DNA of 64,000 nt from Pseudobacteriovorax antillogorgiicola (GTDB taxonomy: Bacteria > Bdellovibrionota_B > Oligoflexia > Oligoflexales > Oligoflexaceae). This document shows, piece by piece, positions 1 through 64,000 of the stretch. Under the pieces are notes generated by a model. The model saw nothing but the letters and a program-made list of their open reading frames with translations, was not told the origin of the DNA and searched no databases. The translations under genes were made by a program, and so were the position numbers. The stretch's first letter is position 1. Every line of letters starts with the position of its first letter. The stretch spans positions 310,001 to 374,000 of the forward strand of contig NZ_FWZT01000002.1 in NCBI RefSeq assembly GCF_900177345.1, given 5' to 3'.

Positions 1-742
1 CCTTGTCGTATAATGAGTACATTAAGTTACAAAAGAAGTGAACACTTCCCTCTGATTGAGGGCTATTTTTTAGTGTATTTAAGTCTCGAATAAAGTTTCT
101 TATGAGAATTTTAAGTTTTGGCACGGCATCTTCTGAGATGGCTCCCGTTGCATGCATCAAGCTGGCGCCATCAGTGCCCACTAGGCTTTTATCGAAGTGT
201 TCAACACTATGCTTCACCTGTTCAAGGGTATCCTCAATATTACCAATCGCCCAATTGTCGTGGGTGTATTTAATTGTGCCATCAGCTTGTTCAACGAGGA
301 TTTCAGCTTCCAGCATTTCCTCCAAGGCCTCAATACCTAGCTGGCCAGCAAGGCGATTGATGGGGTCGCGATGAGTGCCGACCTGGGTAGCGGCCATATT
401 GAAAATACGATTGTGAGGCTCACGGGCTAGGAATCTCTTAAGAGCACCCTCATTGGCTTCGGGTCGAATCATCGGGCTGTAGCACTCATCCATCAAGTCC
501 CCGATAGTGGGAAAATGCTTCTTCAGAAAAGCGATACGCTGTGGTGTCGTCATCACAACTTCGCTGATGGAAAGAGCACTGTATGGATGAGGGGTGCTTT
601 CATTTTGTGCGATTCTACGGATGGTTGAATAGGCTATGTTACAGCGGCGAGAGAGGCTCGATAAACTACGGCCCCGGCCACCTTCGAGCCAGTTCGAAAT
701 TGCATCAACCAAGTCCTTCAATAAACTTTGCTCGTCAACCAT
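1..742 (-). CDS. HTH-type DNA-binding protein, partial (runs off left edge)
   Basis: Translating the minus strand by hand gives one open frame from an ATG at 742 to the left edge (247 codons), with no stop in the window, so the C-terminus is missing. The start at 742 has AGGA seven bases upstream; an in-frame ATG at 757 has no such site. Residues 8-45 (LLKDLVDAISNWLEGG, then SLSSLSRRCNIAYSTIRRIA) look like a helix-turn-helix. Later parts are mostly alpha-helical and acidic, and the visible end (RNFIRDLNTL, then VHFFCNLMYSLYD) recalls the DUF4423/TIGR02147 regulators of Fibrobacter and Bdellovibrio relatives. That family link is from memory and uncertain. A transcriptional regulator is the best guess; its target is unknown. 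Confidence 0.65.
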   Translation of the reverse strand, partial: MVDEQSLLKDLVDAISNWLEGGRGRSLSSLSRRCNIAYSTIRRIAQNESTPHPYSALSISEVVMTTPQRIAFLKKHFPTIGDLMDECYSPMIRPEANEGALKRFLAREPHNRIFNMAATQVGTHRDPINRLAGQLGIEALEEMLEAEILVEQADGTIKYTHDNWAIGNIEDTLEQVKHSVEHFDKSLVGTDGASLMHATGAISEDAVPKLKILIRNFIRDLNTLKNSPQSEGSVHFFCNLMYSLYDK

Positions 743-847
743 GACATTATCCTGCATCCGTATAGACGATCTTGGGCTTTAAGGGATTCTCGATAAAAAA
801 CATATAATGAGCGGATTTGCAATTCAAAAGTGCCCGGAGTGAGCAGT

Positions 848-943
848 ATGGACACTGAAAGTGCTCACCTCGCTCGAAAACTTTGCCAGCAATTTCCTTT
901 GATTGTTGACAGAATTCATGGTGTTTGGAAGAAGAGTGGGTAG
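848..943 (+). CDS. Possible 31-residue small protein
   Basis: An ATG at 848 is preceded by GGAG with a seven-base spacer, and a TATAAT hexamer lies at 803-808. The 31 codons begin MDTESAHLARKLCQQF and end VWKKSG. The gene would be divergent from the HTH gene. The sequence is amphipathic but matches no family I recognise. It could be a small protein, a gene remnant or chance; the ribosome site is the only real support. Confidence 0.25.
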   Translation: MDTESAHLARKLCQQFPLIVDRIHGVWKKSG

Positions 944-1133
944 GTCGTCAACGCTTTCTAACTTATGGCCTCAGCAGATGCCGAGGATCATAAGCCAGCT
1001 TCGCCACCCTTACTTTTTGCGCTAGAAAAAGTCGGGTGAAGGTCTAAATTAAAGCAATTAGAGATCCTTATAGCGACGTGTGCAGAAGCCGTCAAGGTTT
1101 CGTTAGGGAGATTGTTGATGGTCGTGCCCCTCC

Positions 1134-1257
1134 CCGTCGAAGTTTGCTTTGGAGTTCTTTGTTCCGAAGTGTCCCGGGAGTTTAAACACTCCTTTCGACG
1201 GTCGCCGTCCTTTAACCGAAAGGTTTCAATACTCTGCAATGGGCAGCACCCCTGCCC
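1134..1257. repeat. Cluster of short hairpins
   Basis: Four perfect stems occur in about 120 bases. CCGTCGAA (1134-1141) pairs with TTCGACGG (1194-1201) and encloses GGAGT/ACTCC around a TTAAAC loop. AACC-GAAA-GGTT (1214-1225) has a GNRA-type tetraloop. GGGCAG-CACCC-CTGCCC lies at 1241-1257. The density suggests a folded RNA or a REP-like cluster, but no known RNA family was recognised. Confidence 0.45.
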
Positions 1258-1262
1258 CCCTC

Positions 1263-1388
1263 CTAAATGCTTTGATATTGGGGTTTACTCTTCGTTGCTT
1301 CGTGGGAAAAGTGTCCTCATGATGCTCGCATCACTCCGGTACTTTTCCCCCTTGCGCCTTGATTAAACCCCAATATCAAAGCATTTAG
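1263..1388. repeat. Nested perfect inverted repeat with 25-base arms
   Basis: The left arm (1263-1287) is the exact reverse complement of the right arm (1364-1388) over 25 bases. Inside the 76-base loop a second stem is perfect (GGGAAAAGT at 1304-1312, ACTTTTCCC at 1341-1349), and in its loop a third (TGATGC-TC-GCATCA, 1320-1333). The three stems are concentric, so the whole 126 bases can fold as one long hairpin or cruciform. There is no room for a transposase. It resembles a MITE-like or REP-type element; no second copy was seen in the window. Confidence 0.8.
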
Positions 1389-1416
1389 CCTCTTACTGTG
1401 CGGCTGTTTTGCTGCT

Positions 1417-1572
1417 CCTACTTTGTAGGTCGCTCTTTTTGCTCCTACTTTGTAGGTCGCTCTTTTGCCCTACTTTGTAGGTCGCTCTTTTGCCCTACTT
1501 TGTAGGTCGCTCTTTGTGCTCCTACTTTGTAGGTCGCTCTTTTTGCTCCTACTTTGTAGGTCGCTCTTTTGC
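1417..1572. repeat. Tandem array of 25-27 base hairpin units, six copies
   Basis: CCTACTTTGTAGG, itself a CCTAC-TTT-GTAGG hairpin, starts at 1417, 1444, 1469, 1494, 1521 and 1548. Each copy is followed by TCGCTCTTTT or a close variant and separated by GCTC or GCC. Spacings are 27, 25, 25, 27 and 27. A decayed seventh unit follows at about 1573-1590. The array lies directly 3' of the hydrolase gene, which is on the minus strand. Read on that strand the unit contains GTAGGAGC, reminiscent of REP elements with a GTAG tetranucleotide; that likeness is only suggestive. Confidence 0.85.
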
Positions 1573-1596
1573 TCTTACTCTGTTGTGGCCTTGATG

Positions 1597-2883
1597 CTAC
1601 TGCTCTTGTTTTGTTGGAGGTGGGAGGCTTTGGATCTGATTGTCAAAGCTCGCATTTTTCCGCTTTAATTGAGGCTTGGTTCTCTTATCAGGGTAAAACT
1701 CGTCGCACATCAATTGCGCATTAAATAGCATTACCTCATATCGTGTATAGACACCATGCCCAAACACCGTCTTCATAAAATTAGGAACCATAATACCGCT
1801 GTCTCGGTAGTCCACTAAATAAGTCGTACCAAACTCCTGAACCCGCATACCCTTTGCGACGTTTTCCAACCAGCCCTTGGGATCGACTCCTGGCCCGAGT
1901 AGCTTATCTATCTCCCGATTAATCTTTCTATCCTGGCTGCTTTGTGCCAGCGAATCTGAACCTGCAATTCCCCACTGCTGAACATAATCTCCACCAGCAG
2001 TCTTCCAGAAACCTAGGGGCTTTTCTGCCAAATGGGTCTTGCCTCGATGGTTGATTACATTAATCAATCGCATACGCTTGGTTAAACGCCAGGGATAGCG
2101 GTGAGGGGTGCCGAAAGTACCTATATCGTAGGAGAACTTCTTCAATTTTGCCACAGCTCTTCGAATTGAAGGGCCGATTCGATCGTGCTCTTCCAAAATG
2201 TCCAATAGACTATTGCCCAAATGAGTCTGGTTAATTATATGGGAAAATAGCGCGAAAATTTGACCACCGTGGGAGTGACCCACCAGTAGGATGCGACTTA
2301 CTGGAATATCTGGGAGATCACCGGCCAATCGTTCAATAAGGTAAATGGACCCCATCAAACGAGCTAAATGATGATTGGCGGAAGACCACGTGAATATTTG
2401 ACACTGAGTTCGAGCGCCCGAAGCTAAGCGGAATAGATCGACGTACTCTTCCAAATAGTTTCCCGTATCCCTGGTGAGATGGTCATAACCCCTTTTTATT
2501 TTCTGCCGTATCTTGAACTCTGTGTTTGGGTCCATTTCCCTATGAATGCGCCTTAAGGCGGGAATCAAACCGAATGGATCGTCGCCCACTAGCGTTCCGT
2601 GAACAAAGTAGGCATGAGTCACATTACTATCGTCTAGCACCTCACCAACCCTAGCCATCCCTTGCCTCCATGCGTCGGATTGGCCATCGAGATAGGGGTT
2701 CTTATAGTTAAAAACAACATCCGTATCAAAGGGCTTGATAAAGAAGGGTACCGAAGGCTCCTTCTTGGAATACTGGATGGGTAGGATTGGCTCAGGGCGG
2801 CGTAGAAAACGCTTTAATGCCCATAGGAACGCGACAAACAGGAGCAGGGCGATCGCGATGATGACAAGCCAAGGCCAAGGCAT
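1597..2883 (-). CDS. Membrane-anchored alpha/beta hydrolase (lipase-like)
   Basis: The 428-residue product begins with a hydrophobic stretch (MPWPWLVIIAIALLLFVAFL) followed by KRFLRR, a typical N-terminal anchor. It carries an HG oxyanion-type motif (AYFVHGTLVGDD) and the nucleophile elbow VGHSHGGQ, matching GxSxG with the catalytic Ser in the middle. GTFGTPHRYPW follows. This indicates an alpha/beta hydrolase fold, probably a lipase or esterase in the periplasm or on the inner membrane; the substrate is unknown. The ATG at 2883 is chosen because GGGG lies five bases upstream; an in-frame TTG at 2937 has GGAGG only two bases away and would add 18 polar residues before the anchor. It is followed on its 3' side by the hairpin array. 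Confidence 0.7.
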   Translation of the reverse strand: MPWPWLVIIAIALLLFVAFLWALKRFLRRPEPILPIQYSKKEPSVPFFIKPFDTDVVFNYKNPYLDGQSDAWRQGMARVGEVLDDSNVTHAYFVHGTLVGDDPFGLIPALRRIHREMDPNTEFKIRQKIKRGYDHLTRDTGNYLEEYVDLFRLASGARTQCQIFTWSSANHHLARLMGSIYLIERLAGDLPDIPVSRILLVGHSHGGQIFALFSHIINQTHLGNSLLDILEEHDRIGPSIRRAVAKLKKFSYDIGTFGTPHRYPWRLTKRMRLINVINHRGKTHLAEKPLGFWKTAGGDYVQQWGIAGSDSLAQSSQDRKINREIDKLLGPGVDPKGWLENVAKGMRVQEFGTTYLVDYRDSGIMVPNFMKTVFGHGVYTRYEVMLFNAQLMCDEFYPDKRTKPQLKRKNASFDNQIQSLPPPTKQEQ

Positions 2884-2990
2884 AAAAACCCCGATATGAA
2901 AAAACGGCGAAGGAGTTTTTCGGGAACTGGCTAACAAGTCCTCCGAAAAGTCATGGTAGCGAGAAAGCCCGCAGCTTGTAAACCGATACT

Positions 2991-4019
2991 TTACTGAGCC
3001 CGAAGCATCGTAATCAAAGACGAAATAAAGATATCTTCTGCACTAGCGCCACGAGATAGGTCCGAATACGGCTTTTTTGTGCCCTGCAGAATCGGACCAT
3101 AAGCGTCGAATCCAGCGAGCCGTTGCGTCACCTTGTAAACTAAATTCCCTGCATCCAAATTGGGAAAGATGAAGCAATTAGCTTGACCCGCCACGGGGCT
3201 ACCAGGGCTCTTACGCTCACCAACCGCCGGAACGATAGCAGCGTCGAACTGCATCTCACCATCGGCCTTGATGTCAGGATGCTTTTCCTGAAAGGCCTTG
3301 GTAGCTTCTACCATCTTATCTGCCGAATGATGCTTCGCCGAGCCCTTTGTTGAAAAGGAAAGAAAGGCTACCTTTGGCTCAAGGTCGGGAAACAGTTGGC
3401 GGAACGTCTGCACTGTTTCAAAGGCGATGTCCACTAGCTGCTCAACGCTTGGTTCAATGACTACACCACAATCAGCAAACATATAGCGCCGGTCGTCCCC
3501 GCGTTCTTCCCGAACCATCGCGAACGATCCCGAAATGGTTCGATTGCCCTCCCTGAGACCTACACCCTGAAGGGCTCCTCGAATCACGTCGGCAGTAGTA
3601 AAAACACAACCGGCCAGAGCCGCCTTGCAGCGATCGTGGTATAGCAGGGAGGCTGCTTGGTTTGCAGGATGACTAGCCCATTTCAAGACGGCATCTTCAG
3701 ATACTGGCTTTCCTCTGCGCTTTAAATAATCGCGACAGCAGGCCTGGGACAGCTTAGTAAGTTCTGGAACATCCCGGTCGCCAATTTTGAGGCGGGAGTC
3801 GCTGAAGTCCAGAGTGATTCCCGCATCTGCTGAAACCTGCTGAAGCTTGTCGAGTGATCCCAAGAGGATCAAGGTTTCCAGGCAGTTTTGTTGGAGTAAT
3901 AAGGATGCTGCAGCCAATACACGAGGGTCATCCCCTTCGGGAAGAACCAAAGAAGATGGCTTCTTTTGATTGAGGCTGATGAGCTGTTTCTGAAAAGAGT
4001 TGAAAACTAGCTGTGACAT
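2991..4019 (-). CDS. pta: Phosphate acetyltransferase
   Basis: Interconverts acetyl-CoA plus phosphate with acetyl phosphate plus CoA in the cytoplasm. The 342-residue length matches the short, single-domain Pta class without the N-terminal DRTGG/P-loop part. Family hallmarks include LVLPEGDDPRVL near the N-terminus, the central GxVFTTADVIRGALQ segment and the conserved C-terminal region with KSPGSPVAGQANCFIFPNL, DAGNLVYKVTQRL and PYSDLSRGAS. AAGGA lies eight bases before the ATG. No acetate kinase gene is next to it; the neighbours are a hydrolase downstream and a divergent EAL gene. Confidence 0.95.
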   Translation of the reverse strand: MSQLVFNSFQKQLISLNQKKPSSLVLPEGDDPRVLAAASLLLQQNCLETLILLGSLDKLQQVSADAGITLDFSDSRLKIGDRDVPELTKLSQACCRDYLKRRGKPVSEDAVLKWASHPANQAASLLYHDRCKAALAGCVFTTADVIRGALQGVGLREGNRTISGSFAMVREERGDDRRYMFADCGVVIEPSVEQLVDIAFETVQTFRQLFPDLEPKVAFLSFSTKGSAKHHSADKMVEATKAFQEKHPDIKADGEMQFDAAIVPAVGERKSPGSPVAGQANCFIFPNLDAGNLVYKVTQRLAGFDAYGPILQGTKKPYSDLSRGASAEDIFISSLITMLRAQ

Positions 4020-4218
4020 AGATGATCCTTGGCAAATTCAAAAACTGGGCCCTTAATCCAGTATTTATAACATGTTAATCCTGTGCTTCGCTAGCTGCTA
4101 AAAGTGGAAAATAAGGGCATAAGACAAGTTTTTGCGAGCGTTCCTTAATATTTACTGATCCATGCCGATATTGTGAAAGGTAGACCTATGGTACTGAAAA
4201 TACGGGAATTAACTGTTA
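4020..4218. promoter_or_regulatory. Divergent promoter region of pta and the EAL gene
   Basis: The 199-base gap between divergent genes contains the perfect palindrome TAACATGTTA (4068-4077) with TTTATAA next to it, which could be an operator or -10 element for pta. A 27-codon ORF with AAAGG upstream starts at 4188 and overlaps the EAL start in another frame. Its meaning is unclear. Confidence 0.35.
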
Positions 4219-5976
4219 ATGATAGTGATTGCGACACAGGACAAAGCGTTGGCCAAGCAGCTCAAAGATGATCTGTACGAGGCCTCGATGGATTCCCGCA
4301 TCATCGACGTCAATGATAAGGCATTTATCGCCCACTTCTACAAGCAAGAGGTAACGGCAATTATCGCCGATGAAGAGTATCAAACACTCCCAAGCGAAGC
4401 GACTATAGATATTTTAAATAGCCTCGCTCGACGTATGCCTGTTCTTGTACTGAGAGGGGAACTTCCTCACAAGGATATGAACAATTCAAATAGCCATGAA
4501 TTTAACGATGCCCTCACAGTGCTAGCAAAAGAAAACTATAACGACATTCTAACAACAGCGAGCTTATTTAGCGGGATCGTTGCCAATCAAGGCGTCAAGG
4601 CCCGCTGTAAGTCAATCCCGTTTTACAATTCCCAGATTCCCATTTCGATGCTTAATTCTTTCGGGGGGCTCGGAATTCTTACCATTGACGCATCATCCTT
4701 CAATAAGATAAGTGTCGAATACGGTTCCGATGTTTATGCCAAGATGAAAGAAGTCTTCCACGATATTCTATTTGACCTGTGGGGAAGGCCCGGATGTTTC
4801 CGCGATAGCGACGTGATCTGCCGCAAGTCGATGACTAGCAATACCTATGTGATATTCATGAATCGATCCCGTGATACAGGGGCTCTACCCCATCCCGGAG
4901 CCTTAGAACGGGTAGCTGATCGTATTTCCAACTCCATACACAATGCTTTGTGGGATGAACTTTTCGCTCCCAGAACCAATCGTCGTATTCCAAGTTGTGT
5001 GGAAAGCATTCCTCTTGTTGGTGTCGGTTTCTTCGGGGTACTGAATAACCCGTGTATCGATGTTCAAGAAATCTTAGACTCAGGCCTAGAAGCTAGTAAG
5101 CAGATGGCGTCGTCGCAGCAAAAAAGAGGTCGTGAGCGCCAGAGGGAACTGATGCAGACCCTCATTCAATCAGAAGATCTACTTACTCCCTATTATCAGG
5201 GCGTTTTCAATCTGCAAAATCTAAGTAAGGAATTGGTCGACAAAGTTCACGCTGATAAGAGCATAACGCCACTCAAGAGCCATATCTATGGGTTTGAGTC
5301 GTTGATTCGCGTGAATCAGGAAGCTGTTCAAAAAGAAAATAATTTTGAAAGTGGCGTCGATTCTCGCTACTTAAGACCAGATGTTTTATTCTCCCTAGCG
5401 AAATATACTAAAGTCGCTTTAGAGTTGGATCAAGCCTGCATGAAGCACGCGGCAAAGTATGCGAAAGACTTGCCTGGAACGCTCATGATTAATATCCTAC
5501 CGAGAAATCTTTACTATATTGAAAGACTTCGAACGTCTTTCGAGCGCAAGGAACGTTTGATGTTCGAAATCTCCGAATCCGAAGCGATTAGCAACTTCGA
5601 TTTAATGATGAAGTCACGGGATCACCTTGAAAAGCATCATATGGGTATCGCTGCTGATGACTTTGGTAAGGGTTACTCTAGCTTAGAGAGAATTATTCGC
5701 ATTAAGCCCCATGTGATAAAATTTGATCGCGGTATGATTCAAAATATCGACAAAGACTCAGTGAAACAAGCCTATGTGAAAGGCTTGGTCCGTGCAGCAA
5801 AGATCCTCAACACTACGATTCTTGCCGAAGGTGTTGAAACCTGGGAAGAAGCGGCTGTCTTGCAAAAGATGGGCGTCGAGTTGATCCAGGGCTTCCTCCT
5901 TCATCGCCCTCAAGAGGTTCACTTGATTCTCGAACAGATCGGGAAAAAGCCTTCTAAACTTGATACCGTTGCATAG
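4219..5976 (+). CDS. EAL-domain protein, probable cyclic di-GMP phosphodiesterase
   Basis: The 585-residue protein has three parts. Residues 1-120 look like a receiver-type alpha/beta domain without a clear phosphoacceptor. Residues about 140-310 resemble a GGDEF fold that has lost its GG[DE]EF motif (GILTIDASSFNKISVEYG is recognisable). Residues about 325-580 form an EAL domain. The EAL residues look intact: E360 in FESLIR, the Asn in LMINILP, E in MFEISES, the pair D480-D481 in ADDFGKGYSSL, K in HVIKFDR, E537 in AEGVET, and QGFLLHRP. Hydrolysis of c-di-GMP to pGpG is therefore likely, with the degenerate GGDEF part perhaps sensing GTP. The ATG at 4219 has only GGGA about eleven bases upstream. 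Confidence 0.8.
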   Translation: MIVIATQDKALAKQLKDDLYEASMDSRIIDVNDKAFIAHFYKQEVTAIIADEEYQTLPSEATIDILNSLARRMPVLVLRGELPHKDMNNSNSHEFNDALTVLAKENYNDILTTASLFSGIVANQGVKARCKSIPFYNSQIPISMLNSFGGLGILTIDASSFNKISVEYGSDVYAKMKEVFHDILFDLWGRPGCFRDSDVICRKSMTSNTYVIFMNRSRDTGALPHPGALERVADRISNSIHNALWDELFAPRTNRRIPSCVESIPLVGVGFFGVLNNPCIDVQEILDSGLEASKQMASSQQKRGRERQRELMQTLIQSEDLLTPYYQGVFNLQNLSKELVDKVHADKSITPLKSHIYGFESLIRVNQEAVQKENNFESGVDSRYLRPDVLFSLAKYTKVALELDQACMKHAAKYAKDLPGTLMINILPRNLYYIERLRTSFERKERLMFEISESEAISNFDLMMKSRDHLEKHHMGIAADDFGKGYSSLERIIRIKPHVIKFDRGMIQNIDKDSVKQAYVKGLVRAAKILNTTILAEGVETWEEAAVLQKMGVELIQGFLLHRPQEVHLILEQIGKKPSKLDTVA

Positions 5977-6106
5977 AAATCCTTAACTATCATTGTGTCG
6001 ATTTCTATTCCTAGCCAAGATCACTTTCCTATGGTGTACTAGACTCATAGCAAAACTTGCGTATAGGTGTGCAAATATTCAAACGGTTCGGAAGACGAGG
6101 TGTCAT

Positions 6107-6799
6107 ATGAAAACCTATTTTGTCACAGGTGGAAATCGAGGAATTGGTCTTGGTCTGTCAAGGGAGATCCTAAAGGCTGGCAATCAGCTTATTGTAACCT
6201 GTCGCAATCCGAAAGGGGAGCGTGATCTTTGGGAGCTTGAAGGTGACTACCACGAGAAAATCAAGATCTTGGAGATGGACGTTTCAGACGACATGTCCAT
6301 CCAAAAAGTCTTTGCTAGTCTTGGTATCGATCAGGTGATTGATACCTTGATCAATAATGCAGGTGTATTTGAACAGTTTGGAGAAAAGCTTGCGGATATC
6401 GACTTCGAAAAGATGAGTCGGACTCTGCTGATCAACTCAATGGGGCCAATGAAAGTGCTTCAGCAGGCTTTACCTTTTCTCAAAAAATCATCAGAGCCCA
6501 AAGTTTTTCAAATTACATCCGAAATGGGATCAATCGCAAATAATACATCAGGTGGAAGTTATGCCTATCGTGCATCCAAGGCAGCCCTCAATATGATGAC
6601 CAAATGTGTTGCTGTAGAGAATCCCAACATGACCGCCGTTGTCCTTCACCCAGGGTGGGTTCAGACAAGTATGGGTGGCTCAAACGCGCCGGTCACCGTT
6701 GATGAGTCAGCTCATGGCCTGTTTGAACTTACAATGAAACTAGATGTTAAGGATTCGGGACGCTTCTTCAATTTCAAAGGCGAGGAGCGTCCTTGGTAA
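6107..6799 (+). CDS. Short-chain dehydrogenase/reductase, CsgA-like
   Basis: A 230-residue single-domain SDR. The Rossmann motif TGGNRGIG is at residues 7-14, followed by LINNAGVF, the catalytic Ser in QITSEMGS, YRASKAAL (YxxxK) and the PGWVQTSMGG segment. The length and pattern resemble the CsgA/C-factor and 'sniffer' subgroup, but the substrate cannot be read from sequence. The ATG at 6107 has GAGGTG seven bases upstream; the longer frame from 5993 adds 38 residues without a ribosome site. It lies 130 bases after the EAL gene on the same strand. Confidence 0.85.
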   Translation: MKTYFVTGGNRGIGLGLSREILKAGNQLIVTCRNPKGERDLWELEGDYHEKIKILEMDVSDDMSIQKVFASLGIDQVIDTLINNAGVFEQFGEKLADIDFEKMSRTLLINSMGPMKVLQQALPFLKKSSEPKVFQITSEMGSIANNTSGGSYAYRASKAALNMMTKCVAVENPNMTAVVLHPGWVQTSMGGSNAPVTVDESAHGLFELTMKLDVKDSGRFFNFKGEERPW

Positions 6800-6863
6800 A
6801 GGGATGATAAAACTTCCAACAAGATCTGATGCAGAGATGGTCATTTGATCTTGCCTCAGACAG

Positions 6864-6990
6864 CTAGTGCTTAGTCACATTGGATTCTCGGCTAGGCGTC
6901 GAGGAATGATTGAGGAGATAGTACTCCCGTACAGCGACGATTGAGAGACGAAGACAACAACGCCGAGGATTCAATGTGACTAAGCACTAG
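6864..6990. mobile_element. MITE-like element, copy 1
   Basis: This 127-base element is bounded by 29-base inverted repeats (6864-6892 and 6962-6990) that match at 27 positions and begin CTAGTGCTTAGTCAC. It has no coding capacity. It shares its termini and two interior blocks (ATTCTCGGCTAGGCG and CAACAACGCCGAGG) with the element at 23234-23364, so the two form a family. It sits between the SDR gene and a secreted-protein gene. The ends contain the palindrome CTAG, so any target duplication cannot be resolved. Confidence 0.85.
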
Positions 6991-7111
6991 AGTGAGGATT
7001 AGAACCTTGGCAAATATAAAGAAACATTTTGATCCTTGACGATCCGATGGGATTTCTTTTAAGACGGCTGTGTTCAAAAAATCTTAATTGCTTCCCAGTA
7101 AGGAGTCTCGA

Positions 7112-7798
7112 ATGAGAGGTTTATTTTTGTTAATCTCGATGTTTCTTTCAAGCCATGTTCTAGCTTTCAGTTCGTACGATCTTATGTCGGTATCCCATGA
7201 GGAGATCGACCAGTATCTGATCGCCGGCAGCGATGATACGGGCACACCGAGGAACCTTCAGGGTCTATGGTGGATGGATGGCAACCCTCTCGCAGACGAG
7301 GTCGTTTCATTTTCGAGCGCGCGCATCGAAGCCATTGAGGAAGCGGGGAACGTGATTGGCTATAAGGCCTATATTCCTGTCTATGATGAAGGCATATGGA
7401 GCTGGCATGATTCGTTTTCAGGTCGCAGCCTCTATCGAGCAGTAGAGAAGAATCAGCTAGTTTACCAAGGTATTTTCAACACTGACTTTAGCTATGGCGA
7501 TGTCACTCCAATCATCAAGCCATTTGGTGTGTTTCCTGAAGTAGAGATACCTCAATCGATGCTCCTTAACTTCAGCATGTCGCAAGTTAGTGACAATGAA
7601 TGGAGTCGTGACAGCGTAATTTTCGGTCAAGAGAGTTCTTATCGCTTTCGTCAGATCGTTGATGGCGAGGGAAATCGTCTTCCTGCTTGGGATGACTATT
7701 TGATTTCAATCGAAGCACGGGATGTTGGGAATGCTCTACTACCTGTTTGTACTAGGGACAATGGCCCGGTCTTGCCAACTAGCTGTGCAAATTTCTGA
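7112..7798 (+). CDS. Secreted protein of unknown function
   Basis: A 228-residue protein with an N-terminal signal peptide (MRGLFLLISMFLSSHVLA, cleavage probably after VLA). The mature part is acidic and rich in aromatic and beta-type segments (LQGLWWMDGNPLADEVVSF, GIWSWHDSFSGRSLYRAV) and contains two Cys near the C-terminus (PVCTRDNGPVLPTSC) that may form a disulphide. I do not recognise the family. The ATG at 7112 follows AAGGAG by seven bases and is better than an in-frame TTG at 7088. The gene ends just before a bidirectional terminator. Confidence 0.7.
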   Translation: MRGLFLLISMFLSSHVLAFSSYDLMSVSHEEIDQYLIAGSDDTGTPRNLQGLWWMDGNPLADEVVSFSSARIEAIEEAGNVIGYKAYIPVYDEGIWSWHDSFSGRSLYRAVEKNQLVYQGIFNTDFSYGDVTPIIKPFGVFPEVEIPQSMLLNFSMSQVSDNEWSRDSVIFGQESSYRFRQIVDGEGNRLPAWDDYLISIEARDVGNALLPVCTRDNGPVLPTSCANF

Positions 7799-7817
7799 TG
7801 GAATAGAAAAGAAAAGA

Positions 7818-7855
7818 GGCCGAAGACAAATTAATCTTCGGCCTTATTTTGTTTT
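7818..7855. terminator. Bidirectional rho-independent terminator
   Basis: GGCCGAAGA (7818-7826) pairs with TCTTCGGCC (7835-7843) and is followed by a T-rich run. An A-rich run lies on the other side, so the hairpin can serve both the secreted-protein gene (plus) and the E1 gene (minus), which converge here. Confidence 0.9.
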
Positions 7856-10265
7856 AGAGGCGTTCAGGGAATCGTGCAGGCTCTCGCTCATGCATCATAT
7901 CATAAATTGTTTCGACCACATCTTCGATGCTTGGCTTTGTAAAGTAGTCGCCATCGCTACCATAGGGACTTCGATGAGCTTTTGCAGTTAGTGTCCTGGG
8001 AGGGGCATCAAGGTTATCGTAGGCCTGCTGCTGCTCCAAGACTTGCTGCATCATATAGGATGTGGCTCCACCAGGGACATCCTCGTCCAAGAATAGGACA
8101 CAGTTTGTTTTAGCAATGGAATCTCCGATTTTTCCAAATCGATCGAATGGCAGAAGCGTCTGAGGGTCAATAAGCTCAACAGATATTCCGAGTTGATCCA
8201 AACGACTGACCGCTTCCTTGGCAATATTGATACAAGCCCCATAGGTAACCAAGGTGATATCATGGCCTTCGTGAAGAACCTCGGGGACTCCTAAAGGCAC
8301 TTTATAGTCCTTAAGGTTATCTGGAATTCGTTCTTTTAGCCTGTAGCTATTGAGAACTTCGATCACCAAAGCAGGATCGTCATAAGCAAGTAGAGTATTG
8401 TAAAGACCAGCCGCCTGTACCATGTTGCGTGGCACACATACATGAATCCCCCGCAGCCCGTGTAAAATCATGCCAATGGGAGAGCCTGTATGCCAGATAC
8501 CTTCCAGGCGATGTCCTTTGGTCCTCATGATCACTGGAGCGACTTGACCACCAGCAGTGCGATAGTGAAGGCTGGCCAAGTCATCGGATGCTACTTGGAA
8601 GGCGTAGAGAAGGTAGTCGAGGTACTGAATGTCGACAATGGGTTTGAGTCCACGAAGTGCAGCACCGATACCTTGGCCTAGAATCGTGGCCTCACGAATA
8701 CCTGTATCTGTAACCCGATGTTCTCCATGCTTATCGCTTAGGCCGTCGAATTCAAGGTTAACGCCACCGAGTTTACCGACATCCTCGCCGATAATGAAGA
8801 GACGAGGATCTTCGCTTAAGTGGATATCAAAGATTTTTTGGATCACCTGGCGACCATCAACTTTCTCTGAAGCATCACTGAAAATCGCTTCGGTACCGAT
8901 CTCTTGAAGAGGACTGTGCTCCTCGTCCACAAAAAGCTTGCTATTGTAGCGTTGGCTATTTTCATCAAACTGTTCGTCTAGCAGGCTTCGCAGTTTTTCT
9001 AAGCTGCTACTTGATTGCTCCCGAGCAGACAATAGAATCTGCCGGGCGGCGGCGATATTATTCTTGCGATTGACAATGGGGTTGCGTTCAAGAGCCTTGC
9101 TCACACTGGCCACTGATGGCAGCTCCGGGTGCTCGGTCTCGATTTCTTTAAAGGCATCGAGAAACATCTGCTTTTCAGTTTGGATTGGCGACAGGTAGTC
9201 TTCCCAGGCAGCTTTACGCTCCTTCTGAACAAATGCCTTAGACTCAGCTTCCAGTTGGTCTAACTCGCCTTGGCTTGCCATGCCCTGATCTAGAATCCAT
9301 TCTCGCATCTTCACGAGACAGTCCAATGAGCTTTCATACTCCAGTCTATCTTTCGACTTATAACGCTCATGGCTTCCCGATGTGGAGTGACCTTGAGGTT
9401 GGGTCATCTCGATGACATGAACCAACGCTGGGATATGGTGATCTCTGGCAGCAGCTGTTGCATCCCGATAGGCATGAATCAGTTCTTGATAGTCCCAACC
9501 CTTGGCGACCAGAATATTGTAGCCATTGGTGTTCTGCTCTTTCTCAAAACCAGAGCAGATCTTTGAAATAGATTCTTTGGTGGTCTGGAATTTGGCGGGA
9601 ACAGAGATACCGTACTCATCATCCCAAACGGAAATGACAACGGGGATCTCTAAAACTCCTGCGGCGTTGAAACATTCCCAGAAAACACCTTCTGATGTGC
9701 TAGCGTTGCCAATGGTACCAAAGGCTATCTCACGACCTTGATTGGAAAAGCCTGTGCCATCTAAATTCGGGTGCTGACGGTAGAGTTTAGAAGCATAGCC
9801 AAGGCCCACAAGCCGGGCCATCTGACAAGCTGTTGGCGAGGCATCAGAGCTGGTGTTGTATTGTTCAAGTTGGTTGACCCACTGACCTCGTTCGTCCAAA
9901 GATCGCGAGGCAAAGTGGCTGTTCATCTGGCGGCCACCTGAGTGAGGTTCCCGTTCAAGGTCGGTATCTGCGTAGAGCTGTGCGAAAAACTGTCGTATGG
10001 TCGCTGCTCCAAGTGCAAACATAAAGGTTTGATCGCGGTAGTAGCCGGATCGCCAGTCGCCTTTTTGGAAGTAGCGGGCCATAGCAACTTGAGCCACTTC
10101 TTTACCATCACCAAAGATGCCGAACTTGGCTTTGCCTGAAAGAACTTCCTTGCGTCCGATGAGACTCGCTTCGCGGCTCATGAAAGCTGTCTTGTAGTCT
10201 TCGAGCACTTGCTCCTTGGGTAGCTCGACGACTTTGAGTTTTCTGTTACCTGCCGGTTTCGCCAT
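7854..10265 (-). CDS. Fused 2-oxoacid dehydrogenase E1 (alpha and beta in one chain)
   Basis: This 803-residue cytoplasmic enzyme should decarboxylate a branched-chain 2-oxoacid or pyruvate with thiamine diphosphate and pass the acyl group to an E2 lipoyl domain. Residues about 25-420 are the alpha part: GYYRDQTFMFALG, then IGNASTSEGVFWECFNAAG with WDDEYGIS at the cofactor site. Residues about 480-800 are the beta part (IREATILGQGIGAALRGL, IMRTKG, ELIDPQTLLPFD). In many E1 enzymes the Mg-binding motif is GDG or GDA; here it reads GNA, with Asn for Asp. The ATG at 10265 has AAGGAG six bases upstream; the longer frame from 10475 overlaps mutS2. The gene starts 17 bases after mutS2, suggesting one transcript. 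No E2 or E3 gene is nearby. Confidence 0.9.
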   Translation of the reverse strand: MAKPAGNRKLKVVELPKEQVLEDYKTAFMSREASLIGRKEVLSGKAKFGIFGDGKEVAQVAMARYFQKGDWRSGYYRDQTFMFALGAATIRQFFAQLYADTDLEREPHSGGRQMNSHFASRSLDERGQWVNQLEQYNTSSDASPTACQMARLVGLGYASKLYRQHPNLDGTGFSNQGREIAFGTIGNASTSEGVFWECFNAAGVLEIPVVISVWDDEYGISVPAKFQTTKESISKICSGFEKEQNTNGYNILVAKGWDYQELIHAYRDATAAARDHHIPALVHVIEMTQPQGHSTSGSHERYKSKDRLEYESSLDCLVKMREWILDQGMASQGELDQLEAESKAFVQKERKAAWEDYLSPIQTEKQMFLDAFKEIETEHPELPSVASVSKALERNPIVNRKNNIAAARQILLSAREQSSSSLEKLRSLLDEQFDENSQRYNSKLFVDEEHSPLQEIGTEAIFSDASEKVDGRQVIQKIFDIHLSEDPRLFIIGEDVGKLGGVNLEFDGLSDKHGEHRVTDTGIREATILGQGIGAALRGLKPIVDIQYLDYLLYAFQVASDDLASLHYRTAGGQVAPVIMRTKGHRLEGIWHTGSPIGMILHGLRGIHVCVPRNMVQAAGLYNTLLAYDDPALVIEVLNSYRLKERIPDNLKDYKVPLGVPEVLHEGHDITLVTYGACINIAKEAVSRLDQLGISVELIDPQTLLPFDRFGKIGDSIAKTNCVLFLDEDVPGGATSYMMQQVLEQQQAYDNLDAPPRTLTAKAHRSPYGSDGDYFTKPSIEDVVETIYDMMHEREPARFPERL

Positions 10266-10282
10266 TGGAACTCCTTCCGAAC

Positions 10283-12718
10283 CTATAAAATAAGTTGAAC
10301 CACTGTGACCCCATCTCCCCCTTCTTCTTTCTCGCCAGGGCGGAAGTCTAAGTTGTAGGGAGAATCTTTGGTTAGGGCGGTACGGATCGATCGTTTTAGA
10401 ACATCCGTGCCGTGGCCATGAATGAGAATGAGCTGGGTTTCGCCCCGCAATACTGCCTTGTCGATAAACGCCCAAGTTTTCTCTAGGGCTCGCTCAACAT
10501 CTTGGCCGCGCAAATCAATGCTATTGGTGGGGGAAGGGACGATAAAGCCAATTTTTTGTGTTTTGTTTGCCGAGGTGCTCCTCTTTTTCGCTGGCTTCGT
10601 ATCTTTCGAGTTTTTGATGAGCCGCAATTCCTGTAGGGCGGGCTTGATTTTAAGAAGACCCACAGATACCTCTACAGCGGGAGGGCTTTTTTGAACTTTG
10701 GTGACTGTTGCTTCCCTTTCGAATGACACCACATAAACTTTAGATCCGACTTTCAACTGATCGATAGCTACAGGCTCCCCAGGGATGTCTTGCTTGAGCT
10801 TGTATTCATCCCCGAGTTTTTGCAAGTTAGACTCTAAAGCGCTGAGCTTATTCTCTGCCGAGCGACGGCTATCTCGGGCTTCGTCTTTTAACTCTGTTAG
10901 CTGATCTCCCGAAGGCAGTTTTTTGACCAATTTCTTAAACTGATCGGCCTGATCACGAAACTCGATCTTTAGCTTATCAATTTGATTTTGGTAAACATTG
11001 CGGATTTTCTCGGAAGCTTTCTCCTTGGCTTTGAGTAAGGCCTCGCGGTCCTGTTCCCAGCGGAACTTCTGTGACTCAGTTTCCATGCGCAGTTGTTCAA
11101 ACTTAGCTCGCTCCTGCTTGGCCTGCTCTTTGGCAGCGAGCATGTCTTCGATGATGCGGTCCATCTCGGTAGAGGACTCGCCACGGAGATCCTTTGCCCT
11201 AGCGATGACATGGGCTGGTAAACCCATCTGCTCTGCAACTTCAAGGCCGTGGGACTGACCTGGGATATCGAGCACTAGCTTATAGGTTGGCTTCAGAGTC
11301 TCCACAGAAAATTCCATCGATCCATTGCGGAAGCGTGGGTCGCTCATGGCCAAACCTTTGAGGTTGTCAAAGTGGGTGGTTACCACACCCAGAGCTTTCC
11401 GATCAGCCACGCATTCTAGAACAGCCTGACCAATGGCCGAGCCGGTCTGGGGCTCGGTGCCCACAGCGAGTTCATCTAGCAGAACCAAATCTCGCGGCCC
11501 GGCCTGCTCTAAAATCGGTTTAAGTCCAAGAACGTGGCCAGAGAAGGTGGAAAGATTGGCTTCAATATTTTGCGAGTCACCCATCTCCAGGTAGATCTCC
11601 TCAGGAAGGAATATTTCGGACTCTTCCTCTACTGGGATCAATAATCCAGCCTTGGCCATGAGGTGTAAGATTCCCACTGTTTTTAGCACAATGGTTTTAC
11701 CGCCAGCATTAGGCCCAGATACGATCAAGATATGGTTTTCGGAGTTTAACTCGATATGATTGCCGATGGCCTTGCCACCGTTTGGAGTGGTAACTAAGGG
11801 GTGCCTTGCACCTTTGAGTTTCAAGCACGGTTGATCATGAATTGTCACCGCGCAGCAGTCTAGATTCGCTGCTAGACGAGCTTTGGCGGATAGAATATCG
11901 AGCTCTACCAAGGCTTCATAGTTGGCTTTAAGGGTGTCTAGGTCAGCTGCAACTTGGGCGCTCAGCTCTCGAAAAATCCGCAGGATTTCGAGTTTCTCAT
12001 TAAGCTCTAGCTCAAGCAGGTGCTCGTTGTGTGGTTTGATCGCTTCGGGCTCAATGTAAAGAGTCTGCCCGCTATCGCTGGTATCCTGGATAGAGCCTTT
12101 GACGCGACCGCGACCGTCGAGGCGGATGGGAACCACATAGCGCTCTGATCGCACTGTGAAAAACTTATCTTGCAGATAATTTTCAACTTCATGATCAGAT
12201 AAAAGCCCTTTGATCTCGGTTTCTATGGTCTTTCTAAGAGAAAGTTTTTTTCGGCGGATACTCAGTAGTTCTGGGGAAGCACTGTCTAGAATTTCACCTT
12301 CGGGACTGATCGCTGTTTCAATGGCCGTAGCTAAATGAGGTAGCGGATAGATTGTGCGGTCGAACTTAACAAGTGTCGAACACTTTTCTGCAAAATCTGT
12401 GGTAAAACGCTGGACGCTTTTCACCGTTTGTAGAAGGCCGTAGACTTCTCTGAGGGATTCCCCGTCAAGAGTTTGCCCTAGGCTGGCTCCGCGAAAGGTA
12501 CTGGTCAGCACGGGGATGTCACCTATGGGGGGAACGTAGCCGGTGCGAATCAGGTTTTTGAGTGGAACGATTTGATTCCAACCCAGTTCAATATCATCGC
12601 GGCTAAGATTGGGCTTTAGCTCTAAGCAGTGGTCTTTGCCAGCAGTGGTCTGGGTGTAGCCCGCGAGTAAGTCAAGAAGGGTTGGCCACTGGAGTTTGTC
12701 GAGTACTAATGGTTTCAT
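10283..12718 (-). CDS. mutS2: MutS2-family DNA-binding ATPase/endonuclease
   Basis: The 811-residue protein has the MutS2 layout: N-terminal core and clamp helices, a MutS-type ATPase with Walker A GPNAGGKT at about residue 335 and Walker B VLLDELAVGTEP, a long charged coiled coil (about 520-650), a KOW-like segment (VGSKVYVVSFEREATV) and a C-terminal Smr domain with SIDLRGQDVERA and LILIHGHGTDVLK. It lacks the N-terminal mismatch-recognition domain of MutS. MutS2 proteins act in suppression of recombination or in ribosome-collision rescue. AAGGA lies seven bases before the ATG. Confidence 0.95.
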   Translation of the reverse strand: MKPLVLDKLQWPTLLDLLAGYTQTTAGKDHCLELKPNLSRDDIELGWNQIVPLKNLIRTGYVPPIGDIPVLTSTFRGASLGQTLDGESLREVYGLLQTVKSVQRFTTDFAEKCSTLVKFDRTIYPLPHLATAIETAISPEGEILDSASPELLSIRRKKLSLRKTIETEIKGLLSDHEVENYLQDKFFTVRSERYVVPIRLDGRGRVKGSIQDTSDSGQTLYIEPEAIKPHNEHLLELELNEKLEILRIFRELSAQVAADLDTLKANYEALVELDILSAKARLAANLDCCAVTIHDQPCLKLKGARHPLVTTPNGGKAIGNHIELNSENHILIVSGPNAGGKTIVLKTVGILHLMAKAGLLIPVEEESEIFLPEEIYLEMGDSQNIEANLSTFSGHVLGLKPILEQAGPRDLVLLDELAVGTEPQTGSAIGQAVLECVADRKALGVVTTHFDNLKGLAMSDPRFRNGSMEFSVETLKPTYKLVLDIPGQSHGLEVAEQMGLPAHVIARAKDLRGESSTEMDRIIEDMLAAKEQAKQERAKFEQLRMETESQKFRWEQDREALLKAKEKASEKIRNVYQNQIDKLKIEFRDQADQFKKLVKKLPSGDQLTELKDEARDSRRSAENKLSALESNLQKLGDEYKLKQDIPGEPVAIDQLKVGSKVYVVSFEREATVTKVQKSPPAVEVSVGLLKIKPALQELRLIKNSKDTKPAKKRSTSANKTQKIGFIVPSPTNSIDLRGQDVERALEKTWAFIDKAVLRGETQLILIHGHGTDVLKRSIRTALTKDSPYNLDFRPGEKEEGGDGVTVVQLIL

Positions 12719-12973
12719 CGAGGTCCTTAATGGTTTCTAAAGTGTCTTCGCGTACTTGGAGAGTGACATATTCAGTCATGCGCTGATCACTTTGGACAAA
12801 AGTTATATACTACTACAGGTTGCTAGGCCCCAAACCTTAGTAAAGCGGCATTTTGGTTTAGGTCCTGTTCGCCAAGATTCAATACCTTGGCCTTTGGATT
12901 CGGATCGCACCTTGAACCTTCTGTTTCCGCCACTGTACCAATGGGGCGAATTGGTCTTAATCAAGGAACATTT

Positions 12974-13822
12974 ATGCAAAGTCTTTTTACTTTCTTAGCC
13001 CCCTACTTAACAAGTCCTATTACGTGGATTTCCTTCACTTTTGGCGCATGTATTGGCAGCTTCTTAAACGTATGTATTCTGAGGATTCCACAAAAAACTT
13101 TCTGGAAGGATCTACGTTCGGTTTGCACACACTGTGGCACGCCAATTCCTTTCTGGCATAATATCCCCGTTTTGTCCTGGTTCATTTTGCGTGGCAAGGC
13201 TGCATGCTGTCGCCAGCCCATCTCGTTTCAGTATCCACTTGTTGAAGCCTTCACAGGTTTCATGTTTGTTCTTATCTATTGGAAATTTCCCTTTGTGATT
13301 CGCTCAGGTAGCCAAATTACCTTAGACTCACTGGAGACCATCCGCTTTGCCCACGCTGCAGTTTTCTGTAGTTTGTTAATCATTTGCAGCGTGATAGACC
13401 TCCACCTTCAAATCATCCCCGATGTGATCAGTCTACCCATGGTAGCTTGTACACCATTGGTCGTTTTTCTGCACCCTGAGCTGGATTGGCAGTCTGCGCT
13501 CTATGGAGTTTTGGCTGGAGGGGGGAGCCTTTACGCCTTAGGACTGATTTATTACTTGGTGCGTCGCGAAGTTGGAATGGGCATGGGGGATGTGAAGTTG
13601 CTAGCTGGCATTGGTGGCTGGCTTGGCTATCAATCCCTGGTGCCGACACTCTTCATTTCGTCGATCTCCGGTGCGGCGATCGGAATCGGTGTTATACTAG
13701 TAACGCGTTCAGGGAGTATGAAGGTAAAGATCCCCTTTGGCCCATTTCTCGCCATTGGCGCGGTGTTGTATCTACTCTTCGGCCAGGAGATCAATCAATT
13801 CTTGTTCTATCGTGAGTCATAG
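12974..13822 (+). CDS. pilD: Type 4 prepilin peptidase / N-methyltransferase
   Basis: A 282-residue inner-membrane aspartyl protease that cleaves and N-methylates type IV prepilins and related pseudopilins. The N-terminal methylase-type domain has FGACIGSFLNVCILRIP, then CTHCG and the CC pair before RQPISFQYPLVEA, the usual four-Cys arrangement. The catalytic Asp residues are in VIDLHLQIIPD and GMGDVKLLAGIGGWLG. Several membrane segments follow. The ATG at 12974 follows AAGGA by six bases; the frame from 12887 adds 29 residues with no support. It heads a tightly packed plus-strand group of five genes, none of them pilin assembly genes. Confidence 0.93.
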   Translation: MQSLFTFLAPYLTSPITWISFTFGACIGSFLNVCILRIPQKTFWKDLRSVCTHCGTPIPFWHNIPVLSWFILRGKAACCRQPISFQYPLVEAFTGFMFVLIYWKFPFVIRSGSQITLDSLETIRFAHAAVFCSLLIICSVIDLHLQIIPDVISLPMVACTPLVVFLHPELDWQSALYGVLAGGGSLYALGLIYYLVRREVGMGMGDVKLLAGIGGWLGYQSLVPTLFISSISGAAIGIGVILVTRSGSMKVKIPFGPFLAIGAVLYLLFGQEINQFLFYRES

Positions 13823-13830
13823 GAGGCTTT

Positions 13831-14859
13831 TTGCCAGCAAAGCACGACGTCAGCACGGGAGCTGATCGAAATCTTGACACGATTGCCCTCAAAGTTGCTC
13901 AGGAATTGGGTGACCAAACAACCCTTGCAGATCTTGTAGATGCTACAACTCATGTGTGGCAACGCTATTTCCCAGGACAGCCCCTGTCCTTTATCCCAGC
14001 AAGTTCTCACAATGGGAAACTCCTGGTGCAAGATCCCCCTGCCCATAGGGAGTTTGAGACAGGTATCAACGAGCTATGTGGGCAGATACGAACGATGCCC
14101 CGTCGAAAACTTGGGTACGCAGATATTATGTCAGTCCGTGTTGGTGATCGGTTGTGGAATATCTTCCTGCTTCAGTTCGAACGGATGGACCTTGGTTTTT
14201 TCGCCTGGCGTCATCAATCGATGGAGCGTCGCCAAAGGCTTAAGTCCCTGATTCTGGGGCAGGCTCACGTGATCAGCCGTTGGTGCTGCCGGTTCCAAAA
14301 GACCCAGGAGTTGCTCCATCGGGACGACCTTACCAACCTTTATAACTATCGCTACCTAGAAGCCTGTCTGGATGCTGAAATGAAGCGCGTCCAACGTTTC
14401 CAAACATCATTTAGCCTGCTTTTTATAGACTTAGACAGTTTCAAGCCCATCAATGATAAGTATGGCCATTTGGCTGGTAGTGAGGTTTTAAAGCAGGTGG
14501 CTCAAGTGCTACGACTGGAACTAAGGGATGTGGATAGCATCTTTCGATACGGTGGTGATGAGTTTGTCGTACTCCTTCTGGAGGCCAACAGCCTCAAGGC
14601 CTGGGGGGTTGCCGATCGACTTCGAGAAAAAATCGCCCAGCATGAATTTTCCATTGGCCAAGATGCCGTTGCACATGTTACCGCATCCATTGGAATCGCG
14701 TGTTGCCCTGAGCATGGTAGCGACAAAGCTGCTCTGCTCAAGCTTGCTGATGAGTGCATGTATCGCAGCAAGCGAGGAGGCAAGAACAAAGTCGTGATGG
14801 TCGGTCGCAAGTCTGGGCCTAGCGATGATCAAGCAGAAATGAGGAACTTAGATGAGTAA
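13831..14859 (+). CDS. GGDEF-domain diguanylate cyclase
   Basis: The 342-residue protein probably makes c-di-GMP from GTP. Residues 1-155 look like a divergent GAF-type sensor without membrane segments. The GGDEF domain spans about 165-330, with DDLTNLYNYRYL, FIDLDSFKPINDKYGH and RYGGDEF at about residue 241. An RDVD sequence five residues before GGDEF matches the RxxD inhibitory I-site. Translation likely starts at TTG 13831, preceded by AGGAGG; there is no suitable ATG. It begins eight bases after pilD and overlaps the next gene by eight bases. Confidence 0.88.
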   Translation: MPAKHDVSTGADRNLDTIALKVAQELGDQTTLADLVDATTHVWQRYFPGQPLSFIPASSHNGKLLVQDPPAHREFETGINELCGQIRTMPRRKLGYADIMSVRVGDRLWNIFLLQFERMDLGFFAWRHQSMERRQRLKSLILGQAHVISRWCCRFQKTQELLHRDDLTNLYNYRYLEACLDAEMKRVQRFQTSFSLLFIDLDSFKPINDKYGHLAGSEVLKQVAQVLRLELRDVDSIFRYGGDEFVVLLLEANSLKAWGVADRLREKIAQHEFSIGQDAVAHVTASIGIACCPEHGSDKAALLKLADECMYRSKRGGKNKVVMVGRKSGPSDDQAEMRNLDE

Positions 14860-15334
14860 TGCCAAATACCCGAGCGAAAGTGAAGTGATCATGACAGAGT
14901 TGGTGTTACCCCAGCATACCAATGAGCTGGGCACTGTATTTGGTGGGATGGTGATGTCATGGGTGGATATTGCTGCTGCAATCTGTGCTCAAAGACACTG
15001 CGGTAAGCAGGTTGTGACCGCTTCCGTGGACGCGATGGAATTCCGAGCCCCAGTACGCCTTGGCTGGATTATGAAGCTTCTCGGGTCGGTGAATAACGTC
15101 TGGAAGTCCAGTTGCGAAGTAGGTGTCAAGGTTATTGCGGAAAATCCAAAGTCAGGAGAGGTCTATCATACAGCTTCTGCTTATGTAACAATGGTTGCCC
15201 TTGACTCTATGGGGCGCCCGACGGCAATGCCGGTTATTGAGCCGGAGACTGAAGATCAAAAACGTCGCTTCCAAGAGGCTCAGGATCGAAAAGTTGCTCG
15301 GCTCGAACTCAAGAAGAAAAGGCGTCAAAGTTAA
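14852..15334 (+). CDS. Acyl-CoA thioesterase, hotdog fold
   Basis: The 160-residue protein resembles the YciA/BFIT group of cytoplasmic acyl-CoA hydrolases. Typical features are LPQHTNELGTVFGGMVMSWVD (the HxNxxGtvfGG region with the catalytic Asp-bearing helix), ASVDAMEFRAPVRLG and a basic, Lys/Arg-rich tail after the fold. Chain-length preference cannot be told. The start overlaps the stop of the GGDEF gene by eight bases with GAGGA upstream, indicating translational coupling. Confidence 0.88.
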   Translation: MSNAKYPSESEVIMTELVLPQHTNELGTVFGGMVMSWVDIAAAICAQRHCGKQVVTASVDAMEFRAPVRLGWIMKLLGSVNNVWKSSCEVGVKVIAENPKSGEVYHTASAYVTMVALDSMGRPTAMPVIEPETEDQKRRFQEAQDRKVARLELKKKRRQS

Positions 15335-15408
15335 GTCACGAGTCTTTCAAGTAGCTCAAGTAGCAGCGCGCTGGTAGGGTCTAGCTGAAAATCTCAGTGG
15401 AGTGTGAC

Positions 15409-16680
15409 ATGATTGGGACTTGGATTGTATGGTTGATCTTGTTTTTTGGCATAAACCAGGCTGCGAAGGCCCAAGAGAGTCCTCCCCCCAATCTTGATCA
15501 TATCGAAGTCTATCTCCATACCTTCGATGTTGGCGACATGATCTACACCAACTTTGGCCATACTGCTCTCCGTGTAAAAAATACAGAGAGTGGTCGTGAC
15601 CTTATCTATAACTGGGGGATCTTTGATTTTGGAGATCCACTCAGTTTCTCTTTGAATTACTACCAAGGCAACCTCATCTATAAACTTGGGGTCTATCCTG
15701 CTCACCAAGCGATGCAGCGCTATCGTTTCGAAGGGCGAAAAGTTTGGCAGGATAAGCTCAATTTGAACAGCGACCAAAAAAGAATCCTCCTTAATAAGCT
15801 GGCCTGGAACGCTCTTCCTGAAAATCGTGACTATCTTTATCAGTACTTTTTTGACAACTGTGCGACGAGGCCGAGGGACTTTATCGATCTGGCCATTGGT
15901 GGCCGGCTTGCGGCTGCAACTCAAGAGATTCCTACAAACATGACGTTTCGAGACATGGTGCGCGATGGCTATCGGGTGAATCCTTGGATGGATGTGATTC
16001 TTGAAGTGGGCATGAACAGCCGGATCGATCGAGTCGTAACCCGCTGGGAAAGCATGTTTCATCCTCTGTATCTGCGCGAAGAGCTACAGAAAATCAATCT
16101 AGATTCTGGAAGTCTCTTGGGTGATGGCAAGCTCTTGATCGATGCCCCGGACCTTGAACAGCCCTCTTATGAAGTTTTCAAAGTGCTAGCAGCAATACTA
16201 CTATTGCCTGCAATTCTTGGTCTGATTCTGATTCAGCGGGACTCCTATCGCATCAACCAGGGCAAAGCGGATCGCATTGGCGCTTGGGGGATGAGACTGG
16301 TAGGGTTTGCTGGAGTTCCTTTATTTTTCGTTGGTGGTGTTTTTGGTTTGCTTATGCCGCTCAACTGGATTTTTTCAGGGCATGGAGATCTTCACCACAA
16401 TGTGAATATGATGATCTTTTTGCCGCTCGATCTGGTTTTAGTATTGCCGATGAAATATCTGATGTTCCTGGGTCGCCCCTTGCAGCTGGGAGCTAAAAGC
16501 TATAAAATCTTTAGACGTTATCTCATCTTACACCTACTCTTGACATTGGGAATGACCATCTCGTGGGCGATGGGTGACGTTTCGCAAAACCTCAATCGGG
16601 TGGCCTATCTTGTTCCTGCATGCTTACTACTACTAGGTATCATGCTTAACTTTGGAATTCAGGAAAAGCGTGGAAACTAG
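15409..16680 (+). CDS. DUF4105-family membrane protein
   Basis: The 423-residue protein starts with a signal peptide (MIGTWIVWLILFFGINQAAKA). A domain of about 230 residues typical of DUF4105 follows: HTFDVGDMIYTNFGHTALRV, YNWGIFDFGDP and FFDNCATRPRDFID, the last with the Cys expected for a papain-like or NlpC-like fold. The His in FGHTALRV and this Cys may form a catalytic pair, which is inference. The C-terminal 180 residues contain about five membrane segments. The ATG at 15409 is chosen because GGAG lies just upstream; the GTG at 15397 contains that site. It overlaps the next gene by 11 bases. Confidence 0.75.
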   Translation: MIGTWIVWLILFFGINQAAKAQESPPPNLDHIEVYLHTFDVGDMIYTNFGHTALRVKNTESGRDLIYNWGIFDFGDPLSFSLNYYQGNLIYKLGVYPAHQAMQRYRFEGRKVWQDKLNLNSDQKRILLNKLAWNALPENRDYLYQYFFDNCATRPRDFIDLAIGGRLAAATQEIPTNMTFRDMVRDGYRVNPWMDVILEVGMNSRIDRVVTRWESMFHPLYLREELQKINLDSGSLLGDGKLLIDAPDLEQPSYEVFKVLAAILLLPAILGLILIQRDSYRINQGKADRIGAWGMRLVGFAGVPLFFVGGVFGLLMPLNWIFSGHGDLHHNVNMMIFLPLDLVLVLPMKYLMFLGRPLQLGAKSYKIFRRYLILHLLLTLGMTISWAMGDVSQNLNRVAYLVPACLLLLGIMLNFGIQEKRGN

Positions 16681-17332
16681 CCAACAAAGTCAGCCACAGA
16701 CGAGCACCATGACTGGTGCTTGGTTTGAAACACAGAAGGCTCTGCTTTATGATTTCATGGTTCGCATGACCGGAGATCCGCAGCGGATGACCACGATTTT
16801 ACTTGAGGTTGTGCGTGCCGTCCAAGATCAAGCTAAGGAGCAAGGTTGGGATCAAGCCCAATGCAAGATTAAACTTTATCAAACAGCCAAGAACTTCTGT
16901 GCTGATCGTTGGTATAAACCTCCCCAAACGGCTCTAGATGGAATTTACCAGGGGACAAACGCTCACGACAAACTGCGAGAGATCGAAGAGCTTATCATTT
17001 CGTTTGGTCCCTTTGAGCGTGAGGTGTTGTTGTTGCGCTATCGCTACGGCTTTGGGGAACATGATATCGCTCAGATCGTCAAGAAAAAGCCAGAACTTAT
17101 CAATGAGAAACTCAAGCAGCTCATGAAGGAATTTAAGCGCAGTCATAAGGAAGAAGATACCAAGAGCTTGCTCCAATTTCCCCTATTTCAAATTGAAAAG
17201 GAAGAATACAGCACTGTAGCATTGAGCGAGCTTTTCGAACCTCAACGTGGGGATTACCTACGGATCTTGAAGTCACTGTTTTGGTTTTTGGGTATTCTTG
17301 GAATGCTCTATCTATACTGGCACTACGGATAG
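16670..17332 (+). CDS. Sigma-70-like protein with C-terminal membrane segment
   Basis: The 220-residue product resembles an ECF sigma factor. A region-2-like part (LYDFMVRMTGDPQRMTTILLE, then LYQTAKNFCADRWYK) is followed by a region-4-like helix-turn-helix (GPFEREVLLLRYRYGFGEHDIAQ). Unlike normal sigma factors it ends in a hydrophobic helix (LFWFLGILGMLYLYW) at about 200-217, as membrane anti-sigma factors or tethered regulators do. The region 2 acidic motif is degenerate. Start: GTG 16670 follows AGGA by five bases and overlaps the DUF4105 stop. It may be a tethered sigma factor or a decoy; no partner is visible. Confidence 0.6.
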   Translation: METSQQSQPQTSTMTGAWFETQKALLYDFMVRMTGDPQRMTTILLEVVRAVQDQAKEQGWDQAQCKIKLYQTAKNFCADRWYKPPQTALDGIYQGTNAHDKLREIEELIISFGPFEREVLLLRYRYGFGEHDIAQIVKKKPELINEKLKQLMKEFKRSHKEEDTKSLLQFPLFQIEKEEYSTVALSELFEPQRGDYLRILKSLFWFLGILGMLYLYWHYG

Positions 17333-17359
17333 ACCGTAGTGCCGATTCGTTCCGTCTGA

Positions 17360-19462
17360 TTACTTAAGAAATTTCAAGAGAACACCGCCGTGTGAAACAA
17401 AGAATGGGGCAAACACTAGGCTAAGAATAGCCATAAGCTTCATCAAGATATTAATCGATGGCCCGGAGGTGTCTTTGAATGGGTCGCCAACTGTGTCGCC
17501 CACCACCGCTGCTTTGTGAGCTTCTGATCCCTTGCCTCCTAAGGCTCCTGCTTCGATGTATTTCTTGGCATTATCCCAAGCGCCTCCAGAGTTGGAAGCG
17601 GAAACGGCCATCACAAGACCAGTTACTAGAGTTCCTGCGAGCAAGCCCGCAAGAGCTTCAACTCCAAACAGATAGCCGAACACGAGGGGCGTAAGCATCA
17701 CTAGCATTCCAGGTGCAATCATCTCTTTGATAGCCGCAGCTGTAGAGATGGCAACGCAGGTGCGGTGGTCAGGCTTTTCAGTGCCTTTGAGAATACCGGG
17801 CTTTTCGCGAAATTGGCGGCGAACCTCTTCGATCATGGCGTTCGCAGCAACGCCTACGCCTTTCATAGTCTGAGCAGTAAAGACGAAAGGTAGCATCCCG
17901 CCAACTAGCAGGCCGGCAAAAACCAAGGGTGAAAGCAGATCCAAAGCTTGAATGTTTGAGCGGACGAGAAAAGCTGCAAATAGGGCAAGTGCAGTAAGAA
18001 GTGCCGATCCGATAGCGAATCCTTTACCAATAGCTGCAGTGGTGTTGCCAGCAGCGTCAAGTAAGTCGGTGCGCTCACGAATCTCTGGCCCTAACTCTAC
18101 CATTTCAGCGATTCCTCCGGCGTTGTCTGACACCGGGCCGTAGGCATCGATGGTTAAGCCGATTGCGATGGTAGAGATCATGCCAAGGGCGGCAATAGCA
18201 ATGCCATACATTCCTGCTAGTGTCCAGGATAAGTAAACAGTTACGGCGAGGGCGATAACGGGTACCACGGAACTTTTATAGCCTAGGGCAAGACCGTAAA
18301 TGATGTTTGTAGCAGGCCCGGTATTGGAGGCATCTGCGACTTCCCTCACGGGTCTATAGGAGTGAGAGGTATAGAATTCGGTCACATAGCCGATCAAGAG
18401 CCCAGACCATAGCCCTGATAGCAGTGAAATAAGAACATTTGTATTGGTGACTGTTTTGCCATTGATAACGAAAGATTCAAGTAATCCCCATTTGGTAATC
18501 ACAATGCAGGCAATGGTCATTAACACGGTCGAGATTAATAGCTGCTTCTTGAGAATTGGTTCGGCGGAGGTTGCCTTGCTATCCAATCGAGCGAAGAAGC
18601 ATGTGATCAGACTAATAGGGATACCAATCGCTGAAATTATGATGGGAAAATATATAGCGAATGGATCTGCTGCGATTGCTGCGGATGTAGCCCCGATCAC
18701 TAGTGCGGCACAGGTAGCCTCAGCACAAGAACCAAAGAGGTCAGCCCCCATACCGGCGATGTCGCCAACATTATCGCCGACGTTATCTGCGATAACAGCT
18801 GGGTTTCTTGGGTCATCCTCTGGAATTCCCTGCTCAACCTTACCTACCAAGTCTGCCCCAACATCAGCAGCCTTGGTATAGATGCCGCCACCGACGCGAC
18901 CAAATAGAGCAGCTGTTGACCCACCGAGGCCGAACCCAGCAACCATTTCCATTAGTAACTCTTTTTCTTCGATGATTGAACCATAGGCGATACACATGGT
19001 AATCAAGCCGAAAACCGCAAGTCCAACAAGCCCAAAGCCCATAACTGCACCAGACTGGAAGGCAACAGAGAAGGCTTCTGATAAACCGATTTTGGCCTTG
19101 ATTGTAGTTCGCACGTTACCCATTGTTGCGATCTTCATACCGAGGAAAGCTGATAGACTTGAAGTCAGGGCGCCGATCAGAAAGGAAATCGCGCTGTATA
19201 CACCCTCGTGAAGTGGTGTATTACTATGGTCGAGAGTTAGTATCATGAGCCCTGCAAACGCGATGGCAAAGATGCCAACATACTTATACTCTTTTGCCAG
19301 AAAAGCCATGGCACCTTCGGCGATGGCCTCTGAGATATCTTTAAACTTAGCTTCCTGCTCTGGAGTATCACCGACAACGGGAATGCGAACGACAGATCTA
19401 GCGAAGTATAGGGCAGTTATCATAGCCATTAGTGAGCTGCCATAGATAAGAAAAATAACCAA
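17360..19462 (-). CDS. hppA: Membrane-bound ion-pumping pyrophosphatase
   Basis: The 700-residue protein has about 16 membrane segments and couples hydrolysis of pyrophosphate to pumping of H+ or Na+ across the inner membrane. The substrate site is shown by [20 protein letters not shown] and [18 protein letters not shown]. The [10 protein letters not shown] motif has Ala where K+-independent enzymes have Lys, so it should belong to the K+-stimulated class. The ion pumped cannot be told with certainty. Start: TTG 19462 has AGGAGG seven bases upstream and gives the normal N-terminus; the longer frame from TTG 19516 has no ribosome site. Confidence 0.95.
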
Positions 19463-19516
19463 CGAGGTCCCTCCTGAGTGCTTGTCATCCACTGTGGTAT
19501 CCTCAGTATTCTTCAA

Positions 19517-19920
19517 GCCAGGGCTTTCGCTACTAAGGCTTAGCAGGCAAAATCCGATTTGAAAGGATCAGAGGAGACTCCAAGTGGGTAAATTAGGGTA
19601 TCTTGAAAAACGTGAGACTGAGTATAACTGCAATTGATTGCGGGTAAAAAGTAAAATATTAGCAAGGCGACCTAAAAACTACGGAACGTCATCTAAATGC
19701 AGAGACGAACGGCCTGAATTCCTAGTAAAAACAAGGTATTCAAGACATCTCAGCGGTGGCTGTTTTCATGGGGATGCCTGGTTAAAATACTTACCACCAC
19801 TGGTAAAACATAGTAAGGATAATGATTCAATGTTTCGCTGAGATAAATCATTTCTTGCAGTGGGCGATGTTGGCTGAAGTTGGGTCGAGTTAGAAGAAAA
19901 TAAATGAACTGTGGAGCACT
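19517..19920. promoter_or_regulatory. Intergenic region with candidate operator
   Basis: About 400 bases lie between divergent hppA and the GNAT-like gene, with no plausible protein gene. TTACCA-CCAC-TGGTAA (19791-19806) is a perfect six-four-six palindrome about 115 bases before the GNAT-like start and is a candidate operator. CTAAGGCTTAG lies near 19534. No promoter was clear enough to call. Confidence 0.35.
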
Positions 19921-20835
19921 ATGTTTGAGCAAATGCTTAAGTTGCGTTTAGGAGTCCTAGAAGAGATCCCTGGATTTCGAAATGATGCCTCGATGACAAA
20001 GATTTTGGGTGATTACTTTGCGGCTATCTATAAGTATCGTCAGGGTGAGATCGCCTTCTTAGAAAAGGAAGGAGAGTGGCTTGCTTATGTTATGGCAAGT
20101 CGTTTCTATCACCGTTTTTATGGAAGCGTTCTGACTCAGTTTGTTCTCGATTTCAAGCCAGAGTTTTCCGATGAAGCCGTTCCGATGATTCGGAACTTCA
20201 TTGAGAGCTACGCGAAATCCGAGCAGTTCTCTCTAGTGGAGCTGTATGCTCCTTGCTTCGCCTTAGTTGAAGGGCTCGCATCAAACTGGCGAATAGCGGC
20301 GACATCCTACGGTGGAGACCCAGCTCTATCCCTAAAAGAGGCTAAAACATTAGCTAAGAAAGATGCCTTCAAGGACAATGATATTGAATTGGTCACTGCT
20401 GATGACCCAGAGCAGGTGGACCGTATCATGGCTTTGAAAATCGAGGCTTTCAAGGAGAATCCTGAGCTTTGCTGGTATTGGAACTGCGACCAATATCAAA
20501 CTCAGGAATTTATGAGACTAATGAATAGTCTCGATCGCCAGGAAACCTTTCTACTCAAGAAAAAGAGTAGGATCGTTGGTTATGGCGGAATTAACTTTGA
20601 CGCTCATAATGCTTATTGGGGGCCAACGTCGGGAGTTGACCTTGTCCTAAGCCCTAAACTCAGAGGCAAGGGTTTAAGTTATCCTCTATATGCCCATCTG
20701 TTTGAGGCGATGATTGCAAGAGGCGCCAAGTTTTATAAGGGTGCAACTCATAACCCAGCTGTCATTAAGGTAGCATCCTATTTTAATCGCTGGCCTTTGT
20801 ACTACCAGCTTCTCCCAAAAGACTTGAAGATCTAG
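19921..20835 (+). CDS. GNAT-like acetyltransferase, probable
   Basis: The 304-residue cytoplasmic protein lacks a signal peptide or membrane segments. The C-terminal half reads like a GNAT fold: ELVTADDPEQVDRIMALKIEA (start of the domain), FLLKKKSRIVGYGGINFD (beta strands), and VDLVLSPKLRGKGLSYPLY at about residues 240-258, where RGKGLS fits the acetyl-CoA-binding motif A. The N-terminal half could be a second, degenerate copy. The acceptor is unknown. GGAG lies four bases before the ATG. Confidence 0.55.
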   Translation: MFEQMLKLRLGVLEEIPGFRNDASMTKILGDYFAAIYKYRQGEIAFLEKEGEWLAYVMASRFYHRFYGSVLTQFVLDFKPEFSDEAVPMIRNFIESYAKSEQFSLVELYAPCFALVEGLASNWRIAATSYGGDPALSLKEAKTLAKKDAFKDNDIELVTADDPEQVDRIMALKIEAFKENPELCWYWNCDQYQTQEFMRLMNSLDRQETFLLKKKSRIVGYGGINFDAHNAYWGPTSGVDLVLSPKLRGKGLSYPLYAHLFEAMIARGAKFYKGATHNPAVIKVASYFNRWPLYYQLLPKDLKI

Positions 20836-20993
20836 CCTACATTATGATTAGGTATCTATTTTTCGGGCAGAAATCCCAGCCCAGTTCTGTAAGGAGCTAA
20901 TTTTAAAATCTTTCGTGAAGACTGCAAAAATTCACAAGATCCTCTAAAGAATGAAAACCTTGCGTCCGAAGGCAAGTGTGGGGGGATTAGAGG

Positions 20994-21665
20994 ATGCCAA
21001 AATTCTTACTATTTATCACATTTTTTTGTGTCTCTTGTAGCAGTTTTACCAGTGGATTTTCTGGAGAAAATGGAACTGGCGAGACACAACCTGCCTCGGC
21101 TGATGCCGAATCAGAAGCCCAAACCACGGCTCCAGTGCCAGAAGAAGTGGGTGATGATACCAGCGAACCGCCTTGTACTGATGACCAACCACCTCTAACG
21201 CAAGCTGATTTGCTTACTGATCAGGTCATCAATGGTGCGGAGAATCAGTCAATTGTTTACGAACTGTTTGTCACAGACTGTCAAGGAACTCCTATTGGTA
21301 TCCAAGGCTCCGTTGCCTTCGACGCTTTCGCTCGTTTATCGCCATTTGGTGCAGCTATTGGCTACCTTGTCCAGGAGGGAGAGTCGAAACTCGAAATCGA
21401 CCAAGGTCAACTTGAAATTGCGGTAGGAAAAGACCTGTTTGGTAATACCGGTGATGAGTATGGGTATTATCAAACAAACGATTTGGAACTTAGCACCTCT
21501 GTGCGGACGGTAATTCTGGTGCTCGACGTCAGTGGGCTTTCATTTCGGCCAGTGGAAAGCCAAGAGAATCTAGAGGCCTACGATATACCTACATATCTTT
21601 CCATTGGTGACTCAATGCCAATTGAGAAAACGGTAAAATTCGTGATAAATCCCGAATCAAGCTAA
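20994..21665 (+). CDS. Putative lipoprotein of unknown function
   Basis: The 223-residue product begins MPKFLLFITFFCVSC, a short signal with a lipobox-like FCVSC, so Cys15 would be lipid-modified. A low-complexity Ser/Glu/Thr/Pro linker follows (to about residue 65), then a beta-rich domain (VINGAENQSIVYELFVTDC; SVAFDAFARLSPFG). I do not recognise the domain. It lies 42 bases upstream of the barrel-like gene on the same strand, suggesting a common role in the envelope. Confidence 0.6.
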   Translation: MPKFLLFITFFCVSCSSFTSGFSGENGTGETQPASADAESEAQTTAPVPEEVGDDTSEPPCTDDQPPLTQADLLTDQVINGAENQSIVYELFVTDCQGTPIGIQGSVAFDAFARLSPFGAAIGYLVQEGESKLEIDQGQLEIAVGKDLFGNTGDEYGYYQTNDLELSTSVRTVILVLDVSGLSFRPVESQENLEAYDIPTYLSIGDSMPIEKTVKFVINPESS

Positions 21666-21707
21666 GGGGATAAGCTGCCGATAGTCGAGCTATTGGTGGG
21701 AGGCCCT

Positions 21708-22601
21708 ATGATTCGATTGCATATTTTACCAAGCTTACTCGTTGCTGTGTTCTGCGCACCGCAAGTCGCCTATGGCAAGACCGTTGTCACAACCTACGTT
21801 GTTGAGACTCAAGAAAAACGTCATTCAACTCGCTGGACCCTGACTGAGTGGCTGCGAATCAAAGAGAGAATTCGTCTGATGGATCTCTGGCTAGCTTTAG
21901 TGTCAGATCCAAAGAAGGAAAAATTCGCTCCCGAACTATCTTTGGGCTATAAATCTCTCTCAGGTGAGATGAAATTGAGTTCGGACATCAATTCCACGCC
22001 GACTTTGTTTGAATCGCAGTCAGCCCAGTCTGGTCGTATCCAGTTTTGGTTTACAAATCTCATTTCCTCCACAACCGGTCTAAAAACACCCAACGTTGAT
22101 CTTGGGTTTGACTATGGTGCCCATCGCGGGAGTGATCCCGCAGTGGGAGAAGATCAGTATGACACTGGTGCACAGGTCTTAACACTATCCAAGCGCAGCT
22201 ACAGCTATACGACTGTGAATTTTCGAATCTTCGGTAAAAACATTCAGGATACCTCCCTGGTGCTGAAGTATGGTCAGTATCAAACCAGTAAAGGCTTTGA
22301 TGATAGTCTAGGAGAGTTGGATGAGAATGTTTCTGGACTTGTGGCTGGAGCGGAGTCGTATTTTTATATGCTGAAATGGTTGGGGCTAGAAGGTAACTAC
22401 CTGAAGTTTGGTAACGATAAGGGGCCGGCTGGCTCTGAAGAGGTTAGTGGCGAGCTTTTTGACTATGGGATCTTCATCGAGGTCTACAACCTGCGTGTCG
22501 GATATGGCGAGTACGAAGAGGAATGGGAGTGGCAGACCCCGAGTTACGATCTCAAGTACGAGCGTCGCGGCCAAGCGGTTTCTGTAAAGTTGAACTTCTA
22601 G
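21708..22601 (+). CDS. Putative outer-membrane beta-barrel protein
   Basis: The 297-residue product has a signal peptide (MIRLHILPSLLVAVFCAPQVAYG) and a mature part made of alternating amphipathic strands rich in Tyr, Gly and Ser (YSYTTVNFRIFGKNIQD, LGLEGNYLKFGND). It ends in VSVKLNF, and a C-terminal Phe is typical of outer-membrane barrels. Length allows a small barrel of 8-12 strands. Family unknown. The ATG at 21708 follows GGGAGG; the frame from 21693 is five residues longer. Confidence 0.55.
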   Translation: MIRLHILPSLLVAVFCAPQVAYGKTVVTTYVVETQEKRHSTRWTLTEWLRIKERIRLMDLWLALVSDPKKEKFAPELSLGYKSLSGEMKLSSDINSTPTLFESQSAQSGRIQFWFTNLISSTTGLKTPNVDLGFDYGAHRGSDPAVGEDQYDTGAQVLTLSKRSYSYTTVNFRIFGKNIQDTSLVLKYGQYQTSKGFDDSLGELDENVSGLVAGAESYFYMLKWLGLEGNYLKFGNDKGPAGSEEVSGELFDYGIFIEVYNLRVGYGEYEEEWEWQTPSYDLKYERRGQAVSVKLNF

Positions 22602-22624
22602 ATCGGTTGACTTTAGGGGTACCA

Positions 22625-22669
22625 AGGGGTTACTCTTTGTTAGGAGTTGACCTCTCCTAAGGAGCCCCT
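22625..22669 (+). promoter_or_regulatory. Hairpins around the yqgE ribosome-binding site
   Basis: TTAGGAG (22640-22646) pairs perfectly with CTCCTAA (22654-22660), and AGGGG (22625-22629) can pair with CCCCT (22665-22669) outside it. The AAGGAG ribosome site (22659-22664) overlaps the right arm and lies within the enclosed structure. CTCC of that arm can also pair with GGAG of the ribosome site itself. Confidence 0.35.
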
Positions 22670-22670
22670 C

Positions 22671-23237
22671 ATGAGTCAATCCCTGAGCAGTCCAAGTTTA
22701 CTGATAGCACTCCCACAATTGCAAGATCCCAACTTTGTGAAGTCAGTGGTCCTACTCGTTGAAAATAACGACGATGGGGCAATGGGGTTTATCATTAACC
22801 GACCCTCTCCTTTTTCCGTAAGAGATGTTTTGCAGGATGTTTCGCTTACGATCCCTGGAGACATTCCTTCTTGGTATGGCGGGCCAGTGGGTACTGAGCA
22901 AGGGGTGGTCATTCACAATCGCCCAGATGAACACGCCTCATCGAAAATTGGCTTTGTCAGAATCAGCTCATCGGAACGAGCGATGAAGGGCCTTATCGAA
23001 AGCCATCGAGAAACCCATGAATTGGAGCTGTATTCCTATCGCTTTGTCATTGGCTATGCAGGGTGGGGGCAGCGACAGTTAGAAAATGAAATGAAGGCTG
23101 GTGCGTGGATTCAAATTGATACCAGCTTTGATTTAATCTTCAATACACCATGGCAGAAGATGTGGGACGAGTCTATGAGGAGAATTGGTGTCAATCCTAT
23201 GGATATCGCACCCACGGTGCAGCCCTACCTTAACTAG
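22671..23237 (+). CDS. yqgE: YqgE/AlgH family protein
   Basis: The 188-residue protein matches YqgE/AlgH in length and motifs: SPSLLIALPQLQDPNFVKSV at the start, NDDGAMGFIINRP, WYGGPVGTEQGVVIH and GYAGWGQRQLENEMKAGAWI. The family is widespread in Gram-negative bacteria; its exact function is unsettled, with a reported link to alginate regulation in Pseudomonas. The ATG at 22671 has AAGGAG six bases upstream. The TAG stop is formed by the first bases of the MITE-like element at 23234. Confidence 0.92.
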   Translation: MSQSLSSPSLLIALPQLQDPNFVKSVVLLVENNDDGAMGFIINRPSPFSVRDVLQDVSLTIPGDIPSWYGGPVGTEQGVVIHNRPDEHASSKIGFVRISSSERAMKGLIESHRETHELELYSYRFVIGYAGWGQRQLENEMKAGAWIQIDTSFDLIFNTPWQKMWDESMRRIGVNPMDIAPTVQPYLN

Positions 23238-23364
23238 TGCCTAGGCAAGTTGAATTCTCGGCTAGGCGACAGGGAGTGAGCGAGAAGACAGTAGGTCCTG
23301 GGTACGGTGACGAAGCGAGTGACAAAGTCAACAACGCCGAGGCTTTGAATCGACTAGGCACTAG
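23234..23364. mobile_element. MITE-like element, copy 2
   Basis: This 131-base element begins CTAGTGCCTAG and ends CTAGGCACTAG, with further pairing of GGC/GCC and CTC/GAG inside the 29-base arms. It has no coding capacity. The interior carries the same ATTCTCGGCTAGGCG and CAACAACGCCGAGG blocks as the copy at 6864-6990, but the rest has diverged. Its arms match less well than those of copy 1, so it is probably older. It fills most of the gap between convergent yqgE and the methylase gene and could act as a terminator hairpin for both. Confidence 0.85.
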
Positions 23365-23374
23365 TGGGCATATT

Positions 23375-24517
23375 TTACTTCTTGGCTTTCATGATGGAGG
23401 TTGGTAGACCTCCAAAATCCACAGGCTGGATAAGCGAAATTTCGTATCCGACATCTTCCAGAGCGGCAATCCAAGCCCGCTTGCGTGGTGTGATAGCGAC
23501 AATCTCTTGAACGTTTCGATCCTTGGCAGCCCTGGCAAACTCCTGATAGAGAATATCGACATCCTTGGGGTTCTTGACTCGGATACCGTAGGGAGGATTG
23601 GTGATAATACTGGGAATATCTCGGTCATCAGCGAGGTAACTCATCTTGATTGCATTGCCGCGGTAGAGTCGAAATTCAGACTTGAGGCCAAAATACTGCA
23701 GGTTTTCGATCGCTCCCTTGACCTTATTTCTCGAAGAGTCGGCTAAGATCAGAGACTCGTCTCGCATCTTTCCTGGTTTTGTCCACTGACTTTCGGGTTT
23801 ACCCGGAATCTCAGTAGCATAATGATGATTCTTGTATGCGAAGTCTTGGGAACGAAAGCGGTCGAGGGAAAGCTGTTGCTCCAAGGCGAGAGCTTCAATC
23901 CCTACGGTTCCACCACCACACATAGGATCAAAGAATCTCTTATGGGTAAAATATTGCGATTCAAGGACCAATGCTGCTGCGATTGTCCGTTGTATCGGAG
24001 CTTGGTGCTGAAATGGCAATTGCATGGACTCTGATTGAAAGATCCCCGTAGTATTCAAGGTTAAAATATATTGGTCTTGAAAAAGCCAGGCATGGAAGTC
24101 AATATCTGGATTTCGTAGATTGGCCTTAGCAACGATCTTATCCCTTAGTAGAGAACGTGACATTCCTGATGCTGTCGCCCGGGCCAGATCAACAGAAATA
24201 AAGGGGTGGTCACCGAAGCGAAAGCCTTTAACAGCGAAAACCCGATCATTGGCAAAAAAGCGGCTGAACTCAACTTCAAGCAACTGATCCCTCAGCTGAT
24301 CTAAAGATGATAGTTGGGTCTCAAAAAGAACCAGGCCGACACTCTCACAGGTTCTTATGTAGTGATTGAGATAAGCGATTTCGGACATGGGGCAATCCCG
24401 CAGGACCACACAAGAGGGCGATATAGTAGTTCCGTGCCGATGATGAAGGGAAAGCTCTTTTCGCAGAAACGGGGCTAGGCCTTCGGCACAGAATAGGGCA
24501 AGGTCAATTTGATTCAC
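23375..24517 (-). CDS. THUMP-domain RNA guanine-N2 methyltransferase (RlmL-like)
   Basis: The 380-residue enzyme should methylate a guanine in rRNA or tRNA with S-adenosylmethionine. The N-terminal part (about 1-160) fits a ferredoxin-like/THUMP RNA-binding region. The methylase part has FFDPMCGGGTVGIEALAL (cofactor loop) at about 195-212 and the catalytic TNPPYGIRV at about 305-313, as in the UPF0020 family (RlmL N-terminal half, YpsC). The C-terminal second methylase domain of E. coli RlmL is absent. The target base is inferred only from family. GGAG lies eleven bases before the ATG. Confidence 0.85.
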   Translation of the reverse strand: MNQIDLALFCAEGLAPFLRKELSLHHRHGTTISPSCVVLRDCPMSEIAYLNHYIRTCESVGLVLFETQLSSLDQLRDQLLEVEFSRFFANDRVFAVKGFRFGDHPFISVDLARATASGMSRSLLRDKIVAKANLRNPDIDFHAWLFQDQYILTLNTTGIFQSESMQLPFQHQAPIQRTIAAALVLESQYFTHKRFFDPMCGGGTVGIEALALEQQLSLDRFRSQDFAYKNHHYATEIPGKPESQWTKPGKMRDESLILADSSRNKVKGAIENLQYFGLKSEFRLYRGNAIKMSYLADDRDIPSIITNPPYGIRVKNPKDVDILYQEFARAAKDRNVQEIVAITPRKRAWIAALEDVGYEISLIQPVDFGGLPTSIMKAKK

Positions 24518-24596
24518 AGAAGATCTCCAGATCGTAGTTCAGAGTCCTTCTGCATCATTTTGAGATGAATCTCAACAGTTAATGAGGACTGACCAT

Positions 24597-25772
24597 TTAA
24601 CGCCTCTCATCTATGATAAATTCATGAAAACTTTGGCCTGTCTCATCAAGGGCTTGGATCTTGAATGAGCGCCCCTGGTGAGTCATTTGAAGGAAATGGT
24701 GCTTTTTAAAGGCAACCCCACCATCCTTCAAATACCAGCGATCGTGTTTTGGGCTTCGCTGTTTCACTCCAAGGCCGCCTTCGCCAACATAGATGATGCC
24801 TCGTTGCTCATCGGCCTCATCGTTGAAGATCGGAAGAGTTTTTTTGAAGGTATGGCCATCAGACTCGAATGCTAATCTCACTCCATAGTCTTCAAACAGA
24901 GGAACCCACTTTTTAGTTTCACTTGCTCGCTTTACAGCAGGGTAAGCTGGACGGTGATAATTTGTAAAGGTCCACTGGCCAGCACTTTGCGACTGCATTA
25001 ATTCTTGCTCAAGCCATTGGTATTGAAGACCCATCACGCTTTCTTCCGAGTTGAGAGTGATCAGATCTAGGCTGCCTATGCTTGTTTTAAAATAACCGGG
25101 ATGCTCGGGGTCCAAACCAAAAACTTGATTGTAGAGGGTTTTATTGGTTTCATGATTACCACGGGTTGGAATGATGGGCAGGAGGCGACCATCTTCCAAA
25201 GTAGTAAGTGCATAGTCGTTCAGCCAAAGCTGCCATTGCCGCCAATCGTTGCCATCAGCGATATAATCACCGCCATGAACAAAGGCGATGATCTCTGGTT
25301 GATTCGCTAGAATGTCTCGAATGGATCGATTGATAAAGCGTCGATTATCATGGTTAGATCGCGAATCACCGCCAAATAGTAAGCCGTAGTCGTCGTGATC
25401 GGGTGCTGTTTGAAATTGGTAGATGGGGCTCTCACTGTTACTGGTGGCCACCTGGAGATAGTATTTTGTATTCGGCATAAGGTTCTTGAAAATAGCTCTT
25501 GCCGTGTAGGGGTTTTGTTTGGTTTCGAAAAGGTTTGGGTTTTCATATTGAGCTAGGGAGACTACCGCGTGAGGCTCAATTGCTTGCAATAAGTCAGCCT
25601 GCAAGCTCAGAGTCGGAATAGCTGTTTCGTCCCCATCATTTTGAGTCCAGACGATGGTGGCCTCAGTGCTTGGCTGTTCTAGCCAAACTACACGGACTTG
25701 AAAACCCTTCACGTTCTCTTTTGGTCCACATGAAAACAACAAAGCCCCTAAGGCTAGTAGGAATAGCCTCAT
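24597..25772 (-). CDS. Metallophosphoesterase lipoprotein, purple-acid-phosphatase-like
   Basis: The 391-residue product starts MRLFLLALGALLFSCGP, a lipoprotein signal with LFSC, so it is probably membrane-tethered outside the cytoplasm. A fibronectin-like N-terminal domain (to about residue 130: YENPNLFETKQNPYTARAIF, NTKYYLQVATSN) precedes a calcineurin-like domain with FGGDSRSN, VHGGDYIADGND, PTRGNHE, NYHRPAY and DGHTF, giving the metal-binding Asp, Asn and His residues. It should hydrolyse phosphate esters. The ATG at 25772 has GGAG ten bases upstream. Confidence 0.85.
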   Translation of the reverse strand: MRLFLLALGALLFSCGPKENVKGFQVRVVWLEQPSTEATIVWTQNDGDETAIPTLSLQADLLQAIEPHAVVSLAQYENPNLFETKQNPYTARAIFKNLMPNTKYYLQVATSNSESPIYQFQTAPDHDDYGLLFGGDSRSNHDNRRFINRSIRDILANQPEIIAFVHGGDYIADGNDWRQWQLWLNDYALTTLEDGRLLPIIPTRGNHETNKTLYNQVFGLDPEHPGYFKTSIGSLDLITLNSEESVMGLQYQWLEQELMQSQSAGQWTFTNYHRPAYPAVKRASETKKWVPLFEDYGVRLAFESDGHTFKKTLPIFNDEADEQRGIIYVGEGGLGVKQRSPKHDRWYLKDGGVAFKKHHFLQMTHQGRSFKIQALDETGQSFHEFIIDERR

Positions 25773-25921
25773 GCTGCTTAATCTCCAAATGTATTTGCTA
25801 TACTCAATAGTTTGCCAGCAATGGCAATAGCTCTCAAGGCAATATGGGGAAGACAGGGGAAAATTTATATTTCTGGGTATCAAGTCTAAAGATGTAAAGA
25901 ATAGAGAAAGAACTTAAAAAG
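25773..25921. promoter_or_regulatory. Intergenic gap with candidate operator
   Basis: TTGCCA-GCAA-TGGCAA (25812-25827) is a perfect six-four-six palindrome 40 bases upstream of the phosphoesterase start on the minus strand. Its layout resembles the palindrome at 19791-19806. It may be a regulator site. No clear terminator for the MATE gene was seen. Confidence 0.3.
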
Positions 25922-27268
25922 TTAAGATTCCTGGAGGCGTTTGACTCTTTTATACCACATTAGGGTGTTAAAGATAGACACTAGCAGCAGGCCGGTCGCA
26001 AGCCCTAACCAAAGCCCCCAAAGCCCCTGATTGAAGGTGAAGCAGGCCAGGATGGAAACCGGAAATCCAATGAAGTAAAATCCAGCAAGGTTTGCATACA
26101 GTGAAGTTTTAGTGTCGCCAGACCCGCGAAGGGCTCCACCGGATACCACCTGAATGCCATCAACCACTTGAAATAAGGCACAAAGCCCGATGACTGTGAG
26201 AGCCATAGAGACGACTTCGGAATCCTCTGTAAATAGTCCTATAAGTGTCTCAGGAAAAAGGAAGAGAATAAGACCGAAGAGAGCCATAACAATAGCACCC
26301 AGGCTAATTCCTAAAAAACCCACCTGGCTTGCCTTCTGATACTGCTGAAGGCCGCAGTGATTGCCCACTCGAATCGAAGTGGCCATGGATAGGCCCATAG
26401 GAAACATAAAAGTCGTTGTAGCAATGTTCAGGACAATATGATGGGCTGCTAAAGGCTTCGCTCCTAGTGTAGCGCCGATCAAGGTCATAACATTGAACGC
26501 AGCGACCTCAAGACCAATTTGGGAAGCAGCGGGGATGCTGAGCTTGAGAAAGAGCTTGGCAAGAACTTTATCGAATCCTAGTAGGGTTGCGAGTGTCGGT
26601 CTGAAAGCTGGTTTTTGCTTGCTCCATAGATAGAAGGAAAGACCAAGAATCGCTAGGAACATAAACACCCGGCCAATGAGGGTTGCATAGGCGACCCCTT
26701 CGGAGCCTAAGGCTGGGAATCCCCAGCGACCCAAGACGAATGCCTCATCAAGGACGTAGTTTAAAATGTTGGCGACTACGATAATGATCGTGACAGGGGT
26801 TGCAATCTCCATAGCTTGCCAGAATTTTTGCAAGCAGTTGAACATCACCAAGAATGGTGTGCTAAAGGCGACTACTTTGATGTACGGAACAGCTTTCTCC
26901 ACCACAGCAGGGGTTGCTCCCGTGAGATAGAAGTAGTCGGCAGCCAGAAGAATAACAGGAATGAGTAGCAATGATAGGGTGAGGCTGAGGAGAAAAGAAA
27001 ATCCCAGGCACTGATAGATAGTTTTGAAATCTCTCCGGCTAAATGATTGAGAGACAATCGTGTCAATGCCAAGCAGCAGACCAATAGCAACAATGAGAAG
27101 TGGCCAGACCAGGCTATTTCCAGCGGCGACTCCCGCTAGATCCTCGGCACTAACTTTGCCGACAACGTAGGTATCCACGAGCCCCATGGAAATGTTCCCC
27201 ACCTGGGATAGAATCACGGGAACAGCTAACATGATCAGGCGGCGAAATTCGTAGATTCCTGGGAACAT
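25922..27268 (-). CDS. MATE-family efflux transporter
   Basis: A 448-residue inner-membrane protein with about twelve membrane segments in two homologous halves. Family features include LAVPVILSQVGNISMGLVDTYVVG at the start of the first half, GIDTIVSQSFSRRD, and IPAASQIGLEVAAFNVMTLIG opening the second half. Members export cationic drugs or metabolites in exchange for Na+ or H+. The substrate is unknown. It lies eight bases downstream of the HAD phosphatase gene, probably on one transcript. Confidence 0.9.
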   Translation of the reverse strand: MFPGIYEFRRLIMLAVPVILSQVGNISMGLVDTYVVGKVSAEDLAGVAAGNSLVWPLLIVAIGLLLGIDTIVSQSFSRRDFKTIYQCLGFSFLLSLTLSLLLIPVILLAADYFYLTGATPAVVEKAVPYIKVVAFSTPFLVMFNCLQKFWQAMEIATPVTIIIVVANILNYVLDEAFVLGRWGFPALGSEGVAYATLIGRVFMFLAILGLSFYLWSKQKPAFRPTLATLLGFDKVLAKLFLKLSIPAASQIGLEVAAFNVMTLIGATLGAKPLAAHHIVLNIATTTFMFPMGLSMATSIRVGNHCGLQQYQKASQVGFLGISLGAIVMALFGLILFLFPETLIGLFTEDSEVVSMALTVIGLCALFQVVDGIQVVSGGALRGSGDTKTSLYANLAGFYFIGFPVSILACFTFNQGLWGLWLGLATGLLLVSIFNTLMWYKRVKRLQES

Positions 27269-27276
27269 AATCTCTT

Positions 27277-28188
27277 CTAGATGAGTTTGTCGATGGCTGC
27301 CACAAGTTCTGAAAACGAGTCGAGAATTACATCGGGTTCAGGGGAGGCGTCTGATTTTGGATCGAGAGATACATTCTTGTGAACATTCAGCTCGGGAGAA
27401 AATTGCAACAAGGCGTCTTTAATCTCAGGTTCAATCTGAGTTCCATAGCGAGCCCAAGCAGTTCGGACTCCAAGAGACCTACCGAGACCCACGTCCTTAC
27501 GGAGATTGTCACCAACCCAAAGAACATGATCGAAGTGGCCTTCCATGTCGTGATCCATGAGAACGGTTTTTAAGCCGCGAGTTCCAGGTTTTTCATAGTC
27601 TTCGGGAAGGGTGCGAACGATTCCCTTAAAGTCGAAGGCTGATTGCTGGAGGTGTTTATATAAAATTTCAGGGGCAACCTTGACTTTTTTGCTTTCTGGG
27701 TCAGTGGGGATACGAGGATCTGAAAGACCATAAAGTGCATCGAAGTAGTGTAAGATTCCTAACTTGTTCAGCTTCCACATAGCCACATATCGTGGTGCAT
27801 CGGTGAGCGCAATGATAGGGAAGTGTGGCCAGCGATCCTTGATGGTTTTAAACGTTTCTAGTACACCATCATAGGCAGTTAAATGCTTCTGGGCCATATC
27901 TTTGAAAGCTAGGCGACCTGGTTCCACCGCTTCGCTTAACATGCGATCGATGTCCCCTTGATAGTGGGCAGCGATGGATGGCAGCTCTTGAATCAAGAAA
28001 GGGTATTCAATAGAGCCCTGTTCCTCAAAGACTTTTTTCGATTCTAGGGCTTGCTGCGCAACCGGGACTCCTGTGATATCTTCCACCTTACTAAACAGTT
28101 CGTTGAGGCAGGCTACGTAATAGCTAACCCAGTCGAACACTGTGTTGTCGATGTCCAGAACGAGCAGTTTTTCGTATTTTCTTGTCAA
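27277..28188 (-). CDS. HAD-family hydrolase
   Basis: A 303-residue cytoplasmic phosphatase-like protein. HAD motif I is LLVLDIDNTVFDW (nucleophile Asp and acid Asp), motif II is IIALTDAPR, a Lys occurs in the region before motif IV, and motif IV is LWVGDNLRKDVGLG. Between motifs I and II a helical cap of about 100 residues makes it a C1-cap type. Substrate unknown. Start: TTG 28188 follows GAGGTG by six bases; a TTG at 28206 is the longer alternative. It heads a two-gene unit with the MATE gene. Confidence 0.85.
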   Translation of the reverse strand: MTRKYEKLLVLDIDNTVFDWVSYYVACLNELFSKVEDITGVPVAQQALESKKVFEEQGSIEYPFLIQELPSIAAHYQGDIDRMLSEAVEPGRLAFKDMAQKHLTAYDGVLETFKTIKDRWPHFPIIALTDAPRYVAMWKLNKLGILHYFDALYGLSDPRIPTDPESKKVKVAPEILYKHLQQSAFDFKGIVRTLPEDYEKPGTRGLKTVLMDHDMEGHFDHVLWVGDNLRKDVGLGRSLGVRTAWARYGTQIEPEIKDALLQFSPELNVHKNVSLDPKSDASPEPDVILDSFSELVAAIDKLI

Positions 28189-28331
28189 AGTCGCCACCTC
28201 AGTCAATACAGGTTCTTGGTAGATGGGAAATGGATGATTTCTATAGCACGTTTTGCCGCAAAGTCAAAATGTTACCTAGTGGAATCCTAAAAATTCATGG
28301 TTTGTTAGGTCACATCAAGCTCATAAGAGTC

Positions 28332-29126
28332 TCACCAATGCTTTTTGATAAATTCATCGGGCAGACCTAGTTCACGGGCATACTCGATATCGATTCCAAT
28401 GAGCCTAACAGATAAAAAATGACGCACCCAATCATCCCCGTCAATCATCATCTTACGCCAGTCCCCATCATCGACCACCCTTCCTTCGTTGATCAAAATG
28501 ATACGGTCGGCGAAGCGAATGGCAATTTCTACGGATGATGTGGAAATAAGCAAGGTGCGGGACTCATCCTTCTGGCCTAATTCCTTGATCATATTCAAGA
28601 TAATTGTAGATGTAACGGGATCGAGACCCGATGTTGGCTCGTCGAAGATGGCGACAACAGGGTCTGTAGCCAAAGCTCTTGCTATGCCTATGCGACGTTT
28701 CATGCCTCCTGATAGCTCGTAGGGAAACATGGTTTTAGTCCGGGGAAGCTTTAGGCTGAGGAGTAAGTCGTCGATCACCTGCTCCATCTCATCATCGCTA
28801 AGATCTGTCATATGCTCCATGGCGAACCGAATATTGTCGTTCACCGTCATGTAGTCGAAGAGCGCTCCTTGCTGGAATGCCATGCCCACCCGTCTTAAGG
28901 TTTCCTGCTTTTCATTTTCCGAAGCATGGACCATATCTCTCTCAAGGAGTGATATTGAACCGCTATTGGGCTTTTCTAGGCCCAACAAGAGTTTGAGAAG
29001 GGTCGACTTGCCACATCCACCAGGACCGAGAATGCTGACTTTTTCTCCAGGCTGCACCTCGAAGCTGATGTCATCGAGAATTTTAGCTGAACCATAGGAC
29101 TTGCCAACTTGCTGCAGTGATATCAA
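28332..29126 (-). CDS. ABC transporter ATP-binding protein, MlaF-like
   Basis: The 264-residue protein resembles MlaF, the ATPase of the phospholipid transporter Mla. Walker A is GPGGCGKST, the Q-loop is in FQQGALFDYMTV, the signature is YELSGGMKRRIGIARAL and Walker B with D-loop is VVAIFDEPTSGLDP. The switch His normally present after Walker B is missing: the segment reads LLISTSSVEIAIRFAD where VTHD is usual, so Ser takes the His position. The C-terminal extension (about 215-264) is also longer than usual. No MlaE or MlaD gene is next to it. Activity is therefore doubtful or altered. Confidence 0.8.
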   Translation of the reverse strand: MISLQQVGKSYGSAKILDDISFEVQPGEKVSILGPGGCGKSTLLKLLLGLEKPNSGSISLLERDMVHASENEKQETLRRVGMAFQQGALFDYMTVNDNIRFAMEHMTDLSDDEMEQVIDDLLLSLKLPRTKTMFPYELSGGMKRRIGIARALATDPVVAIFDEPTSGLDPVTSTIILNMIKELGQKDESRTLLISTSSVEIAIRFADRIILINEGRVVDDGDWRKMMIDGDDWVRHFLSVRLIGIDIEYARELGLPDEFIKKHW

Positions 29127-29209
29127 GTGCCCTCCTTCTTGCGCCGCATTGAATGATTTTTTGTGCCATAATTAGCCACTATTGGAAATGTCTATATGAG
29201 TGACTTGTT

Positions 29210-29908
29210 GTGAAAACCTTGATTTGGACGCGATCCAAGGCCGATTGGCCTAGGGATCGACAGTTGTTTTCCGATCCTTCTTCAGTCATGCACCTGCCAT
29301 TGACGAGACAGGTGGCACTGCCGCTGTGCGACTGGCCCACTGGTGATGGTGCGATTATCACCAGCCCTAAGGGAGCGAAGCTGTTGCTGGATAACCCTGA
29401 GGCCGTCGCCAGACTCCAAAATCGGCAGATATATACATTTAGCTCACGGGTGGCCCAGGTAATGGCAATGTTTGCTGTGAATCTGCTACCAGGGGACCGG
29501 GCCCAAGCGATGATGCCAGATTTAATCAAAGCGCTTAGGGAAAAGTCTGGAACCCATGTTTTTTTAAGTGCTGAAAAGTCAGCCTACCCCATCGCTGATG
29601 TGTTAAAAAGTCAAGGTGTTGATTGCGTTCACTACCCCATCTATCGCACGGAGGCTGAAGACCATGATGGGCTAGCAGAAGATCCGCGACTGAAAATTGG
29701 TGGAGTTGTTTGTCTTGCAAGCCCATCGGCAGTCCGAGCATGGTTTAAGCTTGTCCAGCAAAACGGACTTGATCGGCGAGCCTGGGATCTTGTGGCGTTG
29801 GGACCGAGCACTGCTGATGAGATCGAGCGTAGCCACGAGCAGCCGATCATCGCCGACGAAACGAATTTAAGTTCGTTGGTGAAAAAGGCCGAAGCTTGTC
29901 TTTCCTGA
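29210..29908 (+). CDS. hemD: Uroporphyrinogen-III synthase-like protein
   Basis: The 232-residue length fits HemD, which cyclises hydroxymethylbilane to uroporphyrinogen III. HemD sequences are poorly conserved, but the typical pattern is seen: DGAIITSPKGAKLL in domain 1, CVHYPIYRTEA at the linker, VVCLASPSAVRAWF and VALGPSTADEIE in domain 2. Start is GTG 29210 with a weak upstream site. It stands alone, divergent from the ABC gene, while hemL is 24 kb away. Confidence 0.8.
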   Translation: MKTLIWTRSKADWPRDRQLFSDPSSVMHLPLTRQVALPLCDWPTGDGAIITSPKGAKLLLDNPEAVARLQNRQIYTFSSRVAQVMAMFAVNLLPGDRAQAMMPDLIKALREKSGTHVFLSAEKSAYPIADVLKSQGVDCVHYPIYRTEAEDHDGLAEDPRLKIGGVVCLASPSAVRAWFKLVQQNGLDRRAWDLVALGPSTADEIERSHEQPIIADETNLSSLVKKAEACLS

Positions 29909-29914
29909 CCAACT

Positions 29915-30364
29915 TCAATATTGAACCCTGAAGCTGACATTTAACTTTCCCTGATTGGCAGTCGTAATGGTGTAGGGAAAGATCCCGTGGCTTGGAGAAA
30001 GTGTGAAGATCAAAAGTGGTATCATGGGACTCTCATCATCAAACGGAACCCCTAGGAGTTGGCACAGATGATCTTCGCGGATTACCACCTGACTAGGAAT
30101 CTGGCTTAAACCATCTGGAGTATCGAACGGATAAACGGGTACTTGAGCTCTTGGCGATGCGATGTAAAGACCAAGTTGGCTATGGCGTAGCAGAGACCAA
30201 TCTTCAGCATATGTTTCGGACTCCGTTGCAGCTCCGGCATCTAGATTGGTTCGGGTGAGTTCCCAACGGACTGGTAAAGTCATTTGAATGTTGCTCTCAG
30301 CCCGGGCAGGGGCCATTTGCCAAGCTAGTAAGGTGATCAAGTAAAATGTGATGTTTCGCAGCAT
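29915..30364 (-). CDS. Small secreted protein of unknown function
   Basis: A 149-residue product with a signal peptide (MLRNITFYLITLLAWQMAPARA). The mature part is beta-rich and contains a single Cys (EDHLCQLLGVPFDDES). I do not recognise it. The ATG at 30364 has GAGG seven bases upstream; the longer frame from 30427 has no ribosome site. It converges on hemD with a six-base gap; TTCAATATTGAA at 29914-29925 is a perfect palindrome at the junction. Confidence 0.6.
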   Translation of the reverse strand: MLRNITFYLITLLAWQMAPARAESNIQMTLPVRWELTRTNLDAGAATESETYAEDWSLLRHSQLGLYIASPRAQVPVYPFDTPDGLSQIPSQVVIREDHLCQLLGVPFDDESPMIPLLIFTLSPSHGIFPYTITTANQGKLNVSFRVQY

Positions 30365-30528
30365 CGTGTAACCTCTACAAAGCAAGGCAGAATCAAGGAT
30401 TCGGACTGATAACTTAAATTTTAGCAAATCTTATGATCAAGCCTAAAAAAACAGCTAGCTGCGGCCGGTCTTAATCTGCAACTATGTTAGAATAGGTTTC
30501 ATAATTAAGCCCCAATGCACCATAATGC

Positions 30529-30547
30529 TATCATGATCAGCATGATA
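30529..30547. promoter_or_regulatory. Candidate operator upstream of 30570
   Basis: TATCATG-ATCAG-CATGATA is a perfect palindrome with seven-base arms, ending 22 bases before the TTG start of the secreted-protein gene. The position suits a repressor site or a hairpin in the leader. Confidence 0.35.
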
Positions 30548-30569
30548 AGCGGATGAGGGGAGTCGGTTT

Positions 30570-31925
30570 TTGGTAAGGATTGCAGCCCATGGGGTCTATT
30601 TGCGAATCTTGATTTTAGCACTGATGATGGGCACTTTGATATCTGTTGGTTTTTGGCCACAGACCCTTTGGGCACAGATTCACCGAGCGCCGATTGTGAT
30701 CAAAGCCAAAGACATCGCTCGTGCATCCCGCTACCCCCTCAACTTTTATCGACTTTATCGTAGCTCAGCAGATGGTACAGCAGTTCCGATTCCCTTTCAG
30801 ATCGATGAAGTTAACGAAGTCGGCGACTATGTGCTCGATCAGGGGGTGCAGCCGAATATAAAAACGTCTAATGGTTATTTTGACCATATCGACGAGTTAT
30901 CGTTAATGGGGGATGATGTCGGGCCAAAGATTCCTCCAAGTCGATGGAATGGGCCCAAGCCGCAAATCGTCTTTGAAATAAATTTTCAACTTGCCCAAAA
31001 CAGCGATGAGTCTGTAAAGGAAGGTGCGGTCTACTTAGGTATTTTTTTCTCAGGGGCTCCTGAGCTAAGCACGAAGAAATATGTGGTTTTTAATCTTGAT
31101 CAAGATTTAATCAAAACCTCTCGATATGAGTACGTCTTTGATAAGAAAAATTATCTTGTAGTCAAACATATCGATATGCTTCGCAATGATCAAGATCCTG
31201 TGAGAATGATCGATTCATCGACTTTTTATATGAAGGCGGACCTCAAATACTTTCTAACCGTAGATGCCAACCACCGCTCGGTGAATTCAAGTTTAGAAGC
31301 GTACAAAACGGGGCCGGTGAGAACCATTGTTCGCGTCAATTTCTTCTATTCCTTTCTAAATCTCAATTTTGAAGTAGGCATGTATACCGAAGTCAGCTTT
31401 TTTAGTAATTCGGTGATCTTACCTGCAATTATTTATAATCCCATAGATGGAACCAAGAATTTGAATGATGGTTCGGGTTTCTATTATGGTTTTGGCTTCA
31501 CTAAAAATCCTAGCCAATATGAATTTAAGACCAATATGGATCACGCTATGGATCGTGATAAAGGGCTATTAGGTTTGTTGAGAGCGCGACCACTCAAGGC
31601 ACTCTACTGGGCAAGTTTGGTCGGCAGTGATAGCATGATGTATGTTGAGCTGAGACCTTCAGAGTCGATGCTCCGTGAAAATAACGTTCCAAAAGTCTAC
31701 TTGGACAACAAGTCATTTGATGAGCTGAAAAGTCGTGATAATGATGACATTTTGCCTTTGGGGCAAAGTCCGGTTAACCTAGCCCTGGCTTTTGACTTGA
31801 CCAAGTTTAGCAAAGGGGAGCAAATCATGGCATTTCAATTATTCTTTGAGAATCGTAAGGACCCGAAAATCATCGAAGCCTTCAAAACACTCAGTGATTG
31901 GCAAGTTAAGATTAAAAGGATTTGA
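30570..31925 (+). CDS. Large secreted protein of unknown function
   Basis: A 451-residue product. An N-terminal hydrophobic segment (LILALMMGTLISVGFWPQTLWA) is a likely signal peptide with cleavage after LWA. The mature part is rich in beta strands and aromatic residues (VPIPFQIDEVNEVGDYVL, GSGFYYGFGFTKNPSQYEF), suggesting a periplasmic or surface beta-sandwich protein. I do not recognise the family. The TTG start has GGGGAG seven bases upstream. The stop is immediately followed by the next gene's ATG, one base apart, so the two are co-transcribed. Confidence 0.65.
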   Translation: MVRIAAHGVYLRILILALMMGTLISVGFWPQTLWAQIHRAPIVIKAKDIARASRYPLNFYRLYRSSADGTAVPIPFQIDEVNEVGDYVLDQGVQPNIKTSNGYFDHIDELSLMGDDVGPKIPPSRWNGPKPQIVFEINFQLAQNSDESVKEGAVYLGIFFSGAPELSTKKYVVFNLDQDLIKTSRYEYVFDKKNYLVVKHIDMLRNDQDPVRMIDSSTFYMKADLKYFLTVDANHRSVNSSLEAYKTGPVRTIVRVNFFYSFLNLNFEVGMYTEVSFFSNSVILPAIIYNPIDGTKNLNDGSGFYYGFGFTKNPSQYEFKTNMDHAMDRDKGLLGLLRARPLKALYWASLVGSDSMMYVELRPSESMLRENNVPKVYLDNKSFDELKSRDNDDILPLGQSPVNLALAFDLTKFSKGEQIMAFQLFFENRKDPKIIEAFKTLSDWQVKIKRI

Positions 31926-31926
31926 C

Positions 31927-32847
31927 ATGGAACATCGTATCCCAGGATCACAAACACTCCGTGATCTACCTATGGTGGTCTATCTGCAAGGAGATGAAAA
32001 ATTCATCCAAGACTTTGCGATCGATGCTGATAAGGCCATGGATTACCTTGGAATCAAACGATCTCGCCTCACCCAGATATCTGGTCGGGAACTCCGGGTC
32101 GGACGCATTCGCAAAGATCGCTATATCAGGCCGGTTTACCGGGTAAAGGATTTGGAAGACTATAAGTCTTGGACCCGAGCCACAGCTACCAGCCAGAGTT
32201 CTTCAAAGGTGATGGAGAAGGCGATTCATAGCCTATCTGATCAATGGAATGAGTTTAAGTTAGAAAGCCAATTTGTTTGGCAGGACATGGCAAAAAAGCT
32301 CAAGCGAGATGTGCTGCAAGGCCAGTTGTCAGAAAAAAGCTTGATGAAGAGGCTATTTGAGAAGACAGCACGAGAGCAGAATGCCTTGATGAAAGGTTTA
32401 TGCAGCCGTATCGACCAGTTAGAGGATGTCCTACTCAAGGTTCAAAGTCTGACCCATAAGCATAAGGCGAAGGTAGATAAAGAACTAAGCCTCATCCACG
32501 ATGTTCAAGAGTCTCTGCATCTAGAAGTTCATCGACTTTCCGGGCTTTTCAAAGGTGCTGAAGATCGAAGGAAACAGTCTGGCGACGATGGTCTTGTGAG
32601 GCAAAAAAGGCTTGAAACATTGTTGATCAGTTTAGTCGAAAAGGTCGAGCAGCAAGGCTTGGAATTACAGTCTCTAAAGAAAGATCAGGCAGCCCTGTCT
32701 CAAAGTTTAGAAAAGGCAAATCAGAAGCTGGATACTGTGGTGAGGGATGTCGCGAAAGATCGGGCCTGGTCGCGAAAGCGATTGAGTCGCAGCCTAGCCC
32801 GGCCAGGCTTGAAGGTCAGTAAGTTTCGCCAGGAACACCTTAACTAA
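31927..32847 (+). CDS. HTH and coiled-coil protein of unknown function
   Basis: The 306-residue cytoplasmic protein begins with a segment resembling a MerR/excisionase winged helix (DKAMDYLGIKRSRLTQISG, then IRPVYRVKDLEDY) at about 30-80. A long charged coiled coil covers about 100-290 (LSLIHDVQESLHLEVHRL, KVEQQGLELQSLKKDQAAL). The basic tail includes RKRLSRSLARPG. Function unknown; it could bind DNA and act as a scaffold. AGGA lies seven bases before the ATG. It is coupled to the preceding secreted-protein gene. Confidence 0.6.
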   Translation: MEHRIPGSQTLRDLPMVVYLQGDEKFIQDFAIDADKAMDYLGIKRSRLTQISGRELRVGRIRKDRYIRPVYRVKDLEDYKSWTRATATSQSSSKVMEKAIHSLSDQWNEFKLESQFVWQDMAKKLKRDVLQGQLSEKSLMKRLFEKTAREQNALMKGLCSRIDQLEDVLLKVQSLTHKHKAKVDKELSLIHDVQESLHLEVHRLSGLFKGAEDRRKQSGDDGLVRQKRLETLLISLVEKVEQQGLELQSLKKDQAALSQSLEKANQKLDTVVRDVAKDRAWSRKRLSRSLARPGLKVSKFRQEHLN

Positions 32848-32879
32848 CTTAGAATTAGGTGTCTCTGAATGAAACTTCC

Positions 32880-33599
32880 CTAAGAGGTGACATTGCTTTT
32901 GATAAGTTCAACGAGTTTGGCAACGGCTCGCTCTACTGAGATGTCACTTGTATCGAAGAAGTAAGCATCATCCGCCTGCTTCAGTGGGGATGTGCCCCGG
33001 GCAGCGTCCTGCTTGTCTCTTGCTTCAATGCTGGACTTAATCTCTTCCAGTTTGCTACGGTCCGTTTCTTTATCAGGGCCACCTTGCAATTGGATCAGGC
33101 GGCGCTTGGCGCGTTCCTCAATGGAAGCAGTCATAAAAACTTTAAAGTCTGCGTCTGGAAACACCACAGTTCCGATATCGCGTCCATCAACAATAGCACC
33201 TATGGGTGATTGGAGAGAGAGCTTTCGTTGCAGTGGCAGGAGTTCCTCCCGAACTGCAGGGTTCTTAGCAATGAGGCTCGCATCTTTACCAGCTTGGTCG
33301 GTATAGAGTGCATCGCTGAGATCTTCGCCAAGATAAAAAACCTTCCCGGCTTTCGGGTCCCAGCTAAGATTTTCTGTAAAATCGCGCACGATCGACCGAA
33401 GTAATTCAGAATCTTGAAATGATCCATTTTGGCGTCTGCAAATCAGAGCTATAGAGCGATAGAGAAAGCCAGTATTCACATAAGTCCAGCCCAGTTGTTG
33501 ACAGGCCATAGCACAGACACTGCTTTTTCCAGAGCCAGCGGGACCATCGACTGCTACGATCTTACACCGTTCTTTGCCTTTCCCTACGGAAGGTTTCAT
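32880..33599 (-). CDS. cmk: Cytidylate kinase
   Basis: A 239-residue cytoplasmic enzyme that phosphorylates CMP and dCMP. The P-loop is VDGPAGSGKSS at about residues 15-25, TYVNTGFLYRSIAL binds the nucleotide, and IVDGRDIGTVVFPDADFKVF and RAKRR complete the typical pattern. Start: ATG 33599 has GAGGAG six bases upstream; an ATG at 33641 would overlap aroA by 11 bases. It follows aroA, which is a common arrangement in Proteobacteria, where rpsA and ihfB often come next; here they do not. Confidence 0.95.
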   Translation of the reverse strand: MKPSVGKGKERCKIVAVDGPAGSGKSSVCAMACQQLGWTYVNTGFLYRSIALICRRQNGSFQDSELLRSIVRDFTENLSWDPKAGKVFYLGEDLSDALYTDQAGKDASLIAKNPAVREELLPLQRKLSLQSPIGAIVDGRDIGTVVFPDADFKVFMTASIEERAKRRLIQLQGGPDKETDRSKLEEIKSSIEARDKQDAARGTSPLKQADDAYFFDTSDISVERAVAKLVELIKSNVTS

Positions 33600-33630
33600 G
33601 GACAACTCCTCTTTCGCCTTGGCTGCAATT

Positions 33631-34956
33631 TCAGGATTCAAATTTATCGAGCTCCTCGTAAAAATTGGGAAAGCTTACGGCAACACAGTCGGGGTCGATG
33701 ATCTTACATGGACCCTGGGCAAACTTAGCCATGATGGCGCCTGCCATAGCTAAGCGGTGATCGCCTTCACTATCGTAGGTGAAAACCTTGGATTGGGAAA
33801 GTCCGCCTTGGATGAAAAGGTCATCCCCCTGAATCGAACAGGTGCAGCCAGCCAAAGTGAGCAGCTCGTAGGTTTTCTCCAGTCGGTCACTTTCTTTGAC
33901 GCGCAATTCACCGAGTCCTTTAAAATGAGATGGGGTTTTAGCGAATGCCGCAGCGACAGCTAAAATAGGTATTTCATCGACTAAAGTTGGGACTAAGGCC
34001 TCTTCAATTTCCACTCCGGAAATTGGAAAGCTACCTTCTACCTCAAGATCCACTGTGGGCTCAACGGAAACATCGGATGATTCGCTAGGTTTTTTTAAAA
34101 GCCGATCGCTCATCCGCCCCAGTACTTCAAAAAAGCCAGTACGAGTGGGGTTATCCAGCATCGATTGGATCACTGTCCGTCCTTTGGGGCGTATCAATCC
34201 CAAAACTGCAAAGAATGCTGCGGAGGAAGGGTCTACGGGAATATGATAGTTACCTGAAGGAATGGTAAATGGACCTTGCAGCCGGACCGTTTCGACGTCA
34301 CCCTTAATGGAGGTTTGGCAGTCAGCTCCCAATGCGCGAAGCATATTTTCAGTATGGTCCCGTGAGCCTTTTGGAAGTGAAACTTCTGTTTGCCCATCAA
34401 TTTGTAAACCAGCCAACAATATTGCAGATTTGACTTGGGCTGTCGCCTTGTCAATATGATGTTTGGCAGCCCGTAGCTCTTGCCCCTCGATCGTTAGTGG
34501 CAGTGTTTGACCGTGGTCGGGTCCGTCATAGTGCCCGCCAATAGCTCTTAGTGGCTCCGTGACTCGGCCCATCGGACGCTTTGAAAGAGATTCGTCGCCA
34601 ATGAGGGTGCAGCGTAATCCAGGCATGGATGCAAATAGGCCAGTAAGCAACCTTGCTGTAGTGCCACTATTTCCACAATCAAGATCTTCCTTAGGATTTT
34701 TGAAGTTTCGCCATCCCGGTGAACTCACCAAAATCTTGTCGTCTTCGATGCTAAAGCTTACTCCCAGCGCTCGAAAACAATCCATTGTGGATCGGCAGTC
34801 AGCCCCTAACAGTGGAGAATAAATAGTACTTTTCCCTGAAGCTAGGGAGGAAAACATGATCGCTCGATGGGTCAAAGACTTGTCGCGGCCGCAGAGGGAT
34901 TCCACAGTTTGGCCATGATCTTGGAGTGGCGTGATGGTCTTGATTGTCTGGGTCAT
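33631..34956 (-). CDS. aroA: 3-phosphoshikimate 1-carboxyvinyltransferase (EPSP synthase)
   Basis: A 441-residue enzyme of the shikimate pathway that joins phosphoenolpyruvate to shikimate 3-phosphate. Characteristic motifs are CGRDKSLTHRAIMFSSLASG near the N-terminus, LDCGNSGTTARLLTGL, DESLSKRPMGRV, LPKGSRDHTENML, LRVKESDRL and EGDHRLAMAGAIMA, giving the substrate-binding Lys, Ser, Arg and Asp/Glu residues. It shares a strand with cmk, 31 bases downstream. Confidence 0.96.
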   Translation of the reverse strand: MTQTIKTITPLQDHGQTVESLCGRDKSLTHRAIMFSSLASGKSTIYSPLLGADCRSTMDCFRALGVSFSIEDDKILVSSPGWRNFKNPKEDLDCGNSGTTARLLTGLFASMPGLRCTLIGDESLSKRPMGRVTEPLRAIGGHYDGPDHGQTLPLTIEGQELRAAKHHIDKATAQVKSAILLAGLQIDGQTEVSLPKGSRDHTENMLRALGADCQTSIKGDVETVRLQGPFTIPSGNYHIPVDPSSAAFFAVLGLIRPKGRTVIQSMLDNPTRTGFFEVLGRMSDRLLKKPSESSDVSVEPTVDLEVEGSFPISGVEIEEALVPTLVDEIPILAVAAAFAKTPSHFKGLGELRVKESDRLEKTYELLTLAGCTCSIQGDDLFIQGGLSQSKVFTYDSEGDHRLAMAGAIMAKFAQGPCKIIDPDCVAVSFPNFYEELDKFES

Positions 34957-35042
34957 GATGGGCCTCGGGAGAAGGAAATCCTCGAAAAATAGACAAATGA
35001 TGCCATTTTGTTAGCATTAGTCAAGGCACTATGCACCGTATA

Positions 35043-35059
35043 TTCGTAGGGCCTACGAA
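35043..35059. promoter_or_regulatory. Palindrome upstream of the HU/IHF gene
   Basis: TTCGTAGG-G-CCTACGAA is a perfect palindrome with eight-base arms in the gap between divergent aroA and the HU/IHF gene. It lies 50 bases before the candidate -35 box and could be an operator for either gene. Confidence 0.4.
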
Positions 35060-35108
35060 ATTTACTACATAAAAAAAGCTAGGCTGCTATGATTATACAG
35101 GTAATAAG

Positions 35109-35138
35109 TTGCCAATATCATAAAGGTCTTGGTAAAAT
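35109..35138 (+). promoter_or_regulatory. Candidate sigma-70 promoter of the HU/IHF gene
   Basis: TTGCCA (35109-35114) and TAAAAT (35133-35138) are separated by 18 bases, predicting a start near 35145, thirty bases before the ATG. Confidence 0.45.
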
Positions 35139-35174
35139 AATCGACGAGGCTAGAGACTAATTAAGGGGATACCC

Positions 35175-35489
35175 ATGGTAAAATCAGAGCTAATCGAAAG
35201 TCTCGCAGAAAGAGCGGACATAACCCTTGCGAAAGCTGAAGAAGTTGTAGACCTGTTTTTTAATGGTGTCACAGAAACTTTGGCCAACGGAGACCGTGTC
35301 GAAATCCGTGGATTTGGAGCTTTTACTGTTCGAGAATACAAGTCTTACAAAGGTCGTAACCCTAAAACTGGAGAGCAGATCACTGTTCCCCCTAAAAGGT
35401 TACCTTTTTGGAAGACAGGCCAAGAGCTAAAGCAACGCGTCGACTCAGCTTTTCTTAGTCGAAGTCAGGCCGAGGGTTCAGAAGACTAG
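35175..35489 (+). CDS. HU/IHF-family DNA-bending protein
   Basis: The 104-residue protein has the full HU/IHF fold: MVKSELIESLAERADITLAKA, then GDRVEIRGFGAFTVREY and the arm GRNPKTGEQITVPPKRLPFWKTGQEL, with the intercalating Pro in RNPKTG. IRGFGAF and the spacing resemble IHF beta as much as HU. The usual VPFFKPG reads LPFWKTG here. A 15-residue tail extends past the usual end. It acts in the nucleoid. AAGGGG lies upstream of the ATG. Confidence 0.92.
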   Translation: MVKSELIESLAERADITLAKAEEVVDLFFNGVTETLANGDRVEIRGFGAFTVREYKSYKGRNPKTGEQITVPPKRLPFWKTGQELKQRVDSAFLSRSQAEGSED

Positions 35490-35548
35490 AGTCTTCTGGC
35501 CTCGCGTGGGTATAAGCTTGCCAAGCCTCGGTGATAACGGGGCTTTTT
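35481..35548 (+). terminator. Terminator after the HU/IHF gene
   Basis: GAAGACT-AG-AGTCTTC (35481-35496) overlaps the stop codon. A second hairpin, AAGCCTCG with CGGGGCTT (35523-35545, one G-T pair), is followed by TTTTT and is the likely rho-independent terminator. Confidence 0.75.
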
Positions 35549-35645
35549 CTGTTTCTTCAAAAAGTGCAGGCCGTCACTTGACAAACGACACTCCAGCTAC
35601 AAATTTCTCCTGTTGAATTACCTGGCTTAAGAGGAGCTGTTAGCG

Positions 35646-35978
35646 ATGCCATTATACGAGTTTCGGTGTGGGGAGTGTCAGTCAGTCTCAGAGTTTCGCA
35701 TGAAAATGTCTGACCCAAACCCAAGCATTTGCCCAGAATGCGGTGCTGAGTCATTGACTAAAATCATGAGTGCGGCGGCCTTTCATCTGAAAGGTGGGGG
35801 ATGGTATTCCGAGGGATACGATGGCAAGTCTAATAAAAGCAAAAAAGATGAAAAAGCTGACAGTTCAAGCTCAACAAAGGCTGAAGACAAGTCACCTACC
35901 CCATCATCGGAATCAAAGCCAAAAGAAGCTAAGCCAGCAAAGTCAACTAGCAGTGAATCCAAGGCAGGCGCCACGTAG
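35646..35978 (+). CDS. FmdB-family zinc ribbon protein
   Basis: The 110-residue protein starts MPLYEFRCGECQSVSEFRM and has CPECG about 20 residues later, the two CxxC pairs of the FmdB/CxxC_CXXC_SSSS zinc ribbon. Residues 60-110 are a disordered Lys/Ser/Glu tail. The function of the family is not settled. GAGGAG lies nine bases before the ATG. Confidence 0.85.
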   Translation: MPLYEFRCGECQSVSEFRMKMSDPNPSICPECGAESLTKIMSAAAFHLKGGGWYSEGYDGKSNKSKKDEKADSSSSTKAEDKSPTPSSESKPKEAKPAKSTSSESKAGAT

Positions 35979-35989
35979 CTGAGGGCCCG

Positions 35990-37531
35990 CTAGTCATTCA
36001 TGAGTAGATTTTTAGCTTTGGTTGGCAAGAAGACGCCTTCATCATCGAACTCCGATTCGACGTAGATCCGGTGAATGACGATATCTCGATTGGATGTGAT
36101 CACATCGCTGTAGTCTTCAATCGGCACCACTCTAGGAAACTGTTTCTCATCTTTTTTTATCAGCCGCAGATAATTGCTACTTTTTTGATTGGCCCTTCTT
36201 GGGCTAAACCTAGTCAACGAGCTGCCTGAAAAGATGGTTTCAAATGGAATCTTCTTATCAGCGAGCAGCTTAGCAGCGAAAGAAATATGTTCTTCTGATA
36301 TCGTGGTTCGCGGCCCAGAAAGCTCAAAGACTCGCTTCCATAGTTTGCGGGTGTAGAGCAAGTCGTCTACTTTCTTCTTAAACAGCACCAACTCTGATTC
36401 ACTTAAGTGCTCTTTAGCTGCCGACATCAAGGTTTCGCCAATATTATATTCATCAATCCTAGAGTAACGCTCCACTCCTGCTGGCAATCGCCAGTAGTTC
36501 AACCTGTTAGCTAAGTGCTGCATCATTGCTTCCGCAGATACGGAAGACTTATGAAAATAGAGCTGCAAATACATGGAGTGGCGCGCTCTAAGATAGTCTT
36601 CGAACGCAGCTAACCCAGACAGATTGATGGCAACATGTAGCTTCTGGTCCTCGTCGTCGTGATAGAGGCAAAGGCTATCGAGAATGCGATCCACATCAAA
36701 GACCCCGTAGACTACACCACACTCCCGAGAGTCGCGAAGCAGATAGTCCATTCGATCAATATCAAGCTCCCCCGAAATGAGTTCGCGGCACAGATCGTAG
36801 GCTTGGTACTCCTTCAGTTTTGAGCCTTCCCTTGGTGGAATTCCAGGATTGATAAGCGAAATCACATCTTGAGGGTCGACCTTGATATTCAGAGCAGGAT
36901 TTTTTAGATACACGTGACTGAGTATTTTATCGATCATCAGGATCGAATAGATCTCGTGTCGTACCGATTGCTGACTGGGATCGATACCTCGGATTTCAAA
37001 CTCTTGGATCTTTCGTTCGACGTAGGCTTTGATGTAAGGCGATAGATCGGGGTTATCTTCCTTTAGTTTGGTCCATGATGGTAGGAAGCGCTCGCCACTA
37101 TGAGAAAATGGGGGGTGCCCTACATCGTGTAGCAAGGCTGCCAGCCGGAGAGCTTGCAGAATATAGTCTGATTGGAAAATTTTGCCCATCAACGAAAAGG
37201 TTGGGGAGATGCGACCATGAATCACACCATCCTTCCCAGTGGAACGTTTTTCCATTTCCTCAAATTCACCATAGCGGATCAGAGTGTTGTAGAGCCGTTC
37301 TTGGTTAGCAAGGAGTTTGCTCCAAGCAACTCCCGCCAAATGCATGACGCCTAATGAATGCTCAAATCGGGTATGAGTGGCCCCTGGAAAAACGTAGTTC
37401 AAAAACGCCAATTGCTTGATGCGACGTAGCCTTTGAAAGTAGGGGTGAGCGATGACGGCATCTTCCAGTTCACTGATATCAATGCTACCGTGAACGTTGC
37501 CTCGGATTCTTCGGACAATTTCTAATCCCAT
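35990..37531 (-). CDS. HD-domain phosphohydrolase (dNTPase-like)
   Basis: The 513-residue cytoplasmic protein has an SAMHD1/YdhJ-type HD domain. The first His is in HTRFEHSLGVMHLAG at about residues 53-67, HD is in LAALLHDVGHPPFSHSGE at about 128-145, and ELISGELDIDRMDYLLRD carries the last Asp. Relatives hydrolyse dNTPs or related nucleotides. The C-terminal 200 residues are alpha-helical and less conserved. It lies 12 bases downstream of pyrD. Confidence 0.85.
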   Translation of the reverse strand: MGLEIVRRIRGNVHGSIDISELEDAVIAHPYFQRLRRIKQLAFLNYVFPGATHTRFEHSLGVMHLAGVAWSKLLANQERLYNTLIRYGEFEEMEKRSTGKDGVIHGRISPTFSLMGKIFQSDYILQALRLAALLHDVGHPPFSHSGERFLPSWTKLKEDNPDLSPYIKAYVERKIQEFEIRGIDPSQQSVRHEIYSILMIDKILSHVYLKNPALNIKVDPQDVISLINPGIPPREGSKLKEYQAYDLCRELISGELDIDRMDYLLRDSRECGVVYGVFDVDRILDSLCLYHDDEDQKLHVAINLSGLAAFEDYLRARHSMYLQLYFHKSSVSAEAMMQHLANRLNYWRLPAGVERYSRIDEYNIGETLMSAAKEHLSESELVLFKKKVDDLLYTRKLWKRVFELSGPRTTISEEHISFAAKLLADKKIPFETIFSGSSLTRFSPRRANQKSSNYLRLIKKDEKQFPRVVPIEDYSDVITSNRDIVIHRIYVESEFDDEGVFLPTKAKNLLMND

Positions 37532-37542
37532 ACCTTGGTTCC

Positions 37543-38610
37543 TTAAGCCTGATAGTGAGTGCCGATAGCATCAGACAGGAATTGAATTCCTTGAGCGTCC
37601 ATTTCTGCTTTCAGCTCTTCTAGAAGTTTCGCCACGACCCATGGTCCTCGATATACCAGTGCTGAATATATTTGAACGGCGCACGCACCGCGGACGATTT
37701 TTTGCAAAATATCCCCTCCAGATAGAATACCACCTGAGGCGATCATTGGTAATTGACCCTGGTGCACCTGATAAGCCCACTCTAAACTGCGGTTTGATAA
37801 GCTCATGAGTGGGTGCCCGGATTGCCCTCCCGCTTCGGGCCAACTGACCTTATGAGTATTGCTTAAAATAACCCCCTGAAACCCAGCGTCACAGATAGTT
37901 TCAATCAATGATTGGAGTTTAACGCGACTCATATCGGGATCGAGTTTGAACCAGATCTTCTCCCGGATATCTTGATTATCTTTGGCTAACTGTTTTAGAA
38001 ACTCGTCGTTTGCCAAATCACGTAGACCAGCTGTATTTGGGGATGATATGTTCACCACATAGTATTTGGCCATACCACGAAATGTTTGCAGCCCGTGATT
38101 AAAGTCTTCTATAGCTGCTAGCTCGGTAGTGGATTTATTTTTGCCAATGTTAACGCCAAGAGGGGTTTGGTTGTGATCCCAGTCGAGCTCTTGTAGGCGC
38201 TCCCGAACTCGTTCACTGCCGTGGCTATTAAATCCCATGCGATTGATAATGGCTTTCTGCTCGGGGTAACGAAACATCCGTGGCTTTGGGTTGCCCTCTT
38301 GGGGTCTTGGCGTAACGGTGCCAACTTCAAGAAACGATAAGCCAAGTCTAGAAAATCCATGGGGAGCGAGACAGTGCTTATCAAACCCAGCAGCTAAGCC
38401 GATGGGGTGGGGTAAGCTACCAACACCGGGGACATGACTTGTCATGTTTTCAAAAAGAGGGCTCAAATTGGGTCTGGGCAAATATGAAAACATTGGGGAG
38501 GCAAGCAACTTGATACCTAGGTTGTGAGCAGTTTCGGCGGGGAGAAGCCGAAGGCAGGCTGTTCCAAAACTTCCCAGCTTGGTGGCAAAACTTCTTGAGA
38601 CTGTTGGCAT
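37543..38610 (-). CDS. pyrD: Dihydroorotate dehydrogenase, quinone-type (class 2)
   Basis: The 355-residue enzyme oxidises dihydroorotate to orotate in pyrimidine synthesis, passing electrons to membrane quinones. The amphipathic N-terminal extension (residues about 1-40) that binds the membrane marks class 2. Key motifs: IGLAAGFDKHC, MGFNSHGS, VNISSPNTAGLRDL (catalytic Ser), ILSNTH and MIASGGILSGGD (FMN phosphate site). The ATG at 38610 follows AAGGA by six bases; the longer frame to 38727 has no site. Confidence 0.95.
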   Translation of the reverse strand: MPTVSRSFATKLGSFGTACLRLLPAETAHNLGIKLLASPMFSYLPRPNLSPLFENMTSHVPGVGSLPHPIGLAAGFDKHCLAPHGFSRLGLSFLEVGTVTPRPQEGNPKPRMFRYPEQKAIINRMGFNSHGSERVRERLQELDWDHNQTPLGVNIGKNKSTTELAAIEDFNHGLQTFRGMAKYYVVNISSPNTAGLRDLANDEFLKQLAKDNQDIREKIWFKLDPDMSRVKLQSLIETICDAGFQGVILSNTHKVSWPEAGGQSGHPLMSLSNRSLEWAYQVHQGQLPMIASGGILSGGDILQKIVRGACAVQIYSALVYRGPWVVAKLLEELKAEMDAQGIQFLSDAIGTHYQA

Positions 38611-38722
38611 ATGTCGTCCTTTCCCATGATTGCGCTTATTCAATAACGCTTCCCATCCAGACAAGCAAGCCAAAGTATCTATTTTCCTTCGGTAAACCCT
38701 ACATCCGTCAATAATCTGTCGG

Positions 38723-38752
38723 GTCACACAGTAGCCTGAAATGGGTTATAAT
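38723..38752 (+). promoter_or_regulatory. Candidate promoter with hairpin leader for the SMC-like gene
   Basis: GTCACA (38723-38728) and a perfect TATAAT (38747-38752) are 18 bases apart. The predicted leader contains CGCCC-TTTC-GGGCG (38774-38787), a stable small hairpin, before the ATG at 38822. Confidence 0.5.
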
Positions 38753-38821
38753 AGAGGTGAACCACCAGCTCCACGCCCTTTCGGGCGCGAGATATAGACG
38801 CTATCATATTGAAATTTTTCA

Positions 38822-40990
38822 ATGAAACCCATCTTAGATTGGGAGGCTGTTTTGTTTCTAAGCGGCATAAAGTATCAGCTGGAACACGATACGAATACCT
38901 ACACCTATCGATTTCACAATGCCGAGTCGCGGTTTCGAAATGTGGTGATTCACTTCGATGGTCAGGACCCCGAACACTTGAAGTCGGCCCTTCTTTATGC
39001 CCTGACTGGCCGTGTCATTTCACCCATAACGGCAGTTCTTCTCTTTCTTGTGGATAGCAATGGCGATCAGTGGCAATTAGAGCGTCGGGGAGACCGATCT
39101 CGCTTTAGTAAAAATCGGCAAGCTATGGAGTCTGATGGTGAACAGCAGTTTAGGGAGGCCCTCCTTGATGGGCCAGATTCTGAAAGCGTCTTGTTTGACA
39201 TCTATAAAATTAGCTACCAGGAAGGTGGGCTAACAGCACAACGGGATGGTAAGGAAAGCCAGGTTGCGAGAGTTTTTCATGAGCGAGGTCAGAAAAAACT
39301 CGACGACTTGATAGGAGCCTGTGCTGGTTTTCTTACCTCTAGTCATAAAGTATCCCTACCTAATTTAGTGAGCTTCGCTCGCAAGTCACGTAGCTTATTG
39401 ACGGAATGGAGTGAAAGCAGCAGGCACCTGAACCTGCTTATGGAAAAATATGGTGCTCTTCAGGAAATCGATAGCACCGTAGTGGAAACACTAGAGCAAG
39501 AGTTGAATTTGCTCCGACGACTTGAGAAAGATGCCGAGTTTCTCAACGATCCCTCTCGGTCGTTTGATGTGATGAAACAAAAATTGAGGCGGACTCACAA
39601 GCAGCTCAGTAGCATTTGCGAAAAAAATCAAATCCTCCAGCTACCAACCCTTGATCAAGAGATCGATTGGGGGAAAGTGATCAGTTCCCTGGCTCGCCTC
39701 CAGGCTTATGAAAAGCTAGAGCAAGGTTATCGGAATTCTTTCAGTCACGTAGAAAATATGGTCAAGCCTCTCTTCCAGGAACATATTCGTTCTATGAGGG
39801 GGTTTCTATCTGAAGATAAACGCCTCTTGGGCGAAATCGAGCAGTCACTACAATCGTTAACCAATCATTGTCAGACGATTCAACAAGAGCAGCAGTCTAA
39901 AAATCAAGATAAGAGCATGCTGAAAAAGCTCTTCGGTGAGCGTGAAAATGCTCATGCAATTCCAAGTCCAAGACCAGATATTTTAGACTCAAGTAGATCG
40001 GCAGTGGATCAGGTTCTACGAGCATTGGGCTCCATGTGTTCAAATTTAGAAGTCATGACAACATCCTACACCGAAGGTTTGGATTCAATTCAGGAACGTT
40101 ATGAGAAAGTTGTGAAGGAGCGCGGAAAGGCAAAAGACGAATGGCTTGTCATAGCGAAACGCTATCAGTTCGATCCTGCCATGAATCTTAAGTCGATGCT
40201 CAACTTGATCAGCAATCTAGGTCAGATTTCCAGTCTCTATTCGCAGAAAAAAGATTTCAAGATAGAACTCACCAGCTATCGGAATAAACTCAAAAAGTTA
40301 GAAAAGATTGTCTTGGATTGGAGAGCGCTTACAGGCAGCCAGAAGTCAGGCGATCTTGATCAGGTTTCGATTTTGATATCCGAAGTGAGAAGTTTGGTTC
40401 AATACAAGGGTAAGAAAGAAGATCAATTGATCAAGGCTAGGAAACTTATCACGAAGGTTGATTTTTTCCAAAGCCTACGCCGCAACTATGAGACTTCGAT
40501 CAAGCAATGTGAGAGTCAATGGCGCAAAAACTTCTCACTGCTAGATCTTCCCTATACAGAAATTGGTGCCAAAAATTGGAATCGCTTCTTTTCAATGGTT
40601 GACCAATGCGAAGCCTTTGCAGAAATTTTAGATGATGATACCCAAACTCTTCAGAATGAGGAGGTTTTTAGTTTAAGAGCGCTCTCTTCACCATTGAATA
40701 TCTTTGCGCTTGAACCTATGGCGAAAGAGGGTCAGCTAGAGTTCATAAGGCAGATAGAAACCCTTTCTCCTCATTGTAACTTGCTGATTATACTTTACGA
40801 TAGAGATCTGGCAGAGATGCTGATCAAGCTAGGAGTCGGTTATTCTAAGGCGATAAGGTCTAAGAACATCCCTACAAACGAAGAGAGTTCTGAAAAAAAT
40901 AAATCTTCTCATGATCCCGTCATGTCAGAGAAAGCGAGAGCAGCACTTGAGTTATTTAAAGGCCGCAATGGTGCTCTATCTCACGAATAA
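38822..40990 (+). CDS. Large coiled-coil protein resembling an SMC/RecN-type ATPase with lost P-loop
   Basis: The 722-residue protein has two end segments and a long charged coiled coil between (about 160-560). Residues 38-98 have the flow of an SMC/SbcC/YhaN head: FRNVVIHFDGQDPEHLKSAL, then LYALTGRV and WQLERRGDRSRF. The Walker A would be GxxGxGKS but reads GQDPEHLKS (47-55), keeping only Gly and Lys-Ser. Near residue 631, IFALEPMAKEGQLEFIRQI followed by CNLLIILYDRDLAEM recalls the Walker B, D-loop and H-loop end of such proteins, with LEP in place of DEP. ATP hydrolysis is doubtful. No ribosome site precedes the ATG. A novel coiled-coil protein unrelated to SMC is the alternative. Confidence 0.6.
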   Translation: MKPILDWEAVLFLSGIKYQLEHDTNTYTYRFHNAESRFRNVVIHFDGQDPEHLKSALLYALTGRVISPITAVLLFLVDSNGDQWQLERRGDRSRFSKNRQAMESDGEQQFREALLDGPDSESVLFDIYKISYQEGGLTAQRDGKESQVARVFHERGQKKLDDLIGACAGFLTSSHKVSLPNLVSFARKSRSLLTEWSESSRHLNLLMEKYGALQEIDSTVVETLEQELNLLRRLEKDAEFLNDPSRSFDVMKQKLRRTHKQLSSICEKNQILQLPTLDQEIDWGKVISSLARLQAYEKLEQGYRNSFSHVENMVKPLFQEHIRSMRGFLSEDKRLLGEIEQSLQSLTNHCQTIQQEQQSKNQDKSMLKKLFGERENAHAIPSPRPDILDSSRSAVDQVLRALGSMCSNLEVMTTSYTEGLDSIQERYEKVVKERGKAKDEWLVIAKRYQFDPAMNLKSMLNLISNLGQISSLYSQKKDFKIELTSYRNKLKKLEKIVLDWRALTGSQKSGDLDQVSILISEVRSLVQYKGKKEDQLIKARKLITKVDFFQSLRRNYETSIKQCESQWRKNFSLLDLPYTEIGAKNWNRFFSMVDQCEAFAEILDDDTQTLQNEEVFSLRALSSPLNIFALEPMAKEGQLEFIRQIETLSPHCNLLIILYDRDLAEMLIKLGVGYSKAIRSKNIPTNEESSEKNKSSHDPVMSEKARAALELFKGRNGALSHE

Positions 40991-41428
40991 GACCGTGCTT
41001 TAGTGAGAGGCAGCAGTTCTTAGCAAGCATCAACTTAGGATCCTTCTTTATGTGCTTACCGGTTTGATGAAATTAATTCTCTAGTAAATCGAGGAATTAA
41101 AAGGAAAAATAATCCGAACTTTAAAGCACCACTTTTGGGCTATAAGATGCTAAAAATAAAAAAGAAAAAAAAGCTAAAGATGGTTCGAGCCTATAAAAGC
41201 AGGAAAAATTTGTGAAGGCTTCCTTTAGGAAATAAATATGGCTCCGATAAATTTGTCAACAAAGAGGAAGTAAGGAGTTCGCTGATATTTTCTATCCTCT
41301 TATTTTTGTGCTAACATTTTCATTGAGACAGCACAATGGTTTTTCTAGCAAGGTGTGTTTATGAGAGTTCCGCTCTCGTTGTCCCGTGTGGGACGCATAT
41401 TTACTTTATTTAGGAGGATTGTTCGAGT
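40991..41428 (+). promoter_or_regulatory. AT-rich upstream region of the histone H1-like gene
   Basis: No protein gene larger than the 23-codon leader was seen here. The stretch 41100-41320 is very AT-rich. The end contains two hairpins, GAGAG-TTCCG-CTCTC (41363-41377) and GTCCC-GTGT-GGGAC (41381-41394), and AGGAGG at 41412-41417, ten or eleven bases before the ATG at 41429. Confidence 0.6.
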
Positions 41429-41432
41429 ATGA
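41361..41432 (+). CDS. Possible 23-residue basic leader peptide
   Basis: An ATG at 41361 is preceded by AAGG about seven bases upstream. The frame encodes MRVPLSLSRVGRIFTLFRRI plus VRV and stops with TGA that overlaps the histone H1-like start in ATGA. The two hairpins of the leader lie inside this ORF. Such overlap usually means translational coupling. The peptide is basic and amphipathic. No expression evidence is available from sequence alone. Confidence 0.4.
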   Translation: MRVPLSLSRVGRIFTLFRRIVRV

Positions 41433-41902
41433 AAGCGACCACGAAGAAGGCCGGGGCAAAGAAAAAAACGGCTAAGAAGAAAACAGCTAAGAGAAAAGTA
41501 GCTAAGAAGAAAACAGCTAAGAAGAAAAAAGCAAAAAAGAAAGTAGCTAAGAAGAAGGCTACTCGGAAGAAAGTAGCTAAGAAGACTGTAGCAAAGAAGA
41601 AGGCCACTAAGAAAAAAGCTAAGAAGAAAGCTGCTAAGAAGAAGGCCACTAAGAAAAAAGCTAAGAAGAAAGTAGCAAAGAAGAAGGCCACTAAGAAAAA
41701 AGCTAAGAAGAAAGCTGCTAAGAAGAAAGCTGCTAAGAAGAAGGCCACTAAGAAAAAAGCTAAGAAGAAAGTAGCAAAGAAGAAGGCCACTAAGAAAAAA
41801 GTAGCCAAGAAGAAAACGACCCGTAAAAAGGCAGTTAAGAAAAAGGCTACTAAAAGACGAACAACCCGTCGTAAGGCAGCAGCTCCAGCAGAGGAAGAGT
41901 GA
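41429..41902 (+). CDS. Histone H1-like lysine-rich protein
   Basis: The 157-residue protein is about half Lys (83 by hand count), with Ala, Thr and Val in repeats such as AKKKATKKKAKKKVAKKK. It ends in RRTTRRKAAAPAEEE, a short acidic tail. It resembles bacterial histone H1-like proteins of the HC1/AlgP type that coat DNA through their basic tails. No globular domain is present. The DNA has tandem units of roughly 40 bases, so length variation between strains is expected. Codon use is heavily biased to AAG/AAA and GCT. Confidence 0.85.
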   Translation: MKATTKKAGAKKKTAKKKTAKRKVAKKKTAKKKKAKKKVAKKKATRKKVAKKTVAKKKATKKKAKKKAAKKKATKKKAKKKVAKKKATKKKAKKKAAKKKAAKKKATKKKAKKKVAKKKATKKKVAKKKTTRKKAVKKKATKRRTTRRKAAAPAEEE

Positions 41903-41916
41903 AATTTATCGCTACT

Positions 41917-41948
41917 AAAAAGCGCCTATCAATGATAGGCGCTTTTTT
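41917..41948 (+). terminator. Strong rho-independent terminator
   Basis: AAAAAGCGCCTATC (41917-41930) pairs perfectly with GATAGGCGCTTTTT (41934-41947) around an AAT loop, 15 bases after the histone-like stop. With flanking A and T runs it works in both directions and can also serve the convergent response-regulator gene. Confidence 0.93.
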
Positions 41949-41974
41949 TATTTCTTAGACTTATCGATCGTATT

Positions 41975-42328
41975 TCAAATCGCACTTGTAACTCTCTCAA
42001 CTAACTCCTGAAGCTTTATTGGCTTGGCTAGAACATCTTCAGCCCCTGCTGAAATGGCTTCTTCGCGGGTGTTGTCGCTATAGCCGGTGATGAGAAACAC
42101 CTTAGGACGATCTGCATTATGGTTCTTGATATCTTCGAGAAGTTTCATACCGCCACCCTTGGGCATACGAATATCGCTGACGACGAGGTCGGGGTCTTCT
42201 GTTTTTACTAATTCGAATGCAGCCGCAGCATCGTGGGCAACAAAGGTTTCGAATCCGTGACTATCGAAGGTAAATGACATCATTTCACAGATATCTACTT
42301 CATCGTCGACGATGAGAATCTTAGGCAT
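41975..42328 (-). CDS. Single-domain response regulator (CheY-like)
   Basis: The 117-residue receiver domain has the acidic pair in ILIVDDEVDIC, the phosphoacceptor Asp in LVVSDIRMPKGGG at about residue 52, the Thr in FLITGYSD and the Lys in VLAKPIKLQ. It has no output domain, so it probably acts through protein contacts. No histidine kinase gene is near. GAGG lies seven bases before the ATG. Confidence 0.93.
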   Translation of the reverse strand: MPKILIVDDEVDICEMMSFTFDSHGFETFVAHDAAAAFELVKTEDPDLVVSDIRMPKGGGMKLLEDIKNHNADRPKVFLITGYSDNTREEAISAGAEDVLAKPIKLQELVERVTSAI

Positions 42329-42536
42329 GCGGTTACCTCTTAGATAGAGTTCAGTAGCAAATGAGCACCCTTTGAAGAAAGTATAACTATTATCTCACAC
42401 TTTCTAAAGGCTAGGTGTCAACTACATCAATTCTGACTGTCTTACAGCCGATCAGCGCAGCTAGCCATTGGTTTATATTAACACAATTATTACATCAGGT
42501 TCTAGAGGACTTGCGGCTTGCTTGAGGCTGGGTAAG

Positions 42537-42558
42537 AGCCCCGAATAGATTCGGGGCT
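42537..42558. terminator. Hairpin downstream of fadA
   Basis: AGCCCCGAAT and ATTCGGGGCT form a perfect ten-base stem 52 bases after the fadA stop on the minus strand. No T run follows on either strand, so it may be a weak terminator or an RNA-stabilising hairpin. The remaining gap to the response-regulator gene holds no gene. Confidence 0.45.
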
Positions 42559-42609
42559 ACGATAATACGAAACGATGATTTATCTAGGTTTTAGAATAAT
42601 CAATAAACC

Positions 42610-43800
42610 CTAAGATAAGTTTTCAAAAACACCGGCTGCGCCCATGCCATTGCCAATGCACATGGTAACAATTCCGTACTTTTGCTTATCCCGTTTCATG
42701 CCATGGATCAAAGTAGCAGTAAGCTTTGCCCCTGTGGCTCCCAAAGGGTGACCAAGAGCGATAGCACCGCCGGTTGGGTTCACGATTTCAGGGTTAATAT
42801 CTAAGGTTCGAATGACAGCGAGAGCCTGAGAAGCGAAAGCTTCATTTAGCTCAAAGCGCTCGATATCTTTTATTGTTAGCTTAGCTTGCTTAAGAGCGCG
42901 GGGAATTGCCTCGATTGGCCCGATACCCATAACTCTAGGGGGAACCCCTGCCACAGAGAATCCTAAGAAACGAGCCGCAGGTGTCAGATTATGGGTCTTC
43001 AAAAACTCCTCTGAGACCACTAAGCACATCCCTGCACCATCCGACATCTGTGACGCATTTCCAGCAGTCACAGTGCCGCCAGCTAAGAAAGCTGGCCTTA
43101 GCTTACCAAGAGCTTCTGTTGTTGTTTCGGGCCGAGGGCCTTCGTCGGTATCGAAGGTCACAGTATCCACCTGAGGCACTCCGTCTTTACCGGGGCGACG
43201 AATCTCCACTGGTACCGGTACAATCTCATCCTTGAACAGGCCATCAGCGATGGCTTTTGAAGCCTTCATGTTCGATTGGTAGGCGAACTCATCCTGATCA
43301 TCCCGAGTAACCTTGTAGTCCTTTGCAACGTTTTCAGCCGTGTGCCCCATTCCAAGATAGTATTCCTGCCGTTTATCTTGACCACTCATAATCGCTCGGC
43401 TACCAACAGGCTTATGGCCCATCATGGGAACCATTGTCATGGACTCAGTACCACCAGCTAAGATGCAGTCTCCAGCTCCCGCTTGGATCTGATGAGCCGC
43501 CATAGCGATGGTTTGAAGCCCTGAGCTACAAAAACGATTGACTGTGACACCGGCCACGACATCTGGCAGGTCGGCAAGAAGAGCCGCTATACGAGCCACA
43601 TTCATGCCTTGCTCTGCTTCTGGCATGGCGCAGCCAACAATAGTGTCCTCAATTAAGCTGCGATCGAAGTCACCAGCTTTTTCCAAAACTCCCTTGATCA
43701 CATCGGCGCAAAGATCATCAGGTCTCTTGCTACGGAGGGTACCTCGGAAGGCTTTGCCTACAGCCGATCGATAGGGCGCTACGATATATGCATTTTTCAT
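42610..43800 (-). CDS. fadA: Acetyl-CoA acyltransferase (3-ketoacyl-CoA thiolase)
   Basis: The 396-residue thiolase cleaves 3-ketoacyl-CoA in beta-oxidation. The acyl-accepting Cys is in NRFCSSGLQTIAMA at about residue 90, the His in GGAIALGHPLGATGAK and the second Cys in MCIGNGMGAAG near the end. It starts 13 bases after fadN and is surely in the same operon, forming the beta-oxidation complex with it. Confidence 0.95.
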   Translation of the reverse strand: MKNAYIVAPYRSAVGKAFRGTLRSKRPDDLCADVIKGVLEKAGDFDRSLIEDTIVGCAMPEAEQGMNVARIAALLADLPDVVAGVTVNRFCSSGLQTIAMAAHQIQAGAGDCILAGGTESMTMVPMMGHKPVGSRAIMSGQDKRQEYYLGMGHTAENVAKDYKVTRDDQDEFAYQSNMKASKAIADGLFKDEIVPVPVEIRRPGKDGVPQVDTVTFDTDEGPRPETTTEALGKLRPAFLAGGTVTAGNASQMSDGAGMCLVVSEEFLKTHNLTPAARFLGFSVAGVPPRVMGIGPIEAIPRALKQAKLTIKDIERFELNEAFASQALAVIRTLDINPEIVNPTGGAIALGHPLGATGAKLTATLIHGMKRDKQKYGIVTMCIGNGMGAAGVFENLS

Positions 43801-43813
43801 CTTCGATCCTTTC

Positions 43814-46237
43814 TTAGTTTCTAAGCGGTTTGCCAGTCTTTAGCATGTGTTCGATACGATCTTGAGTCTTCTGCTCGGTACATAGTTCGAGGAAGACGCG
43901 ACGCTCAAGATCGAGGAAGTACTGCTCATTGACTCTTTGGCCGCCATCTATTTCACCGCCACAGAGAACTGTTGCTACCTTTTCTCCAATAAATGCATCG
44001 TATTCAGAGATCTGACGCCCTTGGACCATATTGTAAAGCATCATTTTAAAGGTTTGGATACCAGGGTCACCGACCACTTTGATTCCCTGAGCAGGTATCG
44101 GTGGCATATAGCCACGGCCAAACATCTCAAGGACCATCTTCTTCGCACGATCGATTTGGTGGTCTCTAGAGATGATGACTTCAGCAGTCTGAGGATACAG
44201 ACCCATTTCGATCGCTTCCTGTCCAGACGTGGAAGTTCTGGCCATACCAATCAGCATGAAAGCTCTTTGTAAGAAAGGCATTGGGTCGCCCATCTCGGTG
44301 AGATCCATCTGCTTATAAGCTCTGAGAGCTAGCTCTTTAGTACCTCCCCCACCAGGAATTAAGCCAACACCAACTTCAACGAGACCAGCAAAGGTATCAT
44401 TAGCAACGAGTTGTCGAGAGGCGTGGAGAGAGACTTCGCAACCACCACCCAAGACCAAACCTTGAGGGCAGGAAACACTAGGGAATGGGGCATACTTGAT
44501 CATCTGCACGGCACCCTGGAAGCGTCTTAAGAAGCCATCGAGCTCTTCGAATTTCTTCTCTTTGCAGGCTCCTATGACCTCCCTTAGGTCAGCTCCGGCT
44601 GAGAATACTTCACCATCGTTACCAATAACGAGGCCATCAAAGTCTGCTTGGACCTTCTCCACAGCCTTGATGGTTTGCTCACAAATATCGCTATTAAGGG
44701 CGTTCATCTTAGAGTGGAAGGTAAGGCAGGCGACTCCATCACCAATGTCGACTAGGCTGGCATTTTTGCTCGAAAGAACGACGCGCTTGTCTTTGGGGTT
44801 TTGGAATCTTGGCAGGTAGTACAGATGCTCTTCTTTGGGGATCTCGCCGTGAGAGCCTTGCTTACCCATAAACTGGGATTGTGGACCTTCCATATGCCAC
44901 TCCGTGGAGTTCGGCATAGGTTTATAGAATTCGATCCCTTTCTTAACCCAATCCGGTAGCTTGACCCCATCGCTTTCCATACGGTCAAGTATTTCGTCAT
45001 GACCAAGAGCTTGCCATAGTTGGAAGGGGCCCCACTCCCAATTGAAGCCCCATTTGATGCTGTTATCAACAGCCAACGGCTGATTGTTAGCAATCTCTTC
45101 AAGGAGGATAGCTGAATAGGCCATACTATCTCGTAAAATACGCCATAAAAATTGAGCATTGTTATCATCCTGCTTCAAGACGAATTTCAAACGCTCGATG
45201 GTGTCAGGCATCTTCTTTGCTTCAGCCATCCATGGAGAAAGTGTCGGAGCCTGCTCAACATAGTCACCACTTTCTGGGCGGTAGGCGAGTATCTTAGTTT
45301 TTCCACCGTCCTTGGTTTTCATGTAGGCGCCTTTTGAGCCAGACTTTTGGCCTAGGTGGCCCTTCTCTATAAGCTCAGAGATCCATTTAGGTGGTAGGAA
45401 CCAGTCGCGATAGGGATCTTCAGGAGCGTAGTCATAAACATTGCGAGCCACATGAGCGAAGGTGTCGATGCCGACAACATCCATGGTCCGAAGGGTCGCG
45501 GATGGTGGTCGACCCATAAGCTTACCGGTAAGGGCGTCAACAGTCTCAACATTGAGTCCAAGGTCTTCCATATGCTTGAGAGATGACTGCATATTGAAAA
45601 CACCGATACGGTTGGCAATAAAGTTGATCGTATCATTGGTGTAAACAATGCCCTTGCCAAGACGTTCTTTAATCCAGGCTGAAAGCTCGTCAACCATTTC
45701 CATGTTGTTTTTGGCATGGGGGACGATCTCAAGCAGCTTCATGTACCTTGGCGGATTGAAAAAGTGAGTTCCAAAGAATCGAGCCTGGAAACTGTCATCC
45801 ATGTCTTCACACATTTTAGCCATGGATAGGCCAGAGGTGTTACTCGTAATGGGTACATCGGTACGGGCATACTCTGCAATTTTTTTGAGCATGGACTTTT
45901 TGATATCGATGCGTTCGATAACAGCTTCGATCACCCAATCACAATCCGCAAGGACCGACATGTCGTCGTCAAAGTTTCCCGGAATGATATTTGGTAAAAC
46001 ACTTGGTGATACTAAAGGCGCTGGCTTAAGTTTTTTAAGGTTTTCAATGGCGAGAATCGCTGGAGTCGATCGGAAGTTTTTGCCAACTGCCTTGGCAAGC
46101 TTCTTATCTTCTGGTGCTTTGTCGCTGGATAAATCTAACAGATGCGTTTGAACTCCTGCTGCTGCCAGGTGGGCCGCGATCTGAGCGCCCATGACTCCTG
46201 CACCCAGGACGGCAGCCTTTTTGATTTTTAAGGCCAT
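43814..46237 (-). CDS. fadN: 3-hydroxyacyl-CoA dehydrogenase / enoyl-CoA hydratase (FadN-type)
   Basis: The 807-residue fusion has the dehydrogenase first and the hydratase last, as in Bacillus FadN and unlike FadB. The N-terminal Rossmann motif is AAVLGAGVMGAQIAAHLA, with FFGTHFFNPPRYMKLLE carrying the catalytic His of the dehydrogenase. The hydratase is at about 490-720 with NDGEVFSAGADLREV and LVLGGGCEVSLHA. It oxidises and hydrates acyl-CoA intermediates in cooperation with fadA. AAAGGAG lies seven bases before the ATG. Confidence 0.93.
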   Translation of the reverse strand: MALKIKKAAVLGAGVMGAQIAAHLAAAGVQTHLLDLSSDKAPEDKKLAKAVGKNFRSTPAILAIENLKKLKPAPLVSPSVLPNIIPGNFDDDMSVLADCDWVIEAVIERIDIKKSMLKKIAEYARTDVPITSNTSGLSMAKMCEDMDDSFQARFFGTHFFNPPRYMKLLEIVPHAKNNMEMVDELSAWIKERLGKGIVYTNDTINFIANRIGVFNMQSSLKHMEDLGLNVETVDALTGKLMGRPPSATLRTMDVVGIDTFAHVARNVYDYAPEDPYRDWFLPPKWISELIEKGHLGQKSGSKGAYMKTKDGGKTKILAYRPESGDYVEQAPTLSPWMAEAKKMPDTIERLKFVLKQDDNNAQFLWRILRDSMAYSAILLEEIANNQPLAVDNSIKWGFNWEWGPFQLWQALGHDEILDRMESDGVKLPDWVKKGIEFYKPMPNSTEWHMEGPQSQFMGKQGSHGEIPKEEHLYYLPRFQNPKDKRVVLSSKNASLVDIGDGVACLTFHSKMNALNSDICEQTIKAVEKVQADFDGLVIGNDGEVFSAGADLREVIGACKEKKFEELDGFLRRFQGAVQMIKYAPFPSVSCPQGLVLGGGCEVSLHASRQLVANDTFAGLVEVGVGLIPGGGGTKELALRAYKQMDLTEMGDPMPFLQRAFMLIGMARTSTSGQEAIEMGLYPQTAEVIISRDHQIDRAKKMVLEMFGRGYMPPIPAQGIKVVGDPGIQTFKMMLYNMVQGRQISEYDAFIGEKVATVLCGGEIDGGQRVNEQYFLDLERRVFLELCTEQKTQDRIEHMLKTGKPLRN

Positions 46238-46249
46238 TCAAAACTCCTT

Positions 46250-46516
46250 TTAAAATTGATAATTCATAATCTGCCCGCATTTATGTCGACTGATATCAAC
46301 GATCAGGCTAAACCCCTTACCGTTCATCAACACCTCACAAGTGAAGGCTGAATGACCGTTCGTTGGCCCAACAAGTCTCAGTTGCCCTGCCCTTCCTGGC
46401 TCAACAAACATACCCAAGACTCCAAAAGAGCCTTTTTCAGGTTTTCGAGAATAAAAACTATCGGAGGATAACGTGAATCGCAAGGGCTGATCAACTGCAT
46501 TAAACAACCGCTTCAC
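46250..46516 (-). CDS. Possible small protein upstream of fadN
   Basis: The 88-residue frame starts at GTG 46516 and ends 12 bases before fadN. The sequence is beta-rich (FGVLGMFVEPGRAGQLRLVG; FTCEVLMNGKGFSLIVDI) and could be a small PilZ-like or other barrel domain, though no diagnostic motif is present. No good ribosome site was found. Its position at the head of the fad operon gives it some weight. It could also be a chance frame. Confidence 0.4.
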   Translation of the reverse strand: MKRLFNAVDQPLRFTLSSDSFYSRKPEKGSFGVLGMFVEPGRAGQLRLVGPTNGHSAFTCEVLMNGKGFSLIVDISRHKCGQIMNYQF

Positions 46517-46602
46517 TTAACTTGTTAGTGGAATCCTAAGGGCAAGGGGATCTATAGCTTGTAAATTAACGAGATGGTGAGATCTCATGTGCAGTGGCAA
46601 GA

Positions 46603-46633
46603 CTGAGGAAGCCATGCAACTAGGCTTCCTCAG
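46603..46633 (-). terminator. Hairpin downstream of tkt
   Basis: CTGAGGAAGCC and GGCTTCCTCAG form a perfect eleven-base stem with a nine-base loop, 16 bases past the tkt stop on the minus strand. The following T run is poor (TCTTGCC), so termination may be only partial. Confidence 0.6.
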
Positions 46634-46648
46634 ATAGTCATCGATGAC

Positions 46649-48610
46649 TTAAATTTGAGCTAACCAATCGCGAACTTTCTTCGCGGTTTGATCAGGTGTA
46701 AACCCATAAAGTTTTTCTAGATCTCCAGCGGGAGCGCTATGACCATACTGATCGAAACCAATGTTAAGCCCCATACTACCGGTATACTTTTGCCAGCCAA
46801 GAGTGACGCCGGCCTCAATGGAGACTCGCTTGACCATTCGTGGAGGAAGGACCTCGTCGCGATACTCTTGTGGTTGCTCGTCGAAAATCTTCCAACATGG
46901 CATGGACACAACACGGACATTCAGGTCGGTAAGCTCAGCGGCAGTCGCTCGTGCGAGCGCAACTTCTGCGCCAGTGGCAATCAAAATCACATTTGGCTCA
47001 GCTTCGGTGTCTTGTACGACATAGGCACCACGACCAGCATTTTGGACGGTGTCGAGATCGATATCAAGAATCGGGAGCTTCTGGCGTGATAGACAGATAG
47101 CTGACGGTCGCTTTTCAACCAATGCCGTTTTCATTAGCACCTGAGTTTCGAAAGCATCGGCAGGGCGCATGACGAGAAAGTCTGGAATCAGGCGCAGGGA
47201 CATCACGTGCTCTACAGGCTGGTGTGTGGGTCCATCTTCACCAAGATAGAAAGAATCGTGGGTGAACTCATGGATGACTCGCACTTTTTGAATGGCACCG
47301 AGTCGTAGAGCGGGACGTGAGTAGTCAGCGAACGAAAGGAACGTTGCATCAAACGGGATCACTCCTCCATGAAGTGCCATGCCGTTACAGATTGCGGACA
47401 TAGGAAATTCACGGACACCAAAGGCAAGGTTACGATTGCCATGATGATCACGATCGAAGTCACCGACCTTTTTGGCAAATGCACCAGTCATGTTTGACGG
47501 CTCTAGATCGGCGCTACCACCCATCAGGTTGGGGAGTTGGTCAGCCCATGATTCCAGAACATCGCCGAAGGCATTGCGAGTGGCGACAGGCTTGCTGCGA
47601 TCCCAAGCAATATCCTTGAGGTGGCTAAAGTCAGACTCGAAGCACTGGCGATATAGTTCGGAGAAACCTTCGTCCTTCATCTTTTCATCGAGCATCGCAT
47701 GCCATTGCTTGACTTCACTACGAAGTTTGTCGAAGTTTCGGCGGAAATGGTTGATGGAGTCCTCAGGAGCGTAGAATTCTTCATCCTTGAGGCCCATTTT
47801 TTCTTTGGTTTTAGCCTTTTCTTCAGGGGGGAGAGGTGCACCATGAGTTTTGTGGCTACCTTCCATGGAAAACGCGCCCTTGGCCATGGTTGTATCGCCA
47901 ATGATCAAGAGAGGCTGCGTGCGACCAGTTGATTGTGCGTGATCCATGGCTTCTCTTAGCTTGCTGTGGTCGTGGCCATCAACCTCAAGCACATCCCAAC
48001 CAAAGCCTTCGAAAATCTTTTGGTAATCATCGGAAACAGAGCGATCGATCTGACCAGAAATCTGGATTTTATTGCGATCGTAGAACCAAACAAGGTTGTC
48101 CAGCTTTAAGTGACCAGCCAGAGATGCAGCTCCCAAGGTCACACCTTCCTGCATGCAGCCGTCACCCATTAGAACCCAGGTCTTTTGCTTAAAAACTTCG
48201 GTGCCAAACTTAGCACCCAAATGCCTCGCAGCGATGGCAAAGCCAACAGACATGGCAGCACCTTGACCAAGAGGTCCGGTGGTGCACTCTACACCAGGGG
48301 TCATGTAGTTTTCGGGGTGGCCAGGGGTGCGTGAATGAAGCTGACGAAACTTTTTGAGGTCATCCATCTCAAGCCAGCCCACATGCTGTAAGAGAGAGTA
48401 GATCAACATAGATTCGTGACCTGCACTCAAGATGAATCGATCGCGGCCTAACCATCCGGGGTTATCGGGATCGAACTTAAGGTATTCAGAGAATAGGAGA
48501 TAAGCAAAGTCCATACTGGACATCGCGCCGCCGGGGTGGCCTGAATTCGCCTTGCTAACGCCATCGATAACAAGACCTTTCAGAACGTTAATGGTCTGGA
48601 TGTCATTCAT
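46649..48610 (-). CDS. tkt: Transketolase
   Basis: The 653-residue enzyme moves two-carbon units between sugar phosphates in the pentose phosphate pathway with thiamine diphosphate. Motifs: KANSGHPGGAMSSMDFAYLL, TTGPLGQGAAMSVG, VLMGDGCMQEGV with the Mg-binding Asp, FDATFLSFADYSRPALRL and LGEDGPTHQPVEH. The ATG at 48610 has GAGG six bases upstream; the frame from 48667 adds 19 residues without support. Confidence 0.96.
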   Translation of the reverse strand: MNDIQTINVLKGLVIDGVSKANSGHPGGAMSSMDFAYLLFSEYLKFDPDNPGWLGRDRFILSAGHESMLIYSLLQHVGWLEMDDLKKFRQLHSRTPGHPENYMTPGVECTTGPLGQGAAMSVGFAIAARHLGAKFGTEVFKQKTWVLMGDGCMQEGVTLGAASLAGHLKLDNLVWFYDRNKIQISGQIDRSVSDDYQKIFEGFGWDVLEVDGHDHSKLREAMDHAQSTGRTQPLLIIGDTTMAKGAFSMEGSHKTHGAPLPPEEKAKTKEKMGLKDEEFYAPEDSINHFRRNFDKLRSEVKQWHAMLDEKMKDEGFSELYRQCFESDFSHLKDIAWDRSKPVATRNAFGDVLESWADQLPNLMGGSADLEPSNMTGAFAKKVGDFDRDHHGNRNLAFGVREFPMSAICNGMALHGGVIPFDATFLSFADYSRPALRLGAIQKVRVIHEFTHDSFYLGEDGPTHQPVEHVMSLRLIPDFLVMRPADAFETQVLMKTALVEKRPSAICLSRQKLPILDIDLDTVQNAGRGAYVVQDTEAEPNVILIATGAEVALARATAAELTDLNVRVVSMPCWKIFDEQPQEYRDEVLPPRMVKRVSIEAGVTLGWQKYTGSMGLNIGFDQYGHSAPAGDLEKLYGFTPDQTAKKVRDWLAQI

Positions 48611-48717
48611 GGGAGCCCTCATGATTTCTATATGATTCCGATTTGCGGGCGGAGTATAACCAGGCACGGGAGAACCGTCAAATGTTCATCAAAGTTTTTG
48701 GCTAGGCTTATCTTATT

Positions 48718-49779
48718 TTAAAAAAGGTCTTTTTCTTGGGGCAATTCTTGGGTGGCAGGAATTTCACTTAAGGCTACGGTTAAGTTCACAAAACCTGTTC
48801 TGCGACGATAGATTTTCAATGTTACCCGAGAGGCTGGAGCCTTTTGGCTTAAAAAACGCTGTAGCTGGTTGAGATCAAATATTTTTTTGCCATCCATAGC
48901 CATGATCAAGTCACCGATTCTGAGGCCAGCGCGGTAGGCTGGTCCCTCCACAATCAGGTTTTCAACAATGACGCCATACACCCCGGAGGGATCGTAGTTG
49001 TCCCCCAATTCATCTTGAGCGAGGATGTTTTTACCAACAATTCCAAGCCATGGCCGAATGACTTTACCGTGCCGGATCAGGTCTTTTACCACCGACTGAA
49101 CAAGGTTGCTGGGAATCGCGAAGCCGATACCAGCCCCTTGAGCACTAACAGCGGTGTTGACACCAATGACGCGCCCCCTGATATCAATGAGTGGGCCGCC
49201 AGAGTTGCCTGGATGTATGGGTGCGTCAGTTTGTAGGAAGCGGTCGTAGGGACCAGTGCCAATCACGCGGCCTTTGGCAGAAATGATCCCGCTGGTGACG
49301 GTGTGAGCAAAGCCGAATGGGTTGCCAATAGCCAGGACGATGTCTCCGACGCGGAGTCTGTCACTGTCGCCGAAATCTAAGGGGCGAGCCTCACCTCTCT
49401 GGTGGATTTTAAGTAGGGCCAGATCCGTCTTTTGGTCGGCACCTACTAGCTTGGCGCGAACCTTCTTTTTGGTCTTGGCGAAGAGGACATCAATTTTTGC
49501 CGCACCATCCACTACATGGTAGTTGGTGATGACGTAGCCACTTTGCTTCATGATAACCCCTGAGCCAAGGGAGTGAGTCTTGGCTCCCCGAGGAAGTCGA
49601 CCGTTTAGAAAAAACTGATAGGGGTCGAGCAAGGCGTCACGACCTGCCACATACTGGGTCGTACGAATATTGACCACACCGGGAATCGCCCGTTCCGCTA
49701 TATCAGCAAAGCTCTGATAGATGCGGCCATAACTATCTGTCGCGAAAATAATAGAGATCAGTACGATCACTAGGTGCAT
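48718..49779 (-). CDS. Trypsin-like serine protease with one PDZ domain (HtrA/DegS type)
   Basis: The 353-residue periplasmic protease has an N-terminal signal or anchor (MHLVIVLISIIFATDSYG), then the protease domain with catalytic His88 in TNYHVVDG, Asp119 in KTDLALLK and Ser193 in HPGNSGGPLID. One PDZ domain (about 255-335; VIVENLIVEGPAYRAGLRIG) follows, as in DegS. It degrades or senses misfolded envelope proteins. GAGGG lies upstream of the ATG. It is divergent from the PBP gene. Confidence 0.92.
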   Translation of the reverse strand: MHLVIVLISIIFATDSYGRIYQSFADIAERAIPGVVNIRTTQYVAGRDALLDPYQFFLNGRLPRGAKTHSLGSGVIMKQSGYVITNYHVVDGAAKIDVLFAKTKKKVRAKLVGADQKTDLALLKIHQRGEARPLDFGDSDRLRVGDIVLAIGNPFGFAHTVTSGIISAKGRVIGTGPYDRFLQTDAPIHPGNSGGPLIDIRGRVIGVNTAVSAQGAGIGFAIPSNLVQSVVKDLIRHGKVIRPWLGIVGKNILAQDELGDNYDPSGVYGVIVENLIVEGPAYRAGLRIGDLIMAMDGKKIFDLNQLQRFLSQKAPASRVTLKIYRRRTGFVNLTVALSEIPATQELPQEKDLF

Positions 49780-49988
49780 GTCTGTCCCTCTGCAACTGAC
49801 CCGGCTCCATATTTAGGATAGGACTGATTCGGCGATCTGAACTCGGTAAAGCTTGCCTAGTCTGGCCTTGATAGCTATGGCGGTGTTACGGACCAAGGAT
49901 CAAATGCTAGACTTATTAATGATATCAAGCAATAATTCTTTGATTGAGGGCATTTGCACGCGGTCATCATCATAAGGAACAATATCCA

Positions 49989-52900
49989 TTGGAAAACGTT
50001 AAGAAGTATTCACTCTATGCTCTTCTCCTAGTAACAGTAGCTGGATTCTCCGCAGGACTCGGAGTGATCTCGGTGGTTGTTTTCCAGGTTTATTTTGGGG
50101 ATGTTTCTGAACTTAAAAAGTCTACTATCCTGGCACGAATTAACGAAGAGACAACAATCTACACGCTCAATGAAGAGCAGAAGTTGGGAAGCTTTTTCAA
50201 TGAGTCTCATCGTAGTTACGTTCCTATTGACGAGATTCCTACCCACATGATTCGAGCCATGGTAGCTTCCGAAGATAAAAACTACTACAACCACTCTGGG
50301 GTCGACCCAATTGCTATTTCAAAGGCCTTTTGGGAGGGGGTCTCTTCCGGTCTTCGCTTTCGTCGCGGTGGTTCGACCATCACCCAACAAACGGTAAAAA
50401 ATATTCTGGATCGTCGGGAGCATACCTTCAAAAGGAAGTTTAAAGAGATGATCCGAGCTCTGCAGTTGGAGAGGATGTACTCCAAGGAGCAGATTCTCGA
50501 GTTCTATCTGAACCAATTCCACGTCACTGCTAATGGTAAGGGGATTGGGATTGCTGCGAAATACTATTTCAATAAAGACGTGCAAGATATCAACTTGATC
50601 GAAGGGGCATTCATCGCAGGTTCGGTGAAGGCTCCTAGTAAATATAATCCCTTTATCAAGTATACCAAAGCAAAGCGTGATAAGGCCTTGCTTGAAGCGA
50701 ATCGCAGGAAAAACTATGTTCTGCGACGAATGTATGAACAAGGTTGGATAAGTGAAGCTGAACTGAAAGACGCTTGGGATCAGCCGGTACCATTCAATCG
50801 TGGAAAATTCCGTACCCGAGAGGTTGCACTGGTCTCATTGGTGCGTGGTCAGCTTGATAAGAAAGAGATTCTCGATGCCTTAGGGATGGATTCGATTCAA
50901 GAGTTGAATCACGCTGGGTTGAGGATCTACACCACCATTGATAAAAAGATGCAAGATGTTGCGCAACTAGCCATGCGACGAAATTTGTCTCGACTGGAAA
51001 CCATACTCCAGGGCTATCGGGTAGAAGATCCTGAGCTTTTCAAACCTCTTCGCTCCCTAGAAGTTAACCAGTTTTACTATGCTAAAGTTGATAAAATTGT
51101 CAAAGGCAAGGATCCTAAGATCTTTGTCGACTTCGGTTTGCCGAAGGGGGTTGTGCCCTCAAAATCTCTCATTCGAACAGCAAAGATTTTGAATCTCCCC
51201 ACCTACAAAGGCTACAAGTTTCACCTCGATGAGATTCTGAACACCACTAAGGTGGGGGATATTATATTCGTCGAGGTCATGAGTTACGATAAGGATACGA
51301 ATCAAGCTGTCCTTGAAATTAAAAAGCGCCCCAGTATCAACGGTGGTTTGATATCTGTGGACAAGGGCGAAGTTCGGTCGGTTGTCGCTGGGTTTGACAA
51401 CAAGGGCTACAATCGGGCGATGTTTGCTGCACGACAGCCAGGTTCAGTTTTCAAGTCAGTGGTCTATTTTGCTGCGTTGCAGCTAGGCTGGAGCGTTCTC
51501 GATCAATTAGATAACGAGCGACGCTTATTTTCCATTCAGGGTACTTATTACTTCCCTAGGCCTGACCACAAAAGCCCATATAAAGACGTTTCGCTTCTGT
51601 GGGCCGGTGTTAAGTCTGAGAACCTAGCAACCATTTATCTTACGAAAAACTTACTATCGAAGCTTAACTTTGACGAGTTTAAAACTCTTTTAGGTAGCTC
51701 CGGCTTGCTCCCCGAAGACGACGAAGCTCCGAGGGACTATCACTATCGAGTGGCAAAGGAAACTGGGGTTCAATTGGATAATAGTGGTATTAAAGAGTAT
51801 CTGCTCGGCCGTACGATCGAGGATATGAAGCCAGATCTCGTGTTCTCTGGGCGATTATCTCTGCTCCGAGATTTAAGCAAACTATGGTGGGGACGTGGCT
51901 ACCTAGCAGAGCTACAAAACCTCTATCTCATTGAGCCTGACGAAATTTCGAATCGTGAGCGGGCAACACGGATTAATTTGCTCAAAAGGAATTACGAGCG
52001 AATGGGTGTTCTAGCGAGAAGCGCAAGAGAGGATTGGGATCGCCTTGGCCAAGAGATCCAGAGAATCGGGCCCGAAGGGGTTTTCATGGATGAGGCTTTA
52101 ACAACGATTTTGTCTCGGTTTCGGGTTATGAGTTCTTCAAGCCGTCCGACTCTTGGTTATGTCCGGGAGTTGCCAGGGGAAGAGTATGTTCCTACCAAGC
52201 CTGATGAAGAAATAACACTTCAGCCCCCTCCAGGGCGATCTCTAAATCCACTGGATGTGCAAGCGATTTGGGGCGGCATGGATAGTCTAGGTGGCCAGTC
52301 TAATATCCAACTCGACGATATCCTTTTGGATGCCTATCTACCGTTAAAATACTACGAAAAGATTCGTGCAGGCGTTGAAGATCGCTACCGCTTGGTGATG
52401 ACGCAAAAAGATAAATACTCTCTTTACCAGTATTTTCATCACCATGACTTTAAAATCGCTGTTGGCTTGAAGTATCTCGTGGATCTAGGGCGTGCGATGG
52501 GCGTTTACTCGCGGCTAGAGCCAGTGTTGTCCTATGGCCTGGGTACCAATGAAGTTAGTGTGGCTGAAGTAGCCAAGGTCTATCAGACTTTCAAGAGTGG
52601 TAAGATTTACCGCTTCTTTGAAGAAGGTCCTCAGAATCAGTTGAACTTTGTTCGGCGGATTGAAGATCGGGATGGCAATGTGTTATGGGAAGCGAAGAAA
52701 GAAGAGTTTCAACTGGTCGATCCGTGCTATGCAGCGCAGATGGGCGAGATTTTGAGAAAGGTTGTAACCCATGGCACAGGCCGTCGGGCACGGGGTGAAC
52801 TCTATCTGGATCTTAGTGAGGTAGCAGGGATCTCAGCAGGTCAGCGGAAGGGTAAAATAAGGATTCCCGCTTATGGTAAAACTGGAACTACAAACGACTA

Positions 52901-53666
52901 CACCACAGCTTACTTTGCTGGTTATGTGCCCTATCCTTCGTCCGCCCGAGCTGCATTGGACCCGATGGAGGGAGCGAATGTGATTGCGTCCTATGTTGGC
53001 TACGATCTCAATCAAACCATGCAGCGGGGGCCATTTAGAATCTCAGGTGCCATGGGAGCCTTACCAGTTTGGACTGACTACGCTAAAGGTCTCTTGAAGG
53101 TGCAAGAGTACGGGGAGTACCTAGATAAATTCGATTTGAATCTCATATCTCGTCAGGTTTGGCCTCTGAAGTTTCATGAATGCACCAGTGGAACCAAAGT
53201 CGACCTTCCCCGTGGAACCATCATTCGAGCTTCAAACCAGGGCGATAGTGAATCGTTCGGTTTCACTAACTTTGCGAAGGATGGTGAAACATTTATGAAT
53301 GAGTTTGCACGCACGCGATCGATCAACTCATACGTCCAAATTGCGATGAAGTCTGATGAGCGTGGGCGATCCCCGCGCCGGATGTTTCAGCCGTTCTTAA
53401 AAGAAGATACTGAAGCTTCCGAACCAAAGGACGTGAGTGGGGATCCTGAGTATAGCGACGATGGTGAAATGGACGAGGGTGATGAGCTAGAGCTATCCCC
53501 AAGCCCCGATGACACCGACTCAGGATTGGGAAGTTCATCAATACCTCAAGAGGCACGTGTGACTCCTACGCCAGCTCCGGCACCGTTGCCTCGCACCAGC
53601 GATAAGCCTGCAAACGAAGAGGAGTCAGACTCCGAAGGTCGTCTTGAGGATGACGAGCTTTGGTAA
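49989..53666 (+). CDS. Penicillin-binding protein 1A, oversized
   Basis: The 1225-residue protein is a class A PBP with an N-terminal anchor. The glycosyltransferase 51 domain has ASEDKNYYNHSGVD, GGSTITQQTVKN and RKFKEMIRALQLERMYSK; the transpeptidase has SVFK at about 486, SEN at about 543 and KTGTTND at about 964. About 420 residues separate SEN and KTG, against roughly 190 in E. coli PBP1A, so a large insert is present. The C-terminal 130 residues are acidic, Pro/Ser-rich and disordered. It polymerises and crosslinks peptidoglycan. Start is TTG 49989 with AAGGA ten bases upstream; TTG 49944 is the alternative. Confidence 0.9.
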   Translation: MENVKKYSLYALLLVTVAGFSAGLGVISVVVFQVYFGDVSELKKSTILARINEETTIYTLNEEQKLGSFFNESHRSYVPIDEIPTHMIRAMVASEDKNYYNHSGVDPIAISKAFWEGVSSGLRFRRGGSTITQQTVKNILDRREHTFKRKFKEMIRALQLERMYSKEQILEFYLNQFHVTANGKGIGIAAKYYFNKDVQDINLIEGAFIAGSVKAPSKYNPFIKYTKAKRDKALLEANRRKNYVLRRMYEQGWISEAELKDAWDQPVPFNRGKFRTREVALVSLVRGQLDKKEILDALGMDSIQELNHAGLRIYTTIDKKMQDVAQLAMRRNLSRLETILQGYRVEDPELFKPLRSLEVNQFYYAKVDKIVKGKDPKIFVDFGLPKGVVPSKSLIRTAKILNLPTYKGYKFHLDEILNTTKVGDIIFVEVMSYDKDTNQAVLEIKKRPSINGGLISVDKGEVRSVVAGFDNKGYNRAMFAARQPGSVFKSVVYFAALQLGWSVLDQLDNERRLFSIQGTYYFPRPDHKSPYKDVSLLWAGVKSENLATIYLTKNLLSKLNFDEFKTLLGSSGLLPEDDEAPRDYHYRVAKETGVQLDNSGIKEYLLGRTIEDMKPDLVFSGRLSLLRDLSKLWWGRGYLAELQNLYLIEPDEISNRERATRINLLKRNYERMGVLARSAREDWDRLGQEIQRIGPEGVFMDEALTTILSRFRVMSSSSRPTLGYVRELPGEEYVPTKPDEEITLQPPPGRSLNPLDVQAIWGGMDSLGGQSNIQLDDILLDAYLPLKYYEKIRAGVEDRYRLVMTQKDKYSLYQYFHHHDFKIAVGLKYLVDLGRAMGVYSRLEPVLSYGLGTNEVSVAEVAKVYQTFKSGKIYRFFEEGPQNQLNFVRRIEDRDGNVLWEAKKEEFQLVDPCYAAQMGEILRKVVTHGTGRRARGELYLDLSEVAGISAGQRKGKIRIPAYGKTGTTNDYTTAYFAGYVPYPSSARAALDPMEGANVIASYVGYDLNQTMQRGPFRISGAMGALPVWTDYAKGLLKVQEYGEYLDKFDLNLISRQVWPLKFHECTSGTKVDLPRGTIIRASNQGDSESFGFTNFAKDGETFMNEFARTRSINSYVQIAMKSDERGRSPRRMFQPFLKEDTEASEPKDVSGDPEYSDDGEMDEGDELELSPSPDDTDSGLGSSSIPQEARVTPTPAPAPLPRTSDKPANEEESDSEGRLEDDELW

Positions 53667-53817
53667 TCTCCCTTCCTTTTTTATTATGGACGATGTGGCG
53701 GATTAAAAAGAAGCTAGATTATTCGCCCTGAGTCCCCTAATAAAGGAGGCAGGTGCTACCACAGCCATGTGCCTATAAGTCAGCTTATCTGTGTCATATT
53801 CTTGAATGAGGTTATTC

Positions 53818-55119
53818 ATGCCACTAAATAGACATAAATCTCAGGATCTGTTTAAAGACGCCAAAGAAATTCTCCCTGGGGGAGTCAACTCCCCTGTTAG
53901 GGCATTTGGTGCCGTTGGCGGAGAGCCTTTATTTATCGAGCGAGCGGAAGGTCCCTACCTCTACGATGCAGATGGCAATCGCTACATCGATTATATTGGG
54001 AGCTGGGGACCTGCAATTATAGGGCACGCGCATCCTGAAGTGGTATCCGCCGTGAGCGACGTTATGAGCAAAGGTTTCTCCTTCGGTGCGCCCACTGAAA
54101 TTGAAACTAAACTAGCTCAAAAGATTCGTCAGCTTGTGCCCAGCATGGAGATGATGCGCTTTGTTTCAAGTGGAACAGAAGCATGTATGTCCGCCCTACG
54201 ATTGGCGAGAGGATTTACAGGTCGTAATAAGCTGATCAAGTATAATGGCTGCTATCATGGTCATGCCGATATGCTGTTAGTAAAAGCAGGATCTGGGGTA
54301 GCTACACTTGGAATCCCAGGAAGCCCCGGAGTTCCAGAAGGTGCTACCCACGACACTTTGGTCGCGCCATTCAACGATCTCGCCGCGACGGAAGCTCTAC
54401 TCAACGAGAACAAGGAGCAAGTAGCGGCCATCATCATTGAGCCCATTGCAGGGAATGCAAACTTTATTCGTCCGAGTCAGGAGTTTATTCAAGGCTTGCG
54501 CAAGCTTTGTGATGAGCATCAGACTTTGCTGATTTTCGATGAGGTGATGACTGGGTTTCGGGTTCACTTGAACTGTGCCCAAGGCCTGTTTGGAGTAAAG
54601 CCAGATCTGTCTACGTTCGGCAAGGTGATCGGTGGTGGAATGCCCATTGGAGTCTATGGCGGACGCCGCGATGTGATGAATAAGGTTGCTCCCGCAGGGC
54701 CTGTTTATCAGGCGGGAACCTTATCTGGTAACCCACTGGCTGTAACCTGCGGTATGAAGACCTTAGAATTATTGGAAAATAAATATAGCTTTACAGAGCT
54801 TTCGAATCGTACTAATCGATTGGCAGTCGGGCTAAGAGATGCTGCGCGTAAAAATGGCGTAACTCTCAGTTCCGACAGCGAAGGTGGAATGTTTGGCTTC
54901 GCTTTCAGTGAAGCCATGCCAAAGAACTTTGATGATGCCAAGGCGGCTAATATCGAGGCCTTTAACCACTTCTTTGCAGCTATGATTGATGAGGGGGTTT
55001 ATCTTGCTCCTTCCGCGTATGAAGCGGGTTTCGTTTCGACAACTCACTCCGATGATGACATCGACGCCACAATCGAAGCTGCAGCAAAAGTTTTTTCAAC
55101 GATGAGCCAAGCTTCATGA
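53818..55119 (+). CDS. hemL: Glutamate-1-semialdehyde 2,1-aminomutase
   Basis: The 433-residue PLP enzyme makes 5-aminolevulinate from glutamate-1-semialdehyde in tetrapyrrole synthesis. It begins DAKEILPGGVNSPVRAFG, has SSGTEACMSALRLARG, IKYNGCYHGHADMLLVKAGS, FDEVMTGFRV and FGKVIGGGMPIGVYGGR with the PLP Lys. The ATG at 53818 has GAGG six bases upstream; an ATG at 53806 overlaps the stop of an 18-codon ORF. The stop overlaps the next start in ATGA. Confidence 0.97.
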   Translation: MPLNRHKSQDLFKDAKEILPGGVNSPVRAFGAVGGEPLFIERAEGPYLYDADGNRYIDYIGSWGPAIIGHAHPEVVSAVSDVMSKGFSFGAPTEIETKLAQKIRQLVPSMEMMRFVSSGTEACMSALRLARGFTGRNKLIKYNGCYHGHADMLLVKAGSGVATLGIPGSPGVPEGATHDTLVAPFNDLAATEALLNENKEQVAAIIIEPIAGNANFIRPSQEFIQGLRKLCDEHQTLLIFDEVMTGFRVHLNCAQGLFGVKPDLSTFGKVIGGGMPIGVYGGRRDVMNKVAPAGPVYQAGTLSGNPLAVTCGMKTLELLENKYSFTELSNRTNRLAVGLRDAARKNGVTLSSDSEGGMFGFAFSEAMPKNFDDAKAANIEAFNHFFAAMIDEGVYLAPSAYEAGFVSTTHSDDDIDATIEAAAKVFSTMSQAS

Positions 55120-56129
55120 AAACCTTAGAGGAAAATTTTCCGGAAGGTTCGGTTTTAGGCTGTTCCTCCGGATGGACTCTCGTGCCTTTTAGTCGAGAGT
55201 TTGAAAAGCAGAACCCTGCATTGGTTCATCGACTCGGCCAGGAGGCCCTGAGTGAACTTTTGAGAGACCAGGATGTGAGCTTGGTTTTATGCTCGCCGGA
55301 TCGACTCATTAAGGATTCGGAATTCGAGTTGGCCTTGCCAGTGGGCGAAGTTCTTGTTGGCTCAGCAAATCTAGCCTATCTTACGATCGAAAACTGCGAC
55401 GAATTTAAGTCTAAGCTGTCACCAAGGATATCTGCGCTCAAGGAAATCTTTAGCCAGGCGAACTTGCAAAAAAGCGACGATCTTCGCGCGGCTGCGGCCT
55501 ATATCTGGGATGCAAGCAAATCACTTGCAGAACCTCGGTTTAAAAAAATCCCCTTCTTAAATCTTAATGGGGGTTGCGGTTCTTATGCGAGTCTGGCTCG
55601 AATCTTGTACCGCCTATTATTCGGTGCCAATGCCTATGAAACCAATGAAATGATGCAAGGTAGCGCCGCATCCTTTAAAGGTTATCAGGGAGTATGTCTC
55701 GATTTGAAGCAAGGTCGGGAAGGATTAACGAAGCGCAGTCAATACCATTCGGTGATCGACTTGGTTGATCTTTGGATGGAGCTTACCGAAATGCCGTTCG
55801 TTGCATCTGTATTGCAGAAAGGCAAGCGCTCTCCCTCCCAGGCGGCGAAGCAGCAAGTTATCCAAGCTGCGGAATTAGCCCAGGCGCGGATGAAAGTCGA
55901 ACCGTCCAGTTATCTTCCCGATATTGCACCTCTCAACAGCCAGGGGCAGCGTATCGACCTTTCTGGAGTTTGGAAGCAGTTAAACTATCGTTTGGTAGCT
56001 GAAGATTTTCGAAGCCTCATGTTTTACCTTCATCTCGCCAAGCCACTCCTCAGAAAGCCTATGGATGATGATGCTTTTAAAATCAAGATGATTCGCTGGC
56101 AGGAACGGGAGGCCTCGGCCATCCACTAA
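55116..56129 (+). CDS. MqnA/MqnD-like protein (possible menaquinone synthesis)
   Basis: The 337-residue cytoplasmic protein resembles the MqnA/MqnD periplasmic-binding-like fold of the futalosine menaquinone pathway. The clearest sign is HSVIDLVDLWMELTEMPFVA at about 210-230, matching the DLxxxWxxxTgLPFVfA region of that family. Earlier segments (SPDRLIKDSEFELALPVGEV; CLDLKQGREG) fit loosely, and the typical SVxLDxxSxTS segment is not obvious. It may be a divergent MqnA or a related binding protein. It overlaps hemL by four bases, so the two are translationally coupled. Confidence 0.5.
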   Translation: MKTLEENFPEGSVLGCSSGWTLVPFSREFEKQNPALVHRLGQEALSELLRDQDVSLVLCSPDRLIKDSEFELALPVGEVLVGSANLAYLTIENCDEFKSKLSPRISALKEIFSQANLQKSDDLRAAAAYIWDASKSLAEPRFKKIPFLNLNGGCGSYASLARILYRLLFGANAYETNEMMQGSAASFKGYQGVCLDLKQGREGLTKRSQYHSVIDLVDLWMELTEMPFVASVLQKGKRSPSQAAKQQVIQAAELAQARMKVEPSSYLPDIAPLNSQGQRIDLSGVWKQLNYRLVAEDFRSLMFYLHLAKPLLRKPMDDDAFKIKMIRWQEREASAIH

Positions 56130-56134
56130 GCAAG

Positions 56135-56950
56135 ATGTCCGAACTAGTGAGTTTATGTCCTTATCCCTTTAGCTCTTCTCACTCTATGATGAGGGCTATG
56201 ATTTTTTCAGCTCTTCTCATCATCGCAATTTTGTTTTTTAAAAGCGCTTACATGCTTGTTCCCTGGGACAAGATGATCCAAGCCTTGCACAATGATCTCC
56301 GGCAGGTGCGGCTTAATCTGACTCTGTCACCACTTGCTAAATACCACCCCACCTTCACCACTTATCGTTACTTTGTCGATCAGCAGATCCAGTTGGGTCA
56401 GTGTCCTAGAGAATCCATCGGAGCCTTCCAGCAACAACTTGTTCTTGGGGAGAGGCGTTGCTTGAAGGCATCGTCCCTGGCAACAGCTTTGAAAATGAAA
56501 GTCTTAATGACCATTTCTTTTGCATCTGCGGTTCGGTTTGTTTGGGGAGGTCAGTGGCTTCCCACAGGAGTTGATCTATTTTTAAGTCTTCTAGGGGGAA
56601 TTTGGGTTGGCGGGGTCTATCTTTGGGTTCAAGTTCAGTTGGCTCAGGATTGGCTCCTTGATGAACGCCAGTCTTTACCCTGGTTGGAAGCGCTATTTAC
56701 CCGGTGCTCCAGCGACTCCAATTTTACCTTCCTTGCCGAGTTTTCTCGTCTTGAACAAGAGACCGGTACCAGCTACGACCAAGAAAAGCGTGCCATGACT
56801 GAAGAGCAGGGCATGCGGCTGAGCCAGGCTCGCATTGCAAAGCTTGATGAATTTCAGGAACAGCAAGGAATAATTGAGCTTTTACTGGCTCTGCCAGCAT
56901 TCCTACTGACTAATGCCGTACCTTTGGCGGAGTATTTGAAAGGGCTCTAA
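56135..56950 (+). CDS. Membrane protein of unknown function
   Basis: The 271-residue protein has an N-terminal membrane segment (MIFSALLIIAILFFKSAYML, about 22-41), two central ones (TISFASAVRFVWGG and LFLSLLGGIWVGGVYLWV) and a hydrophobic C-terminal helix (IIELLLALPAFLLTNAVPLA). The intervening soluble stretches are charged. The layout recalls a reduced GspF/TadC-like pilus assembly membrane protein, but no diagnostic motif confirms it. It starts five bases after the MqnA-like gene, so it belongs to the hemL operon. The start codon is uncertain. Confidence 0.55.
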   Translation: MSELVSLCPYPFSSSHSMMRAMIFSALLIIAILFFKSAYMLVPWDKMIQALHNDLRQVRLNLTLSPLAKYHPTFTTYRYFVDQQIQLGQCPRESIGAFQQQLVLGERRCLKASSLATALKMKVLMTISFASAVRFVWGGQWLPTGVDLFLSLLGGIWVGGVYLWVQVQLAQDWLLDERQSLPWLEALFTRCSSDSNFTFLAEFSRLEQETGTSYDQEKRAMTEEQGMRLSQARIAKLDEFQEQQGIIELLLALPAFLLTNAVPLAEYLKGL

Positions 56951-56966
56951 GCGATGGATTTCTTGG

Positions 56967-56995
56967 TTGAAAGACTGATGTTTTACTGCTATACT
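56967..56995 (+). promoter_or_regulatory. Sigma-70 promoter of the 57070 gene
   Basis: TTGAAA (56967-56972) and TATACT (56990-56995) are 17 bases apart, close to consensus, predicting a start near 57003. It lies right after the stop of the preceding gene, so the DUF pair can be transcribed on its own. Confidence 0.7.
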
Positions 56996-57069
56996 GGCAT
57001 GCTTATCCGGGGCCGTAACGATGGCAACCCGTGTCCTCAGAGAAAATCAAGTATCATAAAGGATAACAT

Positions 57070-58791
57070 ATGGCAGGCCGTTTGTCCGAGACTAGTGTGG
57101 CATCGACGCTCGATGCCGGGCACAAAAGCTTACCCTGGGAACCAGGGCAACCGTCAGGATTTCTCGCAGGCATAGACTTTCATGCGATTCTTCAGAGTCC
57201 AGATGCCAAGCAAATTATCCAGTCCCTGCCAACGCAGCCTTTATACTACGGTCTGAAACGCCAGGGAATTGCTGATTGCCTTGATGTACTGCCTCATCTC
57301 ACAGATGATCAAGTGGCCCGCATTGTTGATTACGATGTCTGGAGCAAAGACCGCCTTGTACCTAAAAAAGTGTATGAGTTGCTGAACTACTTTGGCGAAA
57401 TCAGTTCTGCAGAGCTGTACCGACGCTTTGCCTACCTTGACGAAGAATACCAACTTAGCATTCTTGCTGGTCTGGTAGAAGTCTTCGACTTGGAAGAATA
57501 TGAGGCTATGACCCAAGAACAGCAAGACCTTGTCCACGCAATGCCATGCCAGCAAGTTTTTTATCGCTTGTTTAGCGACGACCCGGAAACGGTATCTTTC
57601 GTTTTGAAACTTATCTCGTCCATATGCGAGCATAATCTTCGCTACGCTTACTCAATTCTCGGTCATGCCTCGTTTGCGCTTGCCAGTGAGAGTGAAGAAG
57701 CTATTCGCCAGTTCCGCATGGCTCGCCTTGAAGAGGATGGTTTTGTACCCTATGAGGAGAGCCTATCGTGTTTTACACCGATTGATTTGCAGCACCTCAA
57801 AGATCGCTGGAGCGAAAGTAGTCCTCGTCGCCAGGGTGCGGTAGCTCAACCCACGGCTGCTGGCTCCTATCTCATGAGCATTCTAGTCCTAGCTCAGGAA
57901 AGGCAGTGGACTATGGATGAGCAGTTTGAAGTTCATCAGCAGCTGCTTTTTTTAGCCAACTCCCTTTGCAGTGCAGCCCAGGTTGAGCCAGAAGACTTGC
58001 ATGGGCTTAATCGTGTTCTAGAGCAATGTCGTGCTTTGGTCGGCCTTGGCTTGGATTATCTTTCAGATGGAGATACCGATCGTGGCCTTGCTATTCTCAA
58101 GCAGGAACATGCTAAAACTCTATTTAGAGTTGGCGTTTCCTTGATTCAGGATCTAAGAAAGCGTTTGATCGATCGGATGATGGAAGCCGAGATTCAAGGA
58201 GCCGAGGAGTTAAAGGTTCTGTTTCAAGGTGGGCAGTGGGGCCAAATACTATTCCATATCGATCGCGTGTTAAGTGATGTGCTTGGCTTTGAAGCAAGTG
58301 AAATCTTGAAAGGCCTGTTTAATCGCTTTCCTATGACACCGCAGTTTCAGGGGGATCGTAACCAACTTAAGTTCTGTCCTATCGGATCGATGTCAGATTT
58401 CGGCTTGCTTCGAGACTATGCTCTGGGCCTTTCAGGCTTATTCTACATGAAGCAGGTTGCTCAAGGTACAGGGCCATTAGAAAAGCTTTTAAGTACAGCC
58501 TTTGTTCATGGACTGATTACGCAGGAGTTTACGTTTAAGGCTTTGGATCGCGATATCTTAGAGTCGTTCATGGCGCTAAGCCAGATGGAGCTAAAGACAA
58601 AGCATGATGAGTTTGTGACTTTAATGATGACAACACTCTTGGAAACTAGCAAGAACTGGGACTTAGGATACCAAGACTACCTTAGCCAGGGTGTCCAGAA
58701 GGCGATGAGCCTATTTGATGATATTACTGCCGGCCTTATGGTTAGCCATGAAAACCAGCGTTCACCCGATCACCTTATCAGTTCGAACTAA
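57070..58791 (+). CDS. DUF6178-like protein of unknown function
   Basis: The 573-residue cytoplasmic protein is mostly alpha-helical and acidic, without signal or membrane segments. Segments such as DDQVARIVDYDVWSKDRLVP, LVEVFDLEEYEAMTQEQQD and FVPYEESLSCFTPID resemble the DUF6178 family of former delta-proteobacteria; this is from memory. No catalytic motif is evident. AAGGA lies six bases before the ATG. It is followed after 11 bases by a small acidic-protein gene, so the pair probably acts together. Confidence 0.6.
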   Translation: MAGRLSETSVASTLDAGHKSLPWEPGQPSGFLAGIDFHAILQSPDAKQIIQSLPTQPLYYGLKRQGIADCLDVLPHLTDDQVARIVDYDVWSKDRLVPKKVYELLNYFGEISSAELYRRFAYLDEEYQLSILAGLVEVFDLEEYEAMTQEQQDLVHAMPCQQVFYRLFSDDPETVSFVLKLISSICEHNLRYAYSILGHASFALASESEEAIRQFRMARLEEDGFVPYEESLSCFTPIDLQHLKDRWSESSPRRQGAVAQPTAAGSYLMSILVLAQERQWTMDEQFEVHQQLLFLANSLCSAAQVEPEDLHGLNRVLEQCRALVGLGLDYLSDGDTDRGLAILKQEHAKTLFRVGVSLIQDLRKRLIDRMMEAEIQGAEELKVLFQGGQWGQILFHIDRVLSDVLGFEASEILKGLFNRFPMTPQFQGDRNQLKFCPIGSMSDFGLLRDYALGLSGLFYMKQVAQGTGPLEKLLSTAFVHGLITQEFTFKALDRDILESFMALSQMELKTKHDEFVTLMMTTLLETSKNWDLGYQDYLSQGVQKAMSLFDDITAGLMVSHENQRSPDHLISSN

Positions 58792-58802
58792 GGAGATAGT
58801 CC

Positions 58803-59228
58803 ATGCAAGAGCAGGAAAAATTTATAACTCCAGAAGAATGCCAGGAATTGGCTACCGCCATGAATGCCAAATATAAAATTGCTCTCAAGGGGCGTAGTTT
58901 TTCGGTCTCTGCTAGGAAAGATGGTCCGGGGGTCTATGTTTGTATACTTCTCAAAAACCCTGATGAGAGCTTCTACTATCCAGTCGAGGGTAGGGTGATG
59001 TTTGAGGCGGAAGAGATGAAGGCTAGCGAAGCAGCACTCTTCCTAGTCGATTATCTCGATATCTACTTCGAAGAATTTCTTCTAGAGGAAGAGGAAAGCC
59101 TTTACTTACCTATTGACTGGAGCGACTTCAACTATGAGGCTGTAGACTTCCAAGTTAAAGGCCAGATCTTGAATCGCAAGTTAGAAGCGATGGCTGACCA
59201 GTTCCTTCAAGAAAACGAGCAGGCCTAA
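58803..59228 (+). CDS. Small acidic protein paired with the DUF6178-like gene
   Basis: The 141-residue cytoplasmic protein is very acidic, with IYFEEFLLEEEESLYLPIDW near the C-terminal half. The N-terminal part (KYKIALKGRSFSVSARKDGP) is beta-rich. No known family is recognised. GGAG lies seven bases before the ATG. Co-transcription with the preceding gene is likely, and an accessory or chaperone-like role to it is a guess. Confidence 0.6.
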   Translation: MQEQEKFITPEECQELATAMNAKYKIALKGRSFSVSARKDGPGVYVCILLKNPDESFYYPVEGRVMFEAEEMKASEAALFLVDYLDIYFEEFLLEEEESLYLPIDWSDFNYEAVDFQVKGQILNRKLEAMADQFLQENEQA

Positions 59229-59247
59229 AACCCTGAGCCGTTAGGAT

Positions 59248-60228
59248 CTAGTCTCTGTCTGTGGGAATAATTTGATCACCATCATGCAGGCACACGAGAT
59301 TTCGTCCGCTGCGCTTGGCTTCGTAGAGGGCTGCATCGGAGCGGGCCATGGTCTCTTCATAGCTCTCTTGACCAATATTGATGGTGCTCACGCCGCAGCT
59401 AATGGTGACAGGAATATGAGTCTCCTCGAACACAATCTGCGCTTTTTGAACCGCATGCCGCAGCTTGTTTGCGGCATGGCCCGCGTTCTCAAAATTTGCT
59501 GCGGGTAGTATGACCAGGAACTCTTCTCCACCATAGCGGCAGCATACATCAGTTTTCCGAAATGTTTTGCGCATCAGTTCTGCAACGACCTTGAGCACAT
59601 AGTCGCCGGCTTGGTGACCGTACTGATCATTCACCTTCTTGAAAAAGTCGATGTCACACATGACGATTGAAATTGGGTATCGATCTTTAGCAGCCTTGTT
59701 TTCCATTCTAGTGACTTGTCCAGTAAGGTACTCTTCGAAGTAGCCTCGGGTAAACAATCCCGTGAGAGGGTCAGTAATGGACTGGATAGCCTTGTCTTTA
59801 TACTGATCCTGGAGATTCGTTTCTGCTGTGACATCCCTCATGATTAGGAAGGCACCGAGCTTCTCGCTTTTTTCGTCATTAAAAAATGGATAAAGGCCTA
59901 AAATAAGGTTCTTCGGTTCTGCGCCGCTATTGGTCTTACCTCGTACCTCGTCGATGCGAATCGGGGATTCATATTCGAGCAGATTTTCAATGCCAATAAC
60001 ATCATCGTTCACAGAGAATTCGAGCAACTCATTGATTGACTCAGTCTTTAAGATCTGTCTCATCTTAATGCCAGTGAGCTGAGCGAAAAGCTGATTAGCT
60101 TTTACGACCTTGCCATTTTTGTCAACCACAGCATAGGCGTCAAGAAGCACTTTGGCGAAGTGAGAGAACTTGCCAAATACCTGCTCGACGGTCTGTCTTT
60201 GCTCTAAACTGTTGGCAGCTTCAGACAT
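59248..60228 (-). CDS. PAS-GGDEF diguanylate cyclase
   Basis: The 326-residue protein has an N-terminal PAS domain (residues about 20-135; AVVDKNGKVVKANQLFAQLT, FFNDEKSEKLGAFLIMRDVT) and a GGDEF domain (about 150-310) with DPLTGLFTRGYFEE, MCDIDFFKKVNDQYGH and CRYGGEEFLV at about residue 233. RKTD five residues before GGEEF is an inhibitory I-site. It should synthesise c-di-GMP under PAS control. The second of two ATGs (60228) suits the AAGG site better. It lies just downstream of the STAS/zinc-ribbon gene. Confidence 0.9.
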   Translation of the reverse strand: MSEAANSLEQRQTVEQVFGKFSHFAKVLLDAYAVVDKNGKVVKANQLFAQLTGIKMRQILKTESINELLEFSVNDDVIGIENLLEYESPIRIDEVRGKTNSGAEPKNLILGLYPFFNDEKSEKLGAFLIMRDVTAETNLQDQYKDKAIQSITDPLTGLFTRGYFEEYLTGQVTRMENKAAKDRYPISIVMCDIDFFKKVNDQYGHQAGDYVLKVVAELMRKTFRKTDVCCRYGGEEFLVILPAANFENAGHAANKLRHAVQKAQIVFEETHIPVTISCGVSTINIGQESYEETMARSDAALYEAKRSGRNLVCLHDGDQIIPTDRD

Positions 60229-60257
60229 CATGTACCTTCATGGTTTTCGAACGCTCC

Positions 60258-60737
60258 TTAAGCAGCTAGAAAAGCGAAGTACTCCTCTTCCATCTCTTCT
60301 AGCTCCATCTCAGATCCACACTGAGAACACGCCTTCCCTGGAAGTTCGGTAATCGGGCCACTTGGTAAGTTCTTTCCGGCTTCAAAAAGAACCGATTCTT
60401 CGTTGCCACATTCATCGCAAATGTAGCAACCGTACACAGACTTGACCTCTGCTTTGCCCTTGAAACTGGGGATCATATTGATCTGCATCACGATCTCGCT
60501 CGTGCACTCTTCGAAAACGATTTTGCGATCGCCTTTTTCCAACTCGCGCATGAAATTGATCCAACTACGTACCCCGCAAGAATTTACCGATTCAACTTGC
60601 TTGAAGTTGAACTTAATCTGCGAGCCCAACTTCGATAAGAGTTGCTCTAGGTGCACCTCTGCTTCAGCATCGATCGGCCCGACATATTCTACAAGATCCC
60701 AGTTGTCCTTCTGGACGAGATTAATGGAAATACCCAT
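60258..60737 (-). CDS. STAS-like protein with zinc ribbon
   Basis: The 159-residue protein has an N-terminal STAS-like domain (about 1-95: YVGPIDAEAEVHLEQLLSKL, FKQVESVNSCGVRSWINFM, where NSCGVR is the usual SxG loop with the phosphorylatable Ser) followed by a zinc ribbon (CYICDECGNEE and KACSQCGSEME, four Cys) and an acidic tail. STAS domains act in anti-sigma antagonism and other partner switches. It precedes the GGDEF gene by about 30 bases on the same strand, suggesting a signalling pair. The ATG at 60737 is preferred over GTG 60746. Confidence 0.75.
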   Translation of the reverse strand: MGISINLVQKDNWDLVEYVGPIDAEAEVHLEQLLSKLGSQIKFNFKQVESVNSCGVRSWINFMRELEKGDRKIVFEECTSEIVMQINMIPSFKGKAEVKSVYGCYICDECGNEESVLFEAGKNLPSGPITELPGKACSQCGSEMELEEMEEEYFAFLAA

Positions 60738-60841
60738 CGCATCCACCGTTAAAAACTAAACCAAATCTAAGGAAAAGATCGGTCTTGAGTGGGAATCCTT
60801 GAGGGAAAAATCGGGTTTTCCCTCATACTAGGCGGTTGTAT

Positions 60842-62776
60842 CTATAAATATTTGTTTTTATTGGACTCTCTAAGGTATGGGGAGCCTGCCATCATCACTT
60901 CTAGGCGGGATTGGTAAGAATCTTTCACGTCACCAGGAAGCTTACCTTCAGAAAAAGCTGATTCTAACTGCTTGCTGAGGCTCGTCAGGATCTCAGGGGT
61001 GTCGTAGTTACGGGTGTTTAGCAATTCCTCAATTGGGTCGCCTATGGTGGTCTTTCTGATCTCCCAATCGCCTTTTTCATCGATATAGACCTCGGCCTCG
61101 TTGATAGCCCCAAACAGGTTGTGCTCGTTAGCCAAGCTTTCCTGATAAGCGCCCACTAAGAAAAAGCCAAGGTAGTAGGGCCGATCGCTTGGAGAGTGCA
61201 AGTCAAGAGTCTGGCGAAAGTCCTTGCGATCGATAAAGCGTTCCAGACAGCCATCAGAATCACAGGTGATATCCACGATGGTCGCCTTGTGCGTTGGCTT
61301 TTGCTCGTGGTGTGATAAAGGCATGACCGGGAACAGTTGGTCGATAGACCAAGCGTCTGGAATGGATTGAAAGATGGAGAAGTTTGCGAGAAACTTACTC
61401 ACCATTCGTTGCTGCAAAGATTCGAACTCTTCGGGAACATGTTTCTCAAATGATGAAAAGTACAAGGCCCGGCGACAGATCCGGTAGAACATCTGCTCCG
61501 CAAGAGCACGTTCCTCAAGATTCACATAGCCTAAGTTGAAGAGGGTAAACATTTCTTCATAGTACTCAATAGAATCGTGATAGTATTCGATGTAGTTCTT
61601 GCGATTGATGTTTTCTATAATGTACTTCAGCTCGCCCAAACTTTTGTGATTGGTATTTTCATTAAAGTCGAGTTCAAACCCCTCTGCTGCCGAGAAGCTC
61701 TCGGTGCTTTGCACCTCACGAATGTCGGCAACAACAATGGAGTGATAGGCTGCAATTACGCGGCCACTTTCGGTTACAATCTGTGGCGCTTGAATCTTCT
61801 CTCGCTTGCAAACTTCGCCAATTTCATAGACCACATCGTTAGCAAGCTCTTGAAGTGAATAGTTAGCACTGGATTGGTACGATGTTTTGCTGCCGTCGTA
61901 GTCAACCCCAACACCACCACCGATGTTCAAAAATTGCGGCGAAAACCCCATGTGGGTTACCTTTGCAAACACCCGAGACGCTTCCTTGATCGCATTTTTA
62001 ATGCGCTTGATTTCAGTTACCTGAGAGCCAATATGGAAATGCAGCATTTGCAAGCGGTCTTCCATGCCCGCGCTCTTAAGTAGCGACATACAATGCAAAA
62101 CCTCTACTGTGGTCAGGCCAAACTTAGAAGACTCCCCGGAGGACTTCGCCCATTTGCCAGAGCCTCGGCTGTAGAGTTTCGCGCGAATACCAATATCTGG
62201 ACAGAGCGCAGGGTTTTCCTTGGCTAGATCGATGATATGGGAAAGCTCGTCAGGACCTTCAACCACAAGAACCACATTTTTACCCATGGCTTTGGCAATG
62301 AAGCCCGTTTCGATAAATTCACGGTCTTTAAAACCATTACAAATAAACAGAGCTTTCTCGGATAGATTATAACTCATTGCTGCCAGTAGCTCGGGCTTGC
62401 TACCCACTTCAAGGCCATAGTGGTAATCGGAGCCACAGCGAACGATGTGGTCGATAAACTCTCGCCTTTGGTTCACTTTGAAAGGGAAAACGGCTCGGTG
62501 ACCCCCTTCATAGCTATATTCCCAGACGGCCTCTTTGAAGGCATGATGAAGCCTCGCTATCTGGTTCTCAATGATCTGTGGAAAGCGCAGAATCATAGGG
62601 GCTGAAATGCCGTTCTCTTTTGCCTGTTCCACGAGGTCTGGCAAATCGATCGAAAGGTGCTCTTCACCGGTGGGGTGGCAGACAACATTACCATTGTCAT
62701 CAATGCCAAAATAGCCGGAGCCCCAGCCTTCGATTCCGTATTGCTCTCTAGCCTCTTGAATTTGTTGTATATTCAT
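60842..62776 (-). CDS. speA: Biosynthetic arginine decarboxylase
   Basis: The 644-residue PLP enzyme converts arginine to agmatine for polyamine synthesis. The length and motifs fit SpeA: YGIEGWGSGYFGIDDNGNV at the start, VFPFKVNQRREF with the PLP Lys at about 97-105, LHFHIGSQVTEIKRIKNA, FLNIGGGVGVDYDGS (phosphate loop) and IVTESGRVIAAYHS. GAGG lies seven bases before the ATG. It stands alone. Confidence 0.96.
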   Translation of the reverse strand: MNIQQIQEAREQYGIEGWGSGYFGIDDNGNVVCHPTGEEHLSIDLPDLVEQAKENGISAPMILRFPQIIENQIARLHHAFKEAVWEYSYEGGHRAVFPFKVNQRREFIDHIVRCGSDYHYGLEVGSKPELLAAMSYNLSEKALFICNGFKDREFIETGFIAKAMGKNVVLVVEGPDELSHIIDLAKENPALCPDIGIRAKLYSRGSGKWAKSSGESSKFGLTTVEVLHCMSLLKSAGMEDRLQMLHFHIGSQVTEIKRIKNAIKEASRVFAKVTHMGFSPQFLNIGGGVGVDYDGSKTSYQSSANYSLQELANDVVYEIGEVCKREKIQAPQIVTESGRVIAAYHSIVVADIREVQSTESFSAAEGFELDFNENTNHKSLGELKYIIENINRKNYIEYYHDSIEYYEEMFTLFNLGYVNLEERALAEQMFYRICRRALYFSSFEKHVPEEFESLQQRMVSKFLANFSIFQSIPDAWSIDQLFPVMPLSHHEQKPTHKATIVDITCDSDGCLERFIDRKDFRQTLDLHSPSDRPYYLGFFLVGAYQESLANEHNLFGAINEAEVYIDEKGDWEIRKTTIGDPIEELLNTRNYDTPEILTSLSKQLESAFSEGKLPGDVKDSYQSRLEVMMAGSPYLRESNKNKYL

Positions 62777-62897
62777 GTCACGACCTCTATTGGAAACAGG
62801 AATTCAAAATGTTAATGAAAAATGAATTCTAAAGAACTATTGTCTAGGCCCTTGGCTTAACGTTGCGACCGATCTCTATTAGACGAGGAAGTCTCCG

Positions 62898-63491
62898 ATG
62901 GCAATCAAATTAAATTCGGGCTGGTGTCGCGGCCTCACCCTCAAAAGTCCTCCAGCATTACATACTCGTCCTACTGCGTCAAGAACAAGAGAAGCGGTCT
63001 GGAACTCGCTCCAGTTTGATCTTCACAACGCGAGAGTGATTGACGTTTTCAGTGGCTCGGGGGCTATAGGTTTCGAAGCCTTAAGCCGAGGTTGCCGTTC
63101 CAGCCTGTTCATCGACCAATCGCTGGCAGCAGTTAAGTGCCTCCGCGAAAATAAAGCCTTGATGGAAACTCGTGCCCTGGCCAATCAAAGGCACATCACT
63201 ATGAAGATTATTCAAGGCGATGCTGTGAAGGTTCTGACAGCCCAGGGCTCCGATGCGGCTGATATCTTGTGGATCGATCCCCCCTACGATCAGGTTGTTG
63301 ATCTCTTGCCAGGCTTGGCAAAGGAAGCCGCTCGGGTTCTAGTCCCCGGAGGTAAGATGATCGTCGAGTGTGATCAAAGAGGGTTACCAGTCATCGAAGA
63401 TCTTAGGTCCCTGGCGATCTGGAGCGAATCAAAACATAAACGATATGGAAGAACTTTCATCACGATCTTTGAAAGGCTTGGAGAGGAATAA
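62898..63491 (+). CDS. rsmD: 16S rRNA (guanine(966)-N2)-methyltransferase
   Basis: The 197-residue methylase modifies G966 of 16S rRNA in the small subunit. Motifs: RPTASRTREAVWNSLQF, VIDVFSGSGAIGFEALSRG (cofactor loop) and ILWIDPPYDQV (DPPY catalytic motif). It lies one base before coaD, the arrangement usual across bacteria. GAGGAAG lies nine bases before the ATG. Confidence 0.96.
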   Translation: MAIKLNSGWCRGLTLKSPPALHTRPTASRTREAVWNSLQFDLHNARVIDVFSGSGAIGFEALSRGCRSSLFIDQSLAAVKCLRENKALMETRALANQRHITMKIIQGDAVKVLTAQGSDAADILWIDPPYDQVVDLLPGLAKEAARVLVPGGKMIVECDQRGLPVIEDLRSLAIWSESKHKRYGRTFITIFERLGEE

Positions 63492-63492
63492 T

Positions 63493-63969
63493 ATGAAGGT
63501 TGCAGTTTTTGCCGGTAGCTTTGACCCTTTTACCTTAGGGCATGAGGATATCGTCGAGCAAGCCCTGCACGTTTTTGATCGCCTCGTTATTGGGGTTGGT
63601 CAAAGCAGTAGCAAGCGCCCTTTGTTTAGCGACGAGGAGCGGGTTGAGATCATTCAAGATATCTATAAGGATCGCCCCGAAATTTCGGTCAAGGCTTTCG
63701 CCGGTTTGGTAGTCGACTTCGCTCGTAAGGAAAATGCTACCTGCTTGGTCCGGGGGCTTAGAACTGAGGCTGACTTTTCCTATGAGATGCCGATGGCCAT
63801 GACCAACCATAAGATCTCTCCCGAGATTCAGACTGTCTTTTTCCCTACCAAGTCTCAATTTGCCTATGTTTCATCAAGCTTGGTGAAGGAATTGAGCGTC
63901 CATGGCGGTGATGTCAGCTCGTTTGTTCCGCCAATGGTGGTGGCTCGGATGAGCCAGAAAAACTCTTAA
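63493..63969 (+). CDS. coaD: Phosphopantetheine adenylyltransferase
   Basis: The 158-residue enzyme makes dephospho-CoA from phosphopantetheine and ATP, the fourth step of CoA synthesis. It has AGSFDPFTLGHEDIVEQAL (nucleotidyl transferase T/HxGH motif) at residues about 7-25, then RGLRTEADFSYE and the SSSLVKEL segment. The ATG at 63493 has AGGA just upstream; the longer frame from 63370 runs over rsmD. Confidence 0.96.
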   Translation: MKVAVFAGSFDPFTLGHEDIVEQALHVFDRLVIGVGQSSSKRPLFSDEERVEIIQDIYKDRPEISVKAFAGLVVDFARKENATCLVRGLRTEADFSYEMPMAMTNHKISPEIQTVFFPTKSQFAYVSSSLVKELSVHGGDVSSFVPPMVVARMSQKNS

Positions 63970-64000
63970 GATAACAGCTGTCTTAGGCCTATCTGCTGCG

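Follow-up and report, generated by a model that had tools for sequence, protein, structure and literature searches.

The gene at positions 38822-40990 (+ strand) of the analysed window, a stretch of 64,000 nucleotides from Pseudobacteriovorax antillogorgiicola, encodes a protein that by prediction is built on the head-and-arm plan of SMC and Rad50 and in which the head lacks the motifs for ATP binding and hydrolysis. The protein is a member of a previously unnamed family that is order-wide in and, as far as found, confined to the Oligoflexales; here we refer to it as the dead-head family. Combining the motif, structure and comparative data, we suggest, with a confidence that falls a little short of even, that the members of this family are catalytically dead SMC/Rad50-like proteins that function as a nucleotide-independent structural arm or tether, perhaps of the nucleoid.

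The reading frame is open for 722 codons, giving 722 amino acids from the ATG at 38822 and 712 amino acids from a TTG at 38852. The sequence GGGAGG sits just upstream of the TTG and, read from this codon, the protein begins with MFLSGIK where relatives begin with MFIDGIK, MFLTAIK or VFLNAIR, the family N-terminus M-F-L/I-x-x-I-K aligning at this position. Because of this upstream sequence and the family-like N-terminus, the TTG is more probably the real start than the ATG. GTG or TTG starts following a GGAG-type ribosome site are also apparent in many relatives. Full-length relatives of the protein exist and dN/dS for the whole protein is 0.04-0.13 in close pairs, the values being rough for those pairs that are near synonymous saturation; in close pairs, the constraint on the predicted N-lobe is mostly equal to that on the whole protein. 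The reading frame is a real, working gene under strong purifying selection.

The standard nucleotide site is missing from the entire family. The Walker A pattern [AG]x4GK[ST] and the ABC signature SGG[EQ] are both present in 0/33 aligned members, whereas each is present in 20/20 SMC, RecN and SbcC controls from the same phylum, and the strict Walker B pattern hhhhDE is found in none of the 33 members versus 16 of the 20 controls. The place of the P-loop (38954..38992, + strand; residues 45-57, FDGQDPEHLKSAL) is without a Walker A motif; across the family the loop at this position is short and variable, and it is among the less conserved parts of the protein (1.52 bits for residues 45-50 compared to a protein mean of 1.75 bits). 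An earlier note on this DNA had read the string GQDPEHLKS (residues 47-55) as a degraded Walker A motif. The string is present and a P-loop is indeed absent, but GQDPEHLKS exceeds the length of GxxxxGKS by one residue, and neither its K nor its S is conserved, both falling at helix positions that vary freely in relatives (column 54: A9 K5 S4 R4 N4; column 55: A10 Q4 H4 S3 K3). GxxxxGKS is retained in no relative (0/33), and the idea of decay is therefore not sustained, the motif being absent from the whole family. In the same way, the LEP described in place of DEP at the end of Walker B is present as ALEP (residues 629-632) but is specific to the window sequence, its counterparts in relatives reading WGEP, WDEE, WREH, NWRI and so on.

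With Walker A and the signature missing family-wide and the P-loop position poorly conserved, the loss of the motifs is ancestral, i.e. the head would be dead in the whole family rather than decaying in the window protein. Without these two motifs, it is improbable that the head binds or hydrolyses ATP in the standard manner. What is left of Walker B looks like a partial fossil: family f7 has WDEE at this position and most of f1 has W-x-E-P or similar, whereas many others are without an acid. In principle, the Walker-B-like Glu together with a conserved Asp (D660), which occupies the position of the H-loop His in 29 of 33 members, could support a non-canonical use of a nucleotide or of another small ligand, and the Glu column is acidic in roughly half of the members. 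However, a P-loop is found in no member, the loop that takes its place is short and variable, and many members of families f8, f10 and f11 lack the acidic residues of Walker B; we consider this explanation highly improbable.

Full-length AlphaFold2 prediction using 11 family sequences gave a model with a mean pLDDT of 74 and a pTM of 0.34. In this model the N-terminal part has the element order b-b-b-(loop)-helix-b-b-b-helix-b-b and is followed by helices that run out to residue 368, a flexible tip, helices that return as far as residue 604 and then strand-helix-strand-helix-strand. The predicted plan is that of an SMC/Rad50 N-lobe, an antiparallel coiled-coil arm and a C-lobe, with the two ends forming what would be an ABC-type head. 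The predicted N-lobe (38852..39265, + strand; residues 11-148) consists of strands at residues 11-20, 26-32 and 41-44, a helix at 50-62, strands at 69-78, 83-89 and 92-97, a helix at 104-114 and strands at 125-133 and 136-140. In the predicted arm (39263..40633, + strand), about 220 residues lead out (148-368) to a tip at about 369-384 and about 220 lead back (385-604), the outgoing and returning helices being equal in length. The model contains no globular hinge, the tip being disordered and about 16 residues long, and a CxxC zinc hook is present in 0/33 aligned members. The predicted C-lobe (40688..40855, + strand; residues 623-678) includes the Walker-B-like strand that ends in ALEP as well as the H-loop-like D660, and is followed by a disordered linker (40856..40924, + strand; residues 679-701), for most of which the pLDDT is below 50 and which varies in length across the family.

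In Foldseek searches of the PDB with the full-length model, the top ranks are occupied by Rad50, Lamassu LmuB, Wadjet JetC, an archaeal Smc head, MukB, cohesin and condensin, the best of these matches to SMC/Rad50/Lamassu/Wadjet heads having a probability of 1.00; among viral models, SbcC-like recombination endonuclease subunits match. Because long coiled coils can mislead structure matching, the N-lobe was also modelled alone (163 residues). This model has a pTM of 0.63 and a pLDDT of 83-91 in most core blocks, and the order of strands and helices is the same as in the full-length model. All of its top 50 PDB matches are to Rad50, RecF, cohesin/condensin SMC, the MukB N-terminus or ABC proteins of the OLD/AriA/PtuA type, the best match being Rad50 3aux (E 1.7e-3, probability 1.00). 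The TM-scores, at about 0.3-0.45, are modest, which is to be expected when half a head is modelled from a shallow alignment, and the E-values for the N-lobe are about 0.002-0.4.

The structure comparisons also bear on the possibility that the protein is an unrelated coiled-coil protein and that its likeness to an ABC head is an artefact of coiled-coil bias and of structure prediction. The low pTM of the full-length model, the shallow alignment and the lack of a significant sequence-profile match are in line with this explanation. Yet the N-lobe keeps its element order in isolation, the heads that it matches among the top 50 are solely of the SMC, Rad50, RecF or OLD type, and many other long coiled-coil proteins in the PDB are missing from the top ranks of the full-length search. 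We therefore regard a mere look-alike as very unlikely and favor an SMC/Rad50-like head. By its motifs, the family falls outside the SMC/Rad50 ATPases; by its predicted architecture, it falls among them. The head segments and long coiled coil of an SMC plan, as proposed in the earlier note, are in this way borne out by prediction, with an ABC-type head predicted both at full length and for the N-lobe alone. The pseudo-ATPase that the note went on to envisage agrees with the data as regards the predicted SMC/SbcC-like fold and the lack of Walker A and signature throughout the family.

Profile-profile comparison by hhalign of the N-lobe, the C-lobe and the whole protein with SMC, RecN and SbcC from the same phylum, three YhaN proteins and fifteen decoy families did not place the head segments above the decoys; the one better score, between the whole protein and SMC (20%), lies within the coiled coil. 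Because this comparison finds nothing significant, the kinship with SMC/Rad50 proteins rests on the predicted fold, which suggests descent from this superfamily. Searches of Pfam and NCBIfam with the window protein and 19 relatives returned only sub-threshold matches, mostly to coiled coils, PADLOC matched a few relatives weakly to LmuB/JetC but did not match the window protein, and a sequence search of the PDB gave coiled-coil noise only. The relationship to RecN, SbcC and YhaN anticipated earlier is therefore not seen at the level of profiles. For YhaN it is contradicted by further observations: the dead-head protein does not match AAA_27, its gene has no YhaO gene next to it, and one genome (G023) carries a YhaO-YhaN pair in addition to a dead-head protein. 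We have accordingly rejected the possibility that the protein is a YhaN orthologue. Among genomes G000-G055, true YhaO-YhaN pairs were seen in G011, G018 and G023 only.

The dead-head protein is similar to Rad50/SbcC in the predicted order of strands and helices in the N-lobe, in the split head and in the antiparallel arm, and Rad50 provides not only the best match to the N-lobe but also the best full-length match (C. thermophilum Rad50, 7zr1). Unlike Rad50/SbcC, it lacks Walker A, signature and zinc hook, its arm is shorter and its genome has no match to SbcD. With SMC proteins (Smc, MukB, Wadjet JetC, Lamassu LmuB) it shares the head-arm plan, and the Foldseek matches include JetC, LmuB and the P. 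yayanosii Smc head; however, it has neither a hinge nor ATPase motifs and its gene is not located beside kleisin or defence genes. RecN is of similar size and likewise has a coiled-coil arm without a large hinge, but there is no sequence match to RecN and the genome also encodes a true RecN in which all motifs are present. With YhaN (AAA_27, PF13514) only the general plan is shared. Lineage-restricted SMC-related proteins have been described in archaea in the form of coalescin/ClsN, Sph and arcadin-4 (PMC9389158). ClsN takes part in chromosome organisation, Walker A and B are retained in ClsN and Sph, as is, for the most part, a zinc hook, and the SMC-related arcadin-4 of Thermoproteales has a reported association with the cytoskeleton (PMC9389158). 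The dead-head family resembles these proteins in its lineage restriction and differs from ClsN and Sph in being without Walker A and B and a zinc hook. For ATPase-dead SMC-like proteins, we found nothing equivalent in the literature.

Three elements outside the nucleotide site stand out by their conservation. The most conserved part of the head is the b4-b5 hairpin with the motif D78-x-x-G81-x-x-W84-x-x-x-R88 (39053..39085, + strand), in which D is present in 33/33 members and G, W and R in 31/33 each. Conservation over the whole protein is highest (2.49 bits over residues 499-535) in a module of the arm, W500-R-x-x-T-G-S506-Q507-K ... E521 ... Y528 (40316..40426, + strand), at which the returning helix is broken; W500, S506 and E521 are each found in 32 of the 33 members, and W441 and W567 are likewise conserved across the family. 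The third element is a C-terminal helix, SEKARAALELFKGR (40925..40966, + strand; residues 702-715), with 2.36 bits over residues 701-716 and a DNA pattern that occurs once per genome, in the dead-head gene only, in the three genomes tested. Based on these features, we suggest that the N- and C-lobes fold together into an ABC-type head that is unable to use ATP in the standard way, and that this head carries an antiparallel arm of about 220 residues with a joint and with neither hinge nor zinc hook. In this model, the protein would be a rigid arm or tether that works independently of nucleotide. One binding platform may be made up of the head surface together with the WR..TGSQK joint, and the C-terminal helix, held by a flexible linker, may dock on a second partner.

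A profile of 19 members detected the family in 34 of 43 Oligoflexales genomes, with one copy in each; the search covered 58 genomes of the class, Oligoflexia, and of the phylum, and all 34 positives are within the Oligoflexales. A scan of 84,980 species with one genome per species gave ten family loci, all matching Oligoflexales genomes, using two degenerate peptide patterns only, so that remote relatives elsewhere could escape. The window protein alone had found no match in a first genome-wide scan, and one family alignment gave no stretch conserved enough to serve as a query. The family was not found in the plasmid collection or in the phage collection. The family tree shows 7 label changes over eight family groups, which is the minimum possible. 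Together with the single copy, the tree is consistent with vertical descent, several long branches being unsure. In one genome (G026), pyrD-HD, an H1-like reading frame and a pyrophosphatase gene are present and the dead-head gene is absent, i.e. a clean loss.

In most families pyrD and an HD-domain gene are oriented divergently to the dead-head gene, and in relatives a membrane pyrophosphatase gene is often found downstream, often with a histone-H1-like reading frame in between; in the window, the membrane H+-pyrophosphatase gene (17360-19516, - strand) is about 20 kb away. Two-component genes adjoin the dead-head gene in families f7, f8 and f11. The neighbour in the window is a gene for a Lys/Ala-rich, histone-H1-like protein (41429..41902, + strand) with tandem repeats of 15, 42 and 99 bases; its antisense strand is also open (41410-41808). 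Of the 24 loci read, 14, from several families, have a Lys-rich H1-like reading frame next to the dead-head gene; none was seen there in families f2, f5, f7 and f9. Because G026 keeps the H1-like gene without a dead-head gene, a functional tie between the two is a weak hint. Overall, the neighbours look like housekeeping genes and name no pathway. The same window also contains a tandem array at 1413-1583 (period 27, about 6.5 copies of TGCTCCTACTTTGTAGGTCGCTCTTT), a gene for a MutS2-type protein with a MutS_V and an Smr domain (10283-12718, - strand) and a gene for a DUF6178 protein (57070-58791, + strand).

By analogy to SMC and Rad50, and with the H1-like neighbour, a role in the nucleoid is weakly favored; the link is weak because the H1-like gene was not seen next to the dead-head gene in the four families named and persists where the dead-head gene has been lost. 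Direct DNA binding is not indicated, since the protein is without strong net positive charge and near neutral (pI about 6-8.7). Alternatively, the family could be a cell-architecture protein, i.e. a cytoskeletal or polar scaffold on a borrowed SMC plan as in the case of arcadin-4. The long coiled coil with its linker and tail helix, the near-neutral protein with no obvious DNA-binding charge, and neighbours of a housekeeping rather than a repair type would all suit a scaffold, but no gene for a membrane or cytoskeletal partner is linked to it with any consistency and the H1-like neighbour hints, weakly, at the nucleoid. We consider such a scaffold unlikely. For the tether that we favor, the likeliest site of action would be the nucleoid, where it would have an accessory role next to the SMC-ScpA and RecN that the cell already has.

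Intact SMC, ScpA and RecN are all present in the Pseudobacteriovorax genome, in which no match to SbcD and none to AAA_27/YhaN was found. Pseudo-enzymes often regulate active partners, and the dead head could pair with an active SMC-superfamily ATPase (SMC, RecN or another ABC protein) to regulate it. The preserved head fold in the prediction, the constraint on the N-lobe, the available SMC, ScpA and RecN and the lack of a dimerising hinge in the dead-head protein itself would be compatible with an inactive partner subunit. Head pairing, however, normally needs ATP held between the Walker A of one head and the signature motif of its partner, and here both motifs are missing. Moreover, the dead-head gene is unlinked to smc, scpA and recN (contig C2 versus C23 and C1), and genomes without the dead-head protein likewise contain SMC and ScpA. 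An inactive partner of this kind therefore seems improbable to us, and we retain the nucleotide-independent tether as the preferred interpretation. SbcD is found in 2 of 43 Oligoflexales genomes. In family f12, which belongs to the same class and is without the dead-head protein, 11 of 12 genomes have it. A replacement of SbcCD by the dead-head protein was considered and rejected, because the difference in SbcD between families counts as a single evolutionary contrast and several genomes have neither of the two.

The usual view of SMC-superfamily proteins is that of machines driven by ATP. The dead-head family is in none of the libraries searched (Pfam, NCBIfam and PADLOC). We envisage as possible, though somewhat improbable on balance, that the Oligoflexales own an ancestrally ATP-independent organiser of the SMC/Rad50 type for the chromosome (or the cell) that would function beside the normal SMC-ScpA and in which the arm joint and the tail helix replace the ATPase cycle. 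If true, the family would separate the work of the head-and-arm shape from the work of ATP, and it would provide a testable structural factor for the Oligoflexales, a poorly studied order of the Bdellovibrionota that is mostly without SbcCD.
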